Below, one piece after another: positions 1 to 64,000 of a DNA stretch of 64,000 nucleotides; positions within the stretch are counted from its first letter, which is position 1; each line of letters starts with the position of its first letter. This stretch comes from Daejeonella oryzae DSM 19973 (GTDB taxonomy: Bacteria; Bacteroidota; Bacteroidia; Sphingobacteriales; Sphingobacteriaceae): NCBI RefSeq assembly GCF_000422945.1, contig NZ_AUHA01000008.1, positions 1 through 64,000 of the forward strand. The letters run 5' to 3'. Position numbers and translations under genes: made by a program. The notes under the pieces were generated by a model. That model ran no database searches and had not been told where the DNA came from. It saw nothing but the letters and a program-made list of their open reading frames with translations.

Positions 1-144
1 ATTTTTGATCCTTCCTAATTATTTGTGAAAATAATCAGAGGGCTTTCAAACTCCCAAATCTGCACTGTCATATACACAACAACCGATTTTTTAACCTCCA
101 CCAAACTCTCTGAGAACATCCCGCTATCTCTCGATTGCGGAGTG

Positions 145-175
145 CAAAGGTAACAGAATCCAACAACTTACCAAA
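145..175 (-). promoter_or_regulatory. Leftward Bacteroidota-type promoter, possibly of an rRNA or other stable RNA operon
   Basis: On the minus strand TTTG (172-175) is followed after exactly 19 bases by TACCTTTG (145-152), a perfect match to the sigma-ABfr consensus TTTG-N19-TAnnTTTG. The initial transcribed bases GCACTCCGC resemble those after the second leftward -7 box at 313-320 (GCAACCCGC). Strong tandem promoters with a GC-rich start and a long untranslated leader suggest a stable RNA operon beyond position 1; that target is inference. Confidence 0.6.
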
Positions 176-312
176 ACTTATTTTATTAAAAATAAGTGAC
201 GTTTGTATGTTTAACATAACCGGTTTCAAATAAAGCATAACACCTCATCCTCAACCACTCTGCTACCCCAAATCCTCAATGTACCATCCGCATTTACTTC
301 CTTTGCGGGTTG

Positions 313-320
313 CAAAAGTA
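313..320 (-). promoter_or_regulatory. Second leftward -7 element (upstream promoter)
   Basis: TACTTTTG on the minus strand fits TAnnTTTG and is followed by GCAACCCGC, similar to the start region of the promoter at 145-175. No good TTTG lies 19-20 bases upstream, so this is weaker than its neighbour. It could be the distal promoter of a tandem pair. Confidence 0.35.
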
Positions 321-570
321 GAAAGAATTAGAATGATATTCGGACTTAATATTTAAATAAATCATAAATATCCAGAAGATGCTGATTACCAGTGAAAAAT
401 AATAAAGAGGTTAAGATATATGTTAAAGATTGTTAAAAAATTGAATATAAAGAGGCTGACTGGCATACATTAGAGGATTATTAGCGTATTGTTAAATACT
501 ATAGTATATCCTTATATATATGCATACCGATGTAAGTATATATAAAATGTAAGGATCACCCTTAAATATA

Positions 571-601
571 ATTGACTTTTTATCAAATTAACTTACCTTT
601 G
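571..601 (+). promoter_or_regulatory. bamD promoter
   Basis: ATTG (571-574), 19 bases, then TACCTTTG (594-601) matches the Bacteroidota promoter consensus. The expected start of transcription is at or next to the bamD ATG at 606, so the messenger would be leaderless or nearly so. The ATG is supported independently because it gives a correct lipoprotein signal peptide. Confidence 0.7.
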
Positions 602-605
602 CAGA

Positions 606-1496
606 ATGTTTAAAAACAAGCGTTTATTAGCTGTAAGCATATCCTTATTATTAATAGTATCTATAGCAGGTTGTAAAAGCAATTTTGAGAAGATCAGAGC
701 CAGTACTGATATTGCGAAAAAATATCAGGAAGCTGTTATTCTTTATAATAAAAAAAGTTATAGCAAGGCTTTAATTCTATTTGATGATCTGGTACAAAGA
801 TATAGAGGAAGAACAGAAGCTGAGGATTTATATTATTATTATGCCTATACCAATTATAATTTAAAAGATTATACAACTGCACGTTATCATTTTAAGACGT
901 TTTCTGATACTTATCCAAATAGTCCGAAGGCAGAGGAATGCCGATATATGGCTGCCTATTGTTATTATTTGGAATCGCCAATTTATTCGCTTGACCAGGA
1001 AAATACAATCAAAGCCATTGAATCATTGCAATTATTCATCAACTTATATCCAAAAAGTGAGCGGGTAGCAGAAGCAAGCAAACTAATAGATAATCTAAGA
1101 AGTAAATTAGAAACTAAATCTTATGCAAATGCAAAGTTATTTTTGGATATTGGAGATTACAGATCTGCTGTAATTGCTTTCAGAAATTCAATGCGAGATT
1201 TTCCGGATACGAAATATGCAGAAGAAATGGAATTTTTAACTATTAAAGCACAATATTTATACGCTAAAAATAGTATTGAATACAAGCAGGAAGAACGTTA
1301 TAATGAGGCAATTGCTTTATATAATGAATTTTCAGAAAATTACCCTTCCAGCAAGTATTTAAAAGAAGCTCAATCCTTAAAAAAGGATTCGGATAAATCA
1401 ATCGTGGAGGTTAGGAAATTATTAGCTACCAGCCTGCCGAAAGTAAAAGAACAAGAAGTAAAAGAAGAAGAAATTAAAAATAGTCCTAATGAGTAA
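606..1496 (+). CDS. bamD: Outer membrane assembly lipoprotein BamD
   Basis: Periplasmic lipoprotein of the BAM complex, which inserts beta-barrel proteins in the outer membrane. The N-terminus is a lipoprotein signal with lipobox SIAGC and acylated Cys23. The rest is helical TPR-like repeats rich in Tyr and Ala, including the LFDDLVQRYRGRTEAE and FKTFSDTYPNSPKAEE type repeats typical of BamD/YfiO. At 296 residues it is longer than E. coli BamD (about 245), with a Lys/Glu-rich tail. It overlaps the omega gene by 8 bases and heads a rightward operon through DUF4835. The start is fixed by the signal peptide and the promoter just upstream. Confidence 0.9.
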   Translation: MFKNKRLLAVSISLLLIVSIAGCKSNFEKIRASTDIAKKYQEAVILYNKKSYSKALILFDDLVQRYRGRTEAEDLYYYYAYTNYNLKDYTTARYHFKTFSDTYPNSPKAEECRYMAAYCYYLESPIYSLDQENTIKAIESLQLFINLYPKSERVAEASKLIDNLRSKLETKSYANAKLFLDIGDYRSAVIAFRNSMRDFPDTKYAEEMEFLTIKAQYLYAKNSIEYKQEERYNEAIALYNEFSENYPSSKYLKEAQSLKKDSDKSIVEVRKLLATSLPKVKEQEVKEEEIKNSPNE

Positions 1497-1815
1497 CAGT
1501 AAAAGTGTTCTAGCCAACAGTACAGTAACACGTGACGTACGCGAGTTTGATATAAAAACTGACAATATTTACGAATCAATTGTAATTATTTCTAAAAGGG
1601 CTAATCAAATTGCCAATAATCTGAAAGAAGAATTGCATGGTAAACTTGCAGAGTTTGCTTCATCCAATGACAACCTTGAAGAGATTTTCGAAAATCGTGA
1701 ACAGATCGAAATTTCGAAGCATTATGAGCGTATGCCTAAGCCGTCATTAATTGCGATTGATGAATTTTTGAATGATAAGGTATACTATAGAAATCCTGCT
1801 AAAGAGCAAAACTAA
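1489..1815 (+). CDS. rpoZ: RNA polymerase omega/Rpb6-family subunit
   Basis: Small RNA polymerase subunit that stabilises beta-prime. The segment around residues 26-41 (NIYESIVIISKRANQI) is the conserved omega/Rpb6 core seen in Bacteroidota. The 108-residue length fits the Bacteroidota form, which diverges from E. coli RpoZ. The gene starts inside the end of bamD and is followed 23 bases later by coaBC, so all are probably one transcript. In many Bacteroidota this gene sits between bamD and coaBC, which supports the assignment. Confidence 0.85.
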   Translation: MSNSKSVLANSTVTRDVREFDIKTDNIYESIVIISKRANQIANNLKEELHGKLAEFASSNDNLEEIFENREQIEISKHYERMPKPSLIAIDEFLNDKVYYRNPAKEQN

Positions 1816-1838
1816 TTTGTTTTATATTTGAGCAGTAT

Positions 1839-3035
1839 ATGCTTAAAGATAAAAAAATTTTACTTGGCGTTTGTGGCAGTATAGCCGCTTACAAAGCCGC
1901 TTTTTTAACCAGGCTACTTGTTAAAACTGGCGCAAACGTCAAGATTATTATGACCCCTGATGCGGTGAATTTCATAACGCCGCTAACTTTATCCACTCTT
2001 TCAAAAAATCCTGTCTTAATATCTTATTTCGATCCCGAAACAGGAGAATGGAATAATCATGTTGATCTGGCCCTTTGGGCGGATGTGTTTTTGATCGCTC
2101 CGGCAAGTGCCAATACCATTGCAAAAATGGCAAATGGATTGTGTGATAATTTATTGTCAGCAATTTACTTATCTGCCAAATGCCCCGTATTTATAGCTCC
2201 TGCTATGGATCTGGATATGTGGAAACACGGCAGTACCCGGCAAAACATCCAAAAGCTAGCAACTTATGGAAATTCCGTGATAAACCCCGGAGATGGGGAG
2301 CTTGCCAGTGGGTTAACCGGAGAAGGCAGAATGGCCGAACCTGAAGATATTATTAACTTACTGCTTTCCCATTTTAATCAGAAACTTCCTCTTCAGGGTA
2401 AAAAATGTATAGTTACTGCAGGTCCTACTTATGAGGCAATAGACCCGGTACGATTCATTGGGAATCATTCATCAGGAAAAATGGGGTTTGCAATTGCTGA
2501 TGAACTTGCCCGCCTGGGTGCAAACGTAAGGCTGATTACCGGACCAACCTCATTAAAATCAAACAATAATATTAACCGGATAGATGTAGTTTCTTGTGAT
2601 GATATGCTGAAAGAAGTGGATCGGTATTTCCATGAAAGCGATGTTACCGTTATGAGCGCAGCTGTTGCGGATTATAAACCTTTAAAAAAATCTTCTCAAA
2701 AAATCAAAAAAAACGACGCTCTGTTCAATTTGGAATTAGTTAAAACAACAGATATACTCGCACATATTGGTCAGAAAAAATCAGCTGAACAAATTCTGGT
2801 TGGATTTGCTTTAGAAACAGATCACGAGGTTGAAAATGCGGTTACGAAATTAAAAAGGAAAAATCTGGATTTTATAGTCTTAAACTCTCTGCAGGATGAA
2901 GGTGCCGGGTTTAAAGGCGACTGTAATAAAATCACAATCATTGATCAGTATTTAAACACACAAGCTTTCCCGTTAAAACCAAAAGCGGAAGTAGCTAAAG
3001 ATATCTGCCAGAAAATTATAGATTTAATTATATGA
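1839..3035 (+). CDS. coaBC: Bifunctional phosphopantothenoylcysteine decarboxylase / phosphopantothenate-cysteine ligase
   Basis: Catalyses two steps of coenzyme A synthesis: CTP-dependent coupling of phosphopantothenate to cysteine (CoaB) and FMN-dependent decarboxylation (CoaC). Residues 1-180 are the CoaC flavoprotein, with His74 in NHVDLALW, PASANT at 88-93 and PAMDLDMW at 121-128. Residues from about 188 are CoaB, with TAGPTYEAIDPVRF and SAAVADYKP. The length of 398 is normal. The CoaC motif usually written ACGDxGxGRM reads ASGLTGEGRM here, so the usual catalytic Cys position appears to be Ser157. It overlaps the next gene by 4 bases. Confidence 0.93.
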   Translation: MLKDKKILLGVCGSIAAYKAAFLTRLLVKTGANVKIIMTPDAVNFITPLTLSTLSKNPVLISYFDPETGEWNNHVDLALWADVFLIAPASANTIAKMANGLCDNLLSAIYLSAKCPVFIAPAMDLDMWKHGSTRQNIQKLATYGNSVINPGDGELASGLTGEGRMAEPEDIINLLLSHFNQKLPLQGKKCIVTAGPTYEAIDPVRFIGNHSSGKMGFAIADELARLGANVRLITGPTSLKSNNNINRIDVVSCDDMLKEVDRYFHESDVTVMSAAVADYKPLKKSSQKIKKNDALFNLELVKTTDILAHIGQKKSAEQILVGFALETDHEVENAVTKLKRKNLDFIVLNSLQDEGAGFKGDCNKITIIDQYLNTQAFPLKPKAEVAKDICQKIIDLII

Positions 3036-3934
3036 GAAGAAATTTTCTACTACTGGCTATATTACTATTTGCGTTACCGGTTTTTTCTCAGGATTTGAAT
3101 GCCCGCGTACAAGTTTTAGCACCACAACTATCCAATAGCAACAAAAGAGTATTTGATATTTTGGAAACAAGTATCCGCGATTTTTTAAATTCCAGAAGGT
3201 GGTCGACTGATGTACTACAGTCTCAGGAGCGTATTGATTGTAATTTCGTCATCACCATCAATGACTGGGATGGTTCAAACAGCTTTAAAGCAGAAGCGCA
3301 GATTCAATCAAGCAGACCTATTTACGGAACCACCTACAACAGTACAATTTTAAACATTTCCGATAAAGACTTTAATTTCAATTACACAGAAGGCCAGCCG
3401 CTTGATTATACTGATCAGAATTATATATCAAACCTAACTTCTCTTTTGGCCTATTACGCATACGTCATTACCGGATTAGATAATGATACATTCTCAAAAA
3501 TGGGGGGAACGCCTTACTACAACAAAGCACAATCCATTGTAAATTTTGCACAAAATGCGCCTAATGCAGGATGGAAAGCTTTTGAAGGTTTAAGAAACAG
3601 ATATTGGTTAACAGAAAATCTGCTAAACAAAACATACAATCCAATACGAGAAGCACTCTATGAGTTTCATCTCAATGGATTGGATGTAATGGCCGACAAT
3701 CAGTCAAAAGGAAGAAAAAATATTTATTCCCTGCTTCCGCAACTTCAAAAAATTGATAAGCAAAAACAGGGAGCTATGCTTCCTCAGCTATTTTTCACCG
3801 CTAAGTATGATGAATTTGTAAATGTTTTAATCAATGCCGCTCCACAGGATAAAATTAAGGCCTACAACATTTTAAGTGAAATTGATCCGGCCAATACGTC
3901 CAAATATGAAGCTTTGAAAAAAGCTCAGCAATAA
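3032..3934 (+). CDS. DUF4835 family secreted protein
   Basis: Function unknown. A Sec signal peptide occupies residues 1-20 (hydrophobic LLLAILLFALPVFS, cleavage near SQ), so the product is exported, probably to the periplasm. The 300-residue mature sequence is rich in Asn and Gln and matches what is known of DUF4835, a Bacteroidota-specific family almost always found between coaBC and recN. The start ATG overlaps the coaBC stop in an ATGA arrangement, implying translational coupling. The context with bamD suggests an envelope role, which is inference. Confidence 0.8.
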   Translation: MRRNFLLLAILLFALPVFSQDLNARVQVLAPQLSNSNKRVFDILETSIRDFLNSRRWSTDVLQSQERIDCNFVITINDWDGSNSFKAEAQIQSSRPIYGTTYNSTILNISDKDFNFNYTEGQPLDYTDQNYISNLTSLLAYYAYVITGLDNDTFSKMGGTPYYNKAQSIVNFAQNAPNAGWKAFEGLRNRYWLTENLLNKTYNPIREALYEFHLNGLDVMADNQSKGRKNIYSLLPQLQKIDKQKQGAMLPQLFFTAKYDEFVNVLINAAPQDKIKAYNILSEIDPANTSKYEALKKAQQ

Positions 3935-3994
3935 ACAGGATTATTAAAAGGCCTGAAATCAAAATCAGTATTTTTACCGAAATCTTTAATAAAC

Positions 3995-5656
3995 ATGCTC
4001 CATCGACTGGTAATTCGAAATTATACGCTTATTGATAATCTGGATATTTCATTCTCAAAAGATCTTAATATCATGACCGGTGAAACCGGTGCTGGTAAAT
4101 CCATCATTCTAGGAGCTTTGTCCTTAATATTGGGTCAGCGTGCAGAAAGCAAATACTTTTTTAATCAGCAGAAAAAATGTATTATCGAAGGAATTTTCCA
4201 GGTAAATGAATTGAATCTGGGTGATTTCTTTTCAGAAAATGATCTGGATTATGAGACCGAAACAGTTTTGAGAAGGGAAATCTCTGCAGACGGAAAATCA
4301 AGAGCTTTTATAAATGATACTCCCGTTAATCTGACTGTTTTAAAGCAAATGGGCGAAAAGCTCATTGATATTCATTCACAGCATGCAACTATTGAAATTA
4401 ACAGCGAAGCCTTTCAGCTATCTGTTGTGGATATTGTTGCAGGTCACTCAGATTTATTAAAAACTTATCAGGACAGTTATAAATTCCACAAAAAAACTAT
4501 TGCAAAACTTAATGATCTTATATCAGAGGGTGAAAGATCAAGGGCAGATCAGAATTACTTTCAGTTTCAGTTTGACGAGCTGGAAAACGCCAAACTTGAA
4601 GCCGGAGAACAATTGCAATTAGAAACAGAATTGAATGCATTAACTCATGCAGAAGAAATAAAGCGCAACCTGCTTAATGCTATTTACAGCATCAACGAGA
4701 GTGAGAACTCGGTTGTAGCTAAGTTATCAGAAGCTGTTCAAAATCTGCAGCAGGCAGAAAAATACAATCCCAAAATCTCAGAATTGTATGAAAGATTAAA
4801 AAGTACATTAATTGAAATTAAAGATATTAACTCTGAAACTGAAAGCATTGAACAGGAAACTCAATTTAATGATCTCAGATCATCAGAAATAAATGAGCGA
4901 TTAAATATTATTTATACGCTGCAAAAAAAGCATCGTTTGGAATCAGTTTCTGATTTACTAAAACTTCAGGAATCACTTTCCCAAAAACTGAATTCAATTA
5001 TTTCTGTAGATGAAACCATTGAGCGCTTAAAAGCGGAGAGTAAAAATCAATTTGATCAATTAGTAATACTGGCATCCAAATTAACTTTAAGCCGGAATAA
5101 GGTAATCCCCTTACTTGAAAAGCAGATTCAGCATACTTTGCAGGATGTTGGAATGCCCAACGCCGTTTTGAAAATCCAAAGTAATTTAGTTCATGAAGAT
5201 CAAATGACGAATGCTGGCAGGGATCAAATCCAATTCTTATTTACAGCAAATAAAGGCCAGTCGCCACTTCCTGTACAGAAAGTGGCATCCGGAGGTGAAT
5301 TATCCCGATTGATGCTGAGTATAAAATCATTAATTGCAAGGCATACTGCTTTGCCTACCATTATTTTTGATGAGATTGATACAGGGATCTCGGGCGAAGT
5401 TGCTCTTAAAGTTGGCAATATAATGGAACAGCTATCAGAAAATATGCAGGTTATTGCCATCACGCATTTGCCTCAGATCGCCAGTAGAGGCAAATCTCAT
5501 TACCGGGTTTATAAAGACGAGCAGCAAGATCGCACGCTAAGTAATATTACTATTCTTAATGAAGAAGAGCGGACTTTGGAAATAGCCAAAATGCTTAGCG
5601 GCGAAAATCCTGGCGAATTTGCAATGCAAAATGCCAGAGAATTACTCAGCCAATAA
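3995..5656 (+). CDS. recN: DNA repair protein RecN
   Basis: SMC-like ATPase that helps repair double-strand breaks and maintain sister cohesion. Walker A is GETGAGKS at residues 29-36. The middle, about 150-380, is coiled coil rich in Glu, Leu and Lys. The C-terminal head has the ABC signature ASGGELSRLMLS, Walker B TIIFDEIDTGISGEVA and the ITHLPQIAS switch. The length of 553 is normal for RecN. It starts 60 bases after the DUF4835 gene and may be cotranscribed. Confidence 0.95.
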   Translation: MLHRLVIRNYTLIDNLDISFSKDLNIMTGETGAGKSIILGALSLILGQRAESKYFFNQQKKCIIEGIFQVNELNLGDFFSENDLDYETETVLRREISADGKSRAFINDTPVNLTVLKQMGEKLIDIHSQHATIEINSEAFQLSVVDIVAGHSDLLKTYQDSYKFHKKTIAKLNDLISEGERSRADQNYFQFQFDELENAKLEAGEQLQLETELNALTHAEEIKRNLLNAIYSINESENSVVAKLSEAVQNLQQAEKYNPKISELYERLKSTLIEIKDINSETESIEQETQFNDLRSSEINERLNIIYTLQKKHRLESVSDLLKLQESLSQKLNSIISVDETIERLKAESKNQFDQLVILASKLTLSRNKVIPLLEKQIQHTLQDVGMPNAVLKIQSNLVHEDQMTNAGRDQIQFLFTANKGQSPLPVQKVASGGELSRLMLSIKSLIARHTALPTIIFDEIDTGISGEVALKVGNIMEQLSENMQVIAITHLPQIASRGKSHYRVYKDEQQDRTLSNITILNEEERTLEIAKMLSGENPGEFAMQNARELLSQ

Positions 5657-5671
5657 AACTATGTAAATGAA

Positions 5672-5701
5672 GTTGTCTTTAAACCAATTTTAATAACTTT
5701 A
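5672..5701 (+). promoter_or_regulatory. Probable fabI promoter
   Basis: GTTG (5672-5675), 18 bases, then TAACTTTA (5694-5701) resembles the Bacteroidota consensus with one mismatch in the -7 box. It lies in the recN-fabI gap and would leave a leader of about 40 bases before the fabI ATG. Confidence 0.4.
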
Positions 5702-5745
5702 CAGCTTTTAAAATATAAAAATCAATCCAGTAAATACTAAATACT

Positions 5746-6558
5746 ATGGCTTATAACCTACTGAAAGGTAAAAAAGGAATTATTTTTGGGGCTCTTAATG
5801 AGCAATCTATAGCATGGAAAACCGCCCAGCATTGTTTCGAAGAAGGTGCAGAATTGGTATTAACAAACGCTCCGATTGCTCTTCGTATGGGCGAGATCAA
5901 TAAACTTGCTGAAGAATGTAATGCCCCGGTTATACCTGCAGATGTAACCAGCATGGATGACCTGGAGAACCTTTTTACTAAAGCCCAGGAACATTTTGGC
6001 GGTAAGATCGATTTCATTCTTCACTCCATTGGAATGAGTATCAATGTGCGTAAAGGCATTACTTACACCGAAAATAATTACGATTTTACCCATAAAGGTT
6101 TAGATATTTCTGCATTAAGCTTACACCGGGTTTTACAGGTGGCTATGAAACAGGATGCAATTAACGAATGGGGTTCTGTTGTAGCTCTTAGCTACATTGC
6201 AGCTCAGCGTGTATTTCCTGATTATAATGATATGGCTGATAATAAAGCACTTTTGGAAAGCATCGCCCGTAACTTCGGTTATCAGTACGGTGTTAAAAAT
6301 AAAGTCAGAATCAATACAGTTTCGCAATCTCCCACCAAAACTACTGCCGGATCAGGTGTTAAAGGTTTTGACGGATTTGTAAATTATGCCGAAAAAATGT
6401 CTCCCCTTGGGAATGCAGATGCGGATCAGTGCGCTGATTATTGCGTGACCTTATTTTCAGATCTCACCAAAATGGTAACCATGCAGAATTTATTCCATGA
6501 TGGCGGATTCTCCTACACCGGAGTAACTCAGGCCGTTATTGAGCAAATGGAGAAATAA
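5746..6558 (+). CDS. fabI: Enoyl-[acyl-carrier-protein] reductase FabI
   Basis: NADH-dependent reduction of enoyl-ACP, the last step of each fatty acid elongation cycle. It is an SDR-fold protein of 270 residues with the divergent FabI pattern Tyr160-x6-Lys167 (YNDMADNK) rather than the usual YxxxK. The N-terminus (LLKGKKGIIFGALNEQSIAW) is the FabI nucleotide-binding start, and the segment LHSIGMS is typical. It is probably monocistronic, with its own promoter and a strong hairpin after the stop. The Tyr-x6-Lys spacing points to a FabI of the triclosan-sensitive class. Confidence 0.93.
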   Translation: MAYNLLKGKKGIIFGALNEQSIAWKTAQHCFEEGAELVLTNAPIALRMGEINKLAEECNAPVIPADVTSMDDLENLFTKAQEHFGGKIDFILHSIGMSINVRKGITYTENNYDFTHKGLDISALSLHRVLQVAMKQDAINEWGSVVALSYIAAQRVFPDYNDMADNKALLESIARNFGYQYGVKNKVRINTVSQSPTKTTAGSGVKGFDGFVNYAEKMSPLGNADADQCADYCVTLFSDLTKMVTMQNLFHDGGFSYTGVTQAVIEQMEK

Positions 6559-6632
6559 AAATAAAGTTATTCAGATTTATACAGAATTTCTAAAACGATA
6601 AACAATCTGAAATAATCAAATAAAGAAAATAA

Positions 6633-6666
6633 AAAAACCCGCAATCCATATTGGATGCGGGTTTTT
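6633..6666. terminator. Bidirectional terminator between fabI and clpC
   Basis: A GC-rich stem (CCCGC with ATCCA, pairing with TGGAT and GCGGG, one bulged A) is flanked by an A-tract on the left and a T-tract on the right. It can stop both the rightward fabI and the leftward clpC transcripts, which converge here. Confidence 0.85.
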
Positions 6667-6685
6667 GCTTAACTAATTTTTATAA

Positions 6686-9217
6686 TTACTCTTCTTTCTT
6701 TTCTTCTTTTTTCTTCTTTCCACGAGATTTTCCAATGATGCGAATCTCTTCTTTCTCCTTGTCATAATCTACTTCCATTGTATCCCCAATGGTTAGTTCG
6801 CCTTTTAAAATCTCTTCAGCAATTGGATCTTCGAGATGCTTTTGAATTGCACGCTTAAGCGGACGGGCACCAAAATTAGCATCGTAACCTTTGTCTGCAA
6901 TAAATTCTTTAGCCGCGTCGGTCAGTTTTACTTCATAGCCCAATGCTTCAATTCTTTCAAAGAGCGATTTCAGTTCGATATCAATAATTTTGAAGATTTC
7001 TTCTTTTCCTAAAGAATTAAATACAATTACATCATCCACCCTATTTAAAAATTCAGGTGCAAAAGCACGTTTCAATGCATTTTCTATAACACCTCTTGAA
7101 TAAGAATCGGCTTGCGTAGATTTTGCAGATGTAGAAAATCCAACTCCCTGTCCAAAATCTTTCAACTGACGGGCACCGATATTGGAAGTCATGATTACAA
7201 TTGTATTTCTGAAATCGACCTTACGTCCCAAACTATCGGTAAGCTGACCTTCATCCAACACCTGCAATAAAATGTTAAAAACATCCGGATGAGCTTTTTC
7301 AATCTCATCTAATAAAATCACTGAGTAAGGCTTACGTCTCACTTTTTCAGTCAACTGTCCTCCTTCTTCGTAACCAACGTATCCCGGAGGCGCTCCTACT
7401 AATCTCGAAACAGCGAATTTTTCCATATACTCACTCATATCCACCTGGATTAAGGAGTCTTCGGTATCAAACATAAATCTTGCTAATTCTTTTGCAAGCT
7501 CAGTTTTACCAACACCTGTTGGACCAAGAAAAATAAACGATCCAATTGGTTTTTTCGGATCTTTTAGACCTGCTCTTGTTCTCTGAATAGCCTTAGTCAA
7601 TTTTCTAACGGCGTCTTCCTGACCAATTATACGGGTATTTATAGAGTCAAACATTCCAAGCAATTTCTGGCTGTCTGTTTGTCCTACTCTTTGAACCGGA
7701 ATACCGGTCATCATGGAAACCACTTCGGCTACATTATCTTCTGATACAGTATAGCGTTTGGTTTTTGTTTCTGCTTCCCATTCAGTTTTTGCTTTTTCAA
7801 GCTCTTCAAGCAAATGTTTTTCAGTGTCGCGAAGTTTTGCAGCTTCTTCATACTTCTGACTGCGAACTACCTTATTCTTTTCAACTTTAATTTCTTCGAT
7901 TTTTTGCTCAATTTCAATAATCTTTTCAGGAACATGAATATTTGTTAAATGCACCCTTGAACCCGATTCATCCAAGGCATCAATTGCCTTATCAGGAAGA
8001 AAACGATCAGTAATATATCTTGATGTTAAGCTTACACATGCATTGATGGCTTCATCTGTATACGTTACTCCATGATGTTCTTCGTATTTCTCTTTAATGC
8101 GGTTTAAAATTTCAATAGTTTCATCCGGAGTAGCGGGCTCTACCATTACTTTTTGAAAACGACGATCTAGAGCTCCATCTTTTTCTATATATTGACGATA
8201 TTCATCTAATGTTGTAGCTCCAACACATTGAATTTCTCCCCTGGCCAATGCCGGCTTAAACATATTTGAGGCATCCAATGAACCGGACGCACCGCCTGCA
8301 CCAACAATAGTGTGGATTTCATCAATAAACAAAATTACATCCGGTGATTTTTCAAGCTCATTCATCACCGCTTTCATACGCTCCTCGAACTGACCGCGAT
8401 ATTTTGTACCGGCAACCAATGAAGCCAAATCAAGAGTAACCACTCTTTTATTAAAAAGAACCCTTGAAACTTTGCGCTGAACTATTCTTAATGCCAAACC
8501 CTCTGCAATAGCAGATTTACCAACACCGGGTTCACCAATTAAAATTGGATTATTCTTTTTTCTTCTGGAAAGAATCTGAGAAACCCGTTCAATTTCTTTC
8601 TCTCGACCAACAATCGGGTCTAGTTTACCATCTTCGGCAGCACGGGTTAAATCACGGCCAAAATTATCCAGAACAGGAGTTTTAGATTTTATATCCGAAA
8701 CTTTTTTTGGCTGATTAAAGCTTTCCTCTTCTCTAAAATCATCATCTCCGGCTGGAGAACCTGGCGCTTCATCTCTGAAACTATCTTTATTACTTTCTAC
8801 TTCTGTTTTAAAAACATCATAGTTAATATTGTACTGCAACAATATTTGTGAGGCTATATTATCCTCATCGCGTAGTATTGAAAGAAGTAAATGTTCTGTA
8901 CCAATTACATCACTTTTAAAAATTTTTGCTTCTAAATATGTGATTTTTAAAACCTTTTCTGCCTGTTTGGTTAATGGAATATTACCCAGATTTACCGTTG
9001 TGCTTGAAGTTCCTTTAACGGCATCTTCTACAGATCTGCGCAAACGTGCGGTATCAACCCCAGAACTTTTAAGTATTTTTATGGCCATTCCATCTCCTTC
9101 ACGGATAAGTCCCAGCAACAAATGCTCGGTACCTATATAATCATGACCTAATCTTAAGGCTTCTTCCCTACTATATGAAATTACGTCTTTAACGCGTGGT
9201 GAAAATTTTGCTTCCAT
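6686..9217 (-). CDS. clpC: ATP-dependent Clp protease ATP-binding subunit ClpC
   Basis: Hsp100 unfoldase that feeds proteins to ClpP. Domains in order: double Clp-N repeat (1-145), D1 AAA+ module with Walker A GEPGVGKS at 228-235, an M/UVR-like helical segment (about 420-470), D2 module with GPTGVGKT, and a C-terminal D2-small domain. The 843 residues fit ClpC rather than ClpA or ClpB. The tail is very rich in Lys and Glu. It stands alone between a bidirectional terminator and a divergent ettA. A -7-like TAACTTTG lies upstream at 9288-9295. Confidence 0.95.
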
Positions 9218-9287
9218 TATATCCCTTTCTTGATGACAATTCTCTAAGCTATTAATAAATGATTTATATGCTTAGAGGTGAACGTAA

Positions 9288-9295
9288 CAAAGTTA
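9288..9295 (-). promoter_or_regulatory. -7 element upstream of clpC
   Basis: TAACTTTG on the minus strand is a perfect TAnnTTTG box about 70 bases upstream of the clpC ATG. No clear TTTG was found at the expected distance, so the full promoter is uncertain. No heat-shock element of the CIRCE type was seen. Confidence 0.35.
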
Positions 9296-9403
9296 TCAAC
9301 AATTACGCCATTTAGTTTATAATGGTTTCCCAGCATTTTTCAGGAAACAAAGTTGACAGCCGTTTGACTAATTTACCGATATTTGCGCATCAAAATATAA
9401 CAT

Positions 9404-11086
9404 ATGTCAGACGAAAAGATAATTTTTTCTATGGCCGGAGTAAATAAGATTTACCCGCCTCAAAAACAAGTTCTTAAAAACATATATCTATCTTTTTTCT
9501 ACGGTGCAAAAATCGGAGTTATTGGATTAAACGGCTCAGGTAAATCATCTGTACTAAAAATAATTGCAGGTTTAGATAAATCATATCAGGGCGAAGTCGT
9601 ATTTGCACCGGGTTATACTGTAGGATATTTAGCTCAGGAACCCGAATTGGATCCCAATAAGACGGTTTTAGAAATAGTTGAAGAAGGAGTTGCCTCCATT
9701 ACTGCGATTTTAAAAGAATACGAAAACATCAACGAGAAATTCGGTTTGCCGGAAGTTTACGAGAATGCCGATGAAATGGATAAACTTTTGGCCAGACAAG
9801 GCGAACTTCAGGATCAGATTGATGCAGTTGGGGCCTGGGAGCTTGAATCAAAACTGGAAAGAGCCATGGATGCGTTACGTTGCCCGGACCCGGAAACGAA
9901 AATTGCCACTTTGTCAGGAGGAGAAAGACGCCGCGTAGCACTTTGTCGCTTGCTATTGCAGGAACCGGATGTTTTACTGCTGGACGAACCTACCAACCAC
10001 CTGGATGCGGAAAGCATTGACTGGCTTGAACAATATTTAAAACAGTATAAAGGAACTGTTATTGCAGTTACTCACGATCGTTATTTCCTGGATAATGTGG
10101 CTGGCTGGATTTTAGAACTTGATCGTGGAGAAGGAATTCCATGGAAAGGAAATTACTCTTCATGGCTGGATCAGAAATCCAAAAGACTGGCATCCGAAGA
10201 AAAGACCGAAAGTAAACGCCAGAAAACTCTTGAACGCGAATTGGAATGGGTACGAATGGCCCCGAAAGCCCGGCATGCAAAATCAAAAGCCCGTTTATCA
10301 AACTATGAGAAACTAGCCTCTGAAGAAACGAAGGAAAGAGAAGATAAACTGGAGCTCTTCATCCCACCGGGACCAAGATTAGGAAATGTAGTGATTGAAG
10401 CTGAAGGAGTTTCTAAAGCTTATGGTGATAAAGTATTGTTTGAAAATTTAAATTTCTCACTTCCTCCTGCAGGAATTGTGGGAATTATAGGACCCAACGG
10501 GGCAGGAAAAACTACTTTGTTCCGTTTGATAACCGGACAGGATACTCCGGATTCAGGAACATTTAAAGTTGGACCAACCGTAGCTTTAGGGTATGTGGAC
10601 CAAATGCATGACGATTTAGATCCTCAGAAATCAGTTTGGGAAAATATAACAGGCGGAAATGAAACTATTATTTTGGGAAATCGTCCGCTAAACTCAAGGG
10701 CTTATGTTTCTAAATTTAATTTTAACGGAGCAGATCAGCAGAAAAAAATTGATGTTCTTTCTGGTGGAGAAAGAAACAGAGTTCATTTGGCTATCACGTT
10801 AAAAAAGAGTTCTAATGTTCTTTTACTGGATGAGCCGACTAACGATATTGACGTAAATACTTTACGGGCTTTAGAAGAAGGTCTGGAAAACTTTGGAGGT
10901 TGTGCGGTAATTATTTCCCACGATCGCTGGTTCTTAGACCGCATTTGTACGCATATTTTGGCTTTTGAAGGAAATTCGCAAGTGTACTTCTTCGAAGGAA
11001 ATTATTCTGAATATGAGGAAAACCGTAAAAAGAGAACCGGGGATATCACTCCACACAGAATACGTTTCAAAAAATTAGTTGGATAA
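9404..11086 (+). CDS. ettA: Energy-dependent translational throttle protein EttA (ABC-F)
   Basis: Ribosome-associated ABC-F ATPase that binds the E site and gates the first elongation steps according to ATP/ADP ratio. It has two ABC modules without membrane segments: Walker A GLNGSGKS at 41-48 with LSGGERRRVALC and LLDEPTNHLD, then GPNGAGKT near residue 365 with LSGGERNRVHLA and LLDEPTNDID. The P-site interaction linker between them is short and basic. The 560-residue length and ending match E. coli EttA (555) better than Uup or antibiotic-resistance ABC-F proteins. Confidence 0.93.
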   Translation: MSDEKIIFSMAGVNKIYPPQKQVLKNIYLSFFYGAKIGVIGLNGSGKSSVLKIIAGLDKSYQGEVVFAPGYTVGYLAQEPELDPNKTVLEIVEEGVASITAILKEYENINEKFGLPEVYENADEMDKLLARQGELQDQIDAVGAWELESKLERAMDALRCPDPETKIATLSGGERRRVALCRLLLQEPDVLLLDEPTNHLDAESIDWLEQYLKQYKGTVIAVTHDRYFLDNVAGWILELDRGEGIPWKGNYSSWLDQKSKRLASEEKTESKRQKTLERELEWVRMAPKARHAKSKARLSNYEKLASEETKEREDKLELFIPPGPRLGNVVIEAEGVSKAYGDKVLFENLNFSLPPAGIVGIIGPNGAGKTTLFRLITGQDTPDSGTFKVGPTVALGYVDQMHDDLDPQKSVWENITGGNETIILGNRPLNSRAYVSKFNFNGADQQKKIDVLSGGERNRVHLAITLKKSSNVLLLDEPTNDIDVNTLRALEEGLENFGGCAVIISHDRWFLDRICTHILAFEGNSQVYFFEGNYSEYEENRKKRTGDITPHRIRFKKLVG

Positions 11087-11111
11087 CTCTACTATCAATT
11101 TTCAAAATCAG

Positions 11112-11139
11112 AAGCCTGCGTTAATATGCAGGCTTTTTT
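11112..11139 (+). terminator. Terminator of ettA
   Basis: An 8-base-pair stem AAGCCTGC / GCAGGCTT with an 8-base loop is followed by a T-run. It sits 25 bases after the ettA stop and before the end of the convergent ABC ATPase gene, so it may work in both directions. Confidence 0.8.
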
Positions 11140-11146
11140 GGTGAAA

Positions 11147-12145
11147 TCAGGAATTAAGTAGTGTATACTTATCAATTAAAAGATTTGTCGTTTGTCCCGA
11201 TTTTAACAAACCGGCAGGAGCCAGCATCCTTAAAGTTAAGCCATCGCAATTAACTTCGAGCTCATCATAAAAGAGTTTAAAATTGCTCTGTTTTACATGA
11301 GCAGGAATTCCACCTTCTTCAGTAATTTTTATATGATGAGGATACACTAATACTTTTTCATGATTATTGGTTTGAATATGGAGAAATTCAGAAGCATCCA
11401 TTGCCGAAACAATATTGGCATTTCCGAGTATCTTTCCGACATAACCCGATGCGGGATTTCCAGCTACATATTCGGGCGAACCCTGCTGAATAATATGTCC
11501 GTCTTTTATCAGAATCAGCTGATCTGCTAATGACAAGCCATCCTGCGGATCATGGGAGACGAGTATCATGGTAATTCCAAGGTATCTGCATAACCGTTTT
11601 AGATCGGCACGAAGCTGATTCTTTAAAATTGCATCCACCTGGCTGAAAGGTTCATCCAATAATAAAACTTCGGGCTCGGTAATTATTGCCCGGGCAATGG
11701 CAACCCGCTGCTGCTCGCCACCACTTAAATCTACAATGCGTTTCTCTGATAAGCCATCAATTCCCAAAAACTCCATCATTTCCCAGGTCTTTTGCTTTTT
11801 ACCCTGCATATCCTCATTAGAAAGCATTCCCGAAATATTATCGTATACCCTTGCGTATAAGTTCAGGTTAAAATCCTGCGTGATCATTTTCATAGAATCA
11901 TGACCTGGGATCAGCTTTTCATGAGGTCCGTCAAGATGTTCTCCTTTAAATAGAATTTCGCCTGAAGTTGGCGACAACAAACCATAAATCAGTTTTAGCA
12001 AAGTACTTTTCCCGCAACCGCTTTCTCCCACAATTGCTACAAAATCACCTTTTTTAATTGAAAGATTGATGTTGCTTACGCCGGCGGACTGGCCGGCCTG
12101 GTAATGTTTACTGACGTTGGAAATGCTGATAATAGGGTTTGACAT
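11147..12145 (-). CDS. Orphan ABC transporter ATP-binding protein
   Basis: A single ABC ATPase of 332 residues. It has Walker A GESGCGKS near residues 37-44, signature LSGGEQQRVAIARA, Walker B LLLDEPFSQVD and the H-loop SHD. The last 110 residues form an accessory domain like those of importer ATPases of the polyamine/sulfate/molybdate type. No permease or binding protein lies next to it, so the substrate cannot be named. A strong hairpin lies just upstream, so it is probably transcribed separately from the sigma-factor locus. Confidence 0.75.
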   Translation of the reverse strand: MSNPIISISNVSKHYQAGQSAGVSNINLSIKKGDFVAIVGESGCGKSTLLKLIYGLLSPTSGEILFKGEHLDGPHEKLIPGHDSMKMITQDFNLNLYARVYDNISGMLSNEDMQGKKQKTWEMMEFLGIDGLSEKRIVDLSGGEQQRVAIARAIITEPEVLLLDEPFSQVDAILKNQLRADLKRLCRYLGITMILVSHDPQDGLSLADQLILIKDGHIIQQGSPEYVAGNPASGYVGKILGNANIVSAMDASEFLHIQTNNHEKVLVYPHHIKITEEGGIPAHVKQSNFKLFYDELEVNCDGLTLRMLAPAGLLKSGQTTNLLIDKYTLLNS

Positions 12146-12163
12146 GTTTCCAAATATAATAAT

Positions 12164-12191
12164 AAAGGGGCATCTGATGAGATGCCCCTTT
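12164..12191 (-). terminator. Terminator of the ECF sigma / barrel operon
   Basis: A perfect 11-base-pair stem AAAGGGGCATC / GATGCCCCTTT with a 6-base loop lies 44 bases beyond the end of the leftward barrel gene. A closely related hairpin, sharing GGGGCATCTGAT, is found at 47947-47973. Confidence 0.85.
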
Positions 12192-12234
12192 GTTATAAGT
12201 CTATTAAAATTATCTAAAAGATCGAAATTGAACT

Positions 12235-13083
12235 TTAGAATCCGAACATTAAGCCAAAAGACAGATTTTTAAAATCAGCAGGTCCCTGCCCTTCTGCAAA
12301 TACATCATTAAAGTAGTATTTTGCATATACTCCCATTCCACCATAACCTAAGCGGCCAAACGCACCGTATCTGAAAGGCTCAAAATTATAGTCATCTTTA
12401 AATTTTTCTTTCCCACGCTCATTACTTACCTGCTTTAACTTTCCATTAATAAGAAAACCAACTTCAGGTCCGAATACAAAATTCACTTTATTTCCCTTTT
12501 CATCATCCTTGGTACGCAGTTGAAAACCAAGAGGAACTCTTAAATATTGACTTGAAAATCTATTCTTTTTGAAATCAATAGTTTCATCAACATATGTTAA
12601 GGTTGGCTGCTTTTTCTGAAAGGTAATATTTTCTTTTAAACGCATATGGTTCCAGTCCAGGCCTGCTGCCAGATAAATTTTGAAATAGCTGTTAAAACGA
12701 TAGCCCATCTGGAAGACTTCAAATCCAAAATTACTTGATTTCCAGGTTTCCCGCTCCAGGTAAGAATTAGCATCAGACAAAGTGAAACTTCCATTATCAA
12801 GGTAAGTGCTTAAGCCAATATCAATTCTCGAAAAGGTAAATTGAGTAGAAAACTTGGATGATGGTCTGAATTCCTTTACTGTACTGTCCTTTTTAACAGT
12901 ATCCTTTTTACCAAACTCAAATGTAACCCGTGTTTTTTTCTTTTTGGATAAAGTATCGGTGGTAATTACCAACACTGTATCTCCTTTAGATTTAATAAGA
13001 GTTGTATCCTTTTTTGCTTTTTCCTGAGCAAATGAACCTGCCGTGAAGGCTCCTAATAGTAAACAAATGATTAATCGTTTCAT
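12235..13083 (-). CDS. Outer membrane beta-barrel protein of an ECF sigma locus
   Basis: Predicted outer membrane barrel. Residues 1-19 are a signal peptide ending FAQ. A Lys/Thr/Asp-rich spacer follows (about 20-75), then alternating amphipathic strands, and the protein ends with Phe (SFGLMFGF), the usual barrel C-terminus. At 282 residues it could form 8 strands. The gene is 2 bases after the inner-membrane partner gene and third in an operon after the sigma factor. The specific function is unknown; a sensory or structural role coupled to the sigma factor is inference. Confidence 0.75.
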   Translation of the reverse strand: MKRLIICLLLGAFTAGSFAQEKAKKDTTLIKSKGDTVLVITTDTLSKKKKTRVTFEFGKKDTVKKDSTVKEFRPSSKFSTQFTFSRIDIGLSTYLDNGSFTLSDANSYLERETWKSSNFGFEVFQMGYRFNSYFKIYLAAGLDWNHMRLKENITFQKKQPTLTYVDETIDFKKNRFSSQYLRVPLGFQLRTKDDEKGNKVNFVFGPEVGFLINGKLKQVSNERGKEKFKDDYNFEPFRYGAFGRLGYGGMGVYAKYYFNDVFAEGQGPADFKNLSFGLMFGF

Positions 13084-13085
13084 GG

Positions 13086-13808
13086 TTATTTATTTCTGCT
13101 TTTAAATTTTACTAATCCTAAATTGATACCTGATATTTCTGAGCCTTCATCGCTCTCTTTAAATTCAATAATTTTATCTTCACGCTTATCTACCTGGGCA
13201 ATTACAAAATTCACCAGACCTCCAACACCTTTAACTTTCCGCCTTGGAGCTTCCTCTTCCTGGACATTGATTAATGGCTCAGTATCATTTTCTTGTACAT
13301 AAATCCGATCTGACGAAACAGGCTGCGCCGCAATGATATTTTCATTTTTAATTTTTTCCTGATTAGAGGCAAGCAATTCTTCGTTTAAATTTTCCCCTTT
13401 AATGAATTGATCTTTTTTAACTTCCGTATCATTTTCCCTGGCTTTGGATTGATGAACAGCATATTGTTTACGGGCAACAATTTTCACTTCCGGTTTTACA
13501 ATATCTTCAGCAATACTTTCCCCGGTTTTATCTGTTGTTTCCACATCTTTAGCCGCCATTTCATGCTTCTCCTGTTTACCCCGCAGTTTGACAACTTCTA
13601 CAGGTTTATAAAAATACAGGGTGGCAGATAAAAGGATCAGCACACTTGCTGCTGCCATCCAGTAAGGAGAATTTGATTTTTTCTTCCTGTCTGTCCCTTT
13701 GAGTTCCGCATCAATTTTTGACCAGAGTCCTTCTGATGGTTGGGTTTCAAAATCTTCGAAACGCTGCTTAAATAACTTATCCAGATTTTTATCCGAGATG
13801 GGTTCCAT
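13086..13808 (-). CDS. Single-pass inner-membrane protein, probable anti-sigma partner
   Basis: A 240-residue protein with a cytoplasmic N-terminal segment (1-48), one membrane helix (about 49-67, WMAAASVLILLSATLYFY) and a charged, low-complexity periplasmic region rich in Lys and Glu. The N-terminal pattern LFKQRFEDFETQPSEGLW is conserved in proteins encoded after Bacteroidota ECF sigma factors, and a similar pattern starts the fused protein at 42630. The gene overlaps the sigma gene by 20 bases. An anti-sigma role is likely from position and topology; no classical zinc anti-sigma motif is seen. Confidence 0.65.
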   Translation of the reverse strand: MEPISDKNLDKLFKQRFEDFETQPSEGLWSKIDAELKGTDRKKKSNSPYWMAAASVLILLSATLYFYKPVEVVKLRGKQEKHEMAAKDVETTDKTGESIAEDIVKPEVKIVARKQYAVHQSKARENDTEVKKDQFIKGENLNEELLASNQEKIKNENIIAAQPVSSDRIYVQENDTEPLINVQEEEAPRRKVKGVGGLVNFVIAQVDKREDKIIEFKESDEGSEISGINLGLVKFKSRNK

Positions 13809-14358
13809 ATTTCAAGTCCTCCATTTTTAATATTTTTTCTTTTAAGATTGCCCGTGCCCGGGATAGTTGTGATTTGGATGCGCCTTCAGTAATACCTAGA
13901 CTTTCTCCAATTTCCCGATGCGAAAATCCTTCGATCACATACATATTAAATACCATTCTGTAACCGCTTGATAATTGCTGAATAAGCTTCAACAAATCTT
14001 TAGTTTCAAGCCCGGTCATATCAAAAGTATTTTGAGGCTGCTCTTTAACTTCGTCGATATCTACAATACTGAGGCTGCGCAGATTCTTTCGGTAAACTTC
14101 TATTGATGTATTTACCATAATTCTTCTGATCCAGCCTTCCAAAGAACCTTCATTTCTAAACTCCCCAATTTTTCTGAAAACCTTTACAAAGCCCATTTGC
14201 AACATGTCCTCTGCTTCAAAGTTGTCTTTAGCATACCGCTGACAAACAGCCAGCATTCGGGATGCCAAAGTTCTGTAGAGGTTTTCCTGCGCTTTTCGAT
14301 CTCCGCGTTTGCACCCTTCCAGCAAATTCTCTATTGTAAATGTATGATCCAAATTCAT
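13789..14358 (-). CDS. ECF RNA polymerase sigma factor
   Basis: Sigma-70 family extracytoplasmic-function regulator of 189 residues. Region 2 covers about residues 13-80 (LLEGCKRGDRKAQENLYR, AEDMLQMGFVKVFRKIGEF). Region 4 covers about 125-175 (GYRMVFNMYVIEGFSHREIGESLGI, SKSQLSRARAIL) with a helix-turn-helix. It closely resembles the sigma factor at 42014 in region 4. It overlaps the downstream anti-sigma-like gene by 20 bases. A candidate -7 box lies immediately upstream, so the transcript may be leaderless. Confidence 0.88.
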   Translation of the reverse strand: MNLDHTFTIENLLEGCKRGDRKAQENLYRTLASRMLAVCQRYAKDNFEAEDMLQMGFVKVFRKIGEFRNEGSLEGWIRRIMVNTSIEVYRKNLRSLSIVDIDEVKEQPQNTFDMTGLETKDLLKLIQQLSSGYRMVFNMYVIEGFSHREIGESLGITEGASKSQLSRARAILKEKILKMEDLKYGTHLG

Positions 14359-14365
14359 ATTGCTT

Positions 14366-14373
14366 TAAAGGTA
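14366..14373 (-). promoter_or_regulatory. -7 element upstream of the ECF sigma gene
   Basis: TACCTTTA on the minus strand, 8 bases before the ATG at 14358, resembles TAnnTTTG, with TTTC about 17 bases further upstream. The predicted transcription start coincides with the start codon. Confidence 0.4.
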
Positions 14374-14519
14374 AGATGACAGATACCTAAGAAAGGTTGC
14401 ATAGCGGCGAGATTTTTTTTTTAATTAATATCATCAAGATTTTAGAATCACTTTCTTTATAGATTCCTGAGACTTGCGGGCTGTAATTTTTGCTAAATTT
14501 AACAACCAAATAATAAATC

Positions 14520-15164
14520 ATGTCAGATAAAATCACGTGGCCGGATGCAATTCAGCCCCTTTTAGAAAAATATAAAGACACGCCCCATCCTTTAAACTAC
14601 GGAAACCTATATCAGTTAGTAGTAATGGTAATACTGTCTGCGCAGGATTCAGACCGGAATATCAACAACCTTGCGCCTAAATTATTTGAGGCTTTTCCCG
14701 ACATGGAATCACTATCCAGAGCTACACCTGAGTCATTATATCCGTTCATATCCGGTGTGCGCAATTTCGGAAACAAAACCAGGTGGCTTATTGAACTGGC
14801 GAATAAAATAAAAGAGGATGATAAAATCCCGGCTACATTAGATGATTTGACTGCTCTGCCGGGAATCGGCAGGAAATCAGCAAACGTAATTTTGCGTGAA
14901 TCGGGTGCTCCTGCAGAAGGAGTAGTGGTAGACCTTCATGTGGTACGTGTGGCGCCACGTCTGGGAATCGCCACAGGAAGCGATCCTAAAAAAATCGAAA
15001 AACAAATCATGGAAGTATTACCGCAAAAAGATTGGGACGCCGGCATGGCCATGTCATTTTTGGGAAGGGAAATTTGCCGCCCTAAGCCCAAGTGCGAAAT
15101 TTGCCTGATGAATTTTGTATGTGCGTACTACCGCGAAATGGTGATTAAAGGAAACAATAATTAA
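14520..15164 (+). CDS. Endonuclease III-like HhH-GPD DNA glycosylase (divergent Nth paralogue)
   Basis: Base-excision repair glycosylase of the HhH-GPD superfamily, 214 residues. The hairpin-helix-hairpin LPGIGRKSANVI carries the putative catalytic Lys119, and Asp138 follows in VVDLHVVRV. A four-cysteine cluster is present at Cys186, 192, 195 and 201, spaced C-x5-C-x2-C-x5-C instead of the usual C-x6-C-x2-C-x5-C. The motif LSAQDSDRNIN replaces the usual LSAQ-x-TD. The canonical nth is at 62743, so this is a second, diverged copy with possibly different substrate range. Confidence 0.85.
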   Translation: MSDKITWPDAIQPLLEKYKDTPHPLNYGNLYQLVVMVILSAQDSDRNINNLAPKLFEAFPDMESLSRATPESLYPFISGVRNFGNKTRWLIELANKIKEDDKIPATLDDLTALPGIGRKSANVILRESGAPAEGVVVDLHVVRVAPRLGIATGSDPKKIEKQIMEVLPQKDWDAGMAMSFLGREICRPKPKCEICLMNFVCAYYREMVIKGNNN

Positions 15165-15222
15165 GCATCTGTCTTGTAAATCAAAGCCTAGATATAATTA
15201 TAATGCTAAAAGCTGCAAGCTT

Positions 15223-15654
15223 ATGAATTCCCAAAATGAATTATCCCGATTTCTGATTGCTCAGGAAAACACCTATGCAACTGCTTTGAAGGAAATAAAA
15301 AACGCTGAGAAAAAATCGCATTGGATGTGGTTTATTTTTCCGCAAATAAAAGGATTAGGAACTACAGAAATGTCAGTAAAGTATTCAATCAACAATATTA
15401 GTGAAGCAGAATCATATCTTAATCATCCCATTTTAGGCCAGCGTTTAAATGAAATAACCGGTGAACTGTTAAAATTAAAGGGCAAATCGGCTGCGGAGAT
15501 TTTTGGCTCTCCGGATTACAAAAAACTTAAATCCTGCATGACCTTATTTTCGATTGTATCCGGAGAGCCCAATATATTTAACAAGGTTTTAGACCAATAT
15601 TATAATGGTGAAAAAGATGAAAAAACGCTGGCAATAATCTCTGCTAATAAATAG
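15223..15654 (+). CDS. DUF1810 domain-containing protein
   Basis: A 143-residue soluble protein of the DUF1810 family. Recognisable parts are the WMWFIFPQIKGLG segment near residues 30-42, the LGQRLNEIT region and the DYKKLKSCMTLFS region, which are conserved in the family. The biochemical role is not established, and nothing in the context narrows it. It is separated from its neighbours by 58 and 206 bases and is probably transcribed alone. Confidence 0.8.
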   Translation: MNSQNELSRFLIAQENTYATALKEIKNAEKKSHWMWFIFPQIKGLGTTEMSVKYSINNISEAESYLNHPILGQRLNEITGELLKLKGKSAAEIFGSPDYKKLKSCMTLFSIVSGEPNIFNKVLDQYYNGEKDEKTLAIISANK

Positions 15655-15860
15655 ACGGACAATTTAAGTTAAACCCGCTTACAAATTTCATTTTTAAGAT
15701 TGCTGGTATTTTAATCTTTAAATGAATACACATTTATTCATTTATCCTACTCCCTCATATTTCTAAAAACAATGCTTCGTTTTTTGTAAATTCATGAAAT
15801 AACATCTAACCAATAATATTTAAAATTCGTGATTAATAGAATATTCGCCAGAAAACCAGT

Positions 15861-16742
15861 ATGACTTTCGTTGACTATTACAAAATATTAGGGCTTGATA
15901 AAACTGCCTCCGAGAAGGAAATAAAAAATGCCTATCGAAAACTTGCCCGCAAATATCACCCGGATGTAAACCCGGATGATAAAACGGCGCATGAAAAATT
16001 CCAGGAAATTAATGAAGCCAATGAAGTTTTAAGTGACCCGGACAAGCGCAAAAAATATGATCAGTATGGGAAAGACTGGAAACATGCAGATCAATTTGAA
16101 CAGGCAAAGCAATCTGGCCGGCAATCTCAGCATGGTACGGGCGGCCGATCTTATTCCGGTGAGTTTGAAAGTCAGGATTTTTCTGATTTTTTCTCATCTA
16201 TGTTTGGAGGCGGTTCGGGCAGGCAGCAGATGAAATATCGCGGACAGGATTTCAATGCCGAATTACACCTGAATCTCCGGGAGGCTTATAAAACTCACCA
16301 GCGCACATTAACTGTAAATGGTAAAAATATCCGGATAACCATCCCGGCAGGAATTGAAAATGGTCAAACTATTAAAATAAAAGGTCACGGCGGACCGGGA
16401 ACTAATAAAGGACCTAACGGAGATCTTTATATCAATTTTAAAATTTCAAACGATGCAGATTTTAAACGGGAAGGAAATAATTTGTACACCACAGTTCCGA
16501 TTGATTTGTATACTGCTGTTTTGGGAGGAGAAACAACCATTAACACCTTAACAGGAAAAGTTAAATTGAAAGTAAATCCGGGAACTCAAAACGGTACAAA
16601 AGTAAAATTAAAAGGAAAGGGATTTCCCATTTATAAACGTGAAAATGAGTTTGGAGATATGTATGCTACCTACAAGGTTAGTATACCAACCGATTTAACA
16701 GATCAGCAAAAAGAATTATTTAAGCAATTATCTCAATTATAA
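15861..16742 (+). CDS. cbpA: DnaJ/CbpA-type J-domain co-chaperone
   Basis: Type II Hsp40 that stimulates DnaK. The J-domain is at residues 1-70 with HPD at 33-35. A Gly/Ser/Phe-rich linker (about 75-120) and two DnaJ C-terminal beta domains (about 130-285) follow. There is no CxxCxGxG zinc finger, so it is CbpA-like and not DnaJ proper. The length of 293 is close to E. coli CbpA (306). A CbpM-type modulator gene begins 15 bases downstream, the classical cbpA-cbpM pair. Confidence 0.92.
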
Positions 16743-16757
16743 TTCAACATTAAGGCC

Positions 16758-17069
16758 ATGCAAACAGAGGATTTTATTTCAACAGATGAATTTTGCGCAT
16801 ATCATAAAATTGAATTTTCATTTATCAGAAACCTGGAAGACTTCGGTTTAATTGAAGTTAAAACTTTCGGCGAAGGCAGATACATCCACGAAGATCAGCT
16901 TGAAAAGCTTGAAAGGATTTTAAGGCTTCATCATGATCTGGAAATAAATGTAGAAGGAATTGATACCATAACTCATTTGCTGCAGAAAATAAATAGTATG
17001 CAGCAAGAGATCAATAAATTAAAAAACAGACTCCGGATTTATGAAGAGGGCGAAGATTTATTTCTTTAA
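16758..17069 (+). CDS. cbpM: Chaperone modulator CbpM
   Basis: Small MerR-like protein that binds the J-domain of CbpA and blocks its action on DnaK. The 103 residues contain an N-terminal winged-helix-like part (FCAYHKIEFSFIRNLEDFGLI) followed by RYIHEDQLEKLERILRLHHDLEIN and a C-terminal coiled coil. It lies directly after cbpA. Its 3-prime end overlaps the convergent hemJ by 12 bases, so transcripts from the two sides collide. Confidence 0.85.
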   Translation: MQTEDFISTDEFCAYHKIEFSFIRNLEDFGLIEVKTFGEGRYIHEDQLEKLERILRLHHDLEINVEGIDTITHLLQKINSMQQEINKLKNRLRIYEEGEDLFL

Positions 17070-17594
17070 CCGGATGCGCTTAACAACTTTTACTGCTGTC
17101 ATAATAATAACAGCAAACAAAACCAATCCTGCGAGTCCGTAAATCCATTCTACGGAACTTTTTAAAATTACAGTAAAAACGATGGCCACCAAAAAAATGG
17201 TTGCTACTTCATTCCAAAGTCTTAATTGCGTAGAGCTCCAAAGAAAAATATTCGCTTTAAGCTGATTTAAAATACGCTGACAGATAAAATGGTATCCTAA
17301 TAATCCGGTTACAAAAGCTAATTTAACCAGCATCCAGTTCGCCTGCAGCAAAGATGGATTTAGCCAGATCATACCCAATCCTGCTGAAACCGACAAGATC
17401 ATGGCAGGAGTTGTAATGTAATACCACAGTTTGTGTTGCATAATTACAAACTGGTTTTGCAAAATAGTTCGTTCAGAAGGAGCTTTATCATTGGCCTCAA
17501 TGTGATAAACAAATAGCCGGACGATATAAAATAGTCCGGCCATCCAGCTTACCACAAAAATTATATGAATTGACTTGAGGTATAAATATGCCAT
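17058..17594 (-). CDS. hemJ: Protoporphyrinogen IX oxidase HemJ
   Basis: Membrane oxidase that converts protoporphyrinogen IX to protoporphyrin IX in bacteria lacking HemG and HemY. The 178 residues form about four membrane helices. The conserved His10 (LKSIHIIFVVSWMAG) and Lys91 (MLVKLAF) of the HemJ family are present. It is the last gene of the leftward heme cluster, 83 bases after hemE, which supports HemJ over the related CopD-type annotation. Confidence 0.85.
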   Translation of the reverse strand: MAYLYLKSIHIIFVVSWMAGLFYIVRLFVYHIEANDKAPSERTILQNQFVIMQHKLWYYITTPAMILSVSAGLGMIWLNPSLLQANWMLVKLAFVTGLLGYHFICQRILNQLKANIFLWSSTQLRLWNEVATIFLVAIVFTVILKSSVEWIYGLAGLVLFAVIIMTAVKVVKRIRLKK

Positions 17595-17677
17595 ATTATT
17601 AACTGAACAACCCTGAGGTATTCGCTTCTTATATTTTTGAAGAAAATTTCAAACGTAATGAATTGTAGAGTTTAAAA

Positions 17678-18718
17678 TTAATACCTGAATTCTTTAATAA
17701 CATTAACAGCATATTTAACATTATCAAAAGGGATATCGGGCATAATTCCATGGCCAAGATTAAAGATAAATCCATCCTCGCCTCGCATGCGTTCAAATAA
17801 TTTATGTATGCGATTTTTAATTACACTTTTATCAGCATACAAAATATGCGGATCCAGGTTTCCCTGAACAGCAATTCCCTGAGGCAGAGATTTTTTAATA
17901 TTTAAAAGATCAGCGTTCCAGTCTACAGAAATCACATCGGGTTTAGTTTGCGCCATCAGTGGTGCAAAAACAGAACTTCCTTTACAAAAAGAAATAACCG
18001 GAACATCTTTTCGGTTGAGGTTAGAAATAATTTCCTGAATGTAGCGATGAGAAAATTCGGTATAATCATCCCAGCTTAAAGCCATGGCCCAGCTATCAAA
18101 TATCTGGATGGCATTTACGCCAGCCTCAATCTGCAGATTGAGATAATCTGTAGTAACTTTTGCAATTTTTGACAATAACTGGTGAGCCATTTCGGGCTGA
18201 TTATGCAGCATCAACTTGGTCAGCTTAAAATCTTTAGACGATCCGCCTTCTACCAAATAGCTCATTACCGTAAAAGGAGCTCCGGCAAAACCAATTAAAG
18301 GAATTTTTCCATTTAAGCGCTGCTGAATAACCTTGATAGCATCTGCCACATACTGAAGTTTATCATCCACATCGGTTAGTAAATTATCAATATCTGACTG
18401 GTTGCGTACAGGATTTGCGAAACGCGGACCAATTCCCTGAGTAAAACTCAGATCTCCACCCATTGCCTCTGCAGTAACTAAGATATCCGAAAACAAAATG
18501 GCTGCGTCAATATCTAATAAATCAACCGGAAGCATGGTAACATCAGCAGCAATCTCCGGTGTTTTACACATTTCGAGAAATGAATATTTATTTTTGATCT
18601 CCCAATATTCCGGCATAAATCTTCCGGCTTGTCTCATCATCCATACTGGCGGACGTTCTGTTGATTTTGAAAAGGCAGCTCGTAAAAAAAGGCTGTCCTG
18701 TAAATTTTGATGACTCAA
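17678..18718 (-). CDS. hemE: Uroporphyrinogen decarboxylase
   Basis: Decarboxylates the four acetate side chains of uroporphyrinogen III to give coproporphyrinogen III. The N-terminal signature PPVWMMRQAGRFMPEY (about 19-34) carries the conserved Arg residues that bind substrate. The segment GFAGAPFTVMSYLVEGG and the C-terminal NLGHGIMPDIPFDNV are also typical. The length of 346 is normal. It lies 4 bases after the TPR-like protein gene in the heme cluster. Confidence 0.95.
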   Translation of the reverse strand: MSHQNLQDSLFLRAAFSKSTERPPVWMMRQAGRFMPEYWEIKNKYSFLEMCKTPEIAADVTMLPVDLLDIDAAILFSDILVTAEAMGGDLSFTQGIGPRFANPVRNQSDIDNLLTDVDDKLQYVADAIKVIQQRLNGKIPLIGFAGAPFTVMSYLVEGGSSKDFKLTKLMLHNQPEMAHQLLSKIAKVTTDYLNLQIEAGVNAIQIFDSWAMALSWDDYTEFSHRYIQEIISNLNRKDVPVISFCKGSSVFAPLMAQTKPDVISVDWNADLLNIKKSLPQGIAVQGNLDPHILYADKSVIKNRIHKLFERMRGEDGFIFNLGHGIMPDIPFDNVKYAVNVIKEFRY

Positions 18719-18722
18719 TGTT

Positions 18723-19235
18723 TTATATTTTAATTTCCTGTTCTATTGATTGAATGATGTTTTTTACCCGGGCCGTAATTTTTAAAGACTTCGCTTTTTC
18801 AACATATGCTTTGGCACGCTCCGGTTGCTTTTTACGCAAATTTAAATTTGCCAAATGAACCAGCACTATGGCTTTATCATTTTGATTGCGAAGCGGAAAA
18901 TTAGTCGCAATCTGGAAATGCTTTTCGGCTTCATCATAATTAAACCGCTTTAATTCTACATTCCCATATATAAATTCATAAAAACCCCGGCGATGTCTGC
19001 TTAACTTATCAGGATCAGAAATTTCTTTTAAAAGTTCTTCAGCCTCGTCATATTTTTTTTCATGAAACTTACGAGCGGCCATAATTACTGTACCTTCTCT
19101 AAAATATCCCCAGATTAATAAGGCAATACCAACACCAATAATGGCCGAAATTTCATAAACTTCTTTATAGACTGTCCATAATATTAAAATTACGGCAACC
19201 GCAATGACCGCTAATCGGGCCTTTTTTGTTAACAT
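18723..19235 (-). CDS. TPR-like membrane protein in the heme cluster
   Basis: A 170-residue protein of unknown function. Two closely spaced membrane helices occupy about residues 8-24 and 28-46. The rest is helical with TPR-like repeats (AARKFHEKKYDEAEELLKEI, NVELKRFNYDEAEKHFQIA). It starts 3 bases after the response regulator gene and ends 4 bases before hemE, so it belongs to the same transcript. The topology loosely recalls HemY-type TPR membrane proteins of Proteobacteria, but sequence identity to them is not evident. Confidence 0.65.
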   Translation of the reverse strand: MLTKKARLAVIAVAVILILWTVYKEVYEISAIIGVGIALLIWGYFREGTVIMAARKFHEKKYDEAEELLKEISDPDKLSRHRRGFYEFIYGNVELKRFNYDEAEKHFQIATNFPLRNQNDKAIVLVHLANLNLRKKQPERAKAYVEKAKSLKITARVKNIIQSIEQEIKI

Positions 19236-19238
19236 GAA

Positions 19239-19946
19239 TTATTGCGAATTATCCGTGAATTTATAACCCACGCCGCGGATTGAATGAAAATAAGTCGGAT
19301 TTTTTTGATCCGGTTCGAAATACTTTCTAAATGTTAGAATAAAATTATCAATTGTACGGGTAGAAGGATAAACATCATAATTCCATACAGTTTCCAAAAT
19401 CTGCTCACGCGAAACTGCTTCATTACGCCGCTCAATTAATAATTTAAGCAGCATTGTCTCCTTTTTGGTTAAAGGGGTAATAGTTCCATCATCATTTTTC
19501 AATTCGAAAGAATTAAAATAGATGGTTTTATCACCAATTTTATAGGAGTTTAATTCTTTCAGATCATCACCTTTTAAACCTCTTTTTACCAGGATGCCTA
19601 CTCTCAAAATTAATTCCTCCAAATTGAAAGGCTTCACCAGGTAATCATCCGCTCCTTTTTTTAGACCCATTACACGGTCTTCGCTTGTATTTTTAGCAGT
19701 TAAGAACATGATGGGAACTTCAGAGTTTTCAAGACGAATGGTTTCAGCTACCTGGAATCCATCAATTTCGGGCAACATTACATCCAGAATGATCAGATTA
19801 AAACGTTCCTCTTTAAAAATTTTGAGCGCCTTTTTGCCGTCCTGAGCAGTTGATACTTTGTAACCTTCTAATTCGAGGTTCAGTTTAATGGCTTCCAGAA
19901 GATGATCTTCATCTTCTACTAATAGAATACGTTGTTTACTTGCCAT
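19239..19946 (-). CDS. OmpR/PhoB-family response regulator
   Basis: Two-component DNA-binding regulator of 235 residues. The receiver domain has the acidic pair Glu11-Asp12, phosphoacceptor Asp55 in LIILDVMLPE and the conserved Lys in LVKPFN. The C-terminal half is a winged helix (about 135-230) with TPLTKKETMLLKLLIE and STRTIDNFILTFRKYFE. It overlaps the histidine kinase gene by 11 bases and is surrounded by heme genes, so it probably responds to or controls the porphyrin pathway; that is inference. Confidence 0.9.
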   Translation of the reverse strand: MASKQRILLVEDEDHLLEAIKLNLELEGYKVSTAQDGKKALKIFKEERFNLIILDVMLPEIDGFQVAETIRLENSEVPIMFLTAKNTSEDRVMGLKKGADDYLVKPFNLEELILRVGILVKRGLKGDDLKELNSYKIGDKTIYFNSFELKNDDGTITPLTKKETMLLKLLIERRNEAVSREQILETVWNYDVYPSTRTIDNFILTFRKYFEPDQKNPTYFHSIRGVGYKFTDNSQ

Positions 19947-20811
19947 GTGCGTTTAGTGTTACTTCGAAAACTGTTCCCGAAGGATGGTTATTTTTTACTT
20001 TTATTTGCGCCTGATGCTTATCAAGCACTTGCTTTACGATAAATAATCCTAATCCTGTACCTTTAGTTTTTCTGGTATCCTCACTTCCCACCCGATAAAA
20101 TTTTTCAAAAATACGCGTTTTTTCGGGATCAGATATTCCAATGCCCTGATCAGCTACTTCAAATGTAACTGTTCCGTTTTTAGAAAACACTTTAACTTTA
20201 ACTTCTGCACATGGCGGTGAATATTTCACAGCATTTTCAATTAAATTGGTAACTACTGACGTTAAAGCAAATTTATCGCCGCTTACAGAAAGATTATCTT
20301 CAATATCAGTACGTATAATTTGCGAACTGCAGGTATGAACCTGTAACCGGTCGGCAACTTTTTTCACCAGATCAGAAAAATCAAAAGGTTCTTTTGGGAA
20401 AGAATAAGACTGATTTTCAATTTTGGTGGCCAGCAGCATATTCTCTACCAGGTCGTCCAGCCTTTCGATATCTTTTAATGAATTATTAATAAAATAATGC
20501 TGTTGCTTCGCATCCAGATCCCGCTTAAGAATAGTTTGCAGATATAATTTGATTGAAGCTAATGGTGATTTCAATTCATGAGTAACCGAGAGCAGAAAAT
20601 TGCGCTGCTGATTATGCAACTTGCTTTCTTTATGCAGTGTGCGGTGAAGGTAATATGCACCCACCATAAATATCATAAAGAAAACAGCAGTTTCCCCCAT
20701 GATCATTGCTAATTTTTGGGGCTGAGCTTTTACAAGCAAAATTCCCCACCAAAGCATTTGCGCTACTGCGTAAATAATTAATGCATTAAATATGATCAGG
20801 GGTTTTCTCAT
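19936..20811 (-). CDS. Sensor histidine kinase with minimal sensory region
   Basis: A 291-residue kinase with two membrane helices (about 5-27 and 38-55) joined by a loop of roughly ten residues, so there is no periplasmic sensor domain. The H-box SVTHELKSPLAS places the phosphorylated His at 78. N-box NLIENAVKYS, G1 DQGIGI, F-box FEKFYRV and G2 GTGLGLFIV are intact. This is the architecture of intramembrane-sensing kinases. It lies 5 bases after hemL and overlaps its response regulator, in the middle of the heme cluster. Confidence 0.9.
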   Translation of the reverse strand: MRKPLIIFNALIIYAVAQMLWWGILLVKAQPQKLAMIMGETAVFFMIFMVGAYYLHRTLHKESKLHNQQRNFLLSVTHELKSPLASIKLYLQTILKRDLDAKQQHYFINNSLKDIERLDDLVENMLLATKIENQSYSFPKEPFDFSDLVKKVADRLQVHTCSSQIIRTDIEDNLSVSGDKFALTSVVTNLIENAVKYSPPCAEVKVKVFSKNGTVTFEVADQGIGISDPEKTRIFEKFYRVGSEDTRKTKGTGLGLFIVKQVLDKHQAQIKVKNNHPSGTVFEVTLNAHGK

Positions 20812-20816
20812 GTTAC

Positions 20817-22238
20817 TTATTCCGTCTCGTCCTGTTTTTGTCCTCTGGTACCGCCTTCTGTTGACCTTGCTGAGCGGAAAACAATATCCAGACTATCGAA
20901 AATGGCTCTCTTTGCTTTTTCGAGTTCAATTTTAGAATGGGCAGAAGATACAAAACCAACTTCGTAACCTGATGGACCTAAATAAATGCCCCGGTTTAGT
21001 AATTCCCTGTGCATTAGTTTAAATTTATCCATGCTAGCCGGATCTATTTCTTCGGAAGTTTTAATGGTTTCCTTATCTGTGAAGGCAAACCAGAAAATTG
21101 ATCCAATAGAATTTACTTTAAACTTATAATTTCTGGCGGTTGCAAAACGCTGAATAGATTCTACAAATTCGGATGTTTTGTTATTCAGATCTTTATAAAA
21201 TCCGGATTTTAAAAGCTCAGTTAGCTGGGCAATTCCTGCAGCCATGGCCACCGGATTTCCGGATAAAGTTCCGGCCTGGTATACAGAACCTTCCGGAGAA
21301 ATATTACTCATCAGAGCAGCTGAAGCTCCATACATTCCCACCGGTAAACCTCCTCCAATTATTTTACCGTAAGTTATAATGTCGGGCTTAATATCATAAT
21401 ACCTGGCAGCTCCTTCAAAACCCAGGCGGAATCCGGTTATCACCTCATCAAATATGAGCAGCGAACCTTCTTTTGTACAAATATCTCTCAGGAAATGAAT
21501 ATAATCCTTATCTTGAATAAGCAGGCCGTTATTAGCCGGCACACCTTCGATTATAACAGCAGCAATCTGATCTTTAAACTGCTCAAACGCCTGCTCTACT
21601 GCAGCTTTATCATTCAATGAAACAACAATGGTTTCATCGGCAAATGATTTTGGAATTCCGGCTGAAGAAGTTTCTCCAAAAGTCACCAGGCCTGAACCTG
21701 CTTTTACCAGTAATGAATCAACATGACCGTGGTAACATCCTTCAAATTTTAATATTTTATCCCTTTTGGTAACTCCCCTTGCTAACCTGATTGCCGACAT
21801 AACCGCTTCAGTTCCTGAACTGGTAAAGCGTATTTTTTCGATGAGTTTATTATTCTTCAGAATAAGTTCAGCCAAATCATTTTCTAAAGCAGTAGGAGCT
21901 CCGAAGCTCATACCGTTTTTCATCACTTCACCTACTGACTCGCGAATTTTTGCGTTATTGTGCCCTAATATTAAAGGGCCCCATGAGCCGCAAAAATCTA
22001 TAAATTGATTTCCATCTGCATCCCAAATAAAACAGCCATCACCTTTCTGAATAAACAAGGGTATTCCGTAAACTGATTTAAATGCACGAACCGGAGAATT
22101 TACACCCCCCGGAAAATAATTTTTAGCTTTCTGATAAAGTTCAGCCGATTTTTCACGGGAAATATCCGGCCTGCTTGAGGTAGATATTGATTTTTCATCT
22201 TCTGAACCTGTAAATATTTTTTTTAAAGAATCTAACAT
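20817..22238 (-). CDS. hemL: Glutamate-1-semialdehyde 2,1-aminomutase
   Basis: PLP enzyme that converts glutamate-1-semialdehyde to 5-aminolevulinate. The core is clear: NYFPGGVNSPVRAF at 40-53, SSGTEAVMSAIRLARG at 140-155, and the PLP Lys292 in TYGKIIGGGLPVG. At 473 residues it exceeds the usual 425-430: about 30 extra N-terminal residues are Ser/Lys-rich and the last 20 are charged and low-complexity. A shorter start is possible but no later Met precedes the core. It stands between hemB and the two-component system. Confidence 0.93.
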   Translation of the reverse strand: MLDSLKKIFTGSEDEKSISTSSRPDISREKSAELYQKAKNYFPGGVNSPVRAFKSVYGIPLFIQKGDGCFIWDADGNQFIDFCGSWGPLILGHNNAKIRESVGEVMKNGMSFGAPTALENDLAELILKNNKLIEKIRFTSSGTEAVMSAIRLARGVTKRDKILKFEGCYHGHVDSLLVKAGSGLVTFGETSSAGIPKSFADETIVVSLNDKAAVEQAFEQFKDQIAAVIIEGVPANNGLLIQDKDYIHFLRDICTKEGSLLIFDEVITGFRLGFEGAARYYDIKPDIITYGKIIGGGLPVGMYGASAALMSNISPEGSVYQAGTLSGNPVAMAAGIAQLTELLKSGFYKDLNNKTSEFVESIQRFATARNYKFKVNSIGSIFWFAFTDKETIKTSEEIDPASMDKFKLMHRELLNRGIYLGPSGYEVGFVSSAHSKIELEKAKRAIFDSLDIVFRSARSTEGGTRGQKQDETE

Positions 22239-22313
22239 TTTTTCAACTTCTAATTCTAAATCAAACTCAAAAACTCAGCATATTAATATGTTTGAATTTT
22301 ATTTTGAATTTAA

Positions 22314-23282
22314 TTACATCCACCCATTTTCTAAAATCTCGCGGGCATGGTAAGTAATGATTATACTGGCCCCGGCCCTGCTAAAAGCATACATGTTTTC
22401 CATAATTACTTTTTGTTCATCTACCCAGCCGTTTTTGGCGGCGGCTTTAACCATCGAATATTCACCGGAGACATTGTAACATGCTACCGGTAAATTTGTG
22501 TTCTGCTTTAAACGATGAATAACATCCAAATAAGCTAACGCAGGTTTCACCATCAAAATATCCGCACCTTCTTCTTCATCCAGAAATGCCTCACGCATGG
22601 TTTCATTAGGATTTCTGAAATCCATTTGATACGCCTTTCGATCACCTTTTCCGGGTGCAGATTCTGCAGCTTCGCGAAAGGGACCATAATAAGCAGAGGC
22701 AAATTTAATGCTGTAACTCATTATGGAGGTATTTTGAAAACCATTCTGATCTAGCTTTTCACGGATGCCGCGAATACGGCCATCCATCATGTCAGAAGGA
22801 GCAACCATATCTGCGCCTGCTCTGGCATGTGACAAAGCCATTTTAGAAAGTATTTCTACAGTTTCGTCATTTTGAACATAATCATCATGCATTATTCCAC
22901 AATGACCATGTGTAGTGTAAGCGCATGTACATACATCCGTAATCACGAATAAATCTTCTGAAAATTCTTTTTTCAGCTCCCTTACTGCGTGCGATACAAT
23001 AGAATCTTCATGAAAAGAAGAACTTGCATCTTCCGTTTTATCTTCGCCAACCCCGAATAATAATACTTTATTAATTCCCAGCTTCAATCCCTTCTCAACA
23101 TCTTTAAGTAATGTATCAGCCGAAAAATGACTGATACCCGGCATGGCATCTATTGCATGCGTAACCTGCTTACCCGGCACAACAAAGTACGGATAAACGA
23201 ACATATCTTTAGAAAGCCGGGTTTCAGCAACCATTTCCCGAATAATCGGGCTTTTTCTTAATCTTCTGGGACGAATTAACAT
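22314..23282 (-). CDS. hemB: Porphobilinogen synthase (delta-aminolevulinic acid dehydratase)
   Basis: Condenses two 5-aminolevulinate molecules to porphobilinogen. The 322 residues carry a zinc-type cysteine triad Cys118, Cys120 and Cys128 (DVCTCAYTTHGHC), so this is the zinc-dependent class. The Schiff-base lysines lie in SYSIKFASAYYGPFREA and LMVKPALAYLDV. It is the third gene in the leftward heme cluster, 37 bases after hemCD. Confidence 0.96.
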   Translation of the reverse strand: MLIRPRRLRKSPIIREMVAETRLSKDMFVYPYFVVPGKQVTHAIDAMPGISHFSADTLLKDVEKGLKLGINKVLLFGVGEDKTEDASSSFHEDSIVSHAVRELKKEFSEDLFVITDVCTCAYTTHGHCGIMHDDYVQNDETVEILSKMALSHARAGADMVAPSDMMDGRIRGIREKLDQNGFQNTSIMSYSIKFASAYYGPFREAAESAPGKGDRKAYQMDFRNPNETMREAFLDEEEGADILMVKPALAYLDVIHRLKQNTNLPVACYNVSGEYSMVKAAAKNGWVDEQKVIMENMYAFSRAGASIIITYHAREILENGWM

Positions 23283-23319
23283 ATCTGATATCCTTACGGA
23301 AATTATATTTTTTTAAGAA

Positions 23320-24924
23320 TTACAGTCCAAATACTGCTTCGGCTAAACCAATCTCATCCGGAGAGAACGGAAGAATGTACTTCACTCCCATCTCATCAAA
23401 CTTTTTACCAGTGGAATTTCCAATACAAATCACTTTTTGACCGGGCTCCAGCAGATTATCTGCAAAATAAGCTTCCACATTTGAGGGACTTGTAAAGATC
23501 AATACTTCAGCCAGACTTGCCGGTACATCCTCCTCCAATACGGTTTCGTAAACGGGCAAATCAATTATTTTGGTTTCAGCAGACAGTGCTTTTTGCACGG
23601 TACGCAATGACTCTTTAGCGCCGGGAAACAATATATGCGAACCATTAGCAAGAGCTGCAAATGATTCTGCGATATCTGATGTATCAATTCCTTCATTCTC
23701 GCCATTAAATGCTGCGGTTTTCCCAAAGCGGCGAAGCATATCTTCTGAAGCACGGCCTAATACGCCAAACTTAACTTTCTTCCCTAAATTTGGATTAAGC
23801 TGGAAAAAATACTCAATCGCATTTTTACTGCTGAAAAATATCCAGTCGATATTTCTAAGAATAAAAGGATCAAGTTTATTGATAATAGGATAAGTTTTAA
23901 TGAGCGAGCGATCTTCGATCTCTATAGAATGTTTTTGCATCGCTTTGCGCAGATAACTGCTTTCGGGCAATTCGCGGGTTACAAAAACTGTTTTCGGGAA
24001 TTTCCGATCAGGAGAAAATTTAGAAACTATTTTTTCAGCTAAACCTTCGGTGCAGGATGCCTCTATAAACAAGCGATCCGGGAATTCATCACCTTCATTG
24101 GCCTTTGAAGTCCAAACCTGGAAAAGTCCGTTATCTTTACGGCAGTAACTGCCTAGCGGCATGTGGCATCCGCCATCAAACATGTTCAACACCTTACGCT
24201 CAACAGCAATTTCCTGGGCAACATCCGGGTGATTCATTGGCTGAAGTTTTTCAAACAATTCAGTATCGCTTTCGCGGATTTGAATAGCCAATACGCCCTG
24301 TGCAGGAGCCGGAACCAATTCTGTAGGATCAATTTCTTCAACATGAAACTCAGAAAGATCAATTCCCAAACGCTCTACTCCGGCTTTTGCCAGCATAATT
24401 GCATCGTAATCTTCATTCCGAAGTTTTTGAATTCGGGTAGGAACATTTCCCCGCAGTTCCTCAATCTCAAAATCAGGGCGAACGGCTAATAACTGAGCCT
24501 TACGCCGATTGGAGGAAGTTCCAACCATTCCGCCGAATTTTACAGAAAATTTGTGTTGAAGATCAACACAATCTTTTAATATCAGCAGTAATTCTGAAGG
24601 ATCTTCGCGTTTTGAAACGGCAGCGATTATCAGTCCGGGAGGATGATTTGTTGGAAGATCTTTATGCGAATGAACGGCCAAATCTATAGTTCCGGCAATT
24701 AATTCATCTTCGAGTTCTTTAGTAAAAAAACCTTTTCCTTCAAGTTTATCAAAACTAAGGTTCACAATTCTATCGCCCTGCGTTTTAATGATTTTCAGCT
24801 CTGCCTCCAATCCCAATTCTGATAACTGAGATTTAACAAAATTAGCTTGCCAAAGGGCCAGGTCGCTCCCACGCGTTCCGATGATTATATTTCTTGTCAC
24901 TTTATAAAAAAAATTGTTTGGCAT
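23320..24924 (-). CDS. hemCD: Fused hydroxymethylbilane synthase / uroporphyrinogen-III synthase
   Basis: Two consecutive heme enzymes in one chain. Residues 1-305 are HemC, with IIIGTRGSDLALWQA near the N-terminus, LRGNVPTRIQKL, and the dipyrromethane cofactor Cys253 in GGCHMPLGSY. Residues from about 313 to 534 are HemD, recognised by VFVTRELPESSYLRKA, the Rossmann-like halves and TSPSNVEAYF. HemD sequences are poorly conserved, so that half rests partly on position. The fusion would pass the unstable hydroxymethylbilane directly to the cyclising enzyme. Such fusions occur in several Bacteroidota. Confidence 0.9.
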   Translation of the reverse strand: MPNNFFYKVTRNIIIGTRGSDLALWQANFVKSQLSELGLEAELKIIKTQGDRIVNLSFDKLEGKGFFTKELEDELIAGTIDLAVHSHKDLPTNHPPGLIIAAVSKREDPSELLLILKDCVDLQHKFSVKFGGMVGTSSNRRKAQLLAVRPDFEIEELRGNVPTRIQKLRNEDYDAIMLAKAGVERLGIDLSEFHVEEIDPTELVPAPAQGVLAIQIRESDTELFEKLQPMNHPDVAQEIAVERKVLNMFDGGCHMPLGSYCRKDNGLFQVWTSKANEGDEFPDRLFIEASCTEGLAEKIVSKFSPDRKFPKTVFVTRELPESSYLRKAMQKHSIEIEDRSLIKTYPIINKLDPFILRNIDWIFFSSKNAIEYFFQLNPNLGKKVKFGVLGRASEDMLRRFGKTAAFNGENEGIDTSDIAESFAALANGSHILFPGAKESLRTVQKALSAETKIIDLPVYETVLEEDVPASLAEVLIFTSPSNVEAYFADNLLEPGQKVICIGNSTGKKFDEMGVKYILPFSPDEIGLAEAVFGL

Positions 24925-24982
24925 ACAATTAAGCCAAACATAGATATAGTAGAATAATTATCAAAAAAGAAGATTCCGCCGC

Positions 24983-26215
24983 TCAGGAATTTACATTTTT
25001 TACCAGGATATCTTTTGCTATGATCATTGGTACACTGATGTATTTCTTTTCCATGTAATTAATAATCTTTTCTAAAACCTGTCGTGAATCATCATCCAAA
25101 GCTTCAAGATCATTAGCGAAAATAGAATTCATTGCAAATTTCTTAATCTCCTTTATCTTTTCTGGAACTTCACGCATGGCTATTTCCACGCGGCGCTGTT
25201 TTAAAATTGGCCTGAATTCAAGGATATTCTCCTGTATAATACGCTCGGCATGAATAAGTTCATCATAACGCACCTGCAGATTTTTATTGGCAATTTCCTG
25301 CAAACTATGCACTTCTATAAAATGAACCGGATTATTTTCCAGAACATTGGCTGCAGTATCATTAGGCACGGCCAAATCAACAATCACTTTTTTATCTGTA
25401 TCACCATTAAGTAACGACTGATAAATTTCATTTGTAATTATAGGCTCAACAGAACTGGTACAGGTTATAATTACATCAAAGCCATTTTTATAAGTTTTCA
25501 AATCTTCCAGATCATAGGCCTGGCCGTTCAGATCAGCAGCTAAAGATTCTGCTTTAGAACGGGTGCGGTTGAATATAGCGAAGTTTGAATATTTATGTTT
25601 CTGAAGATATTTAGAAATATTGCGGTTAGTCTCTCCTGCTCCGATAATTAAAATACGTGCTTTGTGGCACATGTTAACTTCTTTAAGCATGCGATAAGCT
25701 AAAGAAACTACAGAGATAGGGTTGCGGGAAATATTGGTATGAGTATAAACTTCCTTAGCAGTTTTAACTACCCTGTTCATGATCAAACGAAGATAATCTC
25801 CGGTAAAACCGGCATCTTTACAGGTAGTGTAAGCTTTACGCACCTGGGCCAGAATTTCTTTTTCTCCAACAACCAAACTTTCCAATGAACATGAAATACG
25901 TAGAAGATGATTTAATGCTTCTTCTGATTCATATATTAAAACCTGCTTTGAAAAATCCTCCAGTTTTTCATCTGCAACACAAAAATTCAGTGTCCGGATA
26001 AATTCCTTTATAAACTCAGGAGTTATATCTAATGAGGTTGTAAAAACAAACTCTACACGATTACATGTACCAATGTAAAAGATTTCGGGAATGTCAAATT
26101 TCAACTTGACAGTTTGAAGTTTACCCTCAAGAGTCTCATTACAAATTACAAATTTTCCTAACTCTTTAAGGTCGATGTGTTTATGGGTAAACGCTATGAC
26201 TTTTAAATCTTTCAA
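24983..26215 (-). CDS. hemA: Glutamyl-tRNA reductase
   Basis: First committed enzyme of the C5 heme pathway, reducing glutamyl-tRNA to glutamate-1-semialdehyde with NADPH. The catalytic Cys51 is in YIGTCNRVEF. The NADPH-binding domain starts near ARILIIGAGETNRNISKYL, and a C-terminal dimerisation helix region follows. The 410 residues are normal. It heads the leftward heme cluster and would set the flux through it, so it is the likeliest regulated step. Confidence 0.95.
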   Translation of the reverse strand: MKDLKVIAFTHKHIDLKELGKFVICNETLEGKLQTVKLKFDIPEIFYIGTCNRVEFVFTTSLDITPEFIKEFIRTLNFCVADEKLEDFSKQVLIYESEEALNHLLRISCSLESLVVGEKEILAQVRKAYTTCKDAGFTGDYLRLIMNRVVKTAKEVYTHTNISRNPISVVSLAYRMLKEVNMCHKARILIIGAGETNRNISKYLQKHKYSNFAIFNRTRSKAESLAADLNGQAYDLEDLKTYKNGFDVIITCTSSVEPIITNEIYQSLLNGDTDKKVIVDLAVPNDTAANVLENNPVHFIEVHSLQEIANKNLQVRYDELIHAERIIQENILEFRPILKQRRVEIAMREVPEKIKEIKKFAMNSIFANDLEALDDDSRQVLEKIINYMEKKYISVPMIIAKDILVKNVNS

Positions 26216-26244
26216 GTACTGTATCTTCTATGTAAAAACCGCAA

Positions 26245-26252
26245 CAAAAGTA
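26245..26252 (-). promoter_or_regulatory. -7 element of the heme cluster
   Basis: TACTTTTG on the minus strand fits TAnnTTTG and lies 30 bases before the hemA ATG. A clear TTTG at the right distance upstream is missing, which might mean dependence on an activator such as the cluster's own response regulator; that last point is speculation. Confidence 0.4.
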
Positions 26253-26362
26253 ATCAATAAGGCATTTCGCACGTGTCACCCCTCTGTAAAACAGAAGTAT
26301 TTAGAAAGGTTATAAATAATGCGGTAAATATGCCCATGCTGATATAATTGCGAAATTAGAAA

Positions 26363-26749
26363 ATGAACTTATTATTAAAAATGAGCTGGATCATTTTAGG
26401 GTGTTTATTTATTCTGGCCGGCCTCAATCATTTCAGAAATCCGGATACTTATCTTTTGCTGATTCCTTCATATTTTCCTTATCCGGTATTTATTAATATT
26501 GCATCAGGCATTATCGAAATAATCCTCGGGTTTAGCCTTCTGATATCCAAAACCAGAAAATTTTCCGCATGGGGAATTATTATTTTACTAATATGTTTTA
26601 TTCCGGCGCATATTTACATGATTCAAAAAGCTCCTTTTGAAATGGGTGCTTTACAAATCACGGTAACAATTGCGTGGATCAGATTGGTCATGCAGGGATT
26701 TCTTATTCTTTGGGCCTATGTTCACACAAGAAACCAAGTTAACTGTTAG
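26363..26749 (+). CDS. DoxX-like small membrane protein
   Basis: A 128-residue protein with four predicted membrane helices (about 5-20, 40-60, 65-85, 100-120). The start (LLKMSWIILGCLFILAGLNHFRNPDTYL) and the FEMGALQ... pattern resemble DoxX/DoxD-like proteins of Bacteroidota. The biochemical role is unknown. It lies 6 bases before an alpha/beta hydrolase gene and is probably cotranscribed with it; the pair diverges from hemA. Confidence 0.7.
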   Translation: MNLLLKMSWIILGCLFILAGLNHFRNPDTYLLLIPSYFPYPVFINIASGIIEIILGFSLLISKTRKFSAWGIIILLICFIPAHIYMIQKAPFEMGALQITVTIAWIRLVMQGFLILWAYVHTRNQVNC

Positions 26750-26755
26750 CAATTT

Positions 26756-27616
26756 ATGATTATAAAACAAACTTTCTGCATCCCCGGATCTGCAAATAAG
26801 CCCATGCTAATGGACCTGACAAGCCACACTTCTCATTTAAGTGCTCCACTGGTCATATTTGTGCACGGATTTAAAGGATTTAAAGATTGGGGAACACATA
26901 ATCTGGCAGCTCAGTATTTTGCTGAAAACGGATTAAGATTTCTGAAATTTAATTTTTCTCATAACGGAACTACGCCGGATCAGCCTTCGGAATTTGCAGA
27001 TCTGGGTGCTTTCAGCGATAATACATTTACGAAAGAGTTTTATGATCTCGATCAGGTTATTTCTTATGCCTGCAGTGGAAAAGATTTTGAAGCAGGTAAA
27101 ATGCTTTATCTAATTGGCCACAGCCGGGGAGGCGGATTAAGTATTATTCAGGCAGAAAAAGATAGCCGAATCAAAAAACTGATCACATGGGCTTCAATTG
27201 CCGAATTTTCAAGTTTATGGAAGCGTGAACAGGTAAAAGAATGGCGTGAAAAGGGAGTTATATTTACATTCAATACCCGCACTAAACAAAACACTCCCTT
27301 AAAAGTAGATCTTCTATATGATCTGCAAAAACATCACATGGAGTATAATATACTGAAAGCTGCTCAGAAGCTAACAAAACCCTGGCTGATTATCCATGGA
27401 GATGCTGACGAAAATGTGCAGCCGGAAAAAGCAGAACTTCTTAAATTACAGAATGCACAGGCAGAACTGCGAATAATTGACGGGGCAAATCATGTTTTCG
27501 GCGCCTCTCATCCATTTACTGAAACCGAACTGCCTGAACAAATGATGGAGGTTTGTAAAAAAAGTGTGGATTTCTTAAAGAAAGAATTTTCTCAAATTGA
27601 GAGAGATGGACATTAA
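26756..27616 (+). CDS. Alpha/beta hydrolase
   Basis: A 286-residue serine hydrolase. The oxyanion segment VIFVHGFKGFKDW, nucleophile elbow GHSRGG with Ser123, the acid in HGDADENV and the His in GANHVFG form the expected triad in the right order. No signal peptide is seen, so it is cytoplasmic. The substrate cannot be told from sequence; it resembles dienelactone-hydrolase or BAAT-like esterases. Its stop overlaps that of the convergent ispG by 4 bases. Confidence 0.85.
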   Translation: MIIKQTFCIPGSANKPMLMDLTSHTSHLSAPLVIFVHGFKGFKDWGTHNLAAQYFAENGLRFLKFNFSHNGTTPDQPSEFADLGAFSDNTFTKEFYDLDQVISYACSGKDFEAGKMLYLIGHSRGGGLSIIQAEKDSRIKKLITWASIAEFSSLWKREQVKEWREKGVIFTFNTRTKQNTPLKVDLLYDLQKHHMEYNILKAAQKLTKPWLIIHGDADENVQPEKAELLKLQNAQAELRIIDGANHVFGASHPFTETELPEQMMEVCKKSVDFLKKEFSQIERDGH

Positions 27617-29658
27617 ATCCCTACTTCTTCCAGTTCTATCCAGTTACCGTCTTCGCGGATAATGCCGATCAATTCATCTAGTGCGTCATCTGAGTTAACA
27701 TTTTTCTTCACTACATCCCTGCCGCGATAGAGTGTAATTTTTCCAGGTCCGGTTCCAACATATCCATAATCTGCATCTGCCATTTCGCCCGGACCATTAA
27801 CTATACATCCCATAATTGCGATTTTTAAACCTTTTAGATGATCTGTACGATTACGGATCATTTGGGTTGTAATTTGCAGGTCGAATAATGTTCTTCCGCA
27901 ACTCGGACATGAAATATACTCGGTTTTTGATATTCGCGAACGGGTTGCCTGCAAAATCCCGAAAGAGGTTGAAAGTATGCTTGGCAGGGAAATATCGGGT
28001 GCATCCGCCCAAATGCCGTCTCCAAAGCCATCAATTAATAATCCCCCAAGATCAGTTGCTGCGTATAATTGAAAATCTTCTACAGAAGTAAGATTTGATA
28101 TTGTGGATTTTAAGTTTTTCTTCTGTAAATCTTCTACACCAACCTTATAACTTCTGTGAATAATAACCGGCATTTCCAAGCCCATTTCAGTCATTTTCAG
28201 AAAAGCCTGGCGCTGATCGGCCATGGCATTTTGAGAAGTTGTTTCAAGCACAAATACCAATGTATTATCGATAGGGAGTTGACTAAAAAGCTCTGTATCT
28301 AAATCTGCCGAAGAAATTTTTACCAGATTTAACGATGAGCAACGAACCTCAGCTTTAATATATTCCTGCAATCCGAAAAGAGGATGACAGTTTGATTTAT
28401 CAGAAATTAAAATCCAGGTAGTATAATTATATAAATGTTTAAGATTGCCGGGCAATGAAAAAGAAGGCAGCTGATCTGCCAGATACACAAAATCTGTAGA
28501 CTGCTCGGCCATGCTATATTTGTCGAGCAAAGGAGAATATAAATATCCAACAGCAGATAAAACAGCCGGATCTTTTAGATTTTGGGAAGATATATCAATA
28601 ATTACTCTTGGAACCTGATGCCCTCCAATAAAGGTGTTTAATTCTGTTGTGTGCCGACGATTATAAGAATAAGGACTAAAGCCTTCTCCGGAATGAATTA
28701 ATTGATTATCAGATTTACTATTCAAATTAACATCAACAGCATTTAATTGGCGGCCGGTATATCTGTTTGCTAACGCGATGGCAACCGGAGCCTCGAATTC
28801 AGGATCCTCCGTTAAAGAAACCCGAATTGTATCGCCCAAACCATCTTCCAGCAATGTGCCGATACCCACAGCAGATTTTATGCGACCGTCTTCGCCATCA
28901 CCTGCTTCGGTTACGCCCAGGTGTAAAGGATAATTCATACCCTCTTTAACCATGGTTTCAACCAGTAAACGATAAGCCTGAACCATCACCTGCGGGTTAC
29001 TTGCTTTCATAGAAACTACCAGATTGTAAAAATTCAGATCCTGGCACATTCGCATAAATTCCATCGCCGACTCCACCATTCCCTGGGGTGTATCGCCGTA
29101 ATGGCTCATAATACGGTCGGATAAAGAGCCATGGTTAGTGCCTATGCGCATAGCCGTACCATATTCTTTACAAACTTTTACAAGCGGGGTAAATTTTTTA
29201 TAAATACGGTCAAGTTCCGCCCGATATTCGGTGCTTGAATATTCAAAATTTTCAAATTTCTTTTTATCAGCATAATTACCCGGATTCACCCTCACTTTTT
29301 CTACAATACGGGCAGCCACTTCGGCTGCATTTGGAGTAAAATGAATATCGGCAATTAAGGGAACATTATATCCGCGTAAGCGAAGTTCTTTTTTAATATT
29401 AGCGAGATTTTGCGCTTCTTTAACACTGGGAGCAGTAATGCGAACATAATCACAACCTGCTTCTACCATGCGAATAGTTTGTTCAACAGTTCCCAGCGTA
29501 TCCATAGTATCTGTAGTAGTCATACTCTGGATTCTGATCGGATTATTTCCGCCCATTGCAATATCGCCAATAGCGACCTCACGTGTTAAAAACCGGGAAT
29601 AATTTGACAGTGAATTACAATATCGGCCTTCTAATATCTTTACAGCTTCTGGGTTCAT
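27613..29658 (-). CDS. ispG: 4-hydroxy-3-methylbut-2-en-1-yl diphosphate synthase IspG (long form)
   Basis: Iron-sulfur enzyme of the MEP isoprenoid pathway. The N-terminal TIM barrel (about 20-290) includes the start RYCNSLSNYSRFLTREV and GGNNPIRIQSMTTTDT. The C-terminal [4Fe-4S] domain has cysteines in SCPSCGRT and GCIVNGPGEM. Between them lies an extra domain of about 250 residues absent from E. coli IspG (372 residues) but known from plants, Chlamydiae and Bacteroidota. The total is 681 residues. It converges with the hydrolase gene. Confidence 0.93.
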   Translation of the reverse strand: MNPEAVKILEGRYCNSLSNYSRFLTREVAIGDIAMGGNNPIRIQSMTTTDTMDTLGTVEQTIRMVEAGCDYVRITAPSVKEAQNLANIKKELRLRGYNVPLIADIHFTPNAAEVAARIVEKVRVNPGNYADKKKFENFEYSSTEYRAELDRIYKKFTPLVKVCKEYGTAMRIGTNHGSLSDRIMSHYGDTPQGMVESAMEFMRMCQDLNFYNLVVSMKASNPQVMVQAYRLLVETMVKEGMNYPLHLGVTEAGDGEDGRIKSAVGIGTLLEDGLGDTIRVSLTEDPEFEAPVAIALANRYTGRQLNAVDVNLNSKSDNQLIHSGEGFSPYSYNRRHTTELNTFIGGHQVPRVIIDISSQNLKDPAVLSAVGYLYSPLLDKYSMAEQSTDFVYLADQLPSFSLPGNLKHLYNYTTWILISDKSNCHPLFGLQEYIKAEVRCSSLNLVKISSADLDTELFSQLPIDNTLVFVLETTSQNAMADQRQAFLKMTEMGLEMPVIIHRSYKVGVEDLQKKNLKSTISNLTSVEDFQLYAATDLGGLLIDGFGDGIWADAPDISLPSILSTSFGILQATRSRISKTEYISCPSCGRTLFDLQITTQMIRNRTDHLKGLKIAIMGCIVNGPGEMADADYGYVGTGPGKITLYRGRDVVKKNVNSDDALDELIGIIREDGNWIELEEVGI

Positions 29659-29677
29659 GCAAACGGATAAAATTTTT

Positions 29678-29685
29678 CAAAAATA
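29678..29685 (-). promoter_or_regulatory. -7 element of ispG
   Basis: TATTTTTG on the minus strand, 20 bases before the ispG ATG, is a perfect TAnnTTTG box. No good TTTG lies 19-20 bases upstream. The predicted leader is short, about 13 bases. Confidence 0.35.
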
Positions 29686-29767
29686 CATATTTCATTTTAC
29701 CCGGAGATTTTCGGAGAATAGAAAAAGCTCATTTGTTTTGAGAGAGCCGTTTAGTAATCTGTATTTA

Positions 29768-30373
29768 TCAGATCAGCCGCTCTTTTCTTACCAATGTTCC
29801 GGCGATTTTATCATGAAGACATTGCTGCCGCTTATCAAAAAAGCCAATAATATACCCTATGCCTAAAGTAGCTACAGACAGTATTTTAGAAAAATTTCTG
29901 ATTACTGAGCGGCCAGGTGTTATTCTAGAACCATTTTCATCGCATACCTTAACAGACATTAATACCTTTCCAAAAGTTCCCTGGCGGGCAGAGGCTTCCA
30001 TATATGAGGCATAGAATATTTTTACAATCGGAATTATGGCCAGGCCTGATAAGGATATTAAAATCCGCAGATCTCGTTCATCAATAAAAGCAATAACCAC
30101 AGAAGCCAGGATGATATAAATCCCGAAAAGGATAAAATAATCTATAATTACGGCAAGCAAACGAATATCCATGGAGGCAAAGTACTGCGGGGCGACAGCA
30201 ATTTCATTCCAGCCAAAAAGCCCGCGAAGTGCGGGCACTTCGTGAGCTTCTTTAAAATCATCCATTTCGCTGGTTTTAATAAATGTCCCCGGCATGATTT
30301 TTAGATTTTTTAATTCGTCTTCCTTGTAAGGACCTGCCGGTTTGCCATTTATTACCACATAATATAAACTCAT
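29768..30373 (-). CDS. GYF-like / RDD family membrane protein
   Basis: A 201-residue protein. Residues 1-55 form a GYF_2-like domain (YYVVINGKPAGPYKEDELKNL, with the aromatic/glycine pattern of that fold). The rest is an RDD domain with three to four membrane helices, including the start MDIRLLAVIIDYFILFG and the conserved ASARQGTFGKVLM segment. The function of such proteins is not settled. It is the third gene of a tight leftward set with the LiaF-like and PspC genes (2-base gap), which suggests an envelope-stress context. Confidence 0.8.
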   Translation of the reverse strand: MSLYYVVINGKPAGPYKEDELKNLKIMPGTFIKTSEMDDFKEAHEVPALRGLFGWNEIAVAPQYFASMDIRLLAVIIDYFILFGIYIILASVVIAFIDERDLRILISLSGLAIIPIVKIFYASYMEASARQGTFGKVLMSVKVCDENGSRITPGRSVIRNFSKILSVATLGIGYIIGFFDKRQQCLHDKIAGTLVRKERLI

Positions 30374-30375
30374 AT

Positions 30376-31326
30376 TTAATATCTGTTCACATTAAATTCG
30401 GAGAGTCCGCCTTTAAGATTGATCATGATTTTTTTAGCTGAAGAATCATAATTAGATGTAATATATGATCCGTCTGACTGTTTTGTGAATCCCGAGAAAT
30501 CCCTTGAAGATAAACCCGTTTCTACTTTAATGCGACATCCGGCAGATGTGGGAATACTGATTTCAACTTCAGCAACACCGGTTTCGACATCAACATTGGA
30601 AATGGTGAGGGGCTCAGGCATTTTTATTTTAAAGGAAGCCGCACCACCTTTTAACTTCACATCATTGATTTTAAAAGCTGTAAGATCAAAGTCTGCTGTT
30701 CCAGCCCCCATTTCTAAGTTAATATTCCAAACAGGTTTTGTATTTAATTTCAAATCAGCATCGTTTCCATCCATTCCTTTCATATTCCAATTGCCTTTTC
30801 TATCTCTCATCCGGAAAGTAAGAATTTCCATAGAATCTCTGCTGCTTTTTTCGAGAGTGTACGCTCCAGAATTTTGGCTTACGCTGGCATCAAATAAATT
30901 TGAAGTAGTATCATTCAGATTATAGCTTGTTGCACCACCCTTAATATTTAATTCTGCCCGGCTTGTACTTGCGGAAAATGGTTCTGAAAACAGGTTTGCA
31001 CCGCCGAGATCTTTATCTGAGGATGAATTATTCTCCTCATCATCGGTATCATATTTAAATGACCATTTGTGCTGCTCAGAAAGCGGGCGGGTTCCCTGGT
31101 AAGTTATTAGTGCTAAAGCAAAAAGTGTGATCAGGCCGGCTATGATTGGCCCGTATTTGTTATCATCTTTATTGAATAACATATTGGTACCTATAACAAT
31201 AAACATCAAAGGCCATAATCTCCATACTGATCTCCAATAAAAATCTATTACATTATAATTATCAAGCAGGAATATCGCTCCGATAAATACAAATAAAAGT
31301 CCCCAAACTATTTTTTCTGTTTTCAT
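30376..31326 (-). CDS. LiaF-like envelope protein (LiaI/LiaF-like membrane region)
   Basis: A 316-residue membrane protein. The N-terminus (WGLLFVFIGAIFLLDNYNVIDFYW) is a DUF5668/LiaI-LiaF-like membrane region of three helices. A charged spacer follows, then a C-terminal beta-rich domain made of repeated GGA/GVA segments (for example LKGGAASFKIKMP and VETGVAEVEISIP), as in LiaF C-terminal domains. LiaF proteins modulate envelope-stress signalling in Firmicutes; here no kinase is adjacent, so the partner is unknown. It starts 5 bases after the PspC gene. Confidence 0.75.
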   Translation of the reverse strand: MKTEKIVWGLLFVFIGAIFLLDNYNVIDFYWRSVWRLWPLMFIVIGTNMLFNKDDNKYGPIIAGLITLFALALITYQGTRPLSEQHKWSFKYDTDDEENNSSSDKDLGGANLFSEPFSASTSRAELNIKGGATSYNLNDTTSNLFDASVSQNSGAYTLEKSSRDSMEILTFRMRDRKGNWNMKGMDGNDADLKLNTKPVWNINLEMGAGTADFDLTAFKINDVKLKGGAASFKIKMPEPLTISNVDVETGVAEVEISIPTSAGCRIKVETGLSSRDFSGFTKQSDGSYITSNYDSSAKKIMINLKGGLSEFNVNRY

Positions 31327-31331
31327 AATTA

Positions 31332-31976
31332 TTATAATGTCTGATCTGTGTTGGTTGAGTTAGTTGCATTTGGATTAACTGAAGGCTGATCATCTGCAGT
31401 TTTAATCACTGTCGTTGGTTGTTCTGTACTTACTACAGTTGTAGAGGTTGTGGTTGTTGAAGTTTCGGCCTTTGCTTCCCAGGCTGTGTTTTCATTAACA
31501 ACATCTTTGTGGGATTCTTTTTTACCTGCTTTGGTAATTAATAAAATTCCGGGGACGATGAACACCAATGGCCATAGTTTTTCGAAATCAAACCAATAGG
31601 GAATAAAATTAAACTGATCCAAAAGGAAGAAGGCTCCAAAAATTATCATTAACAAGCCAACAATCATTCTTCCACTGTTGCTTTTGCGGGGTTTTAAAGC
31701 CGAAGCCATACCCGGCTCATTTAAATCAGGCACATAACCCGGCGCTTTATCTTCATAAACCCGGTAATCGGCGTTGTATGATTTGTAGTTAAATGGTTTT
31801 ACCGGCACAGCTATCCAAAGTATGATATAAGCCAGAAAACCTGAAGCACCGGCTAATGTTGCTACCACAAAGGCAATTCGTACCCATGTTACATCTACAT
31901 CAAAATAATCTGCAAGTCCGGCACATACGCCGGCAAGGACTTTTTCCTGTTCGTTCCGCTGAAGTTTCTTTTCCAT
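31332..31976 (-). CDS. PspC domain protein with LiaI-like second membrane region
   Basis: A 214-residue membrane protein. Residues 1-60 are a PspC domain (LQRNEQEKVLAGVCAGLADYF, then a helix ending WIAVPVKPF). A second LiaI-LiaF-like membrane region spans about 105-150 (GRMIVGLLMIIFGAFFLLDQF). The last 50 residues are a Thr/Ser-rich tail. PspC proteins act in phage-shock type envelope responses. It heads a three-gene leftward operon with the LiaF-like and RDD genes. Confidence 0.85.
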   Translation of the reverse strand: MEKKLQRNEQEKVLAGVCAGLADYFDVDVTWVRIAFVVATLAGASGFLAYIILWIAVPVKPFNYKSYNADYRVYEDKAPGYVPDLNEPGMASALKPRKSNSGRMIVGLLMIIFGAFFLLDQFNFIPYWFDFEKLWPLVFIVPGILLITKAGKKESHKDVVNENTAWEAKAETSTTTTSTTVVSTEQPTTVIKTADDQPSVNPNATNSTNTDQTL

Positions 31977-32034
31977 TATTATAAGATTGATTGGTTTAAA
32001 TTAAATGTTTCTGAATAATCATTAATTGATAGTT

Positions 32035-32042
32035 CAAATGTA
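32035..32042 (-). promoter_or_regulatory. -7 element upstream of the PspC operon
   Basis: TACATTTG on the minus strand is a perfect TAnnTTTG box about 60 bases before the PspC ATG. The base group 18 upstream is TGTC, a weak -33. Nothing else was recognised in the 182-base gap. Confidence 0.35.
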
Positions 32043-32158
32043 TGAGGAGAAGTCATCAGAGACAATATCAAATAGGCAGGGGCTATAGAGTTCTCGGTAA
32101 ACAACCTGATATAATCGGTAAAACTAATTTGCCGGAAGCCTGATTTTGAAAATATGAA

Positions 32159-32860
32159 TTAAACATCTCCTCTGGAGGGTGTAATTACAATTTCATCTGT
32201 ATTGGCACCTGCACTCATTTTCAAAGAATTTATCAGGGCAGAAGCTACATCTTCAGGATCCACAAACCTCTCGGCCGGAATTGAAGTCCCCTCCCATGAA
32301 CTGGTTAAAGTAGAGCCGGGTAAAATAGCGGTTACTTTAACACCATATTTCATTAGCTCCATTCTCAATACCCTGGTTAGACCAAGCAGAGCAAACTTAG
32401 TTACACTATAAGAACCTGCATTTTCTGCCGGGTTTATACTGGCAACAGAACATATATTAAATATATGTCCTTTTCCTTCCTCCCTCATTTTTCTGCCAAA
32501 AAACTTGCTTAGAATCTGCGGGGCCTTAACGTTGATTTGCATTTGGCGTTCTAAAGCGCTATCATCTTCATCCAGCAAGGCAGAAGGAATGAACAGACCT
32601 GCATTATTTACAAGAACATCTGTAAAGGAAAAACCAGAAGCAACATACTGCGCAAACGCCTGCACTTCCGCTTCAATTTCAAAATCTGCCTTAAATGTTA
32701 AAATGTTTATTGCGGGATATAATTCAAGGATTTCCTTTTTAAATCTTTCCAGGTCAGTACTGTTCCGCGAACATAAAGCGAGATTATAATTATTGGCTGC
32801 AAGCTGCAGGGAAACAGCTCGTCCTATGCCTTTGGTTGCACCAGTTACAATTGCATTCAT
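32159..32860 (-). CDS. Short-chain dehydrogenase/reductase
   Basis: A 233-residue classical SDR. The nucleotide-binding motif is TGATKGIG at 6-13, the NNAG motif is at 85-88, and the catalytic Tyr151 and Lys155 lie in GSYSVTKF with a Ser at 138 or 141. It resembles 3-ketoacyl-ACP reductase-like proteins, but the substrate cannot be fixed and no pathway genes are adjacent. It is probably monocistronic and diverges from mlaE. Confidence 0.85.
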   Translation of the reverse strand: MNAIVTGATKGIGRAVSLQLAANNYNLALCSRNSTDLERFKKEILELYPAINILTFKADFEIEAEVQAFAQYVASGFSFTDVLVNNAGLFIPSALLDEDDSALERQMQINVKAPQILSKFFGRKMREEGKGHIFNICSVASINPAENAGSYSVTKFALLGLTRVLRMELMKYGVKVTAILPGSTLTSSWEGTSIPAERFVDPEDVASALINSLKMSAGANTDEIVITPSRGDV

Positions 32861-33006
32861 GATTTAAATTTAACAATTTAAAGGAATCCGGGGATGGAAA
32901 GCTCAGTATTGAACAGAGCTAAATACGGGTTTTTTAACCAAAACAGGAATACAGATGATTATTTTGTATTATAATTGCATAATCTCACGAGTATAATATT
33001 CAGTTA

Positions 33007-33741
33007 ATGATCTTTCATCCCCTTGGTAAATATATTTTACTGTTAAAAGCAGCATTCCGCAGGCCGGAAAAATGGAATATCTATCGCAAAGAAATCTTTA
33101 AAGAAATGAACTATATAGGCGTTGGTTCCCTCGGAATTATTGCTATCATTTCTGTTTTTCTTGGAGCGGTAACTACCGTTCAAACAGCTTTCCAGCTTGT
33201 CAGCGATTTAATTCCAAAATCGGTAATTGGCGGAATTGTAAGAGATTCGTCCATTTTGGAACTTAGTCCTACTATATCCGCTATTGTATTAGCCGGAAAG
33301 GTAGGCTCAAGTGTGGCTTCCCAAATTGGCACCATGCGTGTTACCGAGCAAATAGATGCATTAGAAATCATGGGAATTAACTCACCGGGATATCTGATTC
33401 TGCCAAAAATTATCGGAGCAGTAACCACTATTCCATTGCTGGTTATTATTTCTATTAGCCTGAGTATTATGGGAGGTTATCTTGCAGGAACCGCTTCTGG
33501 AGCTGTGTCTTCCCAGGATTTTATCAATGGACTGACTACTGATTTTATTCCATTTACATTTACTGTATCGATGGTAAAATCGGTGATATTTGCTTTTATT
33601 ATCGTTACCGTTTCTGCTTACCAGGGATTTTACACTAATGGCGGTGCTTTGGAAGTTGGACAATCAAGCACCAAGGCAGTTGTAATCAGCTGTATTATGA
33701 TCCTTTTTTCTGATTACGTTATTGCTCAGTTATTATTATGA
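33007..33741 (+). CDS. mlaE: MlaE/YrbE family ABC transporter permease
   Basis: Inner-membrane permease of an MCE-type lipid transporter that moves phospholipids between membranes. The 244 residues contain about five or six helices. The family segments are visible: VGSLGIIAIISVFLGAVTTVQ, then GKVGSSVASQIGTMRVTEQIDALEIMG, which is the MlaE cytoplasmic loop. It overlaps the ATPase gene by 4 bases (ATGA). The MCE-domain partner (MlaD) is not in this window. Confidence 0.92.
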   Translation: MIFHPLGKYILLLKAAFRRPEKWNIYRKEIFKEMNYIGVGSLGIIAIISVFLGAVTTVQTAFQLVSDLIPKSVIGGIVRDSSILELSPTISAIVLAGKVGSSVASQIGTMRVTEQIDALEIMGINSPGYLILPKIIGAVTTIPLLVIISISLSIMGGYLAGTASGAVSSQDFINGLTTDFIPFTFTVSMVKSVIFAFIIVTVSAYQGFYTNGGALEVGQSSTKAVVISCIMILFSDYVIAQLLL

Positions 33742-34490
33742 TAGAGGTAAAGAACATTCATAAATACTTTGGAGAAAATTATGTCTTAAAAGGCATTTCT
33801 GCCACTTTCAGGGAGGGCGTATGTAATCTGATTATTGGCGGATCCGGTTCAGGTAAAACTACATTATTAAAATGTATGGTTGGACTTCACGAACCCGAAG
33901 AAGGATCTGTAATTTATGATAGCAGGGATTTCACACGGATGAATTTTGAATCCCGGATTGAAATCAGAACGGAAATTGGAATGCTTTTTCAGGGTTCTGC
34001 CCTATTCGATTCGATGACGGTAGAAGAAAATATCATGTTTCCGCTAAATATGTTCACAGAGCAAAGCCGCAAGGAAAAAAGAGAACGGGCAAATTTTTGT
34101 CTGGAACGGGTTAACCTTGCCGGGAAAAATCTTCTTTTTCCTGCTGAGCTTTCCGGAGGTATGAAAAAAAGGGTAGGAATTGCACGTGCAATTGCCATGA
34201 ACCCAAAATACCTTTTTGTAGATGAACCTAATTCGGGCCTCGACCCAAAAACATCTATTGTTATTGATGAGCTGATTCAGGAACTTACAGAAGAATACAA
34301 TTCCACTACTGTGATTGTAACTCATGATATGAACTCGGTAATGGGAATTGGAGAAAATATAATTTTCCTTCATCAGGGAGAAAAATGGTGGGAAGGCTCT
34401 AACAAAGAAATAGCTCATACAGATAACAAGGAGCTGAATGAATTTGTATTTGCCAGTAAGTTTATGGAATCTGCTAAAGCGAAATTCTAA
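33738..34490 (+). CDS. mlaF: MlaF family ABC transporter ATP-binding protein
   Basis: ATPase of the MlaFEDB-type lipid transporter. The 250 residues have Walker A GGSGSGKT near 35-42, signature LSGGMKKRVGIARA (the Met-Lys-Lys form typical of MlaF), Walker B LFVDEPNSGLDP and the H-loop THD. It is translationally coupled to mlaE. In many Bacteroidota the MCE gene follows mlaF; here a methyltransferase gene follows after 39 bases. Confidence 0.92.
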   Translation: MIEVKNIHKYFGENYVLKGISATFREGVCNLIIGGSGSGKTTLLKCMVGLHEPEEGSVIYDSRDFTRMNFESRIEIRTEIGMLFQGSALFDSMTVEENIMFPLNMFTEQSRKEKRERANFCLERVNLAGKNLLFPAELSGGMKKRVGIARAIAMNPKYLFVDEPNSGLDPKTSIVIDELIQELTEEYNSTTVIVTHDMNSVMGIGENIIFLHQGEKWWEGSNKEIAHTDNKELNEFVFASKFMESAKAKF

Positions 34491-34529
34491 AAAATTAATT
34501 ATAACACCCAAACACTATTTAGTACCACG

Positions 34530-35456
34530 ATGAATAGCACTTCGCAAAATCCTTTAACAGGAAACGCTGGCATTCAGTTATTAACGCCAAAACACTGGCA
34601 AGATTACGAATTAATAGATTGCGGTGATTTCGAGAAACTCGAAAGATTTGGCAATGTCATCCTGATAAGACCTGAGCCTCAGGCTGTATGGGCAAAAGCT
34701 TACAATGAAAGTGAATGGACCAAACTCCATCACATCCGTTTTAAGGGCCGTTCTGCAACTTCGGGAGAGTGGATTAAAAAAGATGCAAAAACTCCTGACC
34801 GGTGGCACATCAATTATAATAACCCGGATATCAGTATCAAATTTCGTCTTGCACTAACTTCATTTAAGCATCTGGGAATCTTCCCCGAGCAGGCTGTGAA
34901 CTGGGATTACATTACCCAAAGTATAAAAAGCTTTAAAACTCAACAGCCAAAAGTTTTGAATTTATTTGCCTACACAGGCGGCGCTTCTTTAGCTGCACGT
35001 GCCGCAGGTGCAGAAACCACCCACGTTGATTCTATCAAACAGGTAGTTAGCTGGGCAAATGAAAACCAGGAATTATCCAAACTGGATAATATTCGCTGGA
35101 TGGTTGAGGATGCCTTAAAATTTGTGAAGAGAGAACTTAAAAGAGGGAAAAAATACCATGGAATTATCCTGGATCCGCCGGCTTACGGCCATGGACCAAA
35201 TGGTGAAAAGTGGAAACTGGAAGATAACATTCAGGAAATGATGCGTGATGTGGTTCAGCTTCTGGATGAGGAAGAGCATTTCTTAATTTTAAACACTTAT
35301 TCTTTAGGATTTTCGTCGGTTATTGTTGAAAACCTGATCCGTTCATCATTGCCCCGCGTTCAAAATCTGGAAACTGGCGAACTGTATCTGCAGGCTAAAT
35401 CAGGCTGCAAACTCCCGCTGGGAGTTTTTGGAAAATTCAGAAAAAATATTTGGTAA
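34530..35456 (+). CDS. Class I SAM-dependent methyltransferase, RlmI/RlmK-like
   Basis: A 308-residue methyltransferase. Motif I is VLNLFAYTGGASLAAR (about 141-156), with AGAETTHVDSIKQVV next. The motif LDPPAYGHGPNGEKW resembles the DPPxFG motif of rRNA methyltransferases such as RlmI and RlmL/K. There is no N-terminal PUA domain, but an N-terminal beta-rich segment is present. An rRNA target is likely but unproven. It lies 39 bases after mlaF. Confidence 0.82.
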   Translation: MNSTSQNPLTGNAGIQLLTPKHWQDYELIDCGDFEKLERFGNVILIRPEPQAVWAKAYNESEWTKLHHIRFKGRSATSGEWIKKDAKTPDRWHINYNNPDISIKFRLALTSFKHLGIFPEQAVNWDYITQSIKSFKTQQPKVLNLFAYTGGASLAARAAGAETTHVDSIKQVVSWANENQELSKLDNIRWMVEDALKFVKRELKRGKKYHGIILDPPAYGHGPNGEKWKLEDNIQEMMRDVVQLLDEEEHFLILNTYSLGFSSVIVENLIRSSLPRVQNLETGELYLQAKSGCKLPLGVFGKFRKNIW

Positions 35457-35546
35457 GGATAGTGCAAACCCCCCATTCGTTGAAATCTTTTTCTTTGGAA
35501 ATCCATGCAGCGTAATTACTTTGCTGAATAACTAAGCCATTATACT

Positions 35547-37127
35547 GTGAAATATATTCTATTCTTGTTTTTGCTCCTTCCCTTTTTTAGCTTTTCGCAA
35601 AAAAAAGCTGATATCCTTCTTAAAAACGGAAAAATTATAGACGGTACCGGAAATTCATGGTTTTACGGAGATGTGGCTATACGCAAAGGAAAAATTATTG
35701 CAGTAGGAAATCTGCATAAATACAGAGCATCAAAAATAATTGATGTTCAGAGAATGATCATAGCTCCCGGTTTTATTGATGTTCATACTCACATTGAAGG
35801 CGATGAAAAGAGAACGCCAACCGCTGATAATTTCATTTTCGATGGGGTTACGACTGTAATCACGGGTAACTGCGGTTCATCAAACACCGATTTAACAAAT
35901 TACTTCCGGATGCTCGACAGCCTGAAACTATCGGTAAATGTGGCAAGTTTTATTGGTCATAATAATGTGAGGGAAGCAATATTGGGAACCGCAAACCGCG
36001 AACCCAATCCAGAGGAATTAAAAAAGATGGAATTTCTGGTTGAAGAAGGGATGAAAAACGGAGCCGTTGGTTTTTCTACGGGTTTAATTTATATACCCGG
36101 AACATATGCAAAAACTAATGAAGTAGTTTCACTGGCAAAAGCTTCTTCTAAATATCAGGGAATTTATACATCACATATCCGCAGCGAAAGCCAGCAGGTT
36201 TTTGCCGCCATTGAAGAGGCAATTAATGTGGGTAAAGAAGCAGGTATGCCAGTTCAGATCTCACATTTCAAAATCGGCAAACCGTATTGGGGACAGTCGG
36301 ATAAAACACTTGGTCAAGTAGAGAAAGCAAGAAATGAAGGTTTCGATGTAACCATAGATCAATATCCTTATACAGCCAGCAGCACATCTTTAAATTCTGT
36401 GATACCTTCCTGGGCACTTGAGAATGGAAAAGATTCTATATTATATCGATTAAAAAATCCCTTAATCCGCAAAAAAATAATTGAGGAAATGATAGGTGAT
36501 ATGGAAAAAAGGCAACGATCCAATTTTGATTACGCGGTAGTTGCCCGGTTCAGAGCCGATTCTGCTTATAACGGAAAAAACATTTCTGAGATCAACTTAA
36601 TGATGGGCAGAAAAGGTACCATACCCGATGAAATTGAAACCATCTTAGATCTGACTGAAAAAGGCGGGGCGTCAATGGTTTTCCACTCCATGGATGAGGC
36701 AGATGTAGAAAACATTATGAAATATCCGTTTACAATGATTGCATCAGACTCCGGCATTCGCGATTTTGGACAGGGAGTTCCCCATCCGAGAGGATACGGC
36801 AGCAACGCCCGTGTTCTTTCGAAATATGTAAGAGAGCGCAAAGTTATCAGGATGGAGGATGCAATCCGGAGAATGACTTCATTACCAGCACAAAAATTCG
36901 GTTTTAAAAATCGCGGGCTTTTACGTGAAGGAATGGCCGCCGACATTGTTATCTTTGACCCGGTAACCGTAACAGATCAATCTACGTATGCAAAACCTCA
37001 TCAATATTCAGAAGGCTTTAAATACGTTATAGTTAACGGAAAGCTGACAGTAAACAATAGTCTGCACACCGGAATACGTAACGGAAAAGTACTATTCGGA
37101 CCAGGCTTTAAGCGCACAAACAACTAA
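35547..37127 (+). CDS. Exported D-aminoacylase / N-acyl-D-amino-acid amidohydrolase family
   Basis: Amidohydrolase-superfamily metal enzyme of 526 residues. A signal peptide occupies residues 1-18 (LFLFLLLPFFSFSQ). The metal motif HxH is His80-Thr-His82 in GFIDVHTHIEGD. The GNCGSS, TSHIRSES and QISHFKIGK segments and the SDSGIRDFG motif are typical of D-aminoacylases and N-acyl-D-glutamate deacylases. The mature enzyme would act in the periplasm, perhaps on D-amino-acid-containing peptidoglycan fragments; that role is inference. One base separates it from the lipoprotein gene. Confidence 0.85.
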   Translation: MKYILFLFLLLPFFSFSQKKADILLKNGKIIDGTGNSWFYGDVAIRKGKIIAVGNLHKYRASKIIDVQRMIIAPGFIDVHTHIEGDEKRTPTADNFIFDGVTTVITGNCGSSNTDLTNYFRMLDSLKLSVNVASFIGHNNVREAILGTANREPNPEELKKMEFLVEEGMKNGAVGFSTGLIYIPGTYAKTNEVVSLAKASSKYQGIYTSHIRSESQQVFAAIEEAINVGKEAGMPVQISHFKIGKPYWGQSDKTLGQVEKARNEGFDVTIDQYPYTASSTSLNSVIPSWALENGKDSILYRLKNPLIRKKIIEEMIGDMEKRQRSNFDYAVVARFRADSAYNGKNISEINLMMGRKGTIPDEIETILDLTEKGGASMVFHSMDEADVENIMKYPFTMIASDSGIRDFGQGVPHPRGYGSNARVLSKYVRERKVIRMEDAIRRMTSLPAQKFGFKNRGLLREGMAADIVIFDPVTVTDQSTYAKPHQYSEGFKYVIVNGKLTVNNSLHTGIRNGKVLFGPGFKRTNN

Positions 37128-37128
37128 T

Positions 37129-38190
37129 ATGAAAAATAGAATACACACCACATTAACAATTGCAATTGCCTTTGCGTTCCTCGGCTCTTTGAGCAGTTGT
37201 ACAGAATCAACCAGTAAAACCAATGGAATGTCCAACGTAAAGGACTCCACAGCCACTCAAACTGAAACTTCAGAAGGTGCTGCAGAAACTGAAGATAATG
37301 CTTCGGCAATTGATACGGCCCGATACAATCAAAAAAACCGTGAATTGGCAAACGGTGATACCAGCGGTAAATGGCCTGTAAAAAAGCAACCATATCCACT
37401 GCCGGGTGCAATATTACCTTTCAAACGCATTGTTGTTTTTTACGGAAATTTATACTCTAAAAAAATGGGTGCATTAGGAGAATATGCTCCTAAAGAAATG
37501 TGGAGAATGTTGAATGCTGAGGTTAAAAAGTGGGAAAAAGCAGATCCAAAAACTCCGGTACAGCCCGGTATCCATTACATAGCATCGGTAGCAAGCGGAA
37601 CACCGGGTAAGGATGGCTTTTATATTAACCGTATGCCCGAAAAGCAGATTGACTCTGCATTAGCAATAGCTAAGATGCACAATGCAATTGTGTTCTTAGA
37701 CATACAGGTAGCATTAAGTACCATTCAAAAAGAATTGCCGCGGATTGAGAAATATCTTAAAATGCCCAATGTTCATTTAGGTATTGACCCTGAATTTTCT
37801 ATGAAAACAGGCGCAAGACCGGGTTCAAAAATCGGAACATATGATGCTGCGGATATTAACTATTGTTCTGATTACCTGGCTAAATTGGTTAAAGAGAATA
37901 ATCTTCCTCCAAAAGTTTTTGTTATACATCGTTTTACACAAAAAATGGTAACCAATTATCAGAACATCAAACTTCGTCCCGAAGTGCAAATGGTAATGCA
38001 TATGGATGGTTGGGGTGAGCCTGAGCTTAAACAGGGAACTTATCGTCATTTTATCCATAAAGAGCCTGTTCAGTTCACAGGATTTAAAATATTTTACAAG
38101 AACGATCTTAAAAAAGCCCCTAACCGCTTAATGACTCCGGAAGAACTACTGAAATTAAAGCCTCAGCCGGTTTACGTTCAGTACCAATAA
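37129..38190 (+). CDS. Lipoprotein of unknown function, probable partner of the D-aminoacylase
   Basis: A 353-residue lipoprotein with lipobox LSSC and acylated Cys24, followed by a Ser/Thr/Glu-rich linker up to about residue 80. The globular part (about 100-350) alternates hydrophobic strands and helices, with segments such as IVVFYGNLYSKKMG, IVFLDIQVALST, VHLGIDPEFSM and VFVIHRFTQKM, reminiscent of a TIM-barrel hydrolase with acidic residues at strand ends. I do not recognise the family with confidence. It starts one base after the amidohydrolase stop and is followed by a terminator, so the two form an operon. Confidence 0.7.
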   Translation: MKNRIHTTLTIAIAFAFLGSLSSCTESTSKTNGMSNVKDSTATQTETSEGAAETEDNASAIDTARYNQKNRELANGDTSGKWPVKKQPYPLPGAILPFKRIVVFYGNLYSKKMGALGEYAPKEMWRMLNAEVKKWEKADPKTPVQPGIHYIASVASGTPGKDGFYINRMPEKQIDSALAIAKMHNAIVFLDIQVALSTIQKELPRIEKYLKMPNVHLGIDPEFSMKTGARPGSKIGTYDAADINYCSDYLAKLVKENNLPPKVFVIHRFTQKMVTNYQNIKLRPEVQMVMHMDGWGEPELKQGTYRHFIHKEPVQFTGFKIFYKNDLKKAPNRLMTPEELLKLKPQPVYVQYQ

Positions 38191-38217
38191 TCAATTAAGA
38201 CAATTAAATAAGTTTAG

Positions 38218-38244
38218 AAACCGGCTGCTCTCAGCCGGTTTTTT
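38218..38244 (+). terminator. Terminator after the D-aminoacylase operon
   Basis: A perfect 10-base-pair stem AAACCGGCTG / CAGCCGGTTT with a 4-base loop, followed by a T-run, lies 28 bases after the lipoprotein stop. Confidence 0.9.
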
Positions 38245-38361
38245 GCTTTATAAATACCAGCGGGAATAAAAAATAACAAATACTATCATTCCTATTGGTG
38301 ATCCCTTTTATTTAGCTGATTTCAATAAAACCAAAATCAGAAAACAATCGTTAAGTAAGCT

Positions 38362-38907
38362 ATGAGTATGGAAGAAGCAACATTTGGAGCCGGGTGTTTT
38401 TGGTGCACGGAAGCAGTTTTTCAAAATTTAAAAGGCGTTAGTAAAGTCGTATCCGGGTACATGGGCGGGCATCACGAAAATCCCACTTACGAAGATATTT
38501 GCAATGGAACCACCGGTCATGCCGAAGTAATACAGATTGAATATGATCCGGAGATCATTTCATTTGATGAATTATTGCTTGTCTTTTTTAAGACTCATAA
38601 TCCTACTACCCGGAATCGCCAGGGAAATGATATGGGAACTCAATACCGTTCGGTTATATTTTATCATACTGCAGAACAAAAATCTGCGGCAGAAAGCATG
38701 ATTGATAAACTGGAAAAGGATCTTGTATTTGACAATTCCATTGTTACAGAAATAGTTCCGGTTTCTAAATTCTATGAAGCTGAAGATTATCACCAGAATT
38801 ATTTTAATCAAAATACCAACAAGCCTTATTGCTCTTTTGTGATTCAGCCAAAGCTTGCAAAATTCACTTCTGAATTCCGGGATAAAATTAAACCGGAAGT
38901 ATTATAA
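38362..38907 (+). CDS. msrA: Peptide-methionine (S)-S-oxide reductase MsrA
   Basis: Repairs oxidised methionine (S-form) using thioredoxin. The catalytic Cys12 is in FGAGCFWCTEAVF. The motifs GYMGGHHENPTYEDIC, GHAEVIQIEYDP and NDMGTQYRSVIF are all present. The 181 residues are normal, with no signal peptide, so it is cytoplasmic. Both Met1 and Met3 could serve as start. A strong bidirectional hairpin follows. Confidence 0.95.
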   Translation: MSMEEATFGAGCFWCTEAVFQNLKGVSKVVSGYMGGHHENPTYEDICNGTTGHAEVIQIEYDPEIISFDELLLVFFKTHNPTTRNRQGNDMGTQYRSVIFYHTAEQKSAAESMIDKLEKDLVFDNSIVTEIVPVSKFYEAEDYHQNYFNQNTNKPYCSFVIQPKLAKFTSEFRDKIKPEVL

Positions 38908-38925
38908 AATATCAATACTAATAGT

Positions 38926-38963
38926 AATATAGCCGCTTTATTTTTAAATAAAGCGGCTATATT
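38926..38963. terminator. Bidirectional terminator between msrA and parC
   Basis: A perfect 17-base-pair stem (AATATAGCCGCTTTATT and its complement) with a 4-base loop lies between two convergent genes and ends in T-rich sequence. It is the longest perfect hairpin seen in the window. Confidence 0.92.
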
Positions 38964-38969
38964 TTTTAC

Positions 38970-41780
38970 TTAAAAAAGCCCGAGCTGGCCTTTATCATCA
39001 ATATCTATATCATCCGGATTGGTTATTTCTAAATCTATCTTTTTAGGATGAACTGGCTTTTCTTCCTTAATCTCCTTCCCCGGGTTTGCTTCCGAAGCAG
39101 GTTCATCCTGACTTACAGCTTCATTTACATCGTCCTCCTCTTCAGTAATTTGCTGCTCTTCGGTAATATCAATAGCCATTGTTGATTTCTCTGATGCCAT
39201 GTGCTGAACGCCAGTGGGCTCGTCAAAAACAACCGGGACATGATCCGGACTTATCTCCGGGATATTGTCAGAAATATCTTCATCCGTCTCTTCTATCAAT
39301 TCAATCTTTTTAACCTCGTGCGAACTTAAGCGATTGCCCATTGCTTTCATCCCTTTCACATCAATAGTCTCGGCCAGATTAATTTCAATTTCTTCTGAAA
39401 TATTTCCCTTCCCCTTTACAATTTCCAAATGTACTTTTGGGTTGGCTGAACCGGAAATTAAAATCAGCCTGGAGCCATTCTCCTCAGAAATAAAACTTGT
39501 TTTTTTACCAATAGCGGTATTTTCAAAAGTGAAGCGTTTGAGGTATTGATTTTTAGATTTCCCATCCATATAAATGACCGAGAATACCTTGGCAGGATTA
39601 TATTTTTCGATGATTTTTAAATGATCATCAAAATGATTGTTCAGTTCAAAACTACTCAGCTCGTAAATCCCATCCTTGTTTACAGTCAGAATTTTATCGT
39701 CTCCGTCAAATTCGCCCAAAAGCTTTCCTCTTGAATCAACATTCAATCGTTTTAATATATCATCAAACCAGATCTTCCTTCCTGACAAAGTAGATATACC
39801 TTTGCTTTTGAGACTAATCTTGCGGATAGGATATTTGCTTACAATATTACCCATTGAGCTGCGGCCTTTTATTGCATGCTCTGCAAAATCTATATCAAAC
39901 TGAAGTTTTTTAAGTTTAGAATGCGGCTTTAGCTGAATGTTTACAACCTCTGCCTCTCCGTTAGGATTTGGTGTAAAATAAAGCACCTTAGAGCCTTTGC
40001 TGCCTTTGGTAAGGTCGTATTCTTTATCGCGTGTAACGCCCAAAACAGAAAATCTTTTGATATATGATGTTCCTGTTTCTCCATCTTTATAAATCAGATT
40101 ATAAACTGTTCGTTCATCTCCTTTAACAAATACCTGCGCATGAATAATCCCTTTACCGGCAAACGTTTTTTCGGCCACCTTAGAAACCATGAATTTTCCA
40201 TCTTCCCGAAAGACTATTATTTCATCGAGGTCTGAGCAATCGGCAACAAATTCATCTTTTCGCAGTCCGGTTCCGATGAAACCATCCTGCCTGTTCATGT
40301 ATAATTTTACATTAGCGAGTGCAACTTTAGAAGCTTCAACTTTATCAAAAATTCTGATCTCTGTTTTGCGCTCCCTTCCCGCACCATATTTACTCCGCAA
40401 TTTTTCGAACCAGGCAATTACATAATCTGTGAGGTGCCTTAAATTTCTGTTCACTTCTTTGATCTCATTCTCCAAAGCTTTCATTTGTTCGTCTGACTTT
40501 TTAACATCAAAACGGGTAATGCTGCTCATCGGCTTATCAATAAGCTTTTTATAATCTTCAGGAAGAATCTGCCGGTAAAACTGAGGAAAGAATGGTGTAA
40601 AAAGTTTGTCTAAAACCTCAATTACCACCTCAAAATTTCCGGAGCTTTCGTAATCCGGATTTTTATACATGCCTTCCTGTATAAAAATCTTGAGTAATGT
40701 GCTGTAAAATATCTTCTCTTTTAGTTCGGCGAGCTTAATCTCCAGTTCCTGTTTAATGAGGCCCTTGGTGTGCTGTGTACTTTCGATCAGAATATCATTT
40801 ACACTCATAAAATAAGGCTTATCGCCTTTTATGATGCAGGTATTTGGAGAGATAGAAACTTCGCAATCTGTAAAAGCATACAGCGCATCAATAGTCACAT
40901 CCGGTGATATTCCCGGTGCCAGGTGTATGATTATTTCTACATCTTTAGCTGTGTTATCTTCAATTTTTTTAATCTTGATCTTTCCCTTATCATTAGCAGA
41001 GATCACACTATCAATTAAACCACCGGTAGTAGTTGAAAAAGGGATTTCAGTTATTGCAAGCGTTTTTTTATCTCTTTCGACGATTTTTGCACGCACCCTG
41101 ATCTTTCCGCCCCGCTGCCCTTCGTTATAGTTGCTAAAATCGGCCATTCCGCCCATTTGAAAATCAGGCAGCAGATCCGGCCGTTTACCTTTTAAAACAT
41201 CAATAGATGCATCGATCAGCTCTATAAAGTTGTGAGGCATAATTTTAGTTGCCAAACCAACTGCTATACCTTCTGCGCCATGAGCCAGCAACAGCGGAAA
41301 TTTAACGGGCAAAGTAACCGGCTCACGGTTACGTCCGTCATAACTTGACTGCCATTCGGTTGTATCCGGATTAAAAACTACATCTAAGGCAAACTTAGAA
41401 AGCCTGGCTTCAATATATCTTGGGGCAGCTGCAGAATCTCCGGTAATCGGATCACCCCAGTTTCCCTGCGTATCAATCAGTAAATTCTTCTGACCTATTT
41501 GTACCATCGCATCGCCAATAGAGGCATCGCCGTGCGGATGATATTTCATTGTATTCCCGATAACATTGGCAGCCTTATTAAACCTGCCGTCGTCCATTTC
41601 TTTTAAAGAATGAAGGATGCGGCGCTGAACAGGTTTTAACCCGTCGTGAATATGGGGTACTGCCCGGTCTAAAATTACGTAAGAGGCGTAATCCAGAAAC
41701 CAGTTTTCATATAATCCGGAAAGTGGGGTAACGGTATGTAATGTTTCGTTATTATCGTTTTGCTCTATCTCTTCACTCAT
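38970..41780 (-). CDS. parC: DNA topoisomerase IV subunit A (ParC)
   Basis: Catalytic subunit of a type IIA topoisomerase that decatenates chromosomes. The N-terminal winged-helix part has the catalytic Tyr122 in PRYIEARLSKF. A coiled-coil gate (about 350-470) and a beta-pinwheel C-terminal domain (about 490-790) follow. The last 110 residues are acidic and low-complexity. At 936 residues it is longer than E. coli ParC (752). ParC and not GyrA is chosen because the matching parE lies 3.6 kb away on the same strand. Confidence 0.9.
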   Translation of the reverse strand: MSEEIEQNDNNETLHTVTPLSGLYENWFLDYASYVILDRAVPHIHDGLKPVQRRILHSLKEMDDGRFNKAANVIGNTMKYHPHGDASIGDAMVQIGQKNLLIDTQGNWGDPITGDSAAAPRYIEARLSKFALDVVFNPDTTEWQSSYDGRNREPVTLPVKFPLLLAHGAEGIAVGLATKIMPHNFIELIDASIDVLKGKRPDLLPDFQMGGMADFSNYNEGQRGGKIRVRAKIVERDKKTLAITEIPFSTTTGGLIDSVISANDKGKIKIKKIEDNTAKDVEIIIHLAPGISPDVTIDALYAFTDCEVSISPNTCIIKGDKPYFMSVNDILIESTQHTKGLIKQELEIKLAELKEKIFYSTLLKIFIQEGMYKNPDYESSGNFEVVIEVLDKLFTPFFPQFYRQILPEDYKKLIDKPMSSITRFDVKKSDEQMKALENEIKEVNRNLRHLTDYVIAWFEKLRSKYGAGRERKTEIRIFDKVEASKVALANVKLYMNRQDGFIGTGLRKDEFVADCSDLDEIIVFREDGKFMVSKVAEKTFAGKGIIHAQVFVKGDERTVYNLIYKDGETGTSYIKRFSVLGVTRDKEYDLTKGSKGSKVLYFTPNPNGEAEVVNIQLKPHSKLKKLQFDIDFAEHAIKGRSSMGNIVSKYPIRKISLKSKGISTLSGRKIWFDDILKRLNVDSRGKLLGEFDGDDKILTVNKDGIYELSSFELNNHFDDHLKIIEKYNPAKVFSVIYMDGKSKNQYLKRFTFENTAIGKKTSFISEENGSRLILISGSANPKVHLEIVKGKGNISEEIEINLAETIDVKGMKAMGNRLSSHEVKKIELIEETDEDISDNIPEISPDHVPVVFDEPTGVQHMASEKSTMAIDITEEQQITEEEDDVNEAVSQDEPASEANPGKEIKEEKPVHPKKIDLEITNPDDIDIDDKGQLGLF

Positions 41781-42013
41781 CCTTTATAAATTCTGTTAGG
41801 GATGGGTAAATATAAGTTTTACCCGCAAAATGTGCGGTAGAAGTTTTTAACAAGCGCACGAAATTTTTATAATTTTTAGGATGCTATTTTGCCCGAGGTT
41901 TATTGCAGTTCGCAGCCGGCGATGGCACTTGCAAAAAACCTAAATAATTACTTCATTTACAACATCTTATATGTTAATATTAATAGCAAAGCAACCATTT
42001 TATCAATACTTCC
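41781..42013. other. Divergent intergenic region between parC and an ECF sigma gene
   Basis: The 233 bases hold the start regions of two divergent genes. I found no perfect TAnnTTTG box with a correctly spaced TTTG on either strand and no hairpin with a T-run. Confidence 0.4.
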
Positions 42014-42703
42014 GTGTTAGTATCAGATCAAGATAATTTGGAAAACTCTTCCCAGGATTTACCGGAGGATTTGCGTGACGGATGCTTGCGTCAAGACCCT
42101 GGCAGTCAAAAAAAACTTTATAAAAAGTTTTATGGCCTTGCAATGGCTATTTGTTTGCGCTATGCCCAGAACCGGGAAGAAGCTGTTGACATTATGAATG
42201 AAGGTTTTTACAAAGTTTTAATCCGCTTTGACAAATACGATTTTAATAAACCCTTTAAACCCTGGCTCAGTAAAGTAATGACCAACACTGCTATCGATCA
42301 TTACCGAAGTAGCATTCGCCATAGCATTCATCAGGTAGAGATCACTGAAATTAATGATTCAGGAATAGAAGCTTCTGTTTACAGCAAATTGAATTACGAG
42401 GAATTGCTCAAACTGGTGCAACAGTTGCCAAACGGATACCGTACGGTATTTAATCTGTTTGCAATTGATGGCTATACACACGAGGAAATAGGTAAAATCC
42501 TGGGAATTTCTATTGGAACTTCAAAGTCTAACCTTTTCAAAGCCCGCCAAAAATTAAAAGAATTTTTATTACAAGGAAACAATCATTTTAACAATAAACC
42601 TGAAAAGGGAAACAATGACATAAATACCGATGAAGAAATTACATCAAGATCCTATGGATCAGTTTTTCAAGGAAGCTCTGGAATCTCCGGACCTGAATTA
42701 TGA
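42014..42703 (+). CDS. ECF RNA polymerase sigma factor (second locus)
   Basis: Sigma-70 family ECF factor of 229 residues starting at a GTG codon (no earlier or nearby ATG in frame). Region 2 is about residues 25-95 (DGCLRQDPGSQKKLYKKFYG, MNEGFYKVLIRFDKYDF). Region 4 is about 140-190 (GYRTVFNLFAIDGYTHEEIG, GTSKSNLFKARQKLKE). It matches the sigma factor at 13789 closely in region 4. A hydrophilic tail of about 35 residues extends past region 4 and overlaps the next gene by 74 bases. Confidence 0.85.
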   Translation: MLVSDQDNLENSSQDLPEDLRDGCLRQDPGSQKKLYKKFYGLAMAICLRYAQNREEAVDIMNEGFYKVLIRFDKYDFNKPFKPWLSKVMTNTAIDHYRSSIRHSIHQVEITEINDSGIEASVYSKLNYEELLKLVQQLPNGYRTVFNLFAIDGYTHEEIGKILGISIGTSKSNLFKARQKLKEFLLQGNNHFNNKPEKGNNDINTDEEITSRSYGSVFQGSSGISGPEL

Positions 42704-43811
42704 GGATAAGGACTGGCAATCTTTAGAAAAATTATTAGCAGACAAATCGCGGAAACGTAATTTATTGGCCTGGCGGATGCTTGCTGGCATAGCTGCTGCT
42801 TTACTTATCTTTTTTTCTTTGTGGTTTTTCAGAGTGAATCCAGTTTCTGAGAAGGAAAATAATTATTCAAGTTTAGATAGGATAAATAAATCAGTGCCAA
42901 TAGATGAGCCGAAACCCTTATTTTCAGATAGAAAACCAGCAGAATTAAAAATATTACAGAAGCCGAATCAGCAATATTATTCCGAAAATATTTCAAGTGA
43001 AAAAAAATCTGGCAATGGATTAACTTTAACAGATTTTACTGATGTAAAGGTACTTTCGATTCCGTATGTCACATCACTAAAAGCCAATAATAATGGTACG
43101 CCAGATACTGAAACTATTTTAACCGACCTGTCTCTATCGAATGCCTCACAAAAATCAGCTGAAACTACTGGTCAAACGATACGTCCAAAATCCGATATTT
43201 CTTTTAGAAGAACCAGTTTCTCATTAGGATTATCTCCGGATCTGAACTCAGCCGAAAAGTTTAATACAAGTAGTTTGGGAACCAGTTTTGGAATTGGTGC
43301 AAGCTATCGTATAACTAAAAGTGTCAATTTAAATAGCGGATTGTATTATTCTAAGAAAATATATTCCGCAAATCCTGAAAATTATAAATCTTATGAAGCT
43401 CCCTTTAATTATGCCCAATACGCCCGTTCAATTGATGCTGATTGCCGGGTGTTGGATATCCCGGTAAATATTGGATTCAACTTAGCCAACAAGCCAAAGC
43501 AAACAGTTTTTGCCAGCGTAGGGCTTTCATCCTATTTTATGATGAAGGAGAAATATACTTTTATCCGGAAAACAAATTCAGGATATCCTGCCACCGGGCC
43601 AGAACCATCTTATACAATTGATCAAAAAAATAATCATATTTTTAGTGTAATCAATATCGCTGCAGGAATTTCAAAACCTATAGGTAAAAACACAGATATT
43701 ATTATTCAACCATATGCTAAACTTCCATTTACGGGAATCGGTCAAGGAAAAATCAACCTGCAATCGATTGGCGTCGCTTTTCAGCTAAATTACAAATTTG
43801 AGAAAAAATAA
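42630..43811 (+). CDS. Fused membrane-anchored anti-sigma-like / beta-barrel protein
   Basis: A 393-residue protein with a cytoplasmic N-terminus (1-47, with DPMDQFFKEALESPDLNYEDKDW), one membrane helix (about 48-67), a Ser/Lys-rich spacer (about 70-195) and a C-terminal outer-membrane-type beta-barrel domain (about 195-393, with SFSLGLSPDLNS, FGIGASYRITKSVNLNSGLYY). In the locus at 12235-13808 the same parts are two separate genes. The start overlaps the sigma gene by 74 bases; Met9 is an alternative start. An anti-sigma role is inferred from position. Confidence 0.75.
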   Translation: MKKLHQDPMDQFFKEALESPDLNYEDKDWQSLEKLLADKSRKRNLLAWRMLAGIAAALLIFFSLWFFRVNPVSEKENNYSSLDRINKSVPIDEPKPLFSDRKPAELKILQKPNQQYYSENISSEKKSGNGLTLTDFTDVKVLSIPYVTSLKANNNGTPDTETILTDLSLSNASQKSAETTGQTIRPKSDISFRRTSFSLGLSPDLNSAEKFNTSSLGTSFGIGASYRITKSVNLNSGLYYSKKIYSANPENYKSYEAPFNYAQYARSIDADCRVLDIPVNIGFNLANKPKQTVFASVGLSSYFMMKEKYTFIRKTNSGYPATGPEPSYTIDQKNNHIFSVINIAAGISKPIGKNTDIIIQPYAKLPFTGIGQGKINLQSIGVAFQLNYKFEKK

Positions 43812-43941
43812 GCATCCTCTAAATCTTCTGAGCTAGCACTTTAATTTTCAAGTTATATTTCCGTATTGCAAACTATACCCCTCAGTCTGCGTATAAGCAA
43901 TCTCAATTATAGATTTTACTACAATTGGATTTCCCCCGCTC

Positions 43942-44817
43942 ATGTCTACAAAAATTATTTCTTTATTTATTGCCTGCGTATTTACATCTTCACTAATTTC
44001 CTGTAACAAAAATTATGGACCGGTAATTCAGACAGAAATTGTTTTCCTGGGCCATAAGGGCGGTGGCAATAACCGCTACAATGATATAAATATAGAAAAT
44101 ACGGTTCCGGCAGCACTGGAAGGAATTTCACTTCTTGACGGAGTAGAAACCGATATTCAAATGAGTTTGGATGGAACTATATGGATGTTTCATGATAGTG
44201 ATTTAACCGGAGATATTTGCGGAGAAGGCACTTCTGATGCTTTAATCTTCCTAAACGATTCTAGCATCTCACAAATTGAATTATGCCAGGGCACCAAATC
44301 CAGCAGACTTTATAAATTATCTGAATTGATAGATGTATGGAATTCCAATCCGAAATTCTATATCTCACTGGATGTAAAAACCGATTGGTCTGCAGCAAAT
44401 TTTGCCCGTATTGGCGGAAAGGATGCCTACCTCAAAAAAATGGCTGATCAACTGGCTATATTATTTAAAAATTCGTCCTCCCAAGAAAAAATAAATATAG
44501 AATTTGATAATCAGGTGCTTTTAGATCAATTAAAAACCCATCCATTTACCCAAAAAATTAAAACTTACTTAGTAAGCTACGGCGATATTGACAAAAATAT
44601 TGAAAAGGCTGTTGCCTTAAATTATGATGGAATCAGTTGCGATTATACGCAGGAAACGATTACTCCTGACAAAATAAAATATGCAAAGCAAAAAGGCTTA
44701 TCTGTTCAATTATGGACTCCTTACTATGAAAGTGAACTGAAATCCGCATTTAACCTGAACCCTGATTTTATCCAGACAGACAATTTAAAGGCAAAGAGAT
44801 TATTAGGTGTAGAATGA
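43942..44817 (+). CDS. Lipoprotein glycerophosphodiester phosphodiesterase family protein
   Basis: A 291-residue GDPD-like protein with lipobox LISC and acylated Cys21, so it is anchored in the envelope. The family motifs are visible: GHKGGGNN where HRG is usual, ENTVPAALEGI, DGVETDIQMSLDG with the metal-binding Glu and Asp, and MFHDSDL. The C-terminal TPYYESELKSAFNLNPDFIQTDN also fits. The change of the first His-Arg pair to His-Lys is minor. It likely hydrolyses glycerophosphodiesters outside the cytoplasm. Confidence 0.83.
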   Translation: MSTKIISLFIACVFTSSLISCNKNYGPVIQTEIVFLGHKGGGNNRYNDINIENTVPAALEGISLLDGVETDIQMSLDGTIWMFHDSDLTGDICGEGTSDALIFLNDSSISQIELCQGTKSSRLYKLSELIDVWNSNPKFYISLDVKTDWSAANFARIGGKDAYLKKMADQLAILFKNSSSQEKINIEFDNQVLLDQLKTHPFTQKIKTYLVSYGDIDKNIEKAVALNYDGISCDYTQETITPDKIKYAKQKGLSVQLWTPYYESELKSAFNLNPDFIQTDNLKAKRLLGVE

Positions 44818-44829
44818 TTGCCCGGCAAC

Positions 44830-45333
44830 TTAATTTACCAGTCTTTCTTCTATGAATTGAAATGGAAGAAAGTTAATGATTCCTTCTGCCAGCAAAATAT
44901 TTTTACCGATACAATAAAGCAATATCCTGATAGAGCTTTCCTGCCGCTGTTCAAAATCACTCATCACCTGCAAACATGCACCGCAAGGAGAAACCGGGCT
45001 ATCAATACTAAATTTATCAGTATGAGCGGTAATTGCAATAGATTCAATAGGATCGTCAGGGAATTGAGCTCCTACGGTAAAAAGAGCTACACGTTCGGCA
45101 CATAAGCCGGAAGGGAAGGCCACATTTTCCTGGTTGCTGCCATGAATAATTTTTCCGCTTTTAAGCTTTATAGCGGCGCCAACTCTAAATTCGGAATAAG
45201 GGGAATGAGAGTTTTTCATTGCCAGAACTGCTTCGTTGCATAAATCCTTGTCTGCAGAACAAAGTTCATTAACCGAGGAAAAATCGTCAAAGCTGATAGA
45301 AATATTTTTTTTCTCCATAGATATATTAATCAA
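44830..45333 (-). CDS. cdd: Cytidine deaminase
   Basis: Zinc enzyme that deaminates cytidine and deoxycytidine to the uridine forms. Zinc ligands Cys78, Cys117 and Cys120 and the proton-shuttle Glu80 lie in SGLCAERVALF and SPCGACLQVM. The substrate-binding segment is FRVGAAI...NQENVAF. The 167 residues are slightly longer than homotetrameric Cdd (about 130-136), with extra N-terminal residues; Met6 is an alternative start. It lies 78 bases after parE on the same strand. Confidence 0.93.
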   Translation of the reverse strand: MINISMEKKNISISFDDFSSVNELCSADKDLCNEAVLAMKNSHSPYSEFRVGAAIKLKSGKIIHGSNQENVAFPSGLCAERVALFTVGAQFPDDPIESIAITAHTDKFSIDSPVSPCGACLQVMSDFEQRQESSIRILLYCIGKNILLAEGIINFLPFQFIEERLVN

Positions 45334-45411
45334 ACACCCCTAACTAAAAAACAAAGGGGGTTCAATATATAACTTTCAAAGAATATCTGCGAATAAATTT
45401 ACCTATGCTAA

Positions 45412-47313
45412 CTAGCCGGCAATAGCCAAGGCTTCCTCCGCTGCCCTGGCGGCTTGTTTAGAAATCTCATCTTCAGCTACAAAATCTACTTCAACACGTA
45501 AATTTTGAATAATGTGTTGTTGCCTGTCGGGTGTATTTTTGCCCATATAATATTCCAGTAAACTTTTAATGCTTTGCTCTTTTGACAAGATTACCGGATC
45601 TAAACGAATATCTTTTCCAATAAATAATTCAAATTCAATTGGTGAAATTTCTCCCAATCCTTTAAATCGGGTGATCTCCGGTTTGTTTCCAAGCTTTTGA
45701 ATTGCCCTGTGCCTCTCCTCGTCGCTGTAACAGTAAATCGTTTCCTTCTTATTTCGTACCCGAAATAAAGGGGTTTGCAAAATTGATACATGTCCGGCTT
45801 TTACAAGGTCAGGGAAAAACTGCAGAAAGAAGGTCATGAGCAACAGGCGAATGTGCATTCCGTCTACATCCGCATCTGTAGCAATTACAATATTATTATA
45901 GCGGAGGTTATCCAGGCCGTCTTCAATATTTAAAGCATGCTGTAATAAATTAAACTCCTCATTTTCATAAACCACTTTTTTGGTTAAACCGAAACAGTTT
46001 AAAGGCTTTCCTTTTAAGCTAAATACTGCCTGTGTCATCACATCCCGTGATTTTGTAATCGATCCGCTTGCAGAGTCTCCCTCGGTTATAAACAACGTAG
46101 TATCCTGATGAAGTTCATTATTATCTTCGAAATGTATCTTGCAATCTCTCAATTTCTTATTATGAAGAGAAGCTTTTTTAGCCCGTTCATTAGCCAGTTT
46201 TTTAATCCCGGCAATATCCTTACGCTCTCTTTCTGATTGCAGAATTCTTTTCAGCAGGGCATCGGCATCTGATGGGTGCTTATGCAAATAATCATCCAGC
46301 GCCTTTTTAACAAAATCGTTTATAAATGTCCTAACTGTTGGACCATCGGGTGCCACATTCTGAGAACCTAATTTTGTTTTAGTCTGCGATTCAAATACAG
46401 GCTCTTGCACACGTATAGAGATGGCTGATATAATTGAGCCGCGAATATCTGACGCATCAAATTCCTTCTTATAAAATTCACGAATTGTTTTTACAAGTGC
46501 TTCACGAAAAGCAGCCTGATGTGTTCCCCCCTGAGTTGTATGCTGCCCGTTTACAAAAGAATAATACTCTTCGCCATATTGCTGACCATGAGTCATGGCA
46601 ATTTCAATATCCTCGCCTTTTAAATGAATAATAGGATAACGTATCGTTTCAGAATCTGAATTTCTGGTCAGGAGATCATATAATCCCCGCTCTGAAAAAA
46701 ACTTTTTTCCGTTAAAATTTATAGTAAGCCCGGCATTGAGAAATACATAATTCCAGATCATGCTTTCAACAAATTCCGGAATATAATGGTAGTGTCGAAA
46801 AATGGTTTCGTCAGGATAAAATGTTACTGAAGTACCGTTCCGCTGGGTAGTATCTATTTCCGGGAAATCATTTATTAATTCGCCGTGTTTAAATTCAGCT
46901 TTTTTAGTTTTATTATCACGATAGGATTGAACTACAAAATTAGAAGACAAGGCGTTCACAGCTTTTGTTCCGACACCGTTTAAACCAACTGATTTTTGAA
47001 AAGCCTTTGAATCATATTTACCGCCTGTATTGATTTTTGAGACGCAGTCAATAACTTTTCCCAAAGGAATTCCACGGCCATAATCACGGATCGAAACTTT
47101 CTGATCAGTTATGTTAATATCTATTGTCCGGCCCGCACCCATCACAAACTCATCGATGGAATTATCCACAATTTCTTTTAACAGAACATAAATACCATCA
47201 TCGTATGCAGAGCCATCCCCGAGTTTACCGATGTACATTCCGGGTCTTAATCGTATATGCTCCTTCCAGTCGAGGGACCGGATGCTGTCTTCACTATAAT
47301 TTATATCAGCCAT
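45412..47313 (-). CDS. parE: DNA topoisomerase IV subunit B (ParE)
   Basis: ATPase subunit partner of ParC. The GHKL ATPase domain (1-220) shows [19 protein letters not shown] and [14 protein letters not shown]. The transducer domain is about 225-390. The TOPRIM domain contains [11 protein letters not shown] and [15 protein letters not shown]. The 633 residues match ParE rather than GyrB with insertions. A -7-like box lies 18 bases upstream of the ATG. Confidence 0.93.
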
Positions 47314-47330
47314 GGTATTTGTTGTGGTTA

Positions 47331-47338
47331 CAAATCTA
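47331..47338 (-). promoter_or_regulatory. -7 element of parE
   Basis: TAGATTTG on the minus strand is a perfect TAnnTTTG box 18 bases before the parE ATG. The nearest upstream TTTG is about 24 bases away, slightly too far for the consensus. Confidence 0.4.
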
Positions 47339-47575
47339 AAATTTTAGCATATCTATCACAGGCAAATGTTTCAACATTTTGTACCCTATACCCTCTTTTT
47401 ACAACAAATGGAAATAAATGTATATCCAATTGTACAAAACTATATACATAGAGTTGATTTTACAGGATGCTAATTGGTTGAAAACCGACACAATTATATA
47501 TTTTTCCTATGTATTAATTGAAATTCAGATTTGGCACACTATTAGAATATCTGGATTTTATAAAACAGATGAATT

Positions 47576-47761
47576 ATGGGAAATAGCAACACACAACATC
47601 AGCCTGATCCTCTTAAAAAGCAAAAAGAGCAGGAGGAAAAAGAATGGGAAAATCCCGCTAATCCCGAAAAAGCTGAAGACCGACGTGAAAGTGAACAAAT
47701 TGAGAGGCAAAAGGAAGAAGCTGAACGCAGAAATGAAAATTTAACAGAAAAAGAAATATAA
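47576..47761 (+). CDS. Small charged hydrophilic protein
   Basis: A 61-residue protein extremely rich in Glu, Lys, Gln and Asn (KKQKEQEEKEWENPANPEKAE), with no hydrophobic core and probably disordered or coiled coil. It is chosen over the overlapping 108-residue frame because its composition is protein-like for this family of short Bacteroidota proteins. Its function is unknown. A second small open reading frame follows after 22 bases. Confidence 0.55.
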   Translation: MGNSNTQHQPDPLKKQKEQEEKEWENPANPEKAEDRRESEQIERQKEEAERRNENLTEKEI

Positions 47762-47783
47762 TATCAACCTAAACCTTATTATC

Positions 47784-47924
47784 ATGAAAAAGAATCAAAA
47801 TTTAGCCACTCAAAAATTAATTAAAAAATTTGACGACCAATTATTAGATATCTTATCAGCAGAATTGAGATCTGTTAAATACAGCAAGACCAAAACAATG
47901 AGCCAGGCAGTTATTGCAGCTTAG
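47784..47924 (+). CDS. 46-residue small protein
   Basis: A short reading frame encoding MKKNQNLATQKLIKK, then FDDQLLDILSAELRSV and a C-terminal KTMSQAVIAA. It has an amphipathic helical pattern, a clean ATG and a stop, and lies 22 bases after another small gene and just before a hairpin at 47947-47973. It may therefore be the second gene of a small rightward operon. No family is recognised and expression is unproven. Confidence 0.45.
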   Translation: MKKNQNLATQKLIKKFDDQLLDILSAELRSVKYSKTKTMSQAVIAA

Positions 47925-47946
47925 AAAATACTTAATTATAAAAATG

Positions 47947-47973
47947 AAGGGGCATCTGATCAGTATGCCCCTT
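47947..47973. terminator. Bidirectional terminator
   Basis: A 9-base-pair stem AAGGGGCAT / ATGCCCCTT has a loop containing the palindrome CTGATCAG. T-rich sequence follows on both strands, so it can end the rightward small-protein operon and the leftward cupin gene. It shares the left arm and part of the loop with the hairpin at 12164-12191. Confidence 0.75.
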
Positions 47974-47989
47974 TATTTTATCAATTTAA

Positions 47990-48493
47990 TTATCTTCCAA
48001 AATCGTCCTGAACTCTAACAATGTCATCTTCATCAGAAGGATTTTCCGCGTCTGTATGCTGCCAAATTTCTGCTAAAACTCCCCAGTCATCAAGGCCTAC
48101 CAATCGGTGACGTTCTCCTTGTTTTAACCTAATCTCATCCCCTTTACTTAATTTTTTTACACTTCCTTCCGCATCAGTTTCGCTTGTAATAACTCCCGCA
48201 TTACCCTGAATAACTTTCCATATTTCAGCTCTTCTGTGATGGTATTGCCATGACAAGCGTTTATCCGGGGCGACCAGCAAAATCTTAGGACTTAATTTTC
48301 CTGATATTTTAAGATCATCAGTGTTCATTCCATCAAAATATAAATCGGCAAATTTCTGTGCATCCTCCTCCTCTATCACAAAGAAACCACCCCATGGACG
48401 GGTCATATCCTTATTTTGTATCCTTACTCCGTCTTCACTTAATTTGCTTTCAACTTCTTTAAAAACCTGCTCTTTTGTACGCACTAAATCCAT
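47990..48493 (-). CDS. Cupin-domain protein, mannose-6-phosphate isomerase-like
   Basis: A 167-residue single cupin. The metal-binding motif YHHRRAEIWKVIQGNAGV contains the two His and Glu, and the second motif has the His in GERHRLVG, followed by LAEIWQH. It resembles the type II mannose-6-phosphate isomerase C-terminal cupin. The true substrate is unknown and no sugar-nucleotide genes are adjacent. It has terminators on both sides and stands alone. Confidence 0.75.
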   Translation of the reverse strand: MDLVRTKEQVFKEVESKLSEDGVRIQNKDMTRPWGGFFVIEEEDAQKFADLYFDGMNTDDLKISGKLSPKILLVAPDKRLSWQYHHRRAEIWKVIQGNAGVITSETDAEGSVKKLSKGDEIRLKQGERHRLVGLDDWGVLAEIWQHTDAENPSDEDDIVRVQDDFGR

Positions 48494-48521
48494 AGTAATA
48501 ATTTTAAAATCAAAGTTAATA

Positions 48522-48554
48522 AAAAAGGGGGCTACATTCCTGCGCCCCCTTTTT
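48522..48554 (-). terminator. Terminator of the lipoprotein gene at 48572
   Basis: An 11-base-pair stem (AAAAAGGGGGC and GCCCCCTTTTT) with an 11-base loop lies just past the end of the leftward lipoprotein gene and before the start of the cupin gene. Confidence 0.85.
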
Positions 48555-48571
48555 CTAAATACTTAGCTTTG

Positions 48572-49168
48572 TTAGTCTACTACTTCACACCCAAAACCGC
48601 AAGTTTCAAAAATGCCACATCCTGTGTTTTTTCCTGATTTGTAAACCGCTAAAACACTATTTCTTGTTAACTTTTTAGAAACTACTAATTTATAATAGGA
48701 GATTTTGCTACCGCTTGTTCCAAAATCAAATTTTAGAATATTCTCTTTATAGCAATCCTGACTTTTATCTTCTTTTAGTGATGGTTGAAATTTTGTCCAG
48801 CTAGTCCCGTTGCCACTAAAAGCAGCATGAGTAATATCTCCTAATTCAACACAATCGCCTAAATCTAAATTCCAATGGCTTAAATCCTGAACAGTTCCAT
48901 TTTTTCCGTTGCCCGGATGAAAATTTTGAACCTGCCAGATCCATTCATAACCTCCGTCAACTTTTGTAACACTTGCTAAACGCACACTGTATGGACTTGC
49001 TGCAGATACTGACTCGCCGCTGCCATTCATTTGCACTTCTTTAACACACTGACTCATCAGTTTTTCCTGCTGATTAATTTCTTCAGCCTGTTTCTTCTCA
49101 CAGCTTGAAAATGCGAAAGCTGTAAGAGCAAGGCAAAAAATTGCCGATTTTTTTAATAAATTTTCCAT
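48572..49168 (-). CDS. Cysteine-containing lipoprotein of unknown function
   Basis: A 198-residue lipoprotein with lipobox FSSC and acylated Cys23. The mature part has WIWQVQNFHPGNGKNGT, SHWNLDLGDCVELG and a C-terminal cluster of cysteines (TGCGIFETCGFGC), with at least five Cys in the exported part that could form disulfides. Parts resemble secreted adhesin-like domains with an SHW...C motif, but I do not assign it. It has its own good promoter and an upstream dyad at 49279-49296, so it is likely regulated independently of the sulfur genes next door. Confidence 0.65.
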   Translation of the reverse strand: MENLLKKSAIFCLALTAFAFSSCEKKQAEEINQQEKLMSQCVKEVQMNGSGESVSAASPYSVRLASVTKVDGGYEWIWQVQNFHPGNGKNGTVQDLSHWNLDLGDCVELGDITHAAFSGNGTSWTKFQPSLKEDKSQDCYKENILKFDFGTSGSKISYYKLVVSKKLTRNSVLAVYKSGKNTGCGIFETCGFGCEVVD

Positions 49169-49213
49169 AGTTGATAGCTTAGAATAAATGATTGCGTTTT
49201 ATTATTTAGATAA

Positions 49214-49245
49214 TAAAGTTATCCTAAGTATCATTTATTTTCAAA
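49214..49245 (-). promoter_or_regulatory. Promoter of the lipoprotein gene
   Basis: On the minus strand TTTG (49242-49245), 20 bases, then TAACTTTA (49214-49221) match the Bacteroidota consensus with one mismatch. The predicted leader is about 39 bases. Confidence 0.6.
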
Positions 49246-49278
49246 TTATTAAGGAGATTGTACAAAAATTAGGAACGA

Positions 49279-49296
49279 TTTCTCACAAGTGAGAAA
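49279..49296. promoter_or_regulatory. Perfect dyad, putative regulator binding site
   Basis: TTTCTCAC-AA-GTGAGAAA is an 8-base perfect inverted repeat with a 2-base spacer, too tight to fold as an RNA hairpin. It is centred about 43 bases upstream of the lipoprotein -33 element, a typical activator position. The regulator is unknown. Confidence 0.55.
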
Positions 49297-49483
49297 CAAA
49301 AATCAAGTATTGTTAAAAATTTATAACCGAAAAGATAATTTATATAATTAGGTTTTAGCTAAAATTCTTAAAATCACTTAAAATAACCAGCAAGATAATA
49401 ACTTAAAAATATGGTTATATATTACATTTTAATCCTAATAAGAAAATCTGTATAAATTTTGCCGGAATCTTTTTCCACAAATT

Positions 49484-50734
49484 TTAATCTGCAACAGCTC
49501 TGAACATTAATGCGGCAACCGTTAAATTGGTTCGGCTATCAATTAATATGGCTCCACCATTAGATTTATTTTCCTGATACAAATCAAATGTCAGATTTCC
49601 TGCAGTTTTTAAAACCACTCTTCCAATCTCATTTAAGTTGAACACATGAGGGCTTAACTTTTCCAGTGTATTAATATTAACCTGATAGAGAATTTCCTGA
49701 ATTCGGCATTTGCTGACTTTACTATTATGTTGTATTAAATATGTTAAACCAATATCTAAAGGCTGCGAATCCATCCAGCATAAATCTGCTTCGATTAAAT
49801 TAGAGTTTTTAGGAAGATTTTTTTCACCAACAATTAAATCGCCTCTGCTTACATCAACATTATCCATTAAATGGATGGTTGCCGACATTCCCGTGTTTGC
49901 ATTTTCAATCTCGTTTTCAAAAGTTTCAATTTTGCTGATGACAGATCTGGATCCTGAAGGCATAATTACAACACGGTCATTTACTTTAAAAGTACCGCTT
50001 AAAACACGGCCCGCATAGCCGCGATAATCGTGTAACTCATCTGTCTGTGGCCTGACAACCCACTGAACCGGCATTCGTGCCTGATCTAAATTTATATCTT
50101 CAGTCAGAGAAACTGATTCCAAATGATCCAGTAAGCTTTTGCCCTGAAACCAGTTCATATTCATAGACTTATTGACCACATTATCCCCTTTTAAGGCGCT
50201 CACCGGAATATATGTAACATCATGAAGATTAAGCTGTGATGCAATAGCAGAATAGGCACTTCTGATTTGATCAAATACGGTCTGATCAAAATTAACCATA
50301 TCCATTTTATTGATACAAACAACTACATGTTTTAACTCAAGGAGAGAAACAATAAATGAATGCCGCATGGTTTGTTCAACCACACCCTTACGGGCATCAA
50401 CCAGTATAATGGCCAGATTGGAATTGGAAGCGCCGGTAACCATGTTTCGGGTATACTGAATATGTCCAGGTGTATCTGCAATGATGAACTTTCTCTTTTC
50501 GGTCTGGAAGTATTTATACGCTACATCGATAGTAATTCCCTGCTCACGTTCTGCTTTCAGCCCATCGGTTAAAATAGCCAGATCAATAGTTCCGTCATCA
50601 TTTTTGCGGTTTGAGCGCTGCAACGCTTCCAGCTGATCCGCCAGTATTGATTCACTATCATATAATAGGCGCCCTATCAGCGTACTTTTTCCGTCGTCAA
50701 CACTTCCGGCAGTAAAAAATTTAAGTAAATCCAT
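49484..50734 (-). CDS. cysN: Sulfate adenylyltransferase subunit CysN (GTPase)
   Basis: GTPase subunit that drives ATP sulfurylase to make APS from sulfate. The P-loop GSVDDGKS is at residues 10-17, followed by DTPGH and NKMD. EF-Tu-like beta domains make up the C-terminal half. The start at 50734 (MDLLKFFTAGSVDDGK) is preferred over an in-frame ATG at 50872 because the longer version adds 46 unusual residues lying inside cysD; with it cysN begins 1 base after the cysD stop. The 416 residues fit a CysN without the CysC kinase fusion. Confidence 0.93.
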   Translation of the reverse strand: MDLLKFFTAGSVDDGKSTLIGRLLYDSESILADQLEALQRSNRKNDDGTIDLAILTDGLKAEREQGITIDVAYKYFQTEKRKFIIADTPGHIQYTRNMVTGASNSNLAIILVDARKGVVEQTMRHSFIVSLLELKHVVVCINKMDMVNFDQTVFDQIRSAYSAIASQLNLHDVTYIPVSALKGDNVVNKSMNMNWFQGKSLLDHLESVSLTEDINLDQARMPVQWVVRPQTDELHDYRGYAGRVLSGTFKVNDRVVIMPSGSRSVISKIETFENEIENANTGMSATIHLMDNVDVSRGDLIVGEKNLPKNSNLIEADLCWMDSQPLDIGLTYLIQHNSKVSKCRIQEILYQVNINTLEKLSPHVFNLNEIGRVVLKTAGNLTFDLYQENKSNGGAILIDSRTNLTVAALMFRAVAD

Positions 50735-50735
50735 A

Positions 50736-51677
50736 TTAAAAATATCCTCCTTTTTTGCGGTCTTCCATGGCAGCTTCAGAAACTTTATCGTCCATACGGG
50801 CGCCGCGTTCTGAAATCTTAGAAGCTTTAATCTCTTCAATAATATCATCAATCTGATCGGCTTCTGACTCAATGGCCGCCGTACAGGTCATATCTCCCAC
50901 GGTTCTGAACCGCACTTTTTTACTTGAAACAACATCCAGATGATCCATGTTCAAATGATCGGCCGCTGCCATAATCTGCCCGTTTCTGGTAATTACTTCA
51001 CGACTATGAGCAAAATAAATGGAAGGTAATGAGATTTTTTCTCTTCGGATATAGTTCCATACATCCAGTTCAGTCCAGTTACTTATCGGAAAAACCCGAA
51101 CATTTTCTCCTTTATGAATTCTTCCATTGTAAATATTCCAAAGTTCGGGGCGCTGACGTTTCGGATCCCATTGACCAAATTCATCACGAACAGAAAATAT
51201 GCGTTCTTTTGCACGGGCCTTTTCTTCATCCCGGCGGGCTCCGCCAATACAGGCATCAAAACCATGAGCTGCAATTGTATCCAGCAAAGTAGACGTTTGA
51301 AGAGAATTTCTGCTGGCATTTTTACCTTTCTGTTCAATCACTTTTCCCTGGTCAATTGAATCCTGAACATATCCAACAATCAATTTTTCATTAATCCGGT
51401 TAATCATTTCATCCCGGTAGGTAATAGTTTCGGGGAAATTATGTCCGGTATCGATATGTACCAGCGGAAAAGGAAACTTTCCGGGTCTGAAGGCTTTTTC
51501 AGCCAGTCTAACCAGCGTTATAGAATCTTTGCCGCCGGAAAACAATAAAGCTGGCTTTTCAAACTGACCTGCCACTTCACGCAAAATGTAAATGGCTTCA
51601 GATTCCAGCTGATCCAGATAATCAGCATCCTGTTTATTCATGTGTATTGGATATTGTGAATTTATTAATTCTGTCAT
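50736..51677 (-). CDS. cysD: Sulfate adenylyltransferase subunit CysD
   Basis: PP-loop ATP sulfurylase subunit that forms APS with CysN. The motif FSGGKDS and segments such as GKFPFPLVHIDTGHNFPE and FDACIGGARRDEEKARAKERIFS are characteristic. The C-terminal KKGGYF is the usual ending. The start at 51677 (MTELINSQYP) is preferred because it lies just 1 base after the cysH stop; an earlier in-frame ATG at 51698 would overlap cysH by 20 bases and is possible. Confidence 0.93.
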   Translation of the reverse strand: MTELINSQYPIHMNKQDADYLDQLESEAIYILREVAGQFEKPALLFSGGKDSITLVRLAEKAFRPGKFPFPLVHIDTGHNFPETITYRDEMINRINEKLIVGYVQDSIDQGKVIEQKGKNASRNSLQTSTLLDTIAAHGFDACIGGARRDEEKARAKERIFSVRDEFGQWDPKRQRPELWNIYNGRIHKGENVRVFPISNWTELDVWNYIRREKISLPSIYFAHSREVITRNGQIMAAADHLNMDHLDVVSSKKVRFRTVGDMTCTAAIESEADQIDDIIEEIKASKISERGARMDDKVSEAAMEDRKKGGYF

Positions 51678-51678
51678 T

Positions 51679-52386
51679 TCATTTTTCTTTAGTAGCATGC
51701 AGGCCGCACTCTTTTTTATTTTGATCTTCCCACCACCAGCGGCCTGCCCTGAAATCTTCTCCTTCTTTCACAGCTCTGGTGCAGGGTGCGCAGCCAATGC
51801 TGGGAAATCCCCGGTCATGAAGTGAATTATATGGGATATTATTTTCGCGGATATAATCTTTAACCCGGTCTAAGCTCCAATCAAAAAGTGGATGAAACTT
51901 TATAATCTGGTTTTGAGAATCCCATTCCATCGCATCCATGGTTTCGCGATTTAATGATTGTTCTGCTCTGATACCGGTTATCCATATTTCATTGCCAGCA
52001 AGAGCACGCTTTAAAGGTTCAATTTTGCGAATAGAACAGCACTCTTTTCGGTTTTCTACAGATTCGTAAAAACTCGTTGGCCCCTTTCTGCTGACCATAT
52101 TTCCCACCAATTCCGTATCCGGATAAAACGCATCAATGGGTTTACCATATCTTTCGATTGTTCTGCTCCATACAGAATAGGTTTCAGGAAACAGCCTGCC
52201 GGTATCAAGCGTAAATACTTTTATGGGCAAGTGGTTAGAAAATATTATATGAGTGAGCACCTGGTCTTCCCAGCCAAAACTGCTGGAGAAAATGAGTTTA
52301 CCATTGAAACGATTTGCCAAAAAAGCAAGTGATTCCGGAATGTCAAGCTTTTTTATATCCATCAATAAATTCTGCGTTAGATCCAT
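51679..52386 (-). CDS. cysH: Adenylylsulfate (APS) reductase, CysH family
   Basis: Reduces activated sulfate to sulfite with thioredoxin. The 235 residues carry two cysteine pairs, Cys116-Cys117 (ECCSIRK) and Cys199/Cys202 (GCAPCTRAV), that bind a [4Fe-4S] cluster and mark the APS-specific class. The catalytic Cys227 is in the ECGLH tail. This fits the absence of a CysC APS kinase. The PP-loop-like SSSFGWEDQ is near residues 35-42. It lies 70 bases after the sulfhydrylase gene. Confidence 0.93.
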   Translation of the reverse strand: MDLTQNLLMDIKKLDIPESLAFLANRFNGKLIFSSSFGWEDQVLTHIIFSNHLPIKVFTLDTGRLFPETYSVWSRTIERYGKPIDAFYPDTELVGNMVSRKGPTSFYESVENRKECCSIRKIEPLKRALAGNEIWITGIRAEQSLNRETMDAMEWDSQNQIIKFHPLFDWSLDRVKDYIRENNIPYNSLHDRGFPSIGCAPCTRAVKEGEDFRAGRWWWEDQNKKECGLHATKEK

Positions 52387-52456
52387 ATTATATAATTCCT
52401 ATTGACTATGTAGATTATTATTTCAAATCACTTTTATTTAGTGACCTTTTATAAAG

Positions 52457-53665
52457 TTAAATTGAGTTTTTAAGAGCCGTAAAGATATCTTCCAGAATAT
52501 CATCCAAATCTTCAAGCCCTACTGAAATTCGTATCGTTCCGGGATATATTCCAATTTGAGCCCGCTCTTCATCACTCAATTTAGAATGTGTAGTAGACGC
52601 GGGATGAGTAGCAATAGATCTCGAATCACCAAGATTGGGAGTTAAAAGAATCATTTTAAGTTCATCCATAAATATCTTGGCACGTTCAAATCCGCCTTTA
52701 ACAGTAAAAGTTACAACGCCGCCACCTTGTTTCATCTGCCTTTTGGCTAGTTCATATTGCGGGTGTGATGGCAAATGCGGGTAGCGAACTTCCTCCACTT
52801 CCTGATTTTTTTCCAGCGCTTCTGCAACCTTTAAGGCATTGCTGCAATGCCGGTCCATTCGAAGAGTAAGAGTTTCGAGGCTTTTGGAAATAGTCCATGC
52901 ATTGAAAGCAGACATTGCCGGTCCGGTATGACGGATAAAAAACATGAGTTCTTTCATAAGATCGGCTCTGCCGACCACCACACCACCTAAAACCCGGCCC
53001 TGCCCATCCATATATTTAGTTGCCGAATGACTGACTAGGTCGGCACCGTACTCTATTGGTTTTTGGAGATAAGGTGTTGCAAAGCAATTATCCACATTGA
53101 GAATAAAATTATGTTTTTTCTTAAGTCTTCCTAACCATTCCAGATCAACTAATTCTAATCCGGGGTTTGAGGGTGTTTCCAGGAATACCATTTTAGTTTC
53201 GGGGCGAAGAGCTTTTTCAAAATATTCAGGTTTTGATGCATCTACATAAGTGGTGGTTATGCCCCATCGCGGCAGCAACTGAGTGAACAGCTGGTGAGTA
53301 GAGCCAAAAACTGAACGAAAAGCTACAATATGATCACCGCTTCGGAGCAATCCGGCGATAGAAGCAAAAACAGCGGCCATTCCCGAGGCAAATGCAAGAC
53401 CTGCTTCTGCCCCTTCCATTTCAACAATTTTATTTATAAACTCAGATGTATTTGGATTGGAATATCTGGAATATAAGTTCCCCTCAACTTCGTCAGCAAA
53501 CATGGCCCGGCCGTGTTCGGCATTATCAAAAACAAAACTCGATGTAAGATAAAGCGGCACGGAATGCTCACGGTTACTTGAACGGGTTGTCTGGCTGCGG
53601 ATTAATTTTGATTGTTCTCTCATTAGTGATGTAAAATTTGGAAATAGATCCAATTGTTTTTTCAA
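52457..53665 (-). CDS. metZ: O-succinyl/O-acetylhomoserine sulfhydrylase (Cys/Met metabolism PLP enzyme)
   Basis: PLP-dependent trans-sulfuration family enzyme that would add sulfide to activated homoserine. The 402 residues show YSRYSNPNT, GMAAVFASIAGLL, ETPSNPGLELVDL and the PLP lysine in SHSATKYMDGQGRVLGG. The end ISVGLEDLDDILEDI is family-typical. Its place inside the sulfate-reduction operon supports a sulfhydrylase over a cystathionine enzyme. Met15 (MREQSKLIRS) is a likely alternative start that drops an atypical N-terminus. Confidence 0.88.
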   Translation of the reverse strand: MKKQLDLFPNFTSLMREQSKLIRSQTTRSSNREHSVPLYLTSSFVFDNAEHGRAMFADEVEGNLYSRYSNPNTSEFINKIVEMEGAEAGLAFASGMAAVFASIAGLLRSGDHIVAFRSVFGSTHQLFTQLLPRWGITTTYVDASKPEYFEKALRPETKMVFLETPSNPGLELVDLEWLGRLKKKHNFILNVDNCFATPYLQKPIEYGADLVSHSATKYMDGQGRVLGGVVVGRADLMKELMFFIRHTGPAMSAFNAWTISKSLETLTLRMDRHCSNALKVAEALEKNQEVEEVRYPHLPSHPQYELAKRQMKQGGGVVTFTVKGGFERAKIFMDELKMILLTPNLGDSRSIATHPASTTHSKLSDEERAQIGIYPGTIRISVGLEDLDDILEDIFTALKNSI

Positions 53666-53684
53666 TTCATCTAAAAATACCCAT

Positions 53685-55187
53685 TTATATTAGATTCATT
53701 ATTGTACTCAAAATGTTTTTAAGACTTGCCAGGATTACTATAATCCCTACGGAAACCATAATGACTTTTACCGAGATACGGTTTGAAAGCCGGGCTGCAA
53801 GTGGTGAAGCAATAGCGCTGCCAATAACCAGACCGAGTAAGGCATTCCAATGAAGGTTGTTAAGCATGGTAATAAAGGTTAAAGAACTCATCAGGGCGAT
53901 AAAAAACCGCGAAAGCTTTACTGTGCCTAATGCATAGCGGGCATTTCTGCCTCCCGCAATTAATGAAGACAGTACAATAGAACCCCAGCCACCGCCACCA
54001 ACAGCATCTATAAATCCGCCGCCAAAACCCAATGGAATTATTTTTTGAATCTTTTTACCCGTTCTTTTTTTGTTAACATGAAAAGATTTGCGGAGAATTA
54101 CCGCTCCTAAAATCAAGGTATAAAGCGATACCACCGGACGTGTATAATGACTGTAATGTTCTAATGAAGATAGAATATATGCCCCGCTTACTGCGCCGAT
54201 AATTCCCGGGATTACCAGCTTGTAAAACATACGCATATTCACATTCTTCATCCGGAAATGCATCCAGCCGGCAATTCCATTGCTCATAATTTCAGAAACA
54301 TGAACGGCGGTGCTGGCAGAAGCAGGCGGAATTCCCATGGAAAGTGCAAAAGTGGTTGAAGTTACTCCGTATGACATTCCAATAGCTCCATCTATCATTG
54401 CGAAAAAAAATCCTGCAATAAGGAAATAATAAAAACTGGGATGAATATCTATAAGGTAAGATTTGAAAGCTGCATTATTCTCCCAGAACAAAACAGCAAT
54501 GATTGCAATAGAAATTACTAAAGAACTCCAAATGAGCCAGCGCATCCTTTTACTGGATGGTTGTTCTGCAACTGGTTCCACTAATATTGCCGTAGCCTTA
54601 TTCAGCTCTTTCACTTTATAAGCGAAATCACCGTTTAACTTAATTCTTAATTTATTGATCTGCTGTAGCGTATCGTCAATTTCATCAGGCAAATTTGCCT
54701 GCAGCATTTCCTTTAACCTTTTAGCAACAGTTGGCGATTTGCCATTGGTAGAAATGCCCAGCTTCAGATCACCTTTTTTAACGATAGAACCCAGATAAAA
54801 ATCACAAAGATCCGGCTTATCGGCTACATTGATCAGTAAGCGCCGATGACGAGCCAATTGCCTGATCATTTCATTAATAAGCGGCTGATCTGTAGCCACA
54901 ATCACCAGATCTTTGTTATCAAGATCGTTTTCTTCAAAACTGCGCTTAACAATCCTCAGCCTGGAATAAAGCTCTGCTAATTCGTTCACCTCGGGGCTAA
55001 CGTGCTGCGCCACAACAGTTATTTGAGTTTGCGGGCTGTTAGCCAGTATAGCAGACAGTTTTTCCAGTCCTACATTTCCGGCACCAACAAGCAACACGTG
55101 CAGATGATTCAATTTCAGGAATACAGGAAAAAGCTGATTCCCTGTTTCCTCAAATTCCGCGATCCCGTTATTCTTCGGCAAATTCAT
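53685..55187 (-). CDS. Fusion of precorrin-2 dehydrogenase (siroheme synthase N-domain) and TSUP/TauE-SafE permease
   Basis: Two functions in one 500-residue chain. Residues 20-200 are the CysG/Met8-type NAD-dependent dehydrogenase: FPVFLKLNHLHVLLVGAGNVG with the GxGxxG at 35-40, LINVADKPDLCDFY, and ISTNGKSPTVAKRLKEML. Residues about 215-500 have seven to eight membrane helices of the sulfite/sulfate exporter TSUP family, with GAIGMSYGVTSTTFALSMG and GGGFIDAVGGGGWG. The start lies inside the cobA end (20-base overlap). It would couple siroheme formation with a sulfur-oxyanion transporter. Confidence 0.88.
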   Translation of the reverse strand: MNLPKNNGIAEFEETGNQLFPVFLKLNHLHVLLVGAGNVGLEKLSAILANSPQTQITVVAQHVSPEVNELAELYSRLRIVKRSFEENDLDNKDLVIVATDQPLINEMIRQLARHRRLLINVADKPDLCDFYLGSIVKKGDLKLGISTNGKSPTVAKRLKEMLQANLPDEIDDTLQQINKLRIKLNGDFAYKVKELNKATAILVEPVAEQPSSKRMRWLIWSSLVISIAIIAVLFWENNAAFKSYLIDIHPSFYYFLIAGFFFAMIDGAIGMSYGVTSTTFALSMGIPPASASTAVHVSEIMSNGIAGWMHFRMKNVNMRMFYKLVIPGIIGAVSGAYILSSLEHYSHYTRPVVSLYTLILGAVILRKSFHVNKKRTGKKIQKIIPLGFGGGFIDAVGGGGWGSIVLSSLIAGGRNARYALGTVKLSRFFIALMSSLTFITMLNNLHWNALLGLVIGSAIASPLAARLSNRISVKVIMVSVGIIVILASLKNILSTIMNLI

Positions 55188-55956
55188 AAAAAGCCCTGAT
55201 CGGTTGAAATAAAGGATGCAATCCCACTACGTCTCCAAAAATTATAATAGCCGGGGAGTCAATGTTTTTATCTCTTGCGGTTTCAACAATCGTGTCAACA
55301 GTTGCTACTGCTATCTTTTCGCCTTCCATTGATCCGTTTTGAATCACCGCAACCGGTAGCCGCTGTTTTCCCTCGGCTTTAAAAATTTCTGCAATTTCTG
55401 CCAACTTTTTTATTCCCATTAAAACGATAACGGTTGCCCTTGATTTGGCTGCTTCGTAAACATCCTGAGAAACTTTACCCGAGGAAGTTGTTCCGGTTAC
55501 TACCCAAAAACTTTCGCTTAAACCGCGATGTGTTACAGGAATACCCTGCAATCCCGGGACTGCTATGGAACTGGAAACACCCGGAATAACCTCGGCTGCA
55601 ATACTGTAAGAAGCTGCAAAATCAAGCTCTTCGAAACCCCGGCCAAATACAAACGGGTCTCCGCCTTTAAGGCGAACCACATGTCCATAATTTAAAGCGT
55701 AATCAATCATCAGCCGGTTGACTGCATCCTGAGAATAGGAATGATCTCCTGATCTTTTTCCAACAAATACACGGGTTGCTTCCGCAGGTGCAAATTCCAG
55801 TAATTCGTCATTAACCAGCGCATCATATAAAACCACATCAGCACTTTTGAGTGCTTTAATTGCCTTTAATGTAATTAAATCCGGATCACCGGGACCGGCG
55901 CCTACAAGCGTTATTCTAGGTTCTTTTACAAAAGTTTTTATCTGAGTGTTTATCAT
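55168..55956 (-). CDS. cobA: Uroporphyrinogen-III C-methyltransferase
   Basis: Methylates uroporphyrinogen III twice to precorrin-2, the first step to siroheme. The 262 residues have the SAM-binding start LVGAGPGDPDLITLKAIKAL, then ADVVLYDALV, VVRLKGGDPFVFGRG and VIPGVSSSIAVPGLQGIPVTHR. It overlaps the sulfite reductase gene by 4 bases and the dehydrogenase-permease fusion by 20. Siroheme thus can be supplied from the heme pathway intermediate made by hemCD. Confidence 0.95.
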   Translation of the reverse strand: MINTQIKTFVKEPRITLVGAGPGDPDLITLKAIKALKSADVVLYDALVNDELLEFAPAEATRVFVGKRSGDHSYSQDAVNRLMIDYALNYGHVVRLKGGDPFVFGRGFEELDFAASYSIAAEVIPGVSSSIAVPGLQGIPVTHRGLSESFWVVTGTTSSGKVSQDVYEAAKSRATVIVLMGIKKLAEIAEIFKAEGKQRLPVAVIQNGSMEGEKIAVATVDTIVETARDKNIDSPAIIIFGDVVGLHPLFQPIRAFYEFAEE

Positions 55957-58055
55957 TCTCGAATCAGCGACTCCCTTTCCGCTTTAATTTTGGTCATAAA
56001 ATCTGTTACTGCATCCAGATAAAAGGATGCAAATTCTTTACCCGGTTCATTTTTATTGATTTGCAAAACCAGTTCGGTGAAGCTTGATTGATTCATCAGG
56101 AATGTATTCCCTTTAAATTGCTCGTCAAAATCACGGATGATTCCGGTATGCGTGCTGCTGTTTATTCCTTTATCAAGAAGTAAAGCTTTGGCCGCCCCCA
56201 CAAATACACTGTAGCTATGATAAATGGAATCAGCGTAAGCGTCATTTTTAAAGGATTCTGTAGCCCATTCCAATTTTTCATCGGATTCAAGCAGCAAAGT
56301 TGCCACCAGATCTATCATTACCCCGGCGCATTCGCCAACGCCAATGGCCGTTTTAAAAACTTCTTCGTGACCCCAGTCTATGTAATCCTGATCTTTTAAA
56401 TTTCCGGTATCGGCCAGCGGCTTTAATAACTGATAGAAATAATCTTTTCCACGGCGATCATAGTAGTGATTGAAAAGTTCATCAGGCAAACTGTTTTCAT
56501 GATAATCGTCGAGCACAAATCGCAATACGATAGTGGCTCTTTTTGAGGGGACTTTAATAATCTTCTCTGCTGCACGACCGGCACCGTCTCTTAAAACGCC
56601 ACCGCCCAATAACACCTGAACTGCAGGAACCACTTTGCCATTTGCCTTTATAGAACTCCCGTGAAAACCAAGATGAGCCAGACCATGCTGCCCGCAAGAA
56701 TTCATACAGCCGCTAATTTTTATCTTGATATCGCGGTTATAAACTAAATCCTCATATTCTTCATAGATGACGTTTTCGAGCACACGTGAAAGTTCTGTAC
56801 TGTTTGATATCCCCAAATTACACGTATCTGTACCCGGACAAGTAGTGATATCAGCTACGCTGTCAAAGCCGGTTTCTGCAAGTTCCAGATCTACCAATCC
56901 TGAATATAATTGCGGTAAAGCCTCTTTTTTTACAAATTTCAATAGCAGTCCCTGATTTTGCGTTATCCGAATTTCATCGGCCACCAAATCCTTGATAACT
57001 TCTATAAACTTTCTGGCTTTTTCGGTGGGAATATCCCCGGTACTGACTTTGACATAAACACCAAAATATCCCTCCTGCTTTTGTTCAAAAACGTTTGTGG
57101 CCAGCCATTTATCGTAGTTCAGGTTTCCATTTGCCTCGCTAAATAAATAATCTGATTTCTCCGGAAGTTTTGGCAATGGAATTAATTCTCTGTTAATCCA
57201 ATAATTTGTTGATTTATTGGCCAGTTTCTCCTCTTCAATTAAACGCAATACTTCTTCTAAACCAATTTTTTGGATCAGGAATTTAAGGCGGGCCTTATTC
57301 CTGTTATTACGTTCTCCATGACGATCAAAAACACGGAGAACAGTTTCTATATAAGGAATGAGCTCTTCTTCAGCTAAAAATTCATTTACAGCATGAGCCA
57401 AATAAGGCTGTGCTCCTAGACCTCCGCCGAGCAGAACTTTAAAACCTCTGATCTCCTGTCCGTTTTCAATTTTCAGTTTCGGAATAAAACCTAAATCGTG
57501 AATGAAAGTAAAAGCAGTATCAGCTTCGCTGGACGAAAATGCAATTTTAAACTTACGACCCATTTCCTGACAGATGGGATTACGCAAAAAATATTCAAAT
57601 ACAGCGTGTGCATAAGGCGAAACATCAAAAGGCTCCTCAGGGTCAATTCCGGATGTTGCGGATGCTGTTACATTTCTAACGGTATTGCCACAAGCTTCCC
57701 GAATGGTGATTTCATCCTGTTCCAGTTTTTCCCAGAGTTCGGGAGTTTTATCCAGGCTTACATAATGTATTTGAATATCCTGGCGGGTGGTGAGGTGGAG
57801 ATTTCCGCTTGCATATTCATCAGAAATATCTGCAATACGCAGCAGTTGCCTGAAAGTAACTTTACCAAATGGCAATTTAATTCGAATCATTTGTACTCCG
57901 GGCTGGCGCTGTCCGTAAATGCCCCGGGCAAGCCTTAAACTCCTGAACTTATCATCGTGAATTTTACCCTCACGGTATAACCTGATCTTCTTTTCAAGAT
58001 CTATGATATCTTTTTGAACTACAGGATTTTCTAATTCGGTTCTGAAACTTTGCAT
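55953..58055 (-). CDS. Sulfite reductase hemoprotein with C-terminal HEPN-like domain
   Basis: Siroheme- and [4Fe-4S]-dependent reduction of sulfite to sulfide. The N-terminal 550 residues contain two nitrite/sulfite reductase repeats, with MIRIKLPFGKVTFRQLLRIAD, HLTTRQDIQIHYV and cysteines in TCPGTDTCNLG and GCMNSCGQHG. The last 140 residues are helical (ESFKNDAYADSIYHSYSVFVGAAKALLLDKG) and look like a HEPN domain. The 700 residues are longer than CysI or Sir (560-640). No flavoprotein (CysJ) gene is present, so the electron donor is unknown. Confidence 0.9.
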   Translation of the reverse strand: MQSFRTELENPVVQKDIIDLEKKIRLYREGKIHDDKFRSLRLARGIYGQRQPGVQMIRIKLPFGKVTFRQLLRIADISDEYASGNLHLTTRQDIQIHYVSLDKTPELWEKLEQDEITIREACGNTVRNVTASATSGIDPEEPFDVSPYAHAVFEYFLRNPICQEMGRKFKIAFSSSEADTAFTFIHDLGFIPKLKIENGQEIRGFKVLLGGGLGAQPYLAHAVNEFLAEEELIPYIETVLRVFDRHGERNNRNKARLKFLIQKIGLEEVLRLIEEEKLANKSTNYWINRELIPLPKLPEKSDYLFSEANGNLNYDKWLATNVFEQKQEGYFGVYVKVSTGDIPTEKARKFIEVIKDLVADEIRITQNQGLLLKFVKKEALPQLYSGLVDLELAETGFDSVADITTCPGTDTCNLGISNSTELSRVLENVIYEEYEDLVYNRDIKIKISGCMNSCGQHGLAHLGFHGSSIKANGKVVPAVQVLLGGGVLRDGAGRAAEKIIKVPSKRATIVLRFVLDDYHENSLPDELFNHYYDRRGKDYFYQLLKPLADTGNLKDQDYIDWGHEEVFKTAIGVGECAGVMIDLVATLLLESDEKLEWATESFKNDAYADSIYHSYSVFVGAAKALLLDKGINSSTHTGIIRDFDEQFKGNTFLMNQSSFTELVLQINKNEPGKEFASFYLDAVTDFMTKIKAERESLIRE

Positions 58056-58266
58056 GCGCCATTAATTAAAAAACCTCTTCTGCTTTTTGGGCTGAGGAGG
58101 CTAGTAATATTTTATATTAAATTATCTATGAATCTTCAAAATTGCACCAATTGCATAATCAGGCAACATAGTGGCATATTTGAAAGGCTCATATTTAATT
58201 TGTTATTTTTCACGGTTCAAATATATATAAAGTATATAGATTTAGTAGTCTTTATTTAAAAAAATA
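58056..58266. promoter_or_regulatory. Upstream region of the sulfate-reduction operon
   Basis: This 211-base gap must carry the operon promoter. A perfect -7 box TATATTTG (minus strand, 58218-58225) is about 163 bases upstream of the ATG, implying a long leader. An imperfect dyad at about 58074-58100 (CCTCTTCTGC and GCTGAGGAGG on the plus strand) lies near the ribosome-binding area of the sulfite reductase gene. I recognise no known riboswitch here. Confidence 0.4.
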
Positions 58267-58713
58267 TTAAATCACGGTTTTTGAGTCAGAAAGCGTGTTT
58301 TCACGCTCGATTACATCGGCAATACTCGTTTCTGTTAGAATTTTAAGGGAAGCATTTCGAACCTCCATAAACACATCGCGGATACCGCAGGTTTCTTCAT
58401 TCATACATTCTTCGCATCGCTGATAAAAATTTAGGCTAACACAGGGCAACAAAGCAATTGGGCCTCCGGTAATACGCAAAACCTGGGCAAGTACTATTTC
58501 TTTAGGATCTTTAATTAAACTGTATCCTCCGCCTGCTCCTTTTTTACTGTACAGTAAACCAGCATTACGGAGGTCGAGCAATATTTGCTCTAAGAATTTT
58601 TTAGGGATGTGTTCTTCGGCTGCAATTCGGGAAATCTGCATAGGCTCATTACCAAAATTTTTACCCATCACGACCAGAGCCTTGATAGCGTAACGTGTTT
58701 TTTTGCTCAGCAT
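58267..58713 (-). CDS. Rrf2-family transcriptional regulator, candidate repressor of the sulfur operon
   Basis: A 148-residue regulator with an N-terminal winged helix (KTRYAIKALVVMG, HIPKKFLEQILLDLRNAGLL, KKGAGGGYSL), as in IscR, CymR and NsrR. Four cysteines at 91, 100, 103 and 109 lie where IscR binds its cluster (three Cys there), so iron-sulfur sensing is possible. It begins 3 bases after uvrA and precedes the sulfate-reduction genes on the same strand. A sulfur-status (CymR-like) or iron-sulfur-status role is inferred from context. Confidence 0.85.
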   Translation of the reverse strand: MLSKKTRYAIKALVVMGKNFGNEPMQISRIAAEEHIPKKFLEQILLDLRNAGLLYSKKGAGGGYSLIKDPKEIVLAQVLRITGGPIALLPCVSLNFYQRCEECMNEETCGIRDVFMEVRNASLKILTETSIADVIERENTLSDSKTVI

Positions 58714-58716
58714 AGT

Positions 58717-61542
58717 TTAATTTACAATCTCTTTAAGGGATTTACCTAATCGTTGGCTTAAATAATTTGCAGTATACGATTCAGGCTTCTTCACCATATC
58801 TTCGGGCGTGCCTTCAAAAACTACTGTACCGCCTTTATCACCACCTTCTGGACCAATATCAATGACCCAGTCGGCGCATTTAATCACATCCATATTATGC
58901 TCAATTACAATAATTGTATTGCCCTGCTCCAGTAATGCATTAAAGGATTTCAGGAGCTTTTTAATATCATGAAAATGCAAACCTGTAGTAGGTTCATCAA
59001 ATATGAAAAGGGTTTTGCTGCTGTTATTTCCCTTGATCAGGAAAGATGCCAGTTTTATACGCTGGGCTTCACCGCCGGATAAAGTATTGGATGATTGACC
59101 CAAATGAACGTAACCCAATCCCACATCAACAAGCGGGCGAATTTTATTTAAAATCTTAGGCTCGGAACTAAAAAACTCCAAAGCTTCATCAATGGTCATA
59201 TCCAAAACTTCAGAAACATTTTTATCGTTGTAGGTCACATCCAGAACATGTTGTTTAAAGCGTTTACCGTTACATGCTTCGCATGGAAGAAAAATATCTG
59301 CCATAAATTGCATTTCAATTTTCACCTCACCCTCGCCCTGGCAAACATCACACCTACCGCCTTCTACATTAAATGAAAACGCTGCCGGTTTTAGTCCCGA
59401 GGCTTTTGCAGCACCCTGCGATGAAAACAAATTTCTAATCTCATCCCAGGCTTTAACATAGGTAACCGGATTTGAACGCGATGATCTTCCGATAGGATTC
59501 TGGTCAACAATTTCAACCTGTTCAATTTTACTATAATCACCTTCCAGACTATCATAAGATCCTGTTTGTTCTCCGGTATAATTACCGATGGCTTTTTGCA
59601 ATGCAGGATGCAGGATTCGTTTAACCAGCGATGTTTTACCTGAACCTGAAACGCCGGAAACAACTGTTAATACGTTAAGCGGAAATTTCACAGAAATATC
59701 CTTAAGATTATTTTCTCTAGCTCCTTTAATTTCAATGAAATCATTCCATTTACGCCGGTGTTTAGGAATCTCAATTTCAGCTTTTCCGCTTAAATATTGT
59801 CCGGTTAAACTAGCTTTATCTTTTAATATCTCTTTGAAAGTTCCTGTAAAAACCAGATTGCCTCCATGGGTACCCGCTTCGGGGCCAATATCAATAATAT
59901 GATCAGCTGCCTGCATAATTTCTTCTTCGTGCTCAACCACAATTACCGTGTTCCCAACATCCCGTAAGGATTTTAAAACAGTAATGAGGCGATTTGTATC
60001 CCGGGGATGAAGGCCAATACTGGGCTCGTCCAACACATAAATGGATCCAACCAAAGAACTGCCAAGAGAAGTTGCCAAATTTATCCGCTGGGATTCTCCT
60101 CCGGATAAGGTATTGGAAAGTCGATTTAAAGTGAGGTAACTCAAACCAACATCATTTAAAAATTTAATGCGGCTGGTTATTTCCATCAGCAATCGCTTGC
60201 CTATTTTCTGCCGGGTTTCATCAAGCTGGATGGTCTCAAAAAACTCCAAAGCTTTATCGAGCGGCATGAGTACAATATCAGTGATTGATTTTTCAGCAAC
60301 TTTTACGAAAGAAGTATCTGGTCTTAACCGGCTGCCTTTACAATCTGGACAATTGGTTTTGCCGCGATATCGTGATAACATTACGCGATATTGAATTTTA
60401 TAAGTCTGAGTTTCCAGTTCTTTAAAAAAATCATTCAGACCCTGAAAATATTTGTTACCTGTCCACAAAACCGCTTTCTGATCTTCGGTCAGCTGATTAT
60501 AAGATCGGTGAATCGGGAAATCAAATTTTAATGCCGATTTAATCAATTTTTCGAGCCATTCTTTCATTTTTTCGCCCCGCCACGGTGCTAAGGCACCATC
60601 ATATACCGATTTGCTTTTATCAGGAATAACAAGGTCTTCATCAATTCCGATTACTTTTCCATATCCTTCGCATCGCTTACAAGCTCCAAAAGGATTGTTA
60701 AAACTAAAAAAATTAGGAGTAGGCTCTTCAAAGCGGATTCCATCAAGCTCAAACCGGTCACAAAAAACGTTTAGCTTTCCACTTTCCTCAACCATGCAAT
60801 CGCCCTTTCCTTCAAAAAAAGCTGTTTGTACAGAATCTGCAATGCGGCTTAAGGTTTCGTCATCTCCGGAAACAGAAACACGGTCGATAACAATTTTAAC
60901 ATGGGTTTCATCATCAAGTTTCTTACTGGTGATGGTTTTGTCTTCAAGCAGATCTTCTATTTTAAATAGCTCGCCGTCTACTACCACACGTACAAAGCCT
61001 TTCTGAAGCAAAACGGCAAGTTCTTCTTTTAATGAACGATCATTATGCGGATAAAGCGGGCATAAAATAGTTACCGATGTATCCTGTGGAAACGAAGAAA
61101 TAAAATCGACCACATCGGCAACGGTATCTTTCTTAACCAAAGCTCCTGATACAGGTGAAAATGTTTTTCCTACACGGGAAAAGAGCAGTTTTAAATAATC
61201 ATAAATTTCTGTAGACGTACCAACGGTTGACCGCGGATTACTAGTAATTACCTTCTGCTCAATAGCAATTGCAGGGGCAATACCTTTAATATAATCTACG
61301 TCAGGCTTATTCATGCGGCCCATAAACTGACGGGCATAGGATGAAAGACTTTCAACGTATCGCCTCTGCCCTTCTGCATAAAGTGTATCAAAAGCAAGGG
61401 AAGATTTGCCGGAACCCGACATACCGGTTATTACAACCAGCTTATTTTTAGGAATTGCAACATCAATGTTTTTAAGATTGTGTACCCTTGCTCCTTTTAT
61501 AATGATATATTTTTGTGGATCTTTTTCAGCTTCTTTACTCAT
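58717..61542 (-). CDS. uvrA: UvrABC system protein A
   Basis: Damage-recognition ATPase of nucleotide excision repair. The 941 residues carry two ABC ATPase modules, [18 protein letters not shown] near the start and [15 protein letters not shown] in the second half, with [12 protein letters not shown] and [14 protein letters not shown] signatures. Zinc-type cysteine pairs are visible in [24 protein letters not shown] and CEACNGKR. It is of normal length. A -7-like box lies upstream at 61601-61608. Confidence 0.96.
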
Positions 61543-61600
61543 GAATAAACCTATTCGTTATGTAATTACGTATGTTAAGGATATAATTAAACCTTGGATG

Positions 61601-61608
61601 CAAAAATA
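61601..61608 (-). promoter_or_regulatory. -7 element of uvrA
   Basis: TATTTTTG on the minus strand is a perfect TAnnTTTG box about 60 bases before the uvrA ATG. No TTTG was found 19-20 bases upstream. No SOS-type operator was recognised. Confidence 0.35.
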
Positions 61609-61785
61609 CGTCTAGATAGATTAATAATACTGATTTAAGTTTTATTCTTTGATTTAGAAAAAATTTGGTTCTTTTGGGGATAAATACATCACATATTCAC
61701 TAACATACAGGAGAAATACTATCGCAAAAACTCTACATTAAAAACTTTTTCATCACACATAAAGGAAATTTAAAGTAGCAGTCCT

Positions 61786-62370
61786 ATGAAACTTCAATTG
61801 AAGAGCGATCAGGATTTGATCCATCAATATATTCAGGGGCAGGAAATCTGCCTGGAAGAATTGATTAGAAGACACAAATCCAAAATTTATACATCCATCT
61901 ATCTGCTAGTTAAAGATTCATATCTTGCTGAAGACATTTTTCAGGATACTTTTATTAAAGTTATTAACACTTTAAAGGCAGGAAAATATAACGAAGAAGG
62001 AAAATTTTTACCCTGGGTAATGCGTATTGCCCATAATTTGGTTATTGATTATTTCCGTAAGGAAAAACGGACACCGGTTGTTACCAATGTAGATGGTTTT
62101 GACATTTTCGAAGTTTTGCAGTTTAACGATGAAAGCATGGAAGACCGTATGGTGAGAGACCAGACGCATAAAGACCTTAAAGGACTTATTCATCTTTTAC
62201 CTTCTGAACAAAAAGAAGTGCTTATTATGCGTCATTACGGTGAACTAAGTTTTAAAGAAATTGCTGAGATTACAGAAGTAAGTATCAATACGGCATTAGG
62301 AAGGATGAGATATGCACTCAACAATCTTCGTAAAATGATATTAACCAAAGAGTTAAGTCTTAAAAATTAA
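61786..62370 (+). CDS. ECF-family RNA polymerase sigma factor
   Basis: A 194-residue sigma-70 family factor. Region 2 is about residues 12-85 (DLIHQYIQGQEICLEELIRR, SYLAEDIFQDTFIKVINTL). Region 4 is about 130-180 (LPSEQKEVLIMRHYGELSFKEIAEITEVSINTALGRMRYAL). It lacks a following anti-sigma or barrel gene and so differs from the two other sigma loci in this window. A 64-residue gene follows after 84 bases. Housekeeping-type ECF factors like this occur in many Bacteroidota. Confidence 0.88.
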   Translation: MKLQLKSDQDLIHQYIQGQEICLEELIRRHKSKIYTSIYLLVKDSYLAEDIFQDTFIKVINTLKAGKYNEEGKFLPWVMRIAHNLVIDYFRKEKRTPVVTNVDGFDIFEVLQFNDESMEDRMVRDQTHKDLKGLIHLLPSEQKEVLIMRHYGELSFKEIAEITEVSINTALGRMRYALNNLRKMILTKELSLKN

Positions 62371-62454
62371 AGCAACAATTTTGTTACTCTAATTCGTAAA
62401 ATTGATAAAATATAGGCATTGCAATTGCGTTTTTATTTAAATTAAAAACGCAAT

Positions 62455-62649
62455 ATGCTTATGATTAAAACTTCTACACGACCCTCTGGTTCTTTACTTA
62501 AAGAAATAGTTACGAGCAGCGATGCCGAAGACTTAAATGAAGAAGATCTTAAATTTTACAATTTTATTAAGCCTGATTTAAATAAAATTGATCTTCATCC
62601 TAATCAGTCATCGATCAATAAAATACTAAACTATTCTAAATCACTGTAA
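62455..62649 (+). CDS. Conserved small protein downstream of the sigma factor
   Basis: A 64-residue acidic protein (TSTRPSGSLLKEIVTSSDAEDLNEEDLKFYNF, in part) with no membrane segment or known motif. Met3 (position 62461) is an alternative start. It has its own strong terminator. Small proteins of this type follow the ECF sigma gene in related genomes as far as I recall; this needs a database search. The function is unknown. Confidence 0.6.
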   Translation: MLMIKTSTRPSGSLLKEIVTSSDAEDLNEEDLKFYNFIKPDLNKIDLHPNQSSINKILNYSKSL

Positions 62650-62662
62650 AGAATAAAAACAC

Positions 62663-62684
62663 AAACCCCTCAGATGAGGGGTTT
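62663..62684 (+). terminator. Terminator after the small protein
   Basis: A perfect 9-base-pair stem AAACCCCTC / GAGGGGTTT with a 4-base loop lies 13 bases after the stop; only a short T-rich tail follows. Confidence 0.8.
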
Positions 62685-62707
62685 ATTGTTAAATAATATG
62701 TGATTTA

Positions 62708-62738
62708 TTTCGATGCGAATATCTGTTGTCTATATTTG
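62708..62738 (+). promoter_or_regulatory. nth promoter
   Basis: TTTC (62708-62711), 19 bases, then TATATTTG (62731-62738) match the Bacteroidota consensus closely. The ATG of nth begins 5 bases later, so the transcript would be leaderless or nearly so. Confidence 0.6.
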
Positions 62739-62742
62739 AAAC

Positions 62743-63498
62743 ATGTTAAGACAAGACCGATACAAGGCATTTGTTGACTATTTTTCTACGCATCAACCTC
62801 TGGCAGAAACAGAATTACAGTACCGCAATCCGTATGAATTATTGGTAGCAGTAATTTTATCGGCACAATGCACGGATAAACGAATTAATCAGATAACCCC
62901 TAAATTATTTGACCGATTTCCCACTCCACAAATTTTAGCTGAAGGCCCGCTGGAGGACATTTTCTCCCTGATTAAAAGTGTAAGCTATCCGAATAATAAA
63001 GCAAAGCATTTGCTGGGAATGGCAAACAAGATAGTTCAGGATTATAACGGGGAAATACCATCGAATATAATTGAACTCCAAAAACTGCCCGGCGTGGGCA
63101 GAAAAACTGCTAATGTAATAGTCTCCGTAATATACAATGCGCCTGCTATGGCGGTAGATACCCATGTATTTCGAGTTTCTAATCGAATTGGACTGACAAT
63201 TCGTGCAAAAACACCTTTGGAAGTAGAAAAGCAATTGGTTAAATTTCTTCCAGAAGATAAAATTTATATAGCCCATCATTGGCTCATTTTGCACGGAAGA
63301 TATATTTGCGTGGCAAGAAGTCCTAAATGCAGCATTTGCCCATTAACTTCATTATGTAAATATTACGAGCAACAAAACTCGGTTTCGGCGCTTAAAAGGT
63401 CTGAAGCTGCTGAAAAGAAAAAAGCCGCGGAGAACATTCAAAAAAGAAAATTTAAAAAGATAATTTCAGGAATTAAAAAATTTGAAGTACAGGAATAA
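62743..63498 (+). CDS. nth: Endonuclease III
   Basis: DNA glycosylase/AP lyase that removes oxidised pyrimidines. The 251 residues have the HhH motif LPGVGRKTANVI with catalytic Lys121, Asp139 in VDTHVFRV, and the canonical cluster Cys189, 196, 199 and 205 (C-x6-C-x2-C-x5-C). A Lys-rich C-terminal tail of about 40 residues extends beyond the E. coli enzyme (211 residues). It lies upstream of recA in the same direction. A second, divergent copy is at 14520. Confidence 0.95.
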   Translation: MLRQDRYKAFVDYFSTHQPLAETELQYRNPYELLVAVILSAQCTDKRINQITPKLFDRFPTPQILAEGPLEDIFSLIKSVSYPNNKAKHLLGMANKIVQDYNGEIPSNIIELQKLPGVGRKTANVIVSVIYNAPAMAVDTHVFRVSNRIGLTIRAKTPLEVEKQLVKFLPEDKIYIAHHWLILHGRYICVARSPKCSICPLTSLCKYYEQQNSVSALKRSEAAEKKKAAENIQKRKFKKIISGIKKFEVQE

Positions 63499-63556
63499 TA
63501 TTACAAAGAATGGATTATATGAATTTATTAATAACTTCATAGCTACCGAAAATGAC

Positions 63557-63588
63557 TTTGAGAATTGATAATATTTTTAGTATTTTCG
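63557..63588 (+). promoter_or_regulatory. recA promoter
   Basis: TTTG (63557-63560), 20 bases, then TATTTTCG (63581-63588) fit the Bacteroidota consensus with one -7 mismatch. The predicted leader before recA is about 35 bases. No obvious LexA-type dyad was recognised. Confidence 0.55.
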
Positions 63589-63627
63589 CATTGTAAATAA
63601 AATTTAAAAAGCACGCAAACTAAAATA

Positions 63628-64000
63628 ATGAGCAATACAGATAAATTAAAAGCCTTACAACTCACCCTTGACAAACTTGAGAAATCATACGGAAAGGGAA
63701 CTGTTATGAAATTAGGGGATAATCCGGTAGAAGCTATGGAATCTATCTCAACCGGTTCTATTGGACTTGATATCGCCCTTGGTATTGGAGGTCTTCCGAA
63801 AGGGAGAGTAATTGAAATTTACGGTCCTGAATCATCGGGTAAAACTACTTTAGCAATTCACGCAATCGCTGAAGCTCAGAAAAAAGGCGGTATTGCTGCA
63901 TTTATTGATGCAGAACATGCTTTTGATAAATTTTATGCACGTAAATTAGGTGTAGACATAGAAAATCTTTTAATCTCACAACCTGATAACGGCGAGCAAG
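63628..64000 (+). CDS. recA: Recombinase RecA (5-prime part; runs off the window)
   Basis: ATPase filament protein for homologous recombination and the SOS response. The visible 124 codons start [19 protein letters not shown] and contain the Walker A motif [17 protein letters not shown] and [12 protein letters not shown]. The sequence is intact up to the window end, where about two thirds of the gene is missing. The ATG follows its own promoter. Confidence 0.97.

Follow-up and report, generated by a model that had tools for sequence, protein, structure and literature searches.

In FecI-FecR-FecA signalling, a sigma factor, an inner-membrane anti-sigma factor and an outer-membrane barrel relay a signal across both membranes. 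These are separate proteins, with a FecR domain and a 22-stranded TonB-dependent receptor. A single-chain layout has been described in the Dma family of Bacteroides thetaiotaomicron. As set out in the parts of the Dma paper available to us, these proteins consist of an N-terminal sigma-binding domain, a helix, a long disordered tether and a C-terminal barrel, lie next to an ECF21 sigma gene and are stated to be confined to Bacteroidota (PMC13088901). For Dma1 and Dma2, with their adjacent sigma gene, the same text gives genetic evidence for sigma control, and the vesicle effect of dma2 deletion in B. thetaiotaomicron depends on das2 (PMC13088901). A second precedent is the Phocaeicola vulgatus anti-sigma/sigma pair M0N98_03760/03761, predicted in the sections of the paper that we consulted to span the periplasm and end in a C-terminal outer-membrane barrel, with the sigma gene upstream (PMC9308784). 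A similar B. fragilis pair is cited beside it. According to the same sections, an antibacterial toxin switches on the P. vulgatus pair, an effect put down by the authors to envelope stress, and the anti-sigma mutant had 15 genes changed and a lengthened O-antigen (PMC9308784).

We analysed a stretch of 64,000 nucleotides from Daejeonella oryzae DSM 19973 (the window), in which an ECF sigma factor ORF is followed by a 393-aa ORF of similar layout. The architecture is already published, in the Dma family and the P. vulgatus pair, and the window gene can be placed with them from its architecture and gene order. The system is real, conserved and of an already described kind, in other Bacteroidota families. 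The features of the locus are as follows.

Positions 41991 to 42017, forward strand: ECF-type promoter-like element GCAACC-N16-CGTGT, conserved in relatives (weight-matrix score 26.2).
Positions 42014 to 42703, forward strand: ECF sigma factor ORF, 229 aa from a GTG (Pfam Sigma70_r2 1.7e-12, Sigma70_r4_2 6.3e-16).
Positions 42630 to 43811, forward strand: predicted Dma-type dual membrane-spanning anti-sigma-like protein, an ORF of 393 aa.
Positions 42630 to 42761, forward strand: residues 1-44 of that protein, the anti-sigma-like module, with two predicted helices and a conserved D-x-xFF/LFK...W pattern, homologous to the N-terminus of the split-system protein.
Positions 42762 to 42830, forward strand: single predicted inner-membrane helix, residues 45-67 (Kyte-Doolittle, AlphaFold2, 78/80 relatives).
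Positions 42831 to 43211, forward strand: putative disordered periplasmic tether, residues 68-194 (pLDDT below 50 at 69-88 and 98-190).
Positions 43212 to 43796, forward strand: predicted 8-stranded outer-membrane barrel, residues 195-389 (block pLDDT mostly above 90, NspA match, OMP_b-brl_2 E 1.3e-4).

A sequence-only reading had described the 42630 gene as a cytoplasmic segment, one inner-membrane helix, a spacer of about 125 residues and a barrel, directly after a sigma factor. This description was confirmed. The two ORFs overlap by 74 nt, and a Kyte-Doolittle scan of the 393-aa protein gave one hydrophobic helix, at residues 51-69. AlphaFold2, run on a 29-sequence alignment, placed helices at 8-18, 26-36 and 45-67, followed by low confidence at about 69-190 and then eight strands within 195-389, with a pTM of 0.54 for the whole chain. 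In the N-terminal module, D10 and W29 were invariant in 29/29 rows. The linker is 125 residues long in the window protein and 113-191 residues across 107 rows of relatives, never shorter than 113, and its sequence is unconserved. It is kept long yet free of sequence constraint, which fits a tether. With a helix at 45-67, a linker of 125 residues and an 8-stranded barrel in the model, a single chain could span the periplasm, as that reading had also suggested, and the 393-aa protein would then be inserted in both membranes.

The net charge over 15 residues averaged +2.8 on the N-terminal side of the helix and +0.7 on the C-terminal side (107 rows), a bias that would be expected for an N-inside orientation. 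Charge was higher before than after the helix in 73 of the 107 rows, and the positive-inside signal is thus not uniform. We also considered whether the helix is a cleaved signal peptide. The conserved 44-residue module ahead of the helix and the rarity of AXA-like sites near its end (5/107 rows) argue against this reading, which we rejected; to judge from these alignments, the helix bears little resemblance to a signal peptide at an N-terminus.

The barrel domain was compared with solved structures and matched 8-stranded outer-membrane barrels over nearly the whole length of those structures. Of the outcomes that would have spoken against the sequence-only reading, a soluble or open barrel domain or a cleaved signal peptide, none was seen. 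Against NspA (1p4t) it scored Z 16.3 with an rmsd of 2.9 and 153/155 residues aligned, and against OmpA (9a2m) Z 16.7 with an rmsd of 2.8 and 164 aligned. The top match was a small porin, 9nh2 (Z 17.0, rmsd 4.5, 177 aligned), and both NspA and OmpA lie within 1 Z of it. The domain is best read as a closed 8-stranded barrel, with closure suggested by the whole-domain matches of the model, and it would be located in the outer membrane. C272, P278, E307 and Y309 of the barrel were invariant in 29/29 rows. In Pfam, OMP_b-brl_2 (PF13568) reached 22.5 bits, below its gathering cut-off of 27, and OMP_b-brl reached 21.1 bits, below its cut-off of 28.7. The fused protein had no Pfam match to a FecR domain or a TonB-dependent receptor at E up to 1.

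Conservation was examined first within the family. With the 393-aa protein as query, 99/151 same-family genomes gave a match at E <=1e-3, some of these being barrel-only or paralogous. Among the same-genus genomes listed, 12/19 matched the fused protein and 7/19 did not, indicating that the system is dispensable. In all 29 relatives fetched, a sigma match lies directly upstream (two as partial ORFs), and the membrane helix is present in 28/29, the exception being truncated. A scan of named genomes gave 399 loci, of which the best 80 were used for neighbourhood counts. A sigma ORF lies directly upstream in 80/80 of these best 80 loci, and a helix falls within the first 90 residues in 78/80, one exception being truncated and the other lacking a called helix. 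This adjacency and the helix count indicate that the arrangement is not due to chance. The fusion is kept in 79/80, the exception being a truncated ORF of 190 aa; ranking by match to the fused query favours full-length fused forms, and this figure does not measure fusion loss. The 29-relative and 80-locus sets overlap, their 109 rows comprising 90 distinct sequences.

Named carriers were Daejeonella, Pedobacter, Mucilaginibacter, Parapedobacter, Solitalea, Prolixibacteraceae, Sunxiuqinia and a Roseivirga, the nearest being mostly Daejeonella. Of 395 genomes of the phylum that were searched with a profile, 105 matched at E 1e-5, many of them over the N-terminal part or the barrel only. Full-length profile matches were also found in one family outside the window's class.

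A promoter-like element is also conserved at many of these loci. GCAACC-N15/16-CGT occurred before the sigma gene in 65 of the 80 named loci (63 with N16), scanning 450-1000 nt before the sigma stop codon. Controls gave 0-1/80 in ten mononucleotide shuffles and 4/80 in downstream stretches of up to 3 kb. The 15/80 loci without the element in the scanned stretch include most of the more distant ones. A weight matrix built from the 65 sites, with the window excluded, scored the window element at 26.2 and the next site in the window at 14.2, and random first-order sequences contained 0.02 sites scoring >=20 per 64 kb. The exact sequence GCAACC-N16-CGTGT occurs once in the 3.45-Mb genome, upstream of the sigma gene.

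A stricter pattern, GCAACCWTT-N13-CGTR, was searched in 101 family genomes. Of its 89 matches, 32 precede a fused gene in the same orientation, 11 are divergent from one and 46 lie elsewhere. Thus 43/89 lie within 1.7 kb upstream of a listed fused gene. The reversed pattern gave 43 matches in total (counted by hand), close to the 46 elsewhere, and the excess therefore sits at the fused locus itself. From the matches listed for the 101 genomes we also took 54 genomes that bear the fused gene (match at E <=7.6e-15, leaving out weaker or barrel-only paralogues), and 32/54 carry the pattern on the same strand. In one same-genus genome it was missing at the fused locus and present elsewhere. For a wider regulon in the window's own genome, 15 one-mismatch matches were found against 11 for the reversed control, which is near chance. 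The single exact copy and the excess at its own locus imply autoregulation and a narrow regulon; the element is presumed, from its sequence and position, to be the target of the sigma factor that it precedes.

The site scoring 14.2, upstream of a clpC-like gene (9271-9301), was not assigned to this sigma factor, since it has AAACC in place of GCAACC and persists in relatives that gave no fused match in the family search. This ECF-like element probably belongs to another sigma factor. Before the clpC-like gene (6686-9217, reverse strand, named by eye), AAACC-N14-18-GGCGTAATT was found in 17/20 same-genus genomes, and GGCGTAATT in 19/20.

The GTG at 42014 lies within the -10-like part of the element, indicating that the sigma factor probably starts downstream; by reading, TTG 42038 is a candidate for the true start. 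Among 25 NCBIfam families listed of 104, the ECF superfamily alone was above its cut-off for this protein.

Genes next to the locus provide candidate targets. In 25 of the 80 loci the fused gene is followed, on its own strand, by two genes for a YceI-like protein and a membrane barrel of the DUF5777 type (Pfam was run on one pair), and three further loci have a gene for a Lipoprotein_15 protein downstream in the same orientation (Pfam run on two). A divergent copy of the element was present upstream of the sigma gene in 27/80 loci. Judged by its first 70 residues, the divergent gene product is Lipoprotein_15 repeat-like in 19/27 (Pfam confirmed 3/3 tried), cytochrome c-type lipoprotein-like in 3/27 (two tried, both below the Pfam cut-off) and glycosyltransferase-like in 3/27 (one tried, above cut-off); no ORF was called in 2/27. 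YceI, DUF5777 and Lipoprotein_15 proteins may thus be targets of the system. In the window genome, the fused locus has no YceI, DUF5777, Lipoprotein_15 or other such partner adjacent to it; it is flanked upstream by a topoisomerase-like gene (named by eye) and downstream by a GDPD gene. A DUF5777-YceI operon away from the fused locus (C1:768000-769700) lacks the promoter element. A Lipoprotein_15 search of the same genome gave 0 matches; control genomes also gave 0, so the search may miss such proteins.

The window contains a related system in which the barrel is a separate protein.

Positions 13789 to 14358, reverse strand: paralogous ECF sigma factor of the split system, with 39% identity over 170 aa to the sigma factor at 42014.
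Positions 13086 to 13808, reverse strand: anti-sigma-like protein of the split system; its N-terminal module is homologous to that of the fused protein, and its C-terminal tail is conserved.
Positions 12235 to 13083, reverse strand: separate barrel protein of the split system, with a signal-peptide-like helix at 2-17 (OMP_b-brl_2 5.7e-10, above cut-off).

The two sigma factors had been called closely similar; they are homologous, and at 39% identity over 170 residues the word closely was generous. The likeness of the two N-termini, also proposed from the sequence, was borne out. For the first ~44 residues, hhalign of the fused against the split protein gave a probability of 96% (E 2e-9), and a separate profile search detected the homology at E 3.4e-10. 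When the fused N-terminal profile was run against 305 ORFs, the split protein was the best match after the fused protein itself (E 3.8e-8), the next being at 0.0012. The split barrel also has eight main strands in its predicted model and its best structural match is likewise NspA (Z 13.4, rmsd 2.8), and it exceeds the Pfam OMP_b-brl_2 cut-off of 27 with 40 bits. Profile-profile comparison of the two barrels found no detectable homology (probability 3.3%, E 0.013).

Matches to the split anti-sigma-like protein were found in 90/101 family genomes at E 1e-3. Among the matches listed, all 54 fused-bearing genomes had a split-type hit (E <=1e-3); with counting from E 1e-3, some weak hits may be other anti-sigma N-termini. 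This coexistence, together with barrels that profiles do not match, weakens the inference of a functional link from one fused and one split locus. On these grounds the Rosetta-stone argument of the sequence-only reading was rejected in its strict form; of that interpretation, the chain that could span the periplasm is supported, and the Rosetta-stone argument is weak. From these comparisons, the two look like parallel, coexisting paralogous systems and not two states of one. The sigma factor and N-terminal module of the split locus (12235-14358) are homologous to those of the fused locus, but its barrel is separate and without detectable sequence homology, and its anti-sigma-like protein ends in a conserved tail of its own.

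In that protein (residues 185-240 considered), the last 55 residues are far better conserved than the preceding linker, parts of them being 72% and 81% identical in two relatives, and are presumably periplasmic. This tail may be what docks on the barrel encoded next to it. At the split sigma gene the -35-like GCAACCTTT is similar and the -10 differs (14372-14402 in the window, reverse strand). To judge from these motifs, the promoters of the two systems may be separable. A third related sigma and anti-sigma-like protein lie elsewhere in the genome (C1:722500-729000), where the N-terminal module matches the split-type profile at E 2.9e-5. They are followed by a 401-aa protein without a called membrane helix.

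The gene order, N-terminal homology, helix, disorder, barrel fold and promoter-element conservation were established by computation. We consider it very probable that the two genes form a Dma-type sigma/anti-sigma switch, with barrel-linked sensing, signalling along the tether and transcription of its own operon, and its likely function is outer-membrane sensing. The fused protein would act as an anti-sigma factor, with the product of 42014-42703 as its cognate sigma. Residues 1-44 would hold this co-encoded ECF sigma factor in the cytoplasm, the helix would anchor the chain in the inner membrane, the disordered tether of ~125 residues would cross the periplasm and the barrel would sit in the outer membrane. 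The trigger at the outer membrane might be a ligand that reaches the barrel, a barrel that fails to assemble or envelope stress of another kind. The signal would pass along the tether, probably via proteolysis at the inner membrane, and free the sigma factor, which would then transcribe very few envelope genes besides its own operon, the latter from GCAACC-N16-CGTGT.

In a narrower form of this switch, to which we give somewhat less than an even chance and whose likelihood overlaps with that of the wider one, the barrel reports insertion by BAM with no external ligand; upon failed insertion the unfolded barrel or the tether would be cut, and the sigma factor would be released. The barrel is of the minimal 8-stranded type, in line with this form. 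In the sections of the P. vulgatus study that we consulted, the toxin inducing the similar pair also induces many genes responsive to bacteroidetocin A, an inhibitor of BamA (PMC9308784). However, the invariant barrel residues (e.g. C272, E307, Y309; 29/29) could equally mark a ligand-binding site.

A broader proposal, tentative and on balance rather unlikely, is that the fused and split systems realise a single design in two ways, with a sigma factor directly controlled by an 8-stranded outer-membrane barrel. One would be tethered covalently and the other would dock the periplasmic tail of its anti-sigma protein on a separate barrel, the fused system governing, apart from itself, little more than a single envelope module (YceI/DUF5777 or Lipoprotein_15/cytochrome c). 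If so, the fused system would be a compact, dedicated outer-membrane sensor outside gut Bacteroides.

The presence of a split version in the same genome would also suit a chain that is cut constitutively, its barrel and anti-sigma module being joined for co-expression only and its halves working separately. We regard this as improbable, given that the fusion is kept in 79/80 named loci (in a set ranked by the fused query, which favours fused forms) and that the linker keeps at least 113 residues despite its drifting sequence, which points to a role for the physical connection. That the protein is an ordinary porin-like one with an odd N-terminus and an incidental sigma neighbourhood, as the finding by Pfam of outer-membrane barrel domains only, and weakly, might suggest, is scarcely credible and largely contradicted by the conservation data, with a sigma gene adjacent in all fetched loci, an N-terminus homologous to another sigma-linked protein and a shared promoter element.

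For the Dma-kind switch that we favour, a 2024 Dma paper may already cover the breadth of distribution (PNAS 2024). The promoter element and the candidate targets (YceI, DUF5777, Lipoprotein_15) are added here, and we did not meet them in the portions of the Dma-related literature examined. A literature search combining anti-sigma factor, Pedobacter and outer membrane beta-barrel found no paper. In the text available to us, the Dma proteins studied so far belong to Bacteroides of the gut and have been linked with the production of vesicles (PMC13088901). The same layout is now seen in Daejeonella, Pedobacter, Mucilaginibacter, Prolixibacteraceae and a family outside the class. The sharp promoter element and short target list make the question of what the barrel senses testable with a single reporter, in an environmental bacterium that is easy to handle.

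Compared with known systems, the fused protein differs from FecR/FecA signalling in having a barrel of 8 strands in a single chain, whereas FecA is 22-stranded and the Fec proteins are separate. It shares with the P. vulgatus pair, as far as the consulted sections describe it, the span and the upstream sigma gene; the organisms differ and the likeness is one of layout. Dma, in the part of the text consulted, is linked to vesicles and NigD; no such link is known for the fused protein. The same four parts occur in the same order beside an adjacent sigma gene in both, a likeness of architecture and gene order as judged from that text. The window system is found in other Bacteroidota families, where its neighbours in relatives are YceI/DUF5777 or Lipoprotein_15 genes.
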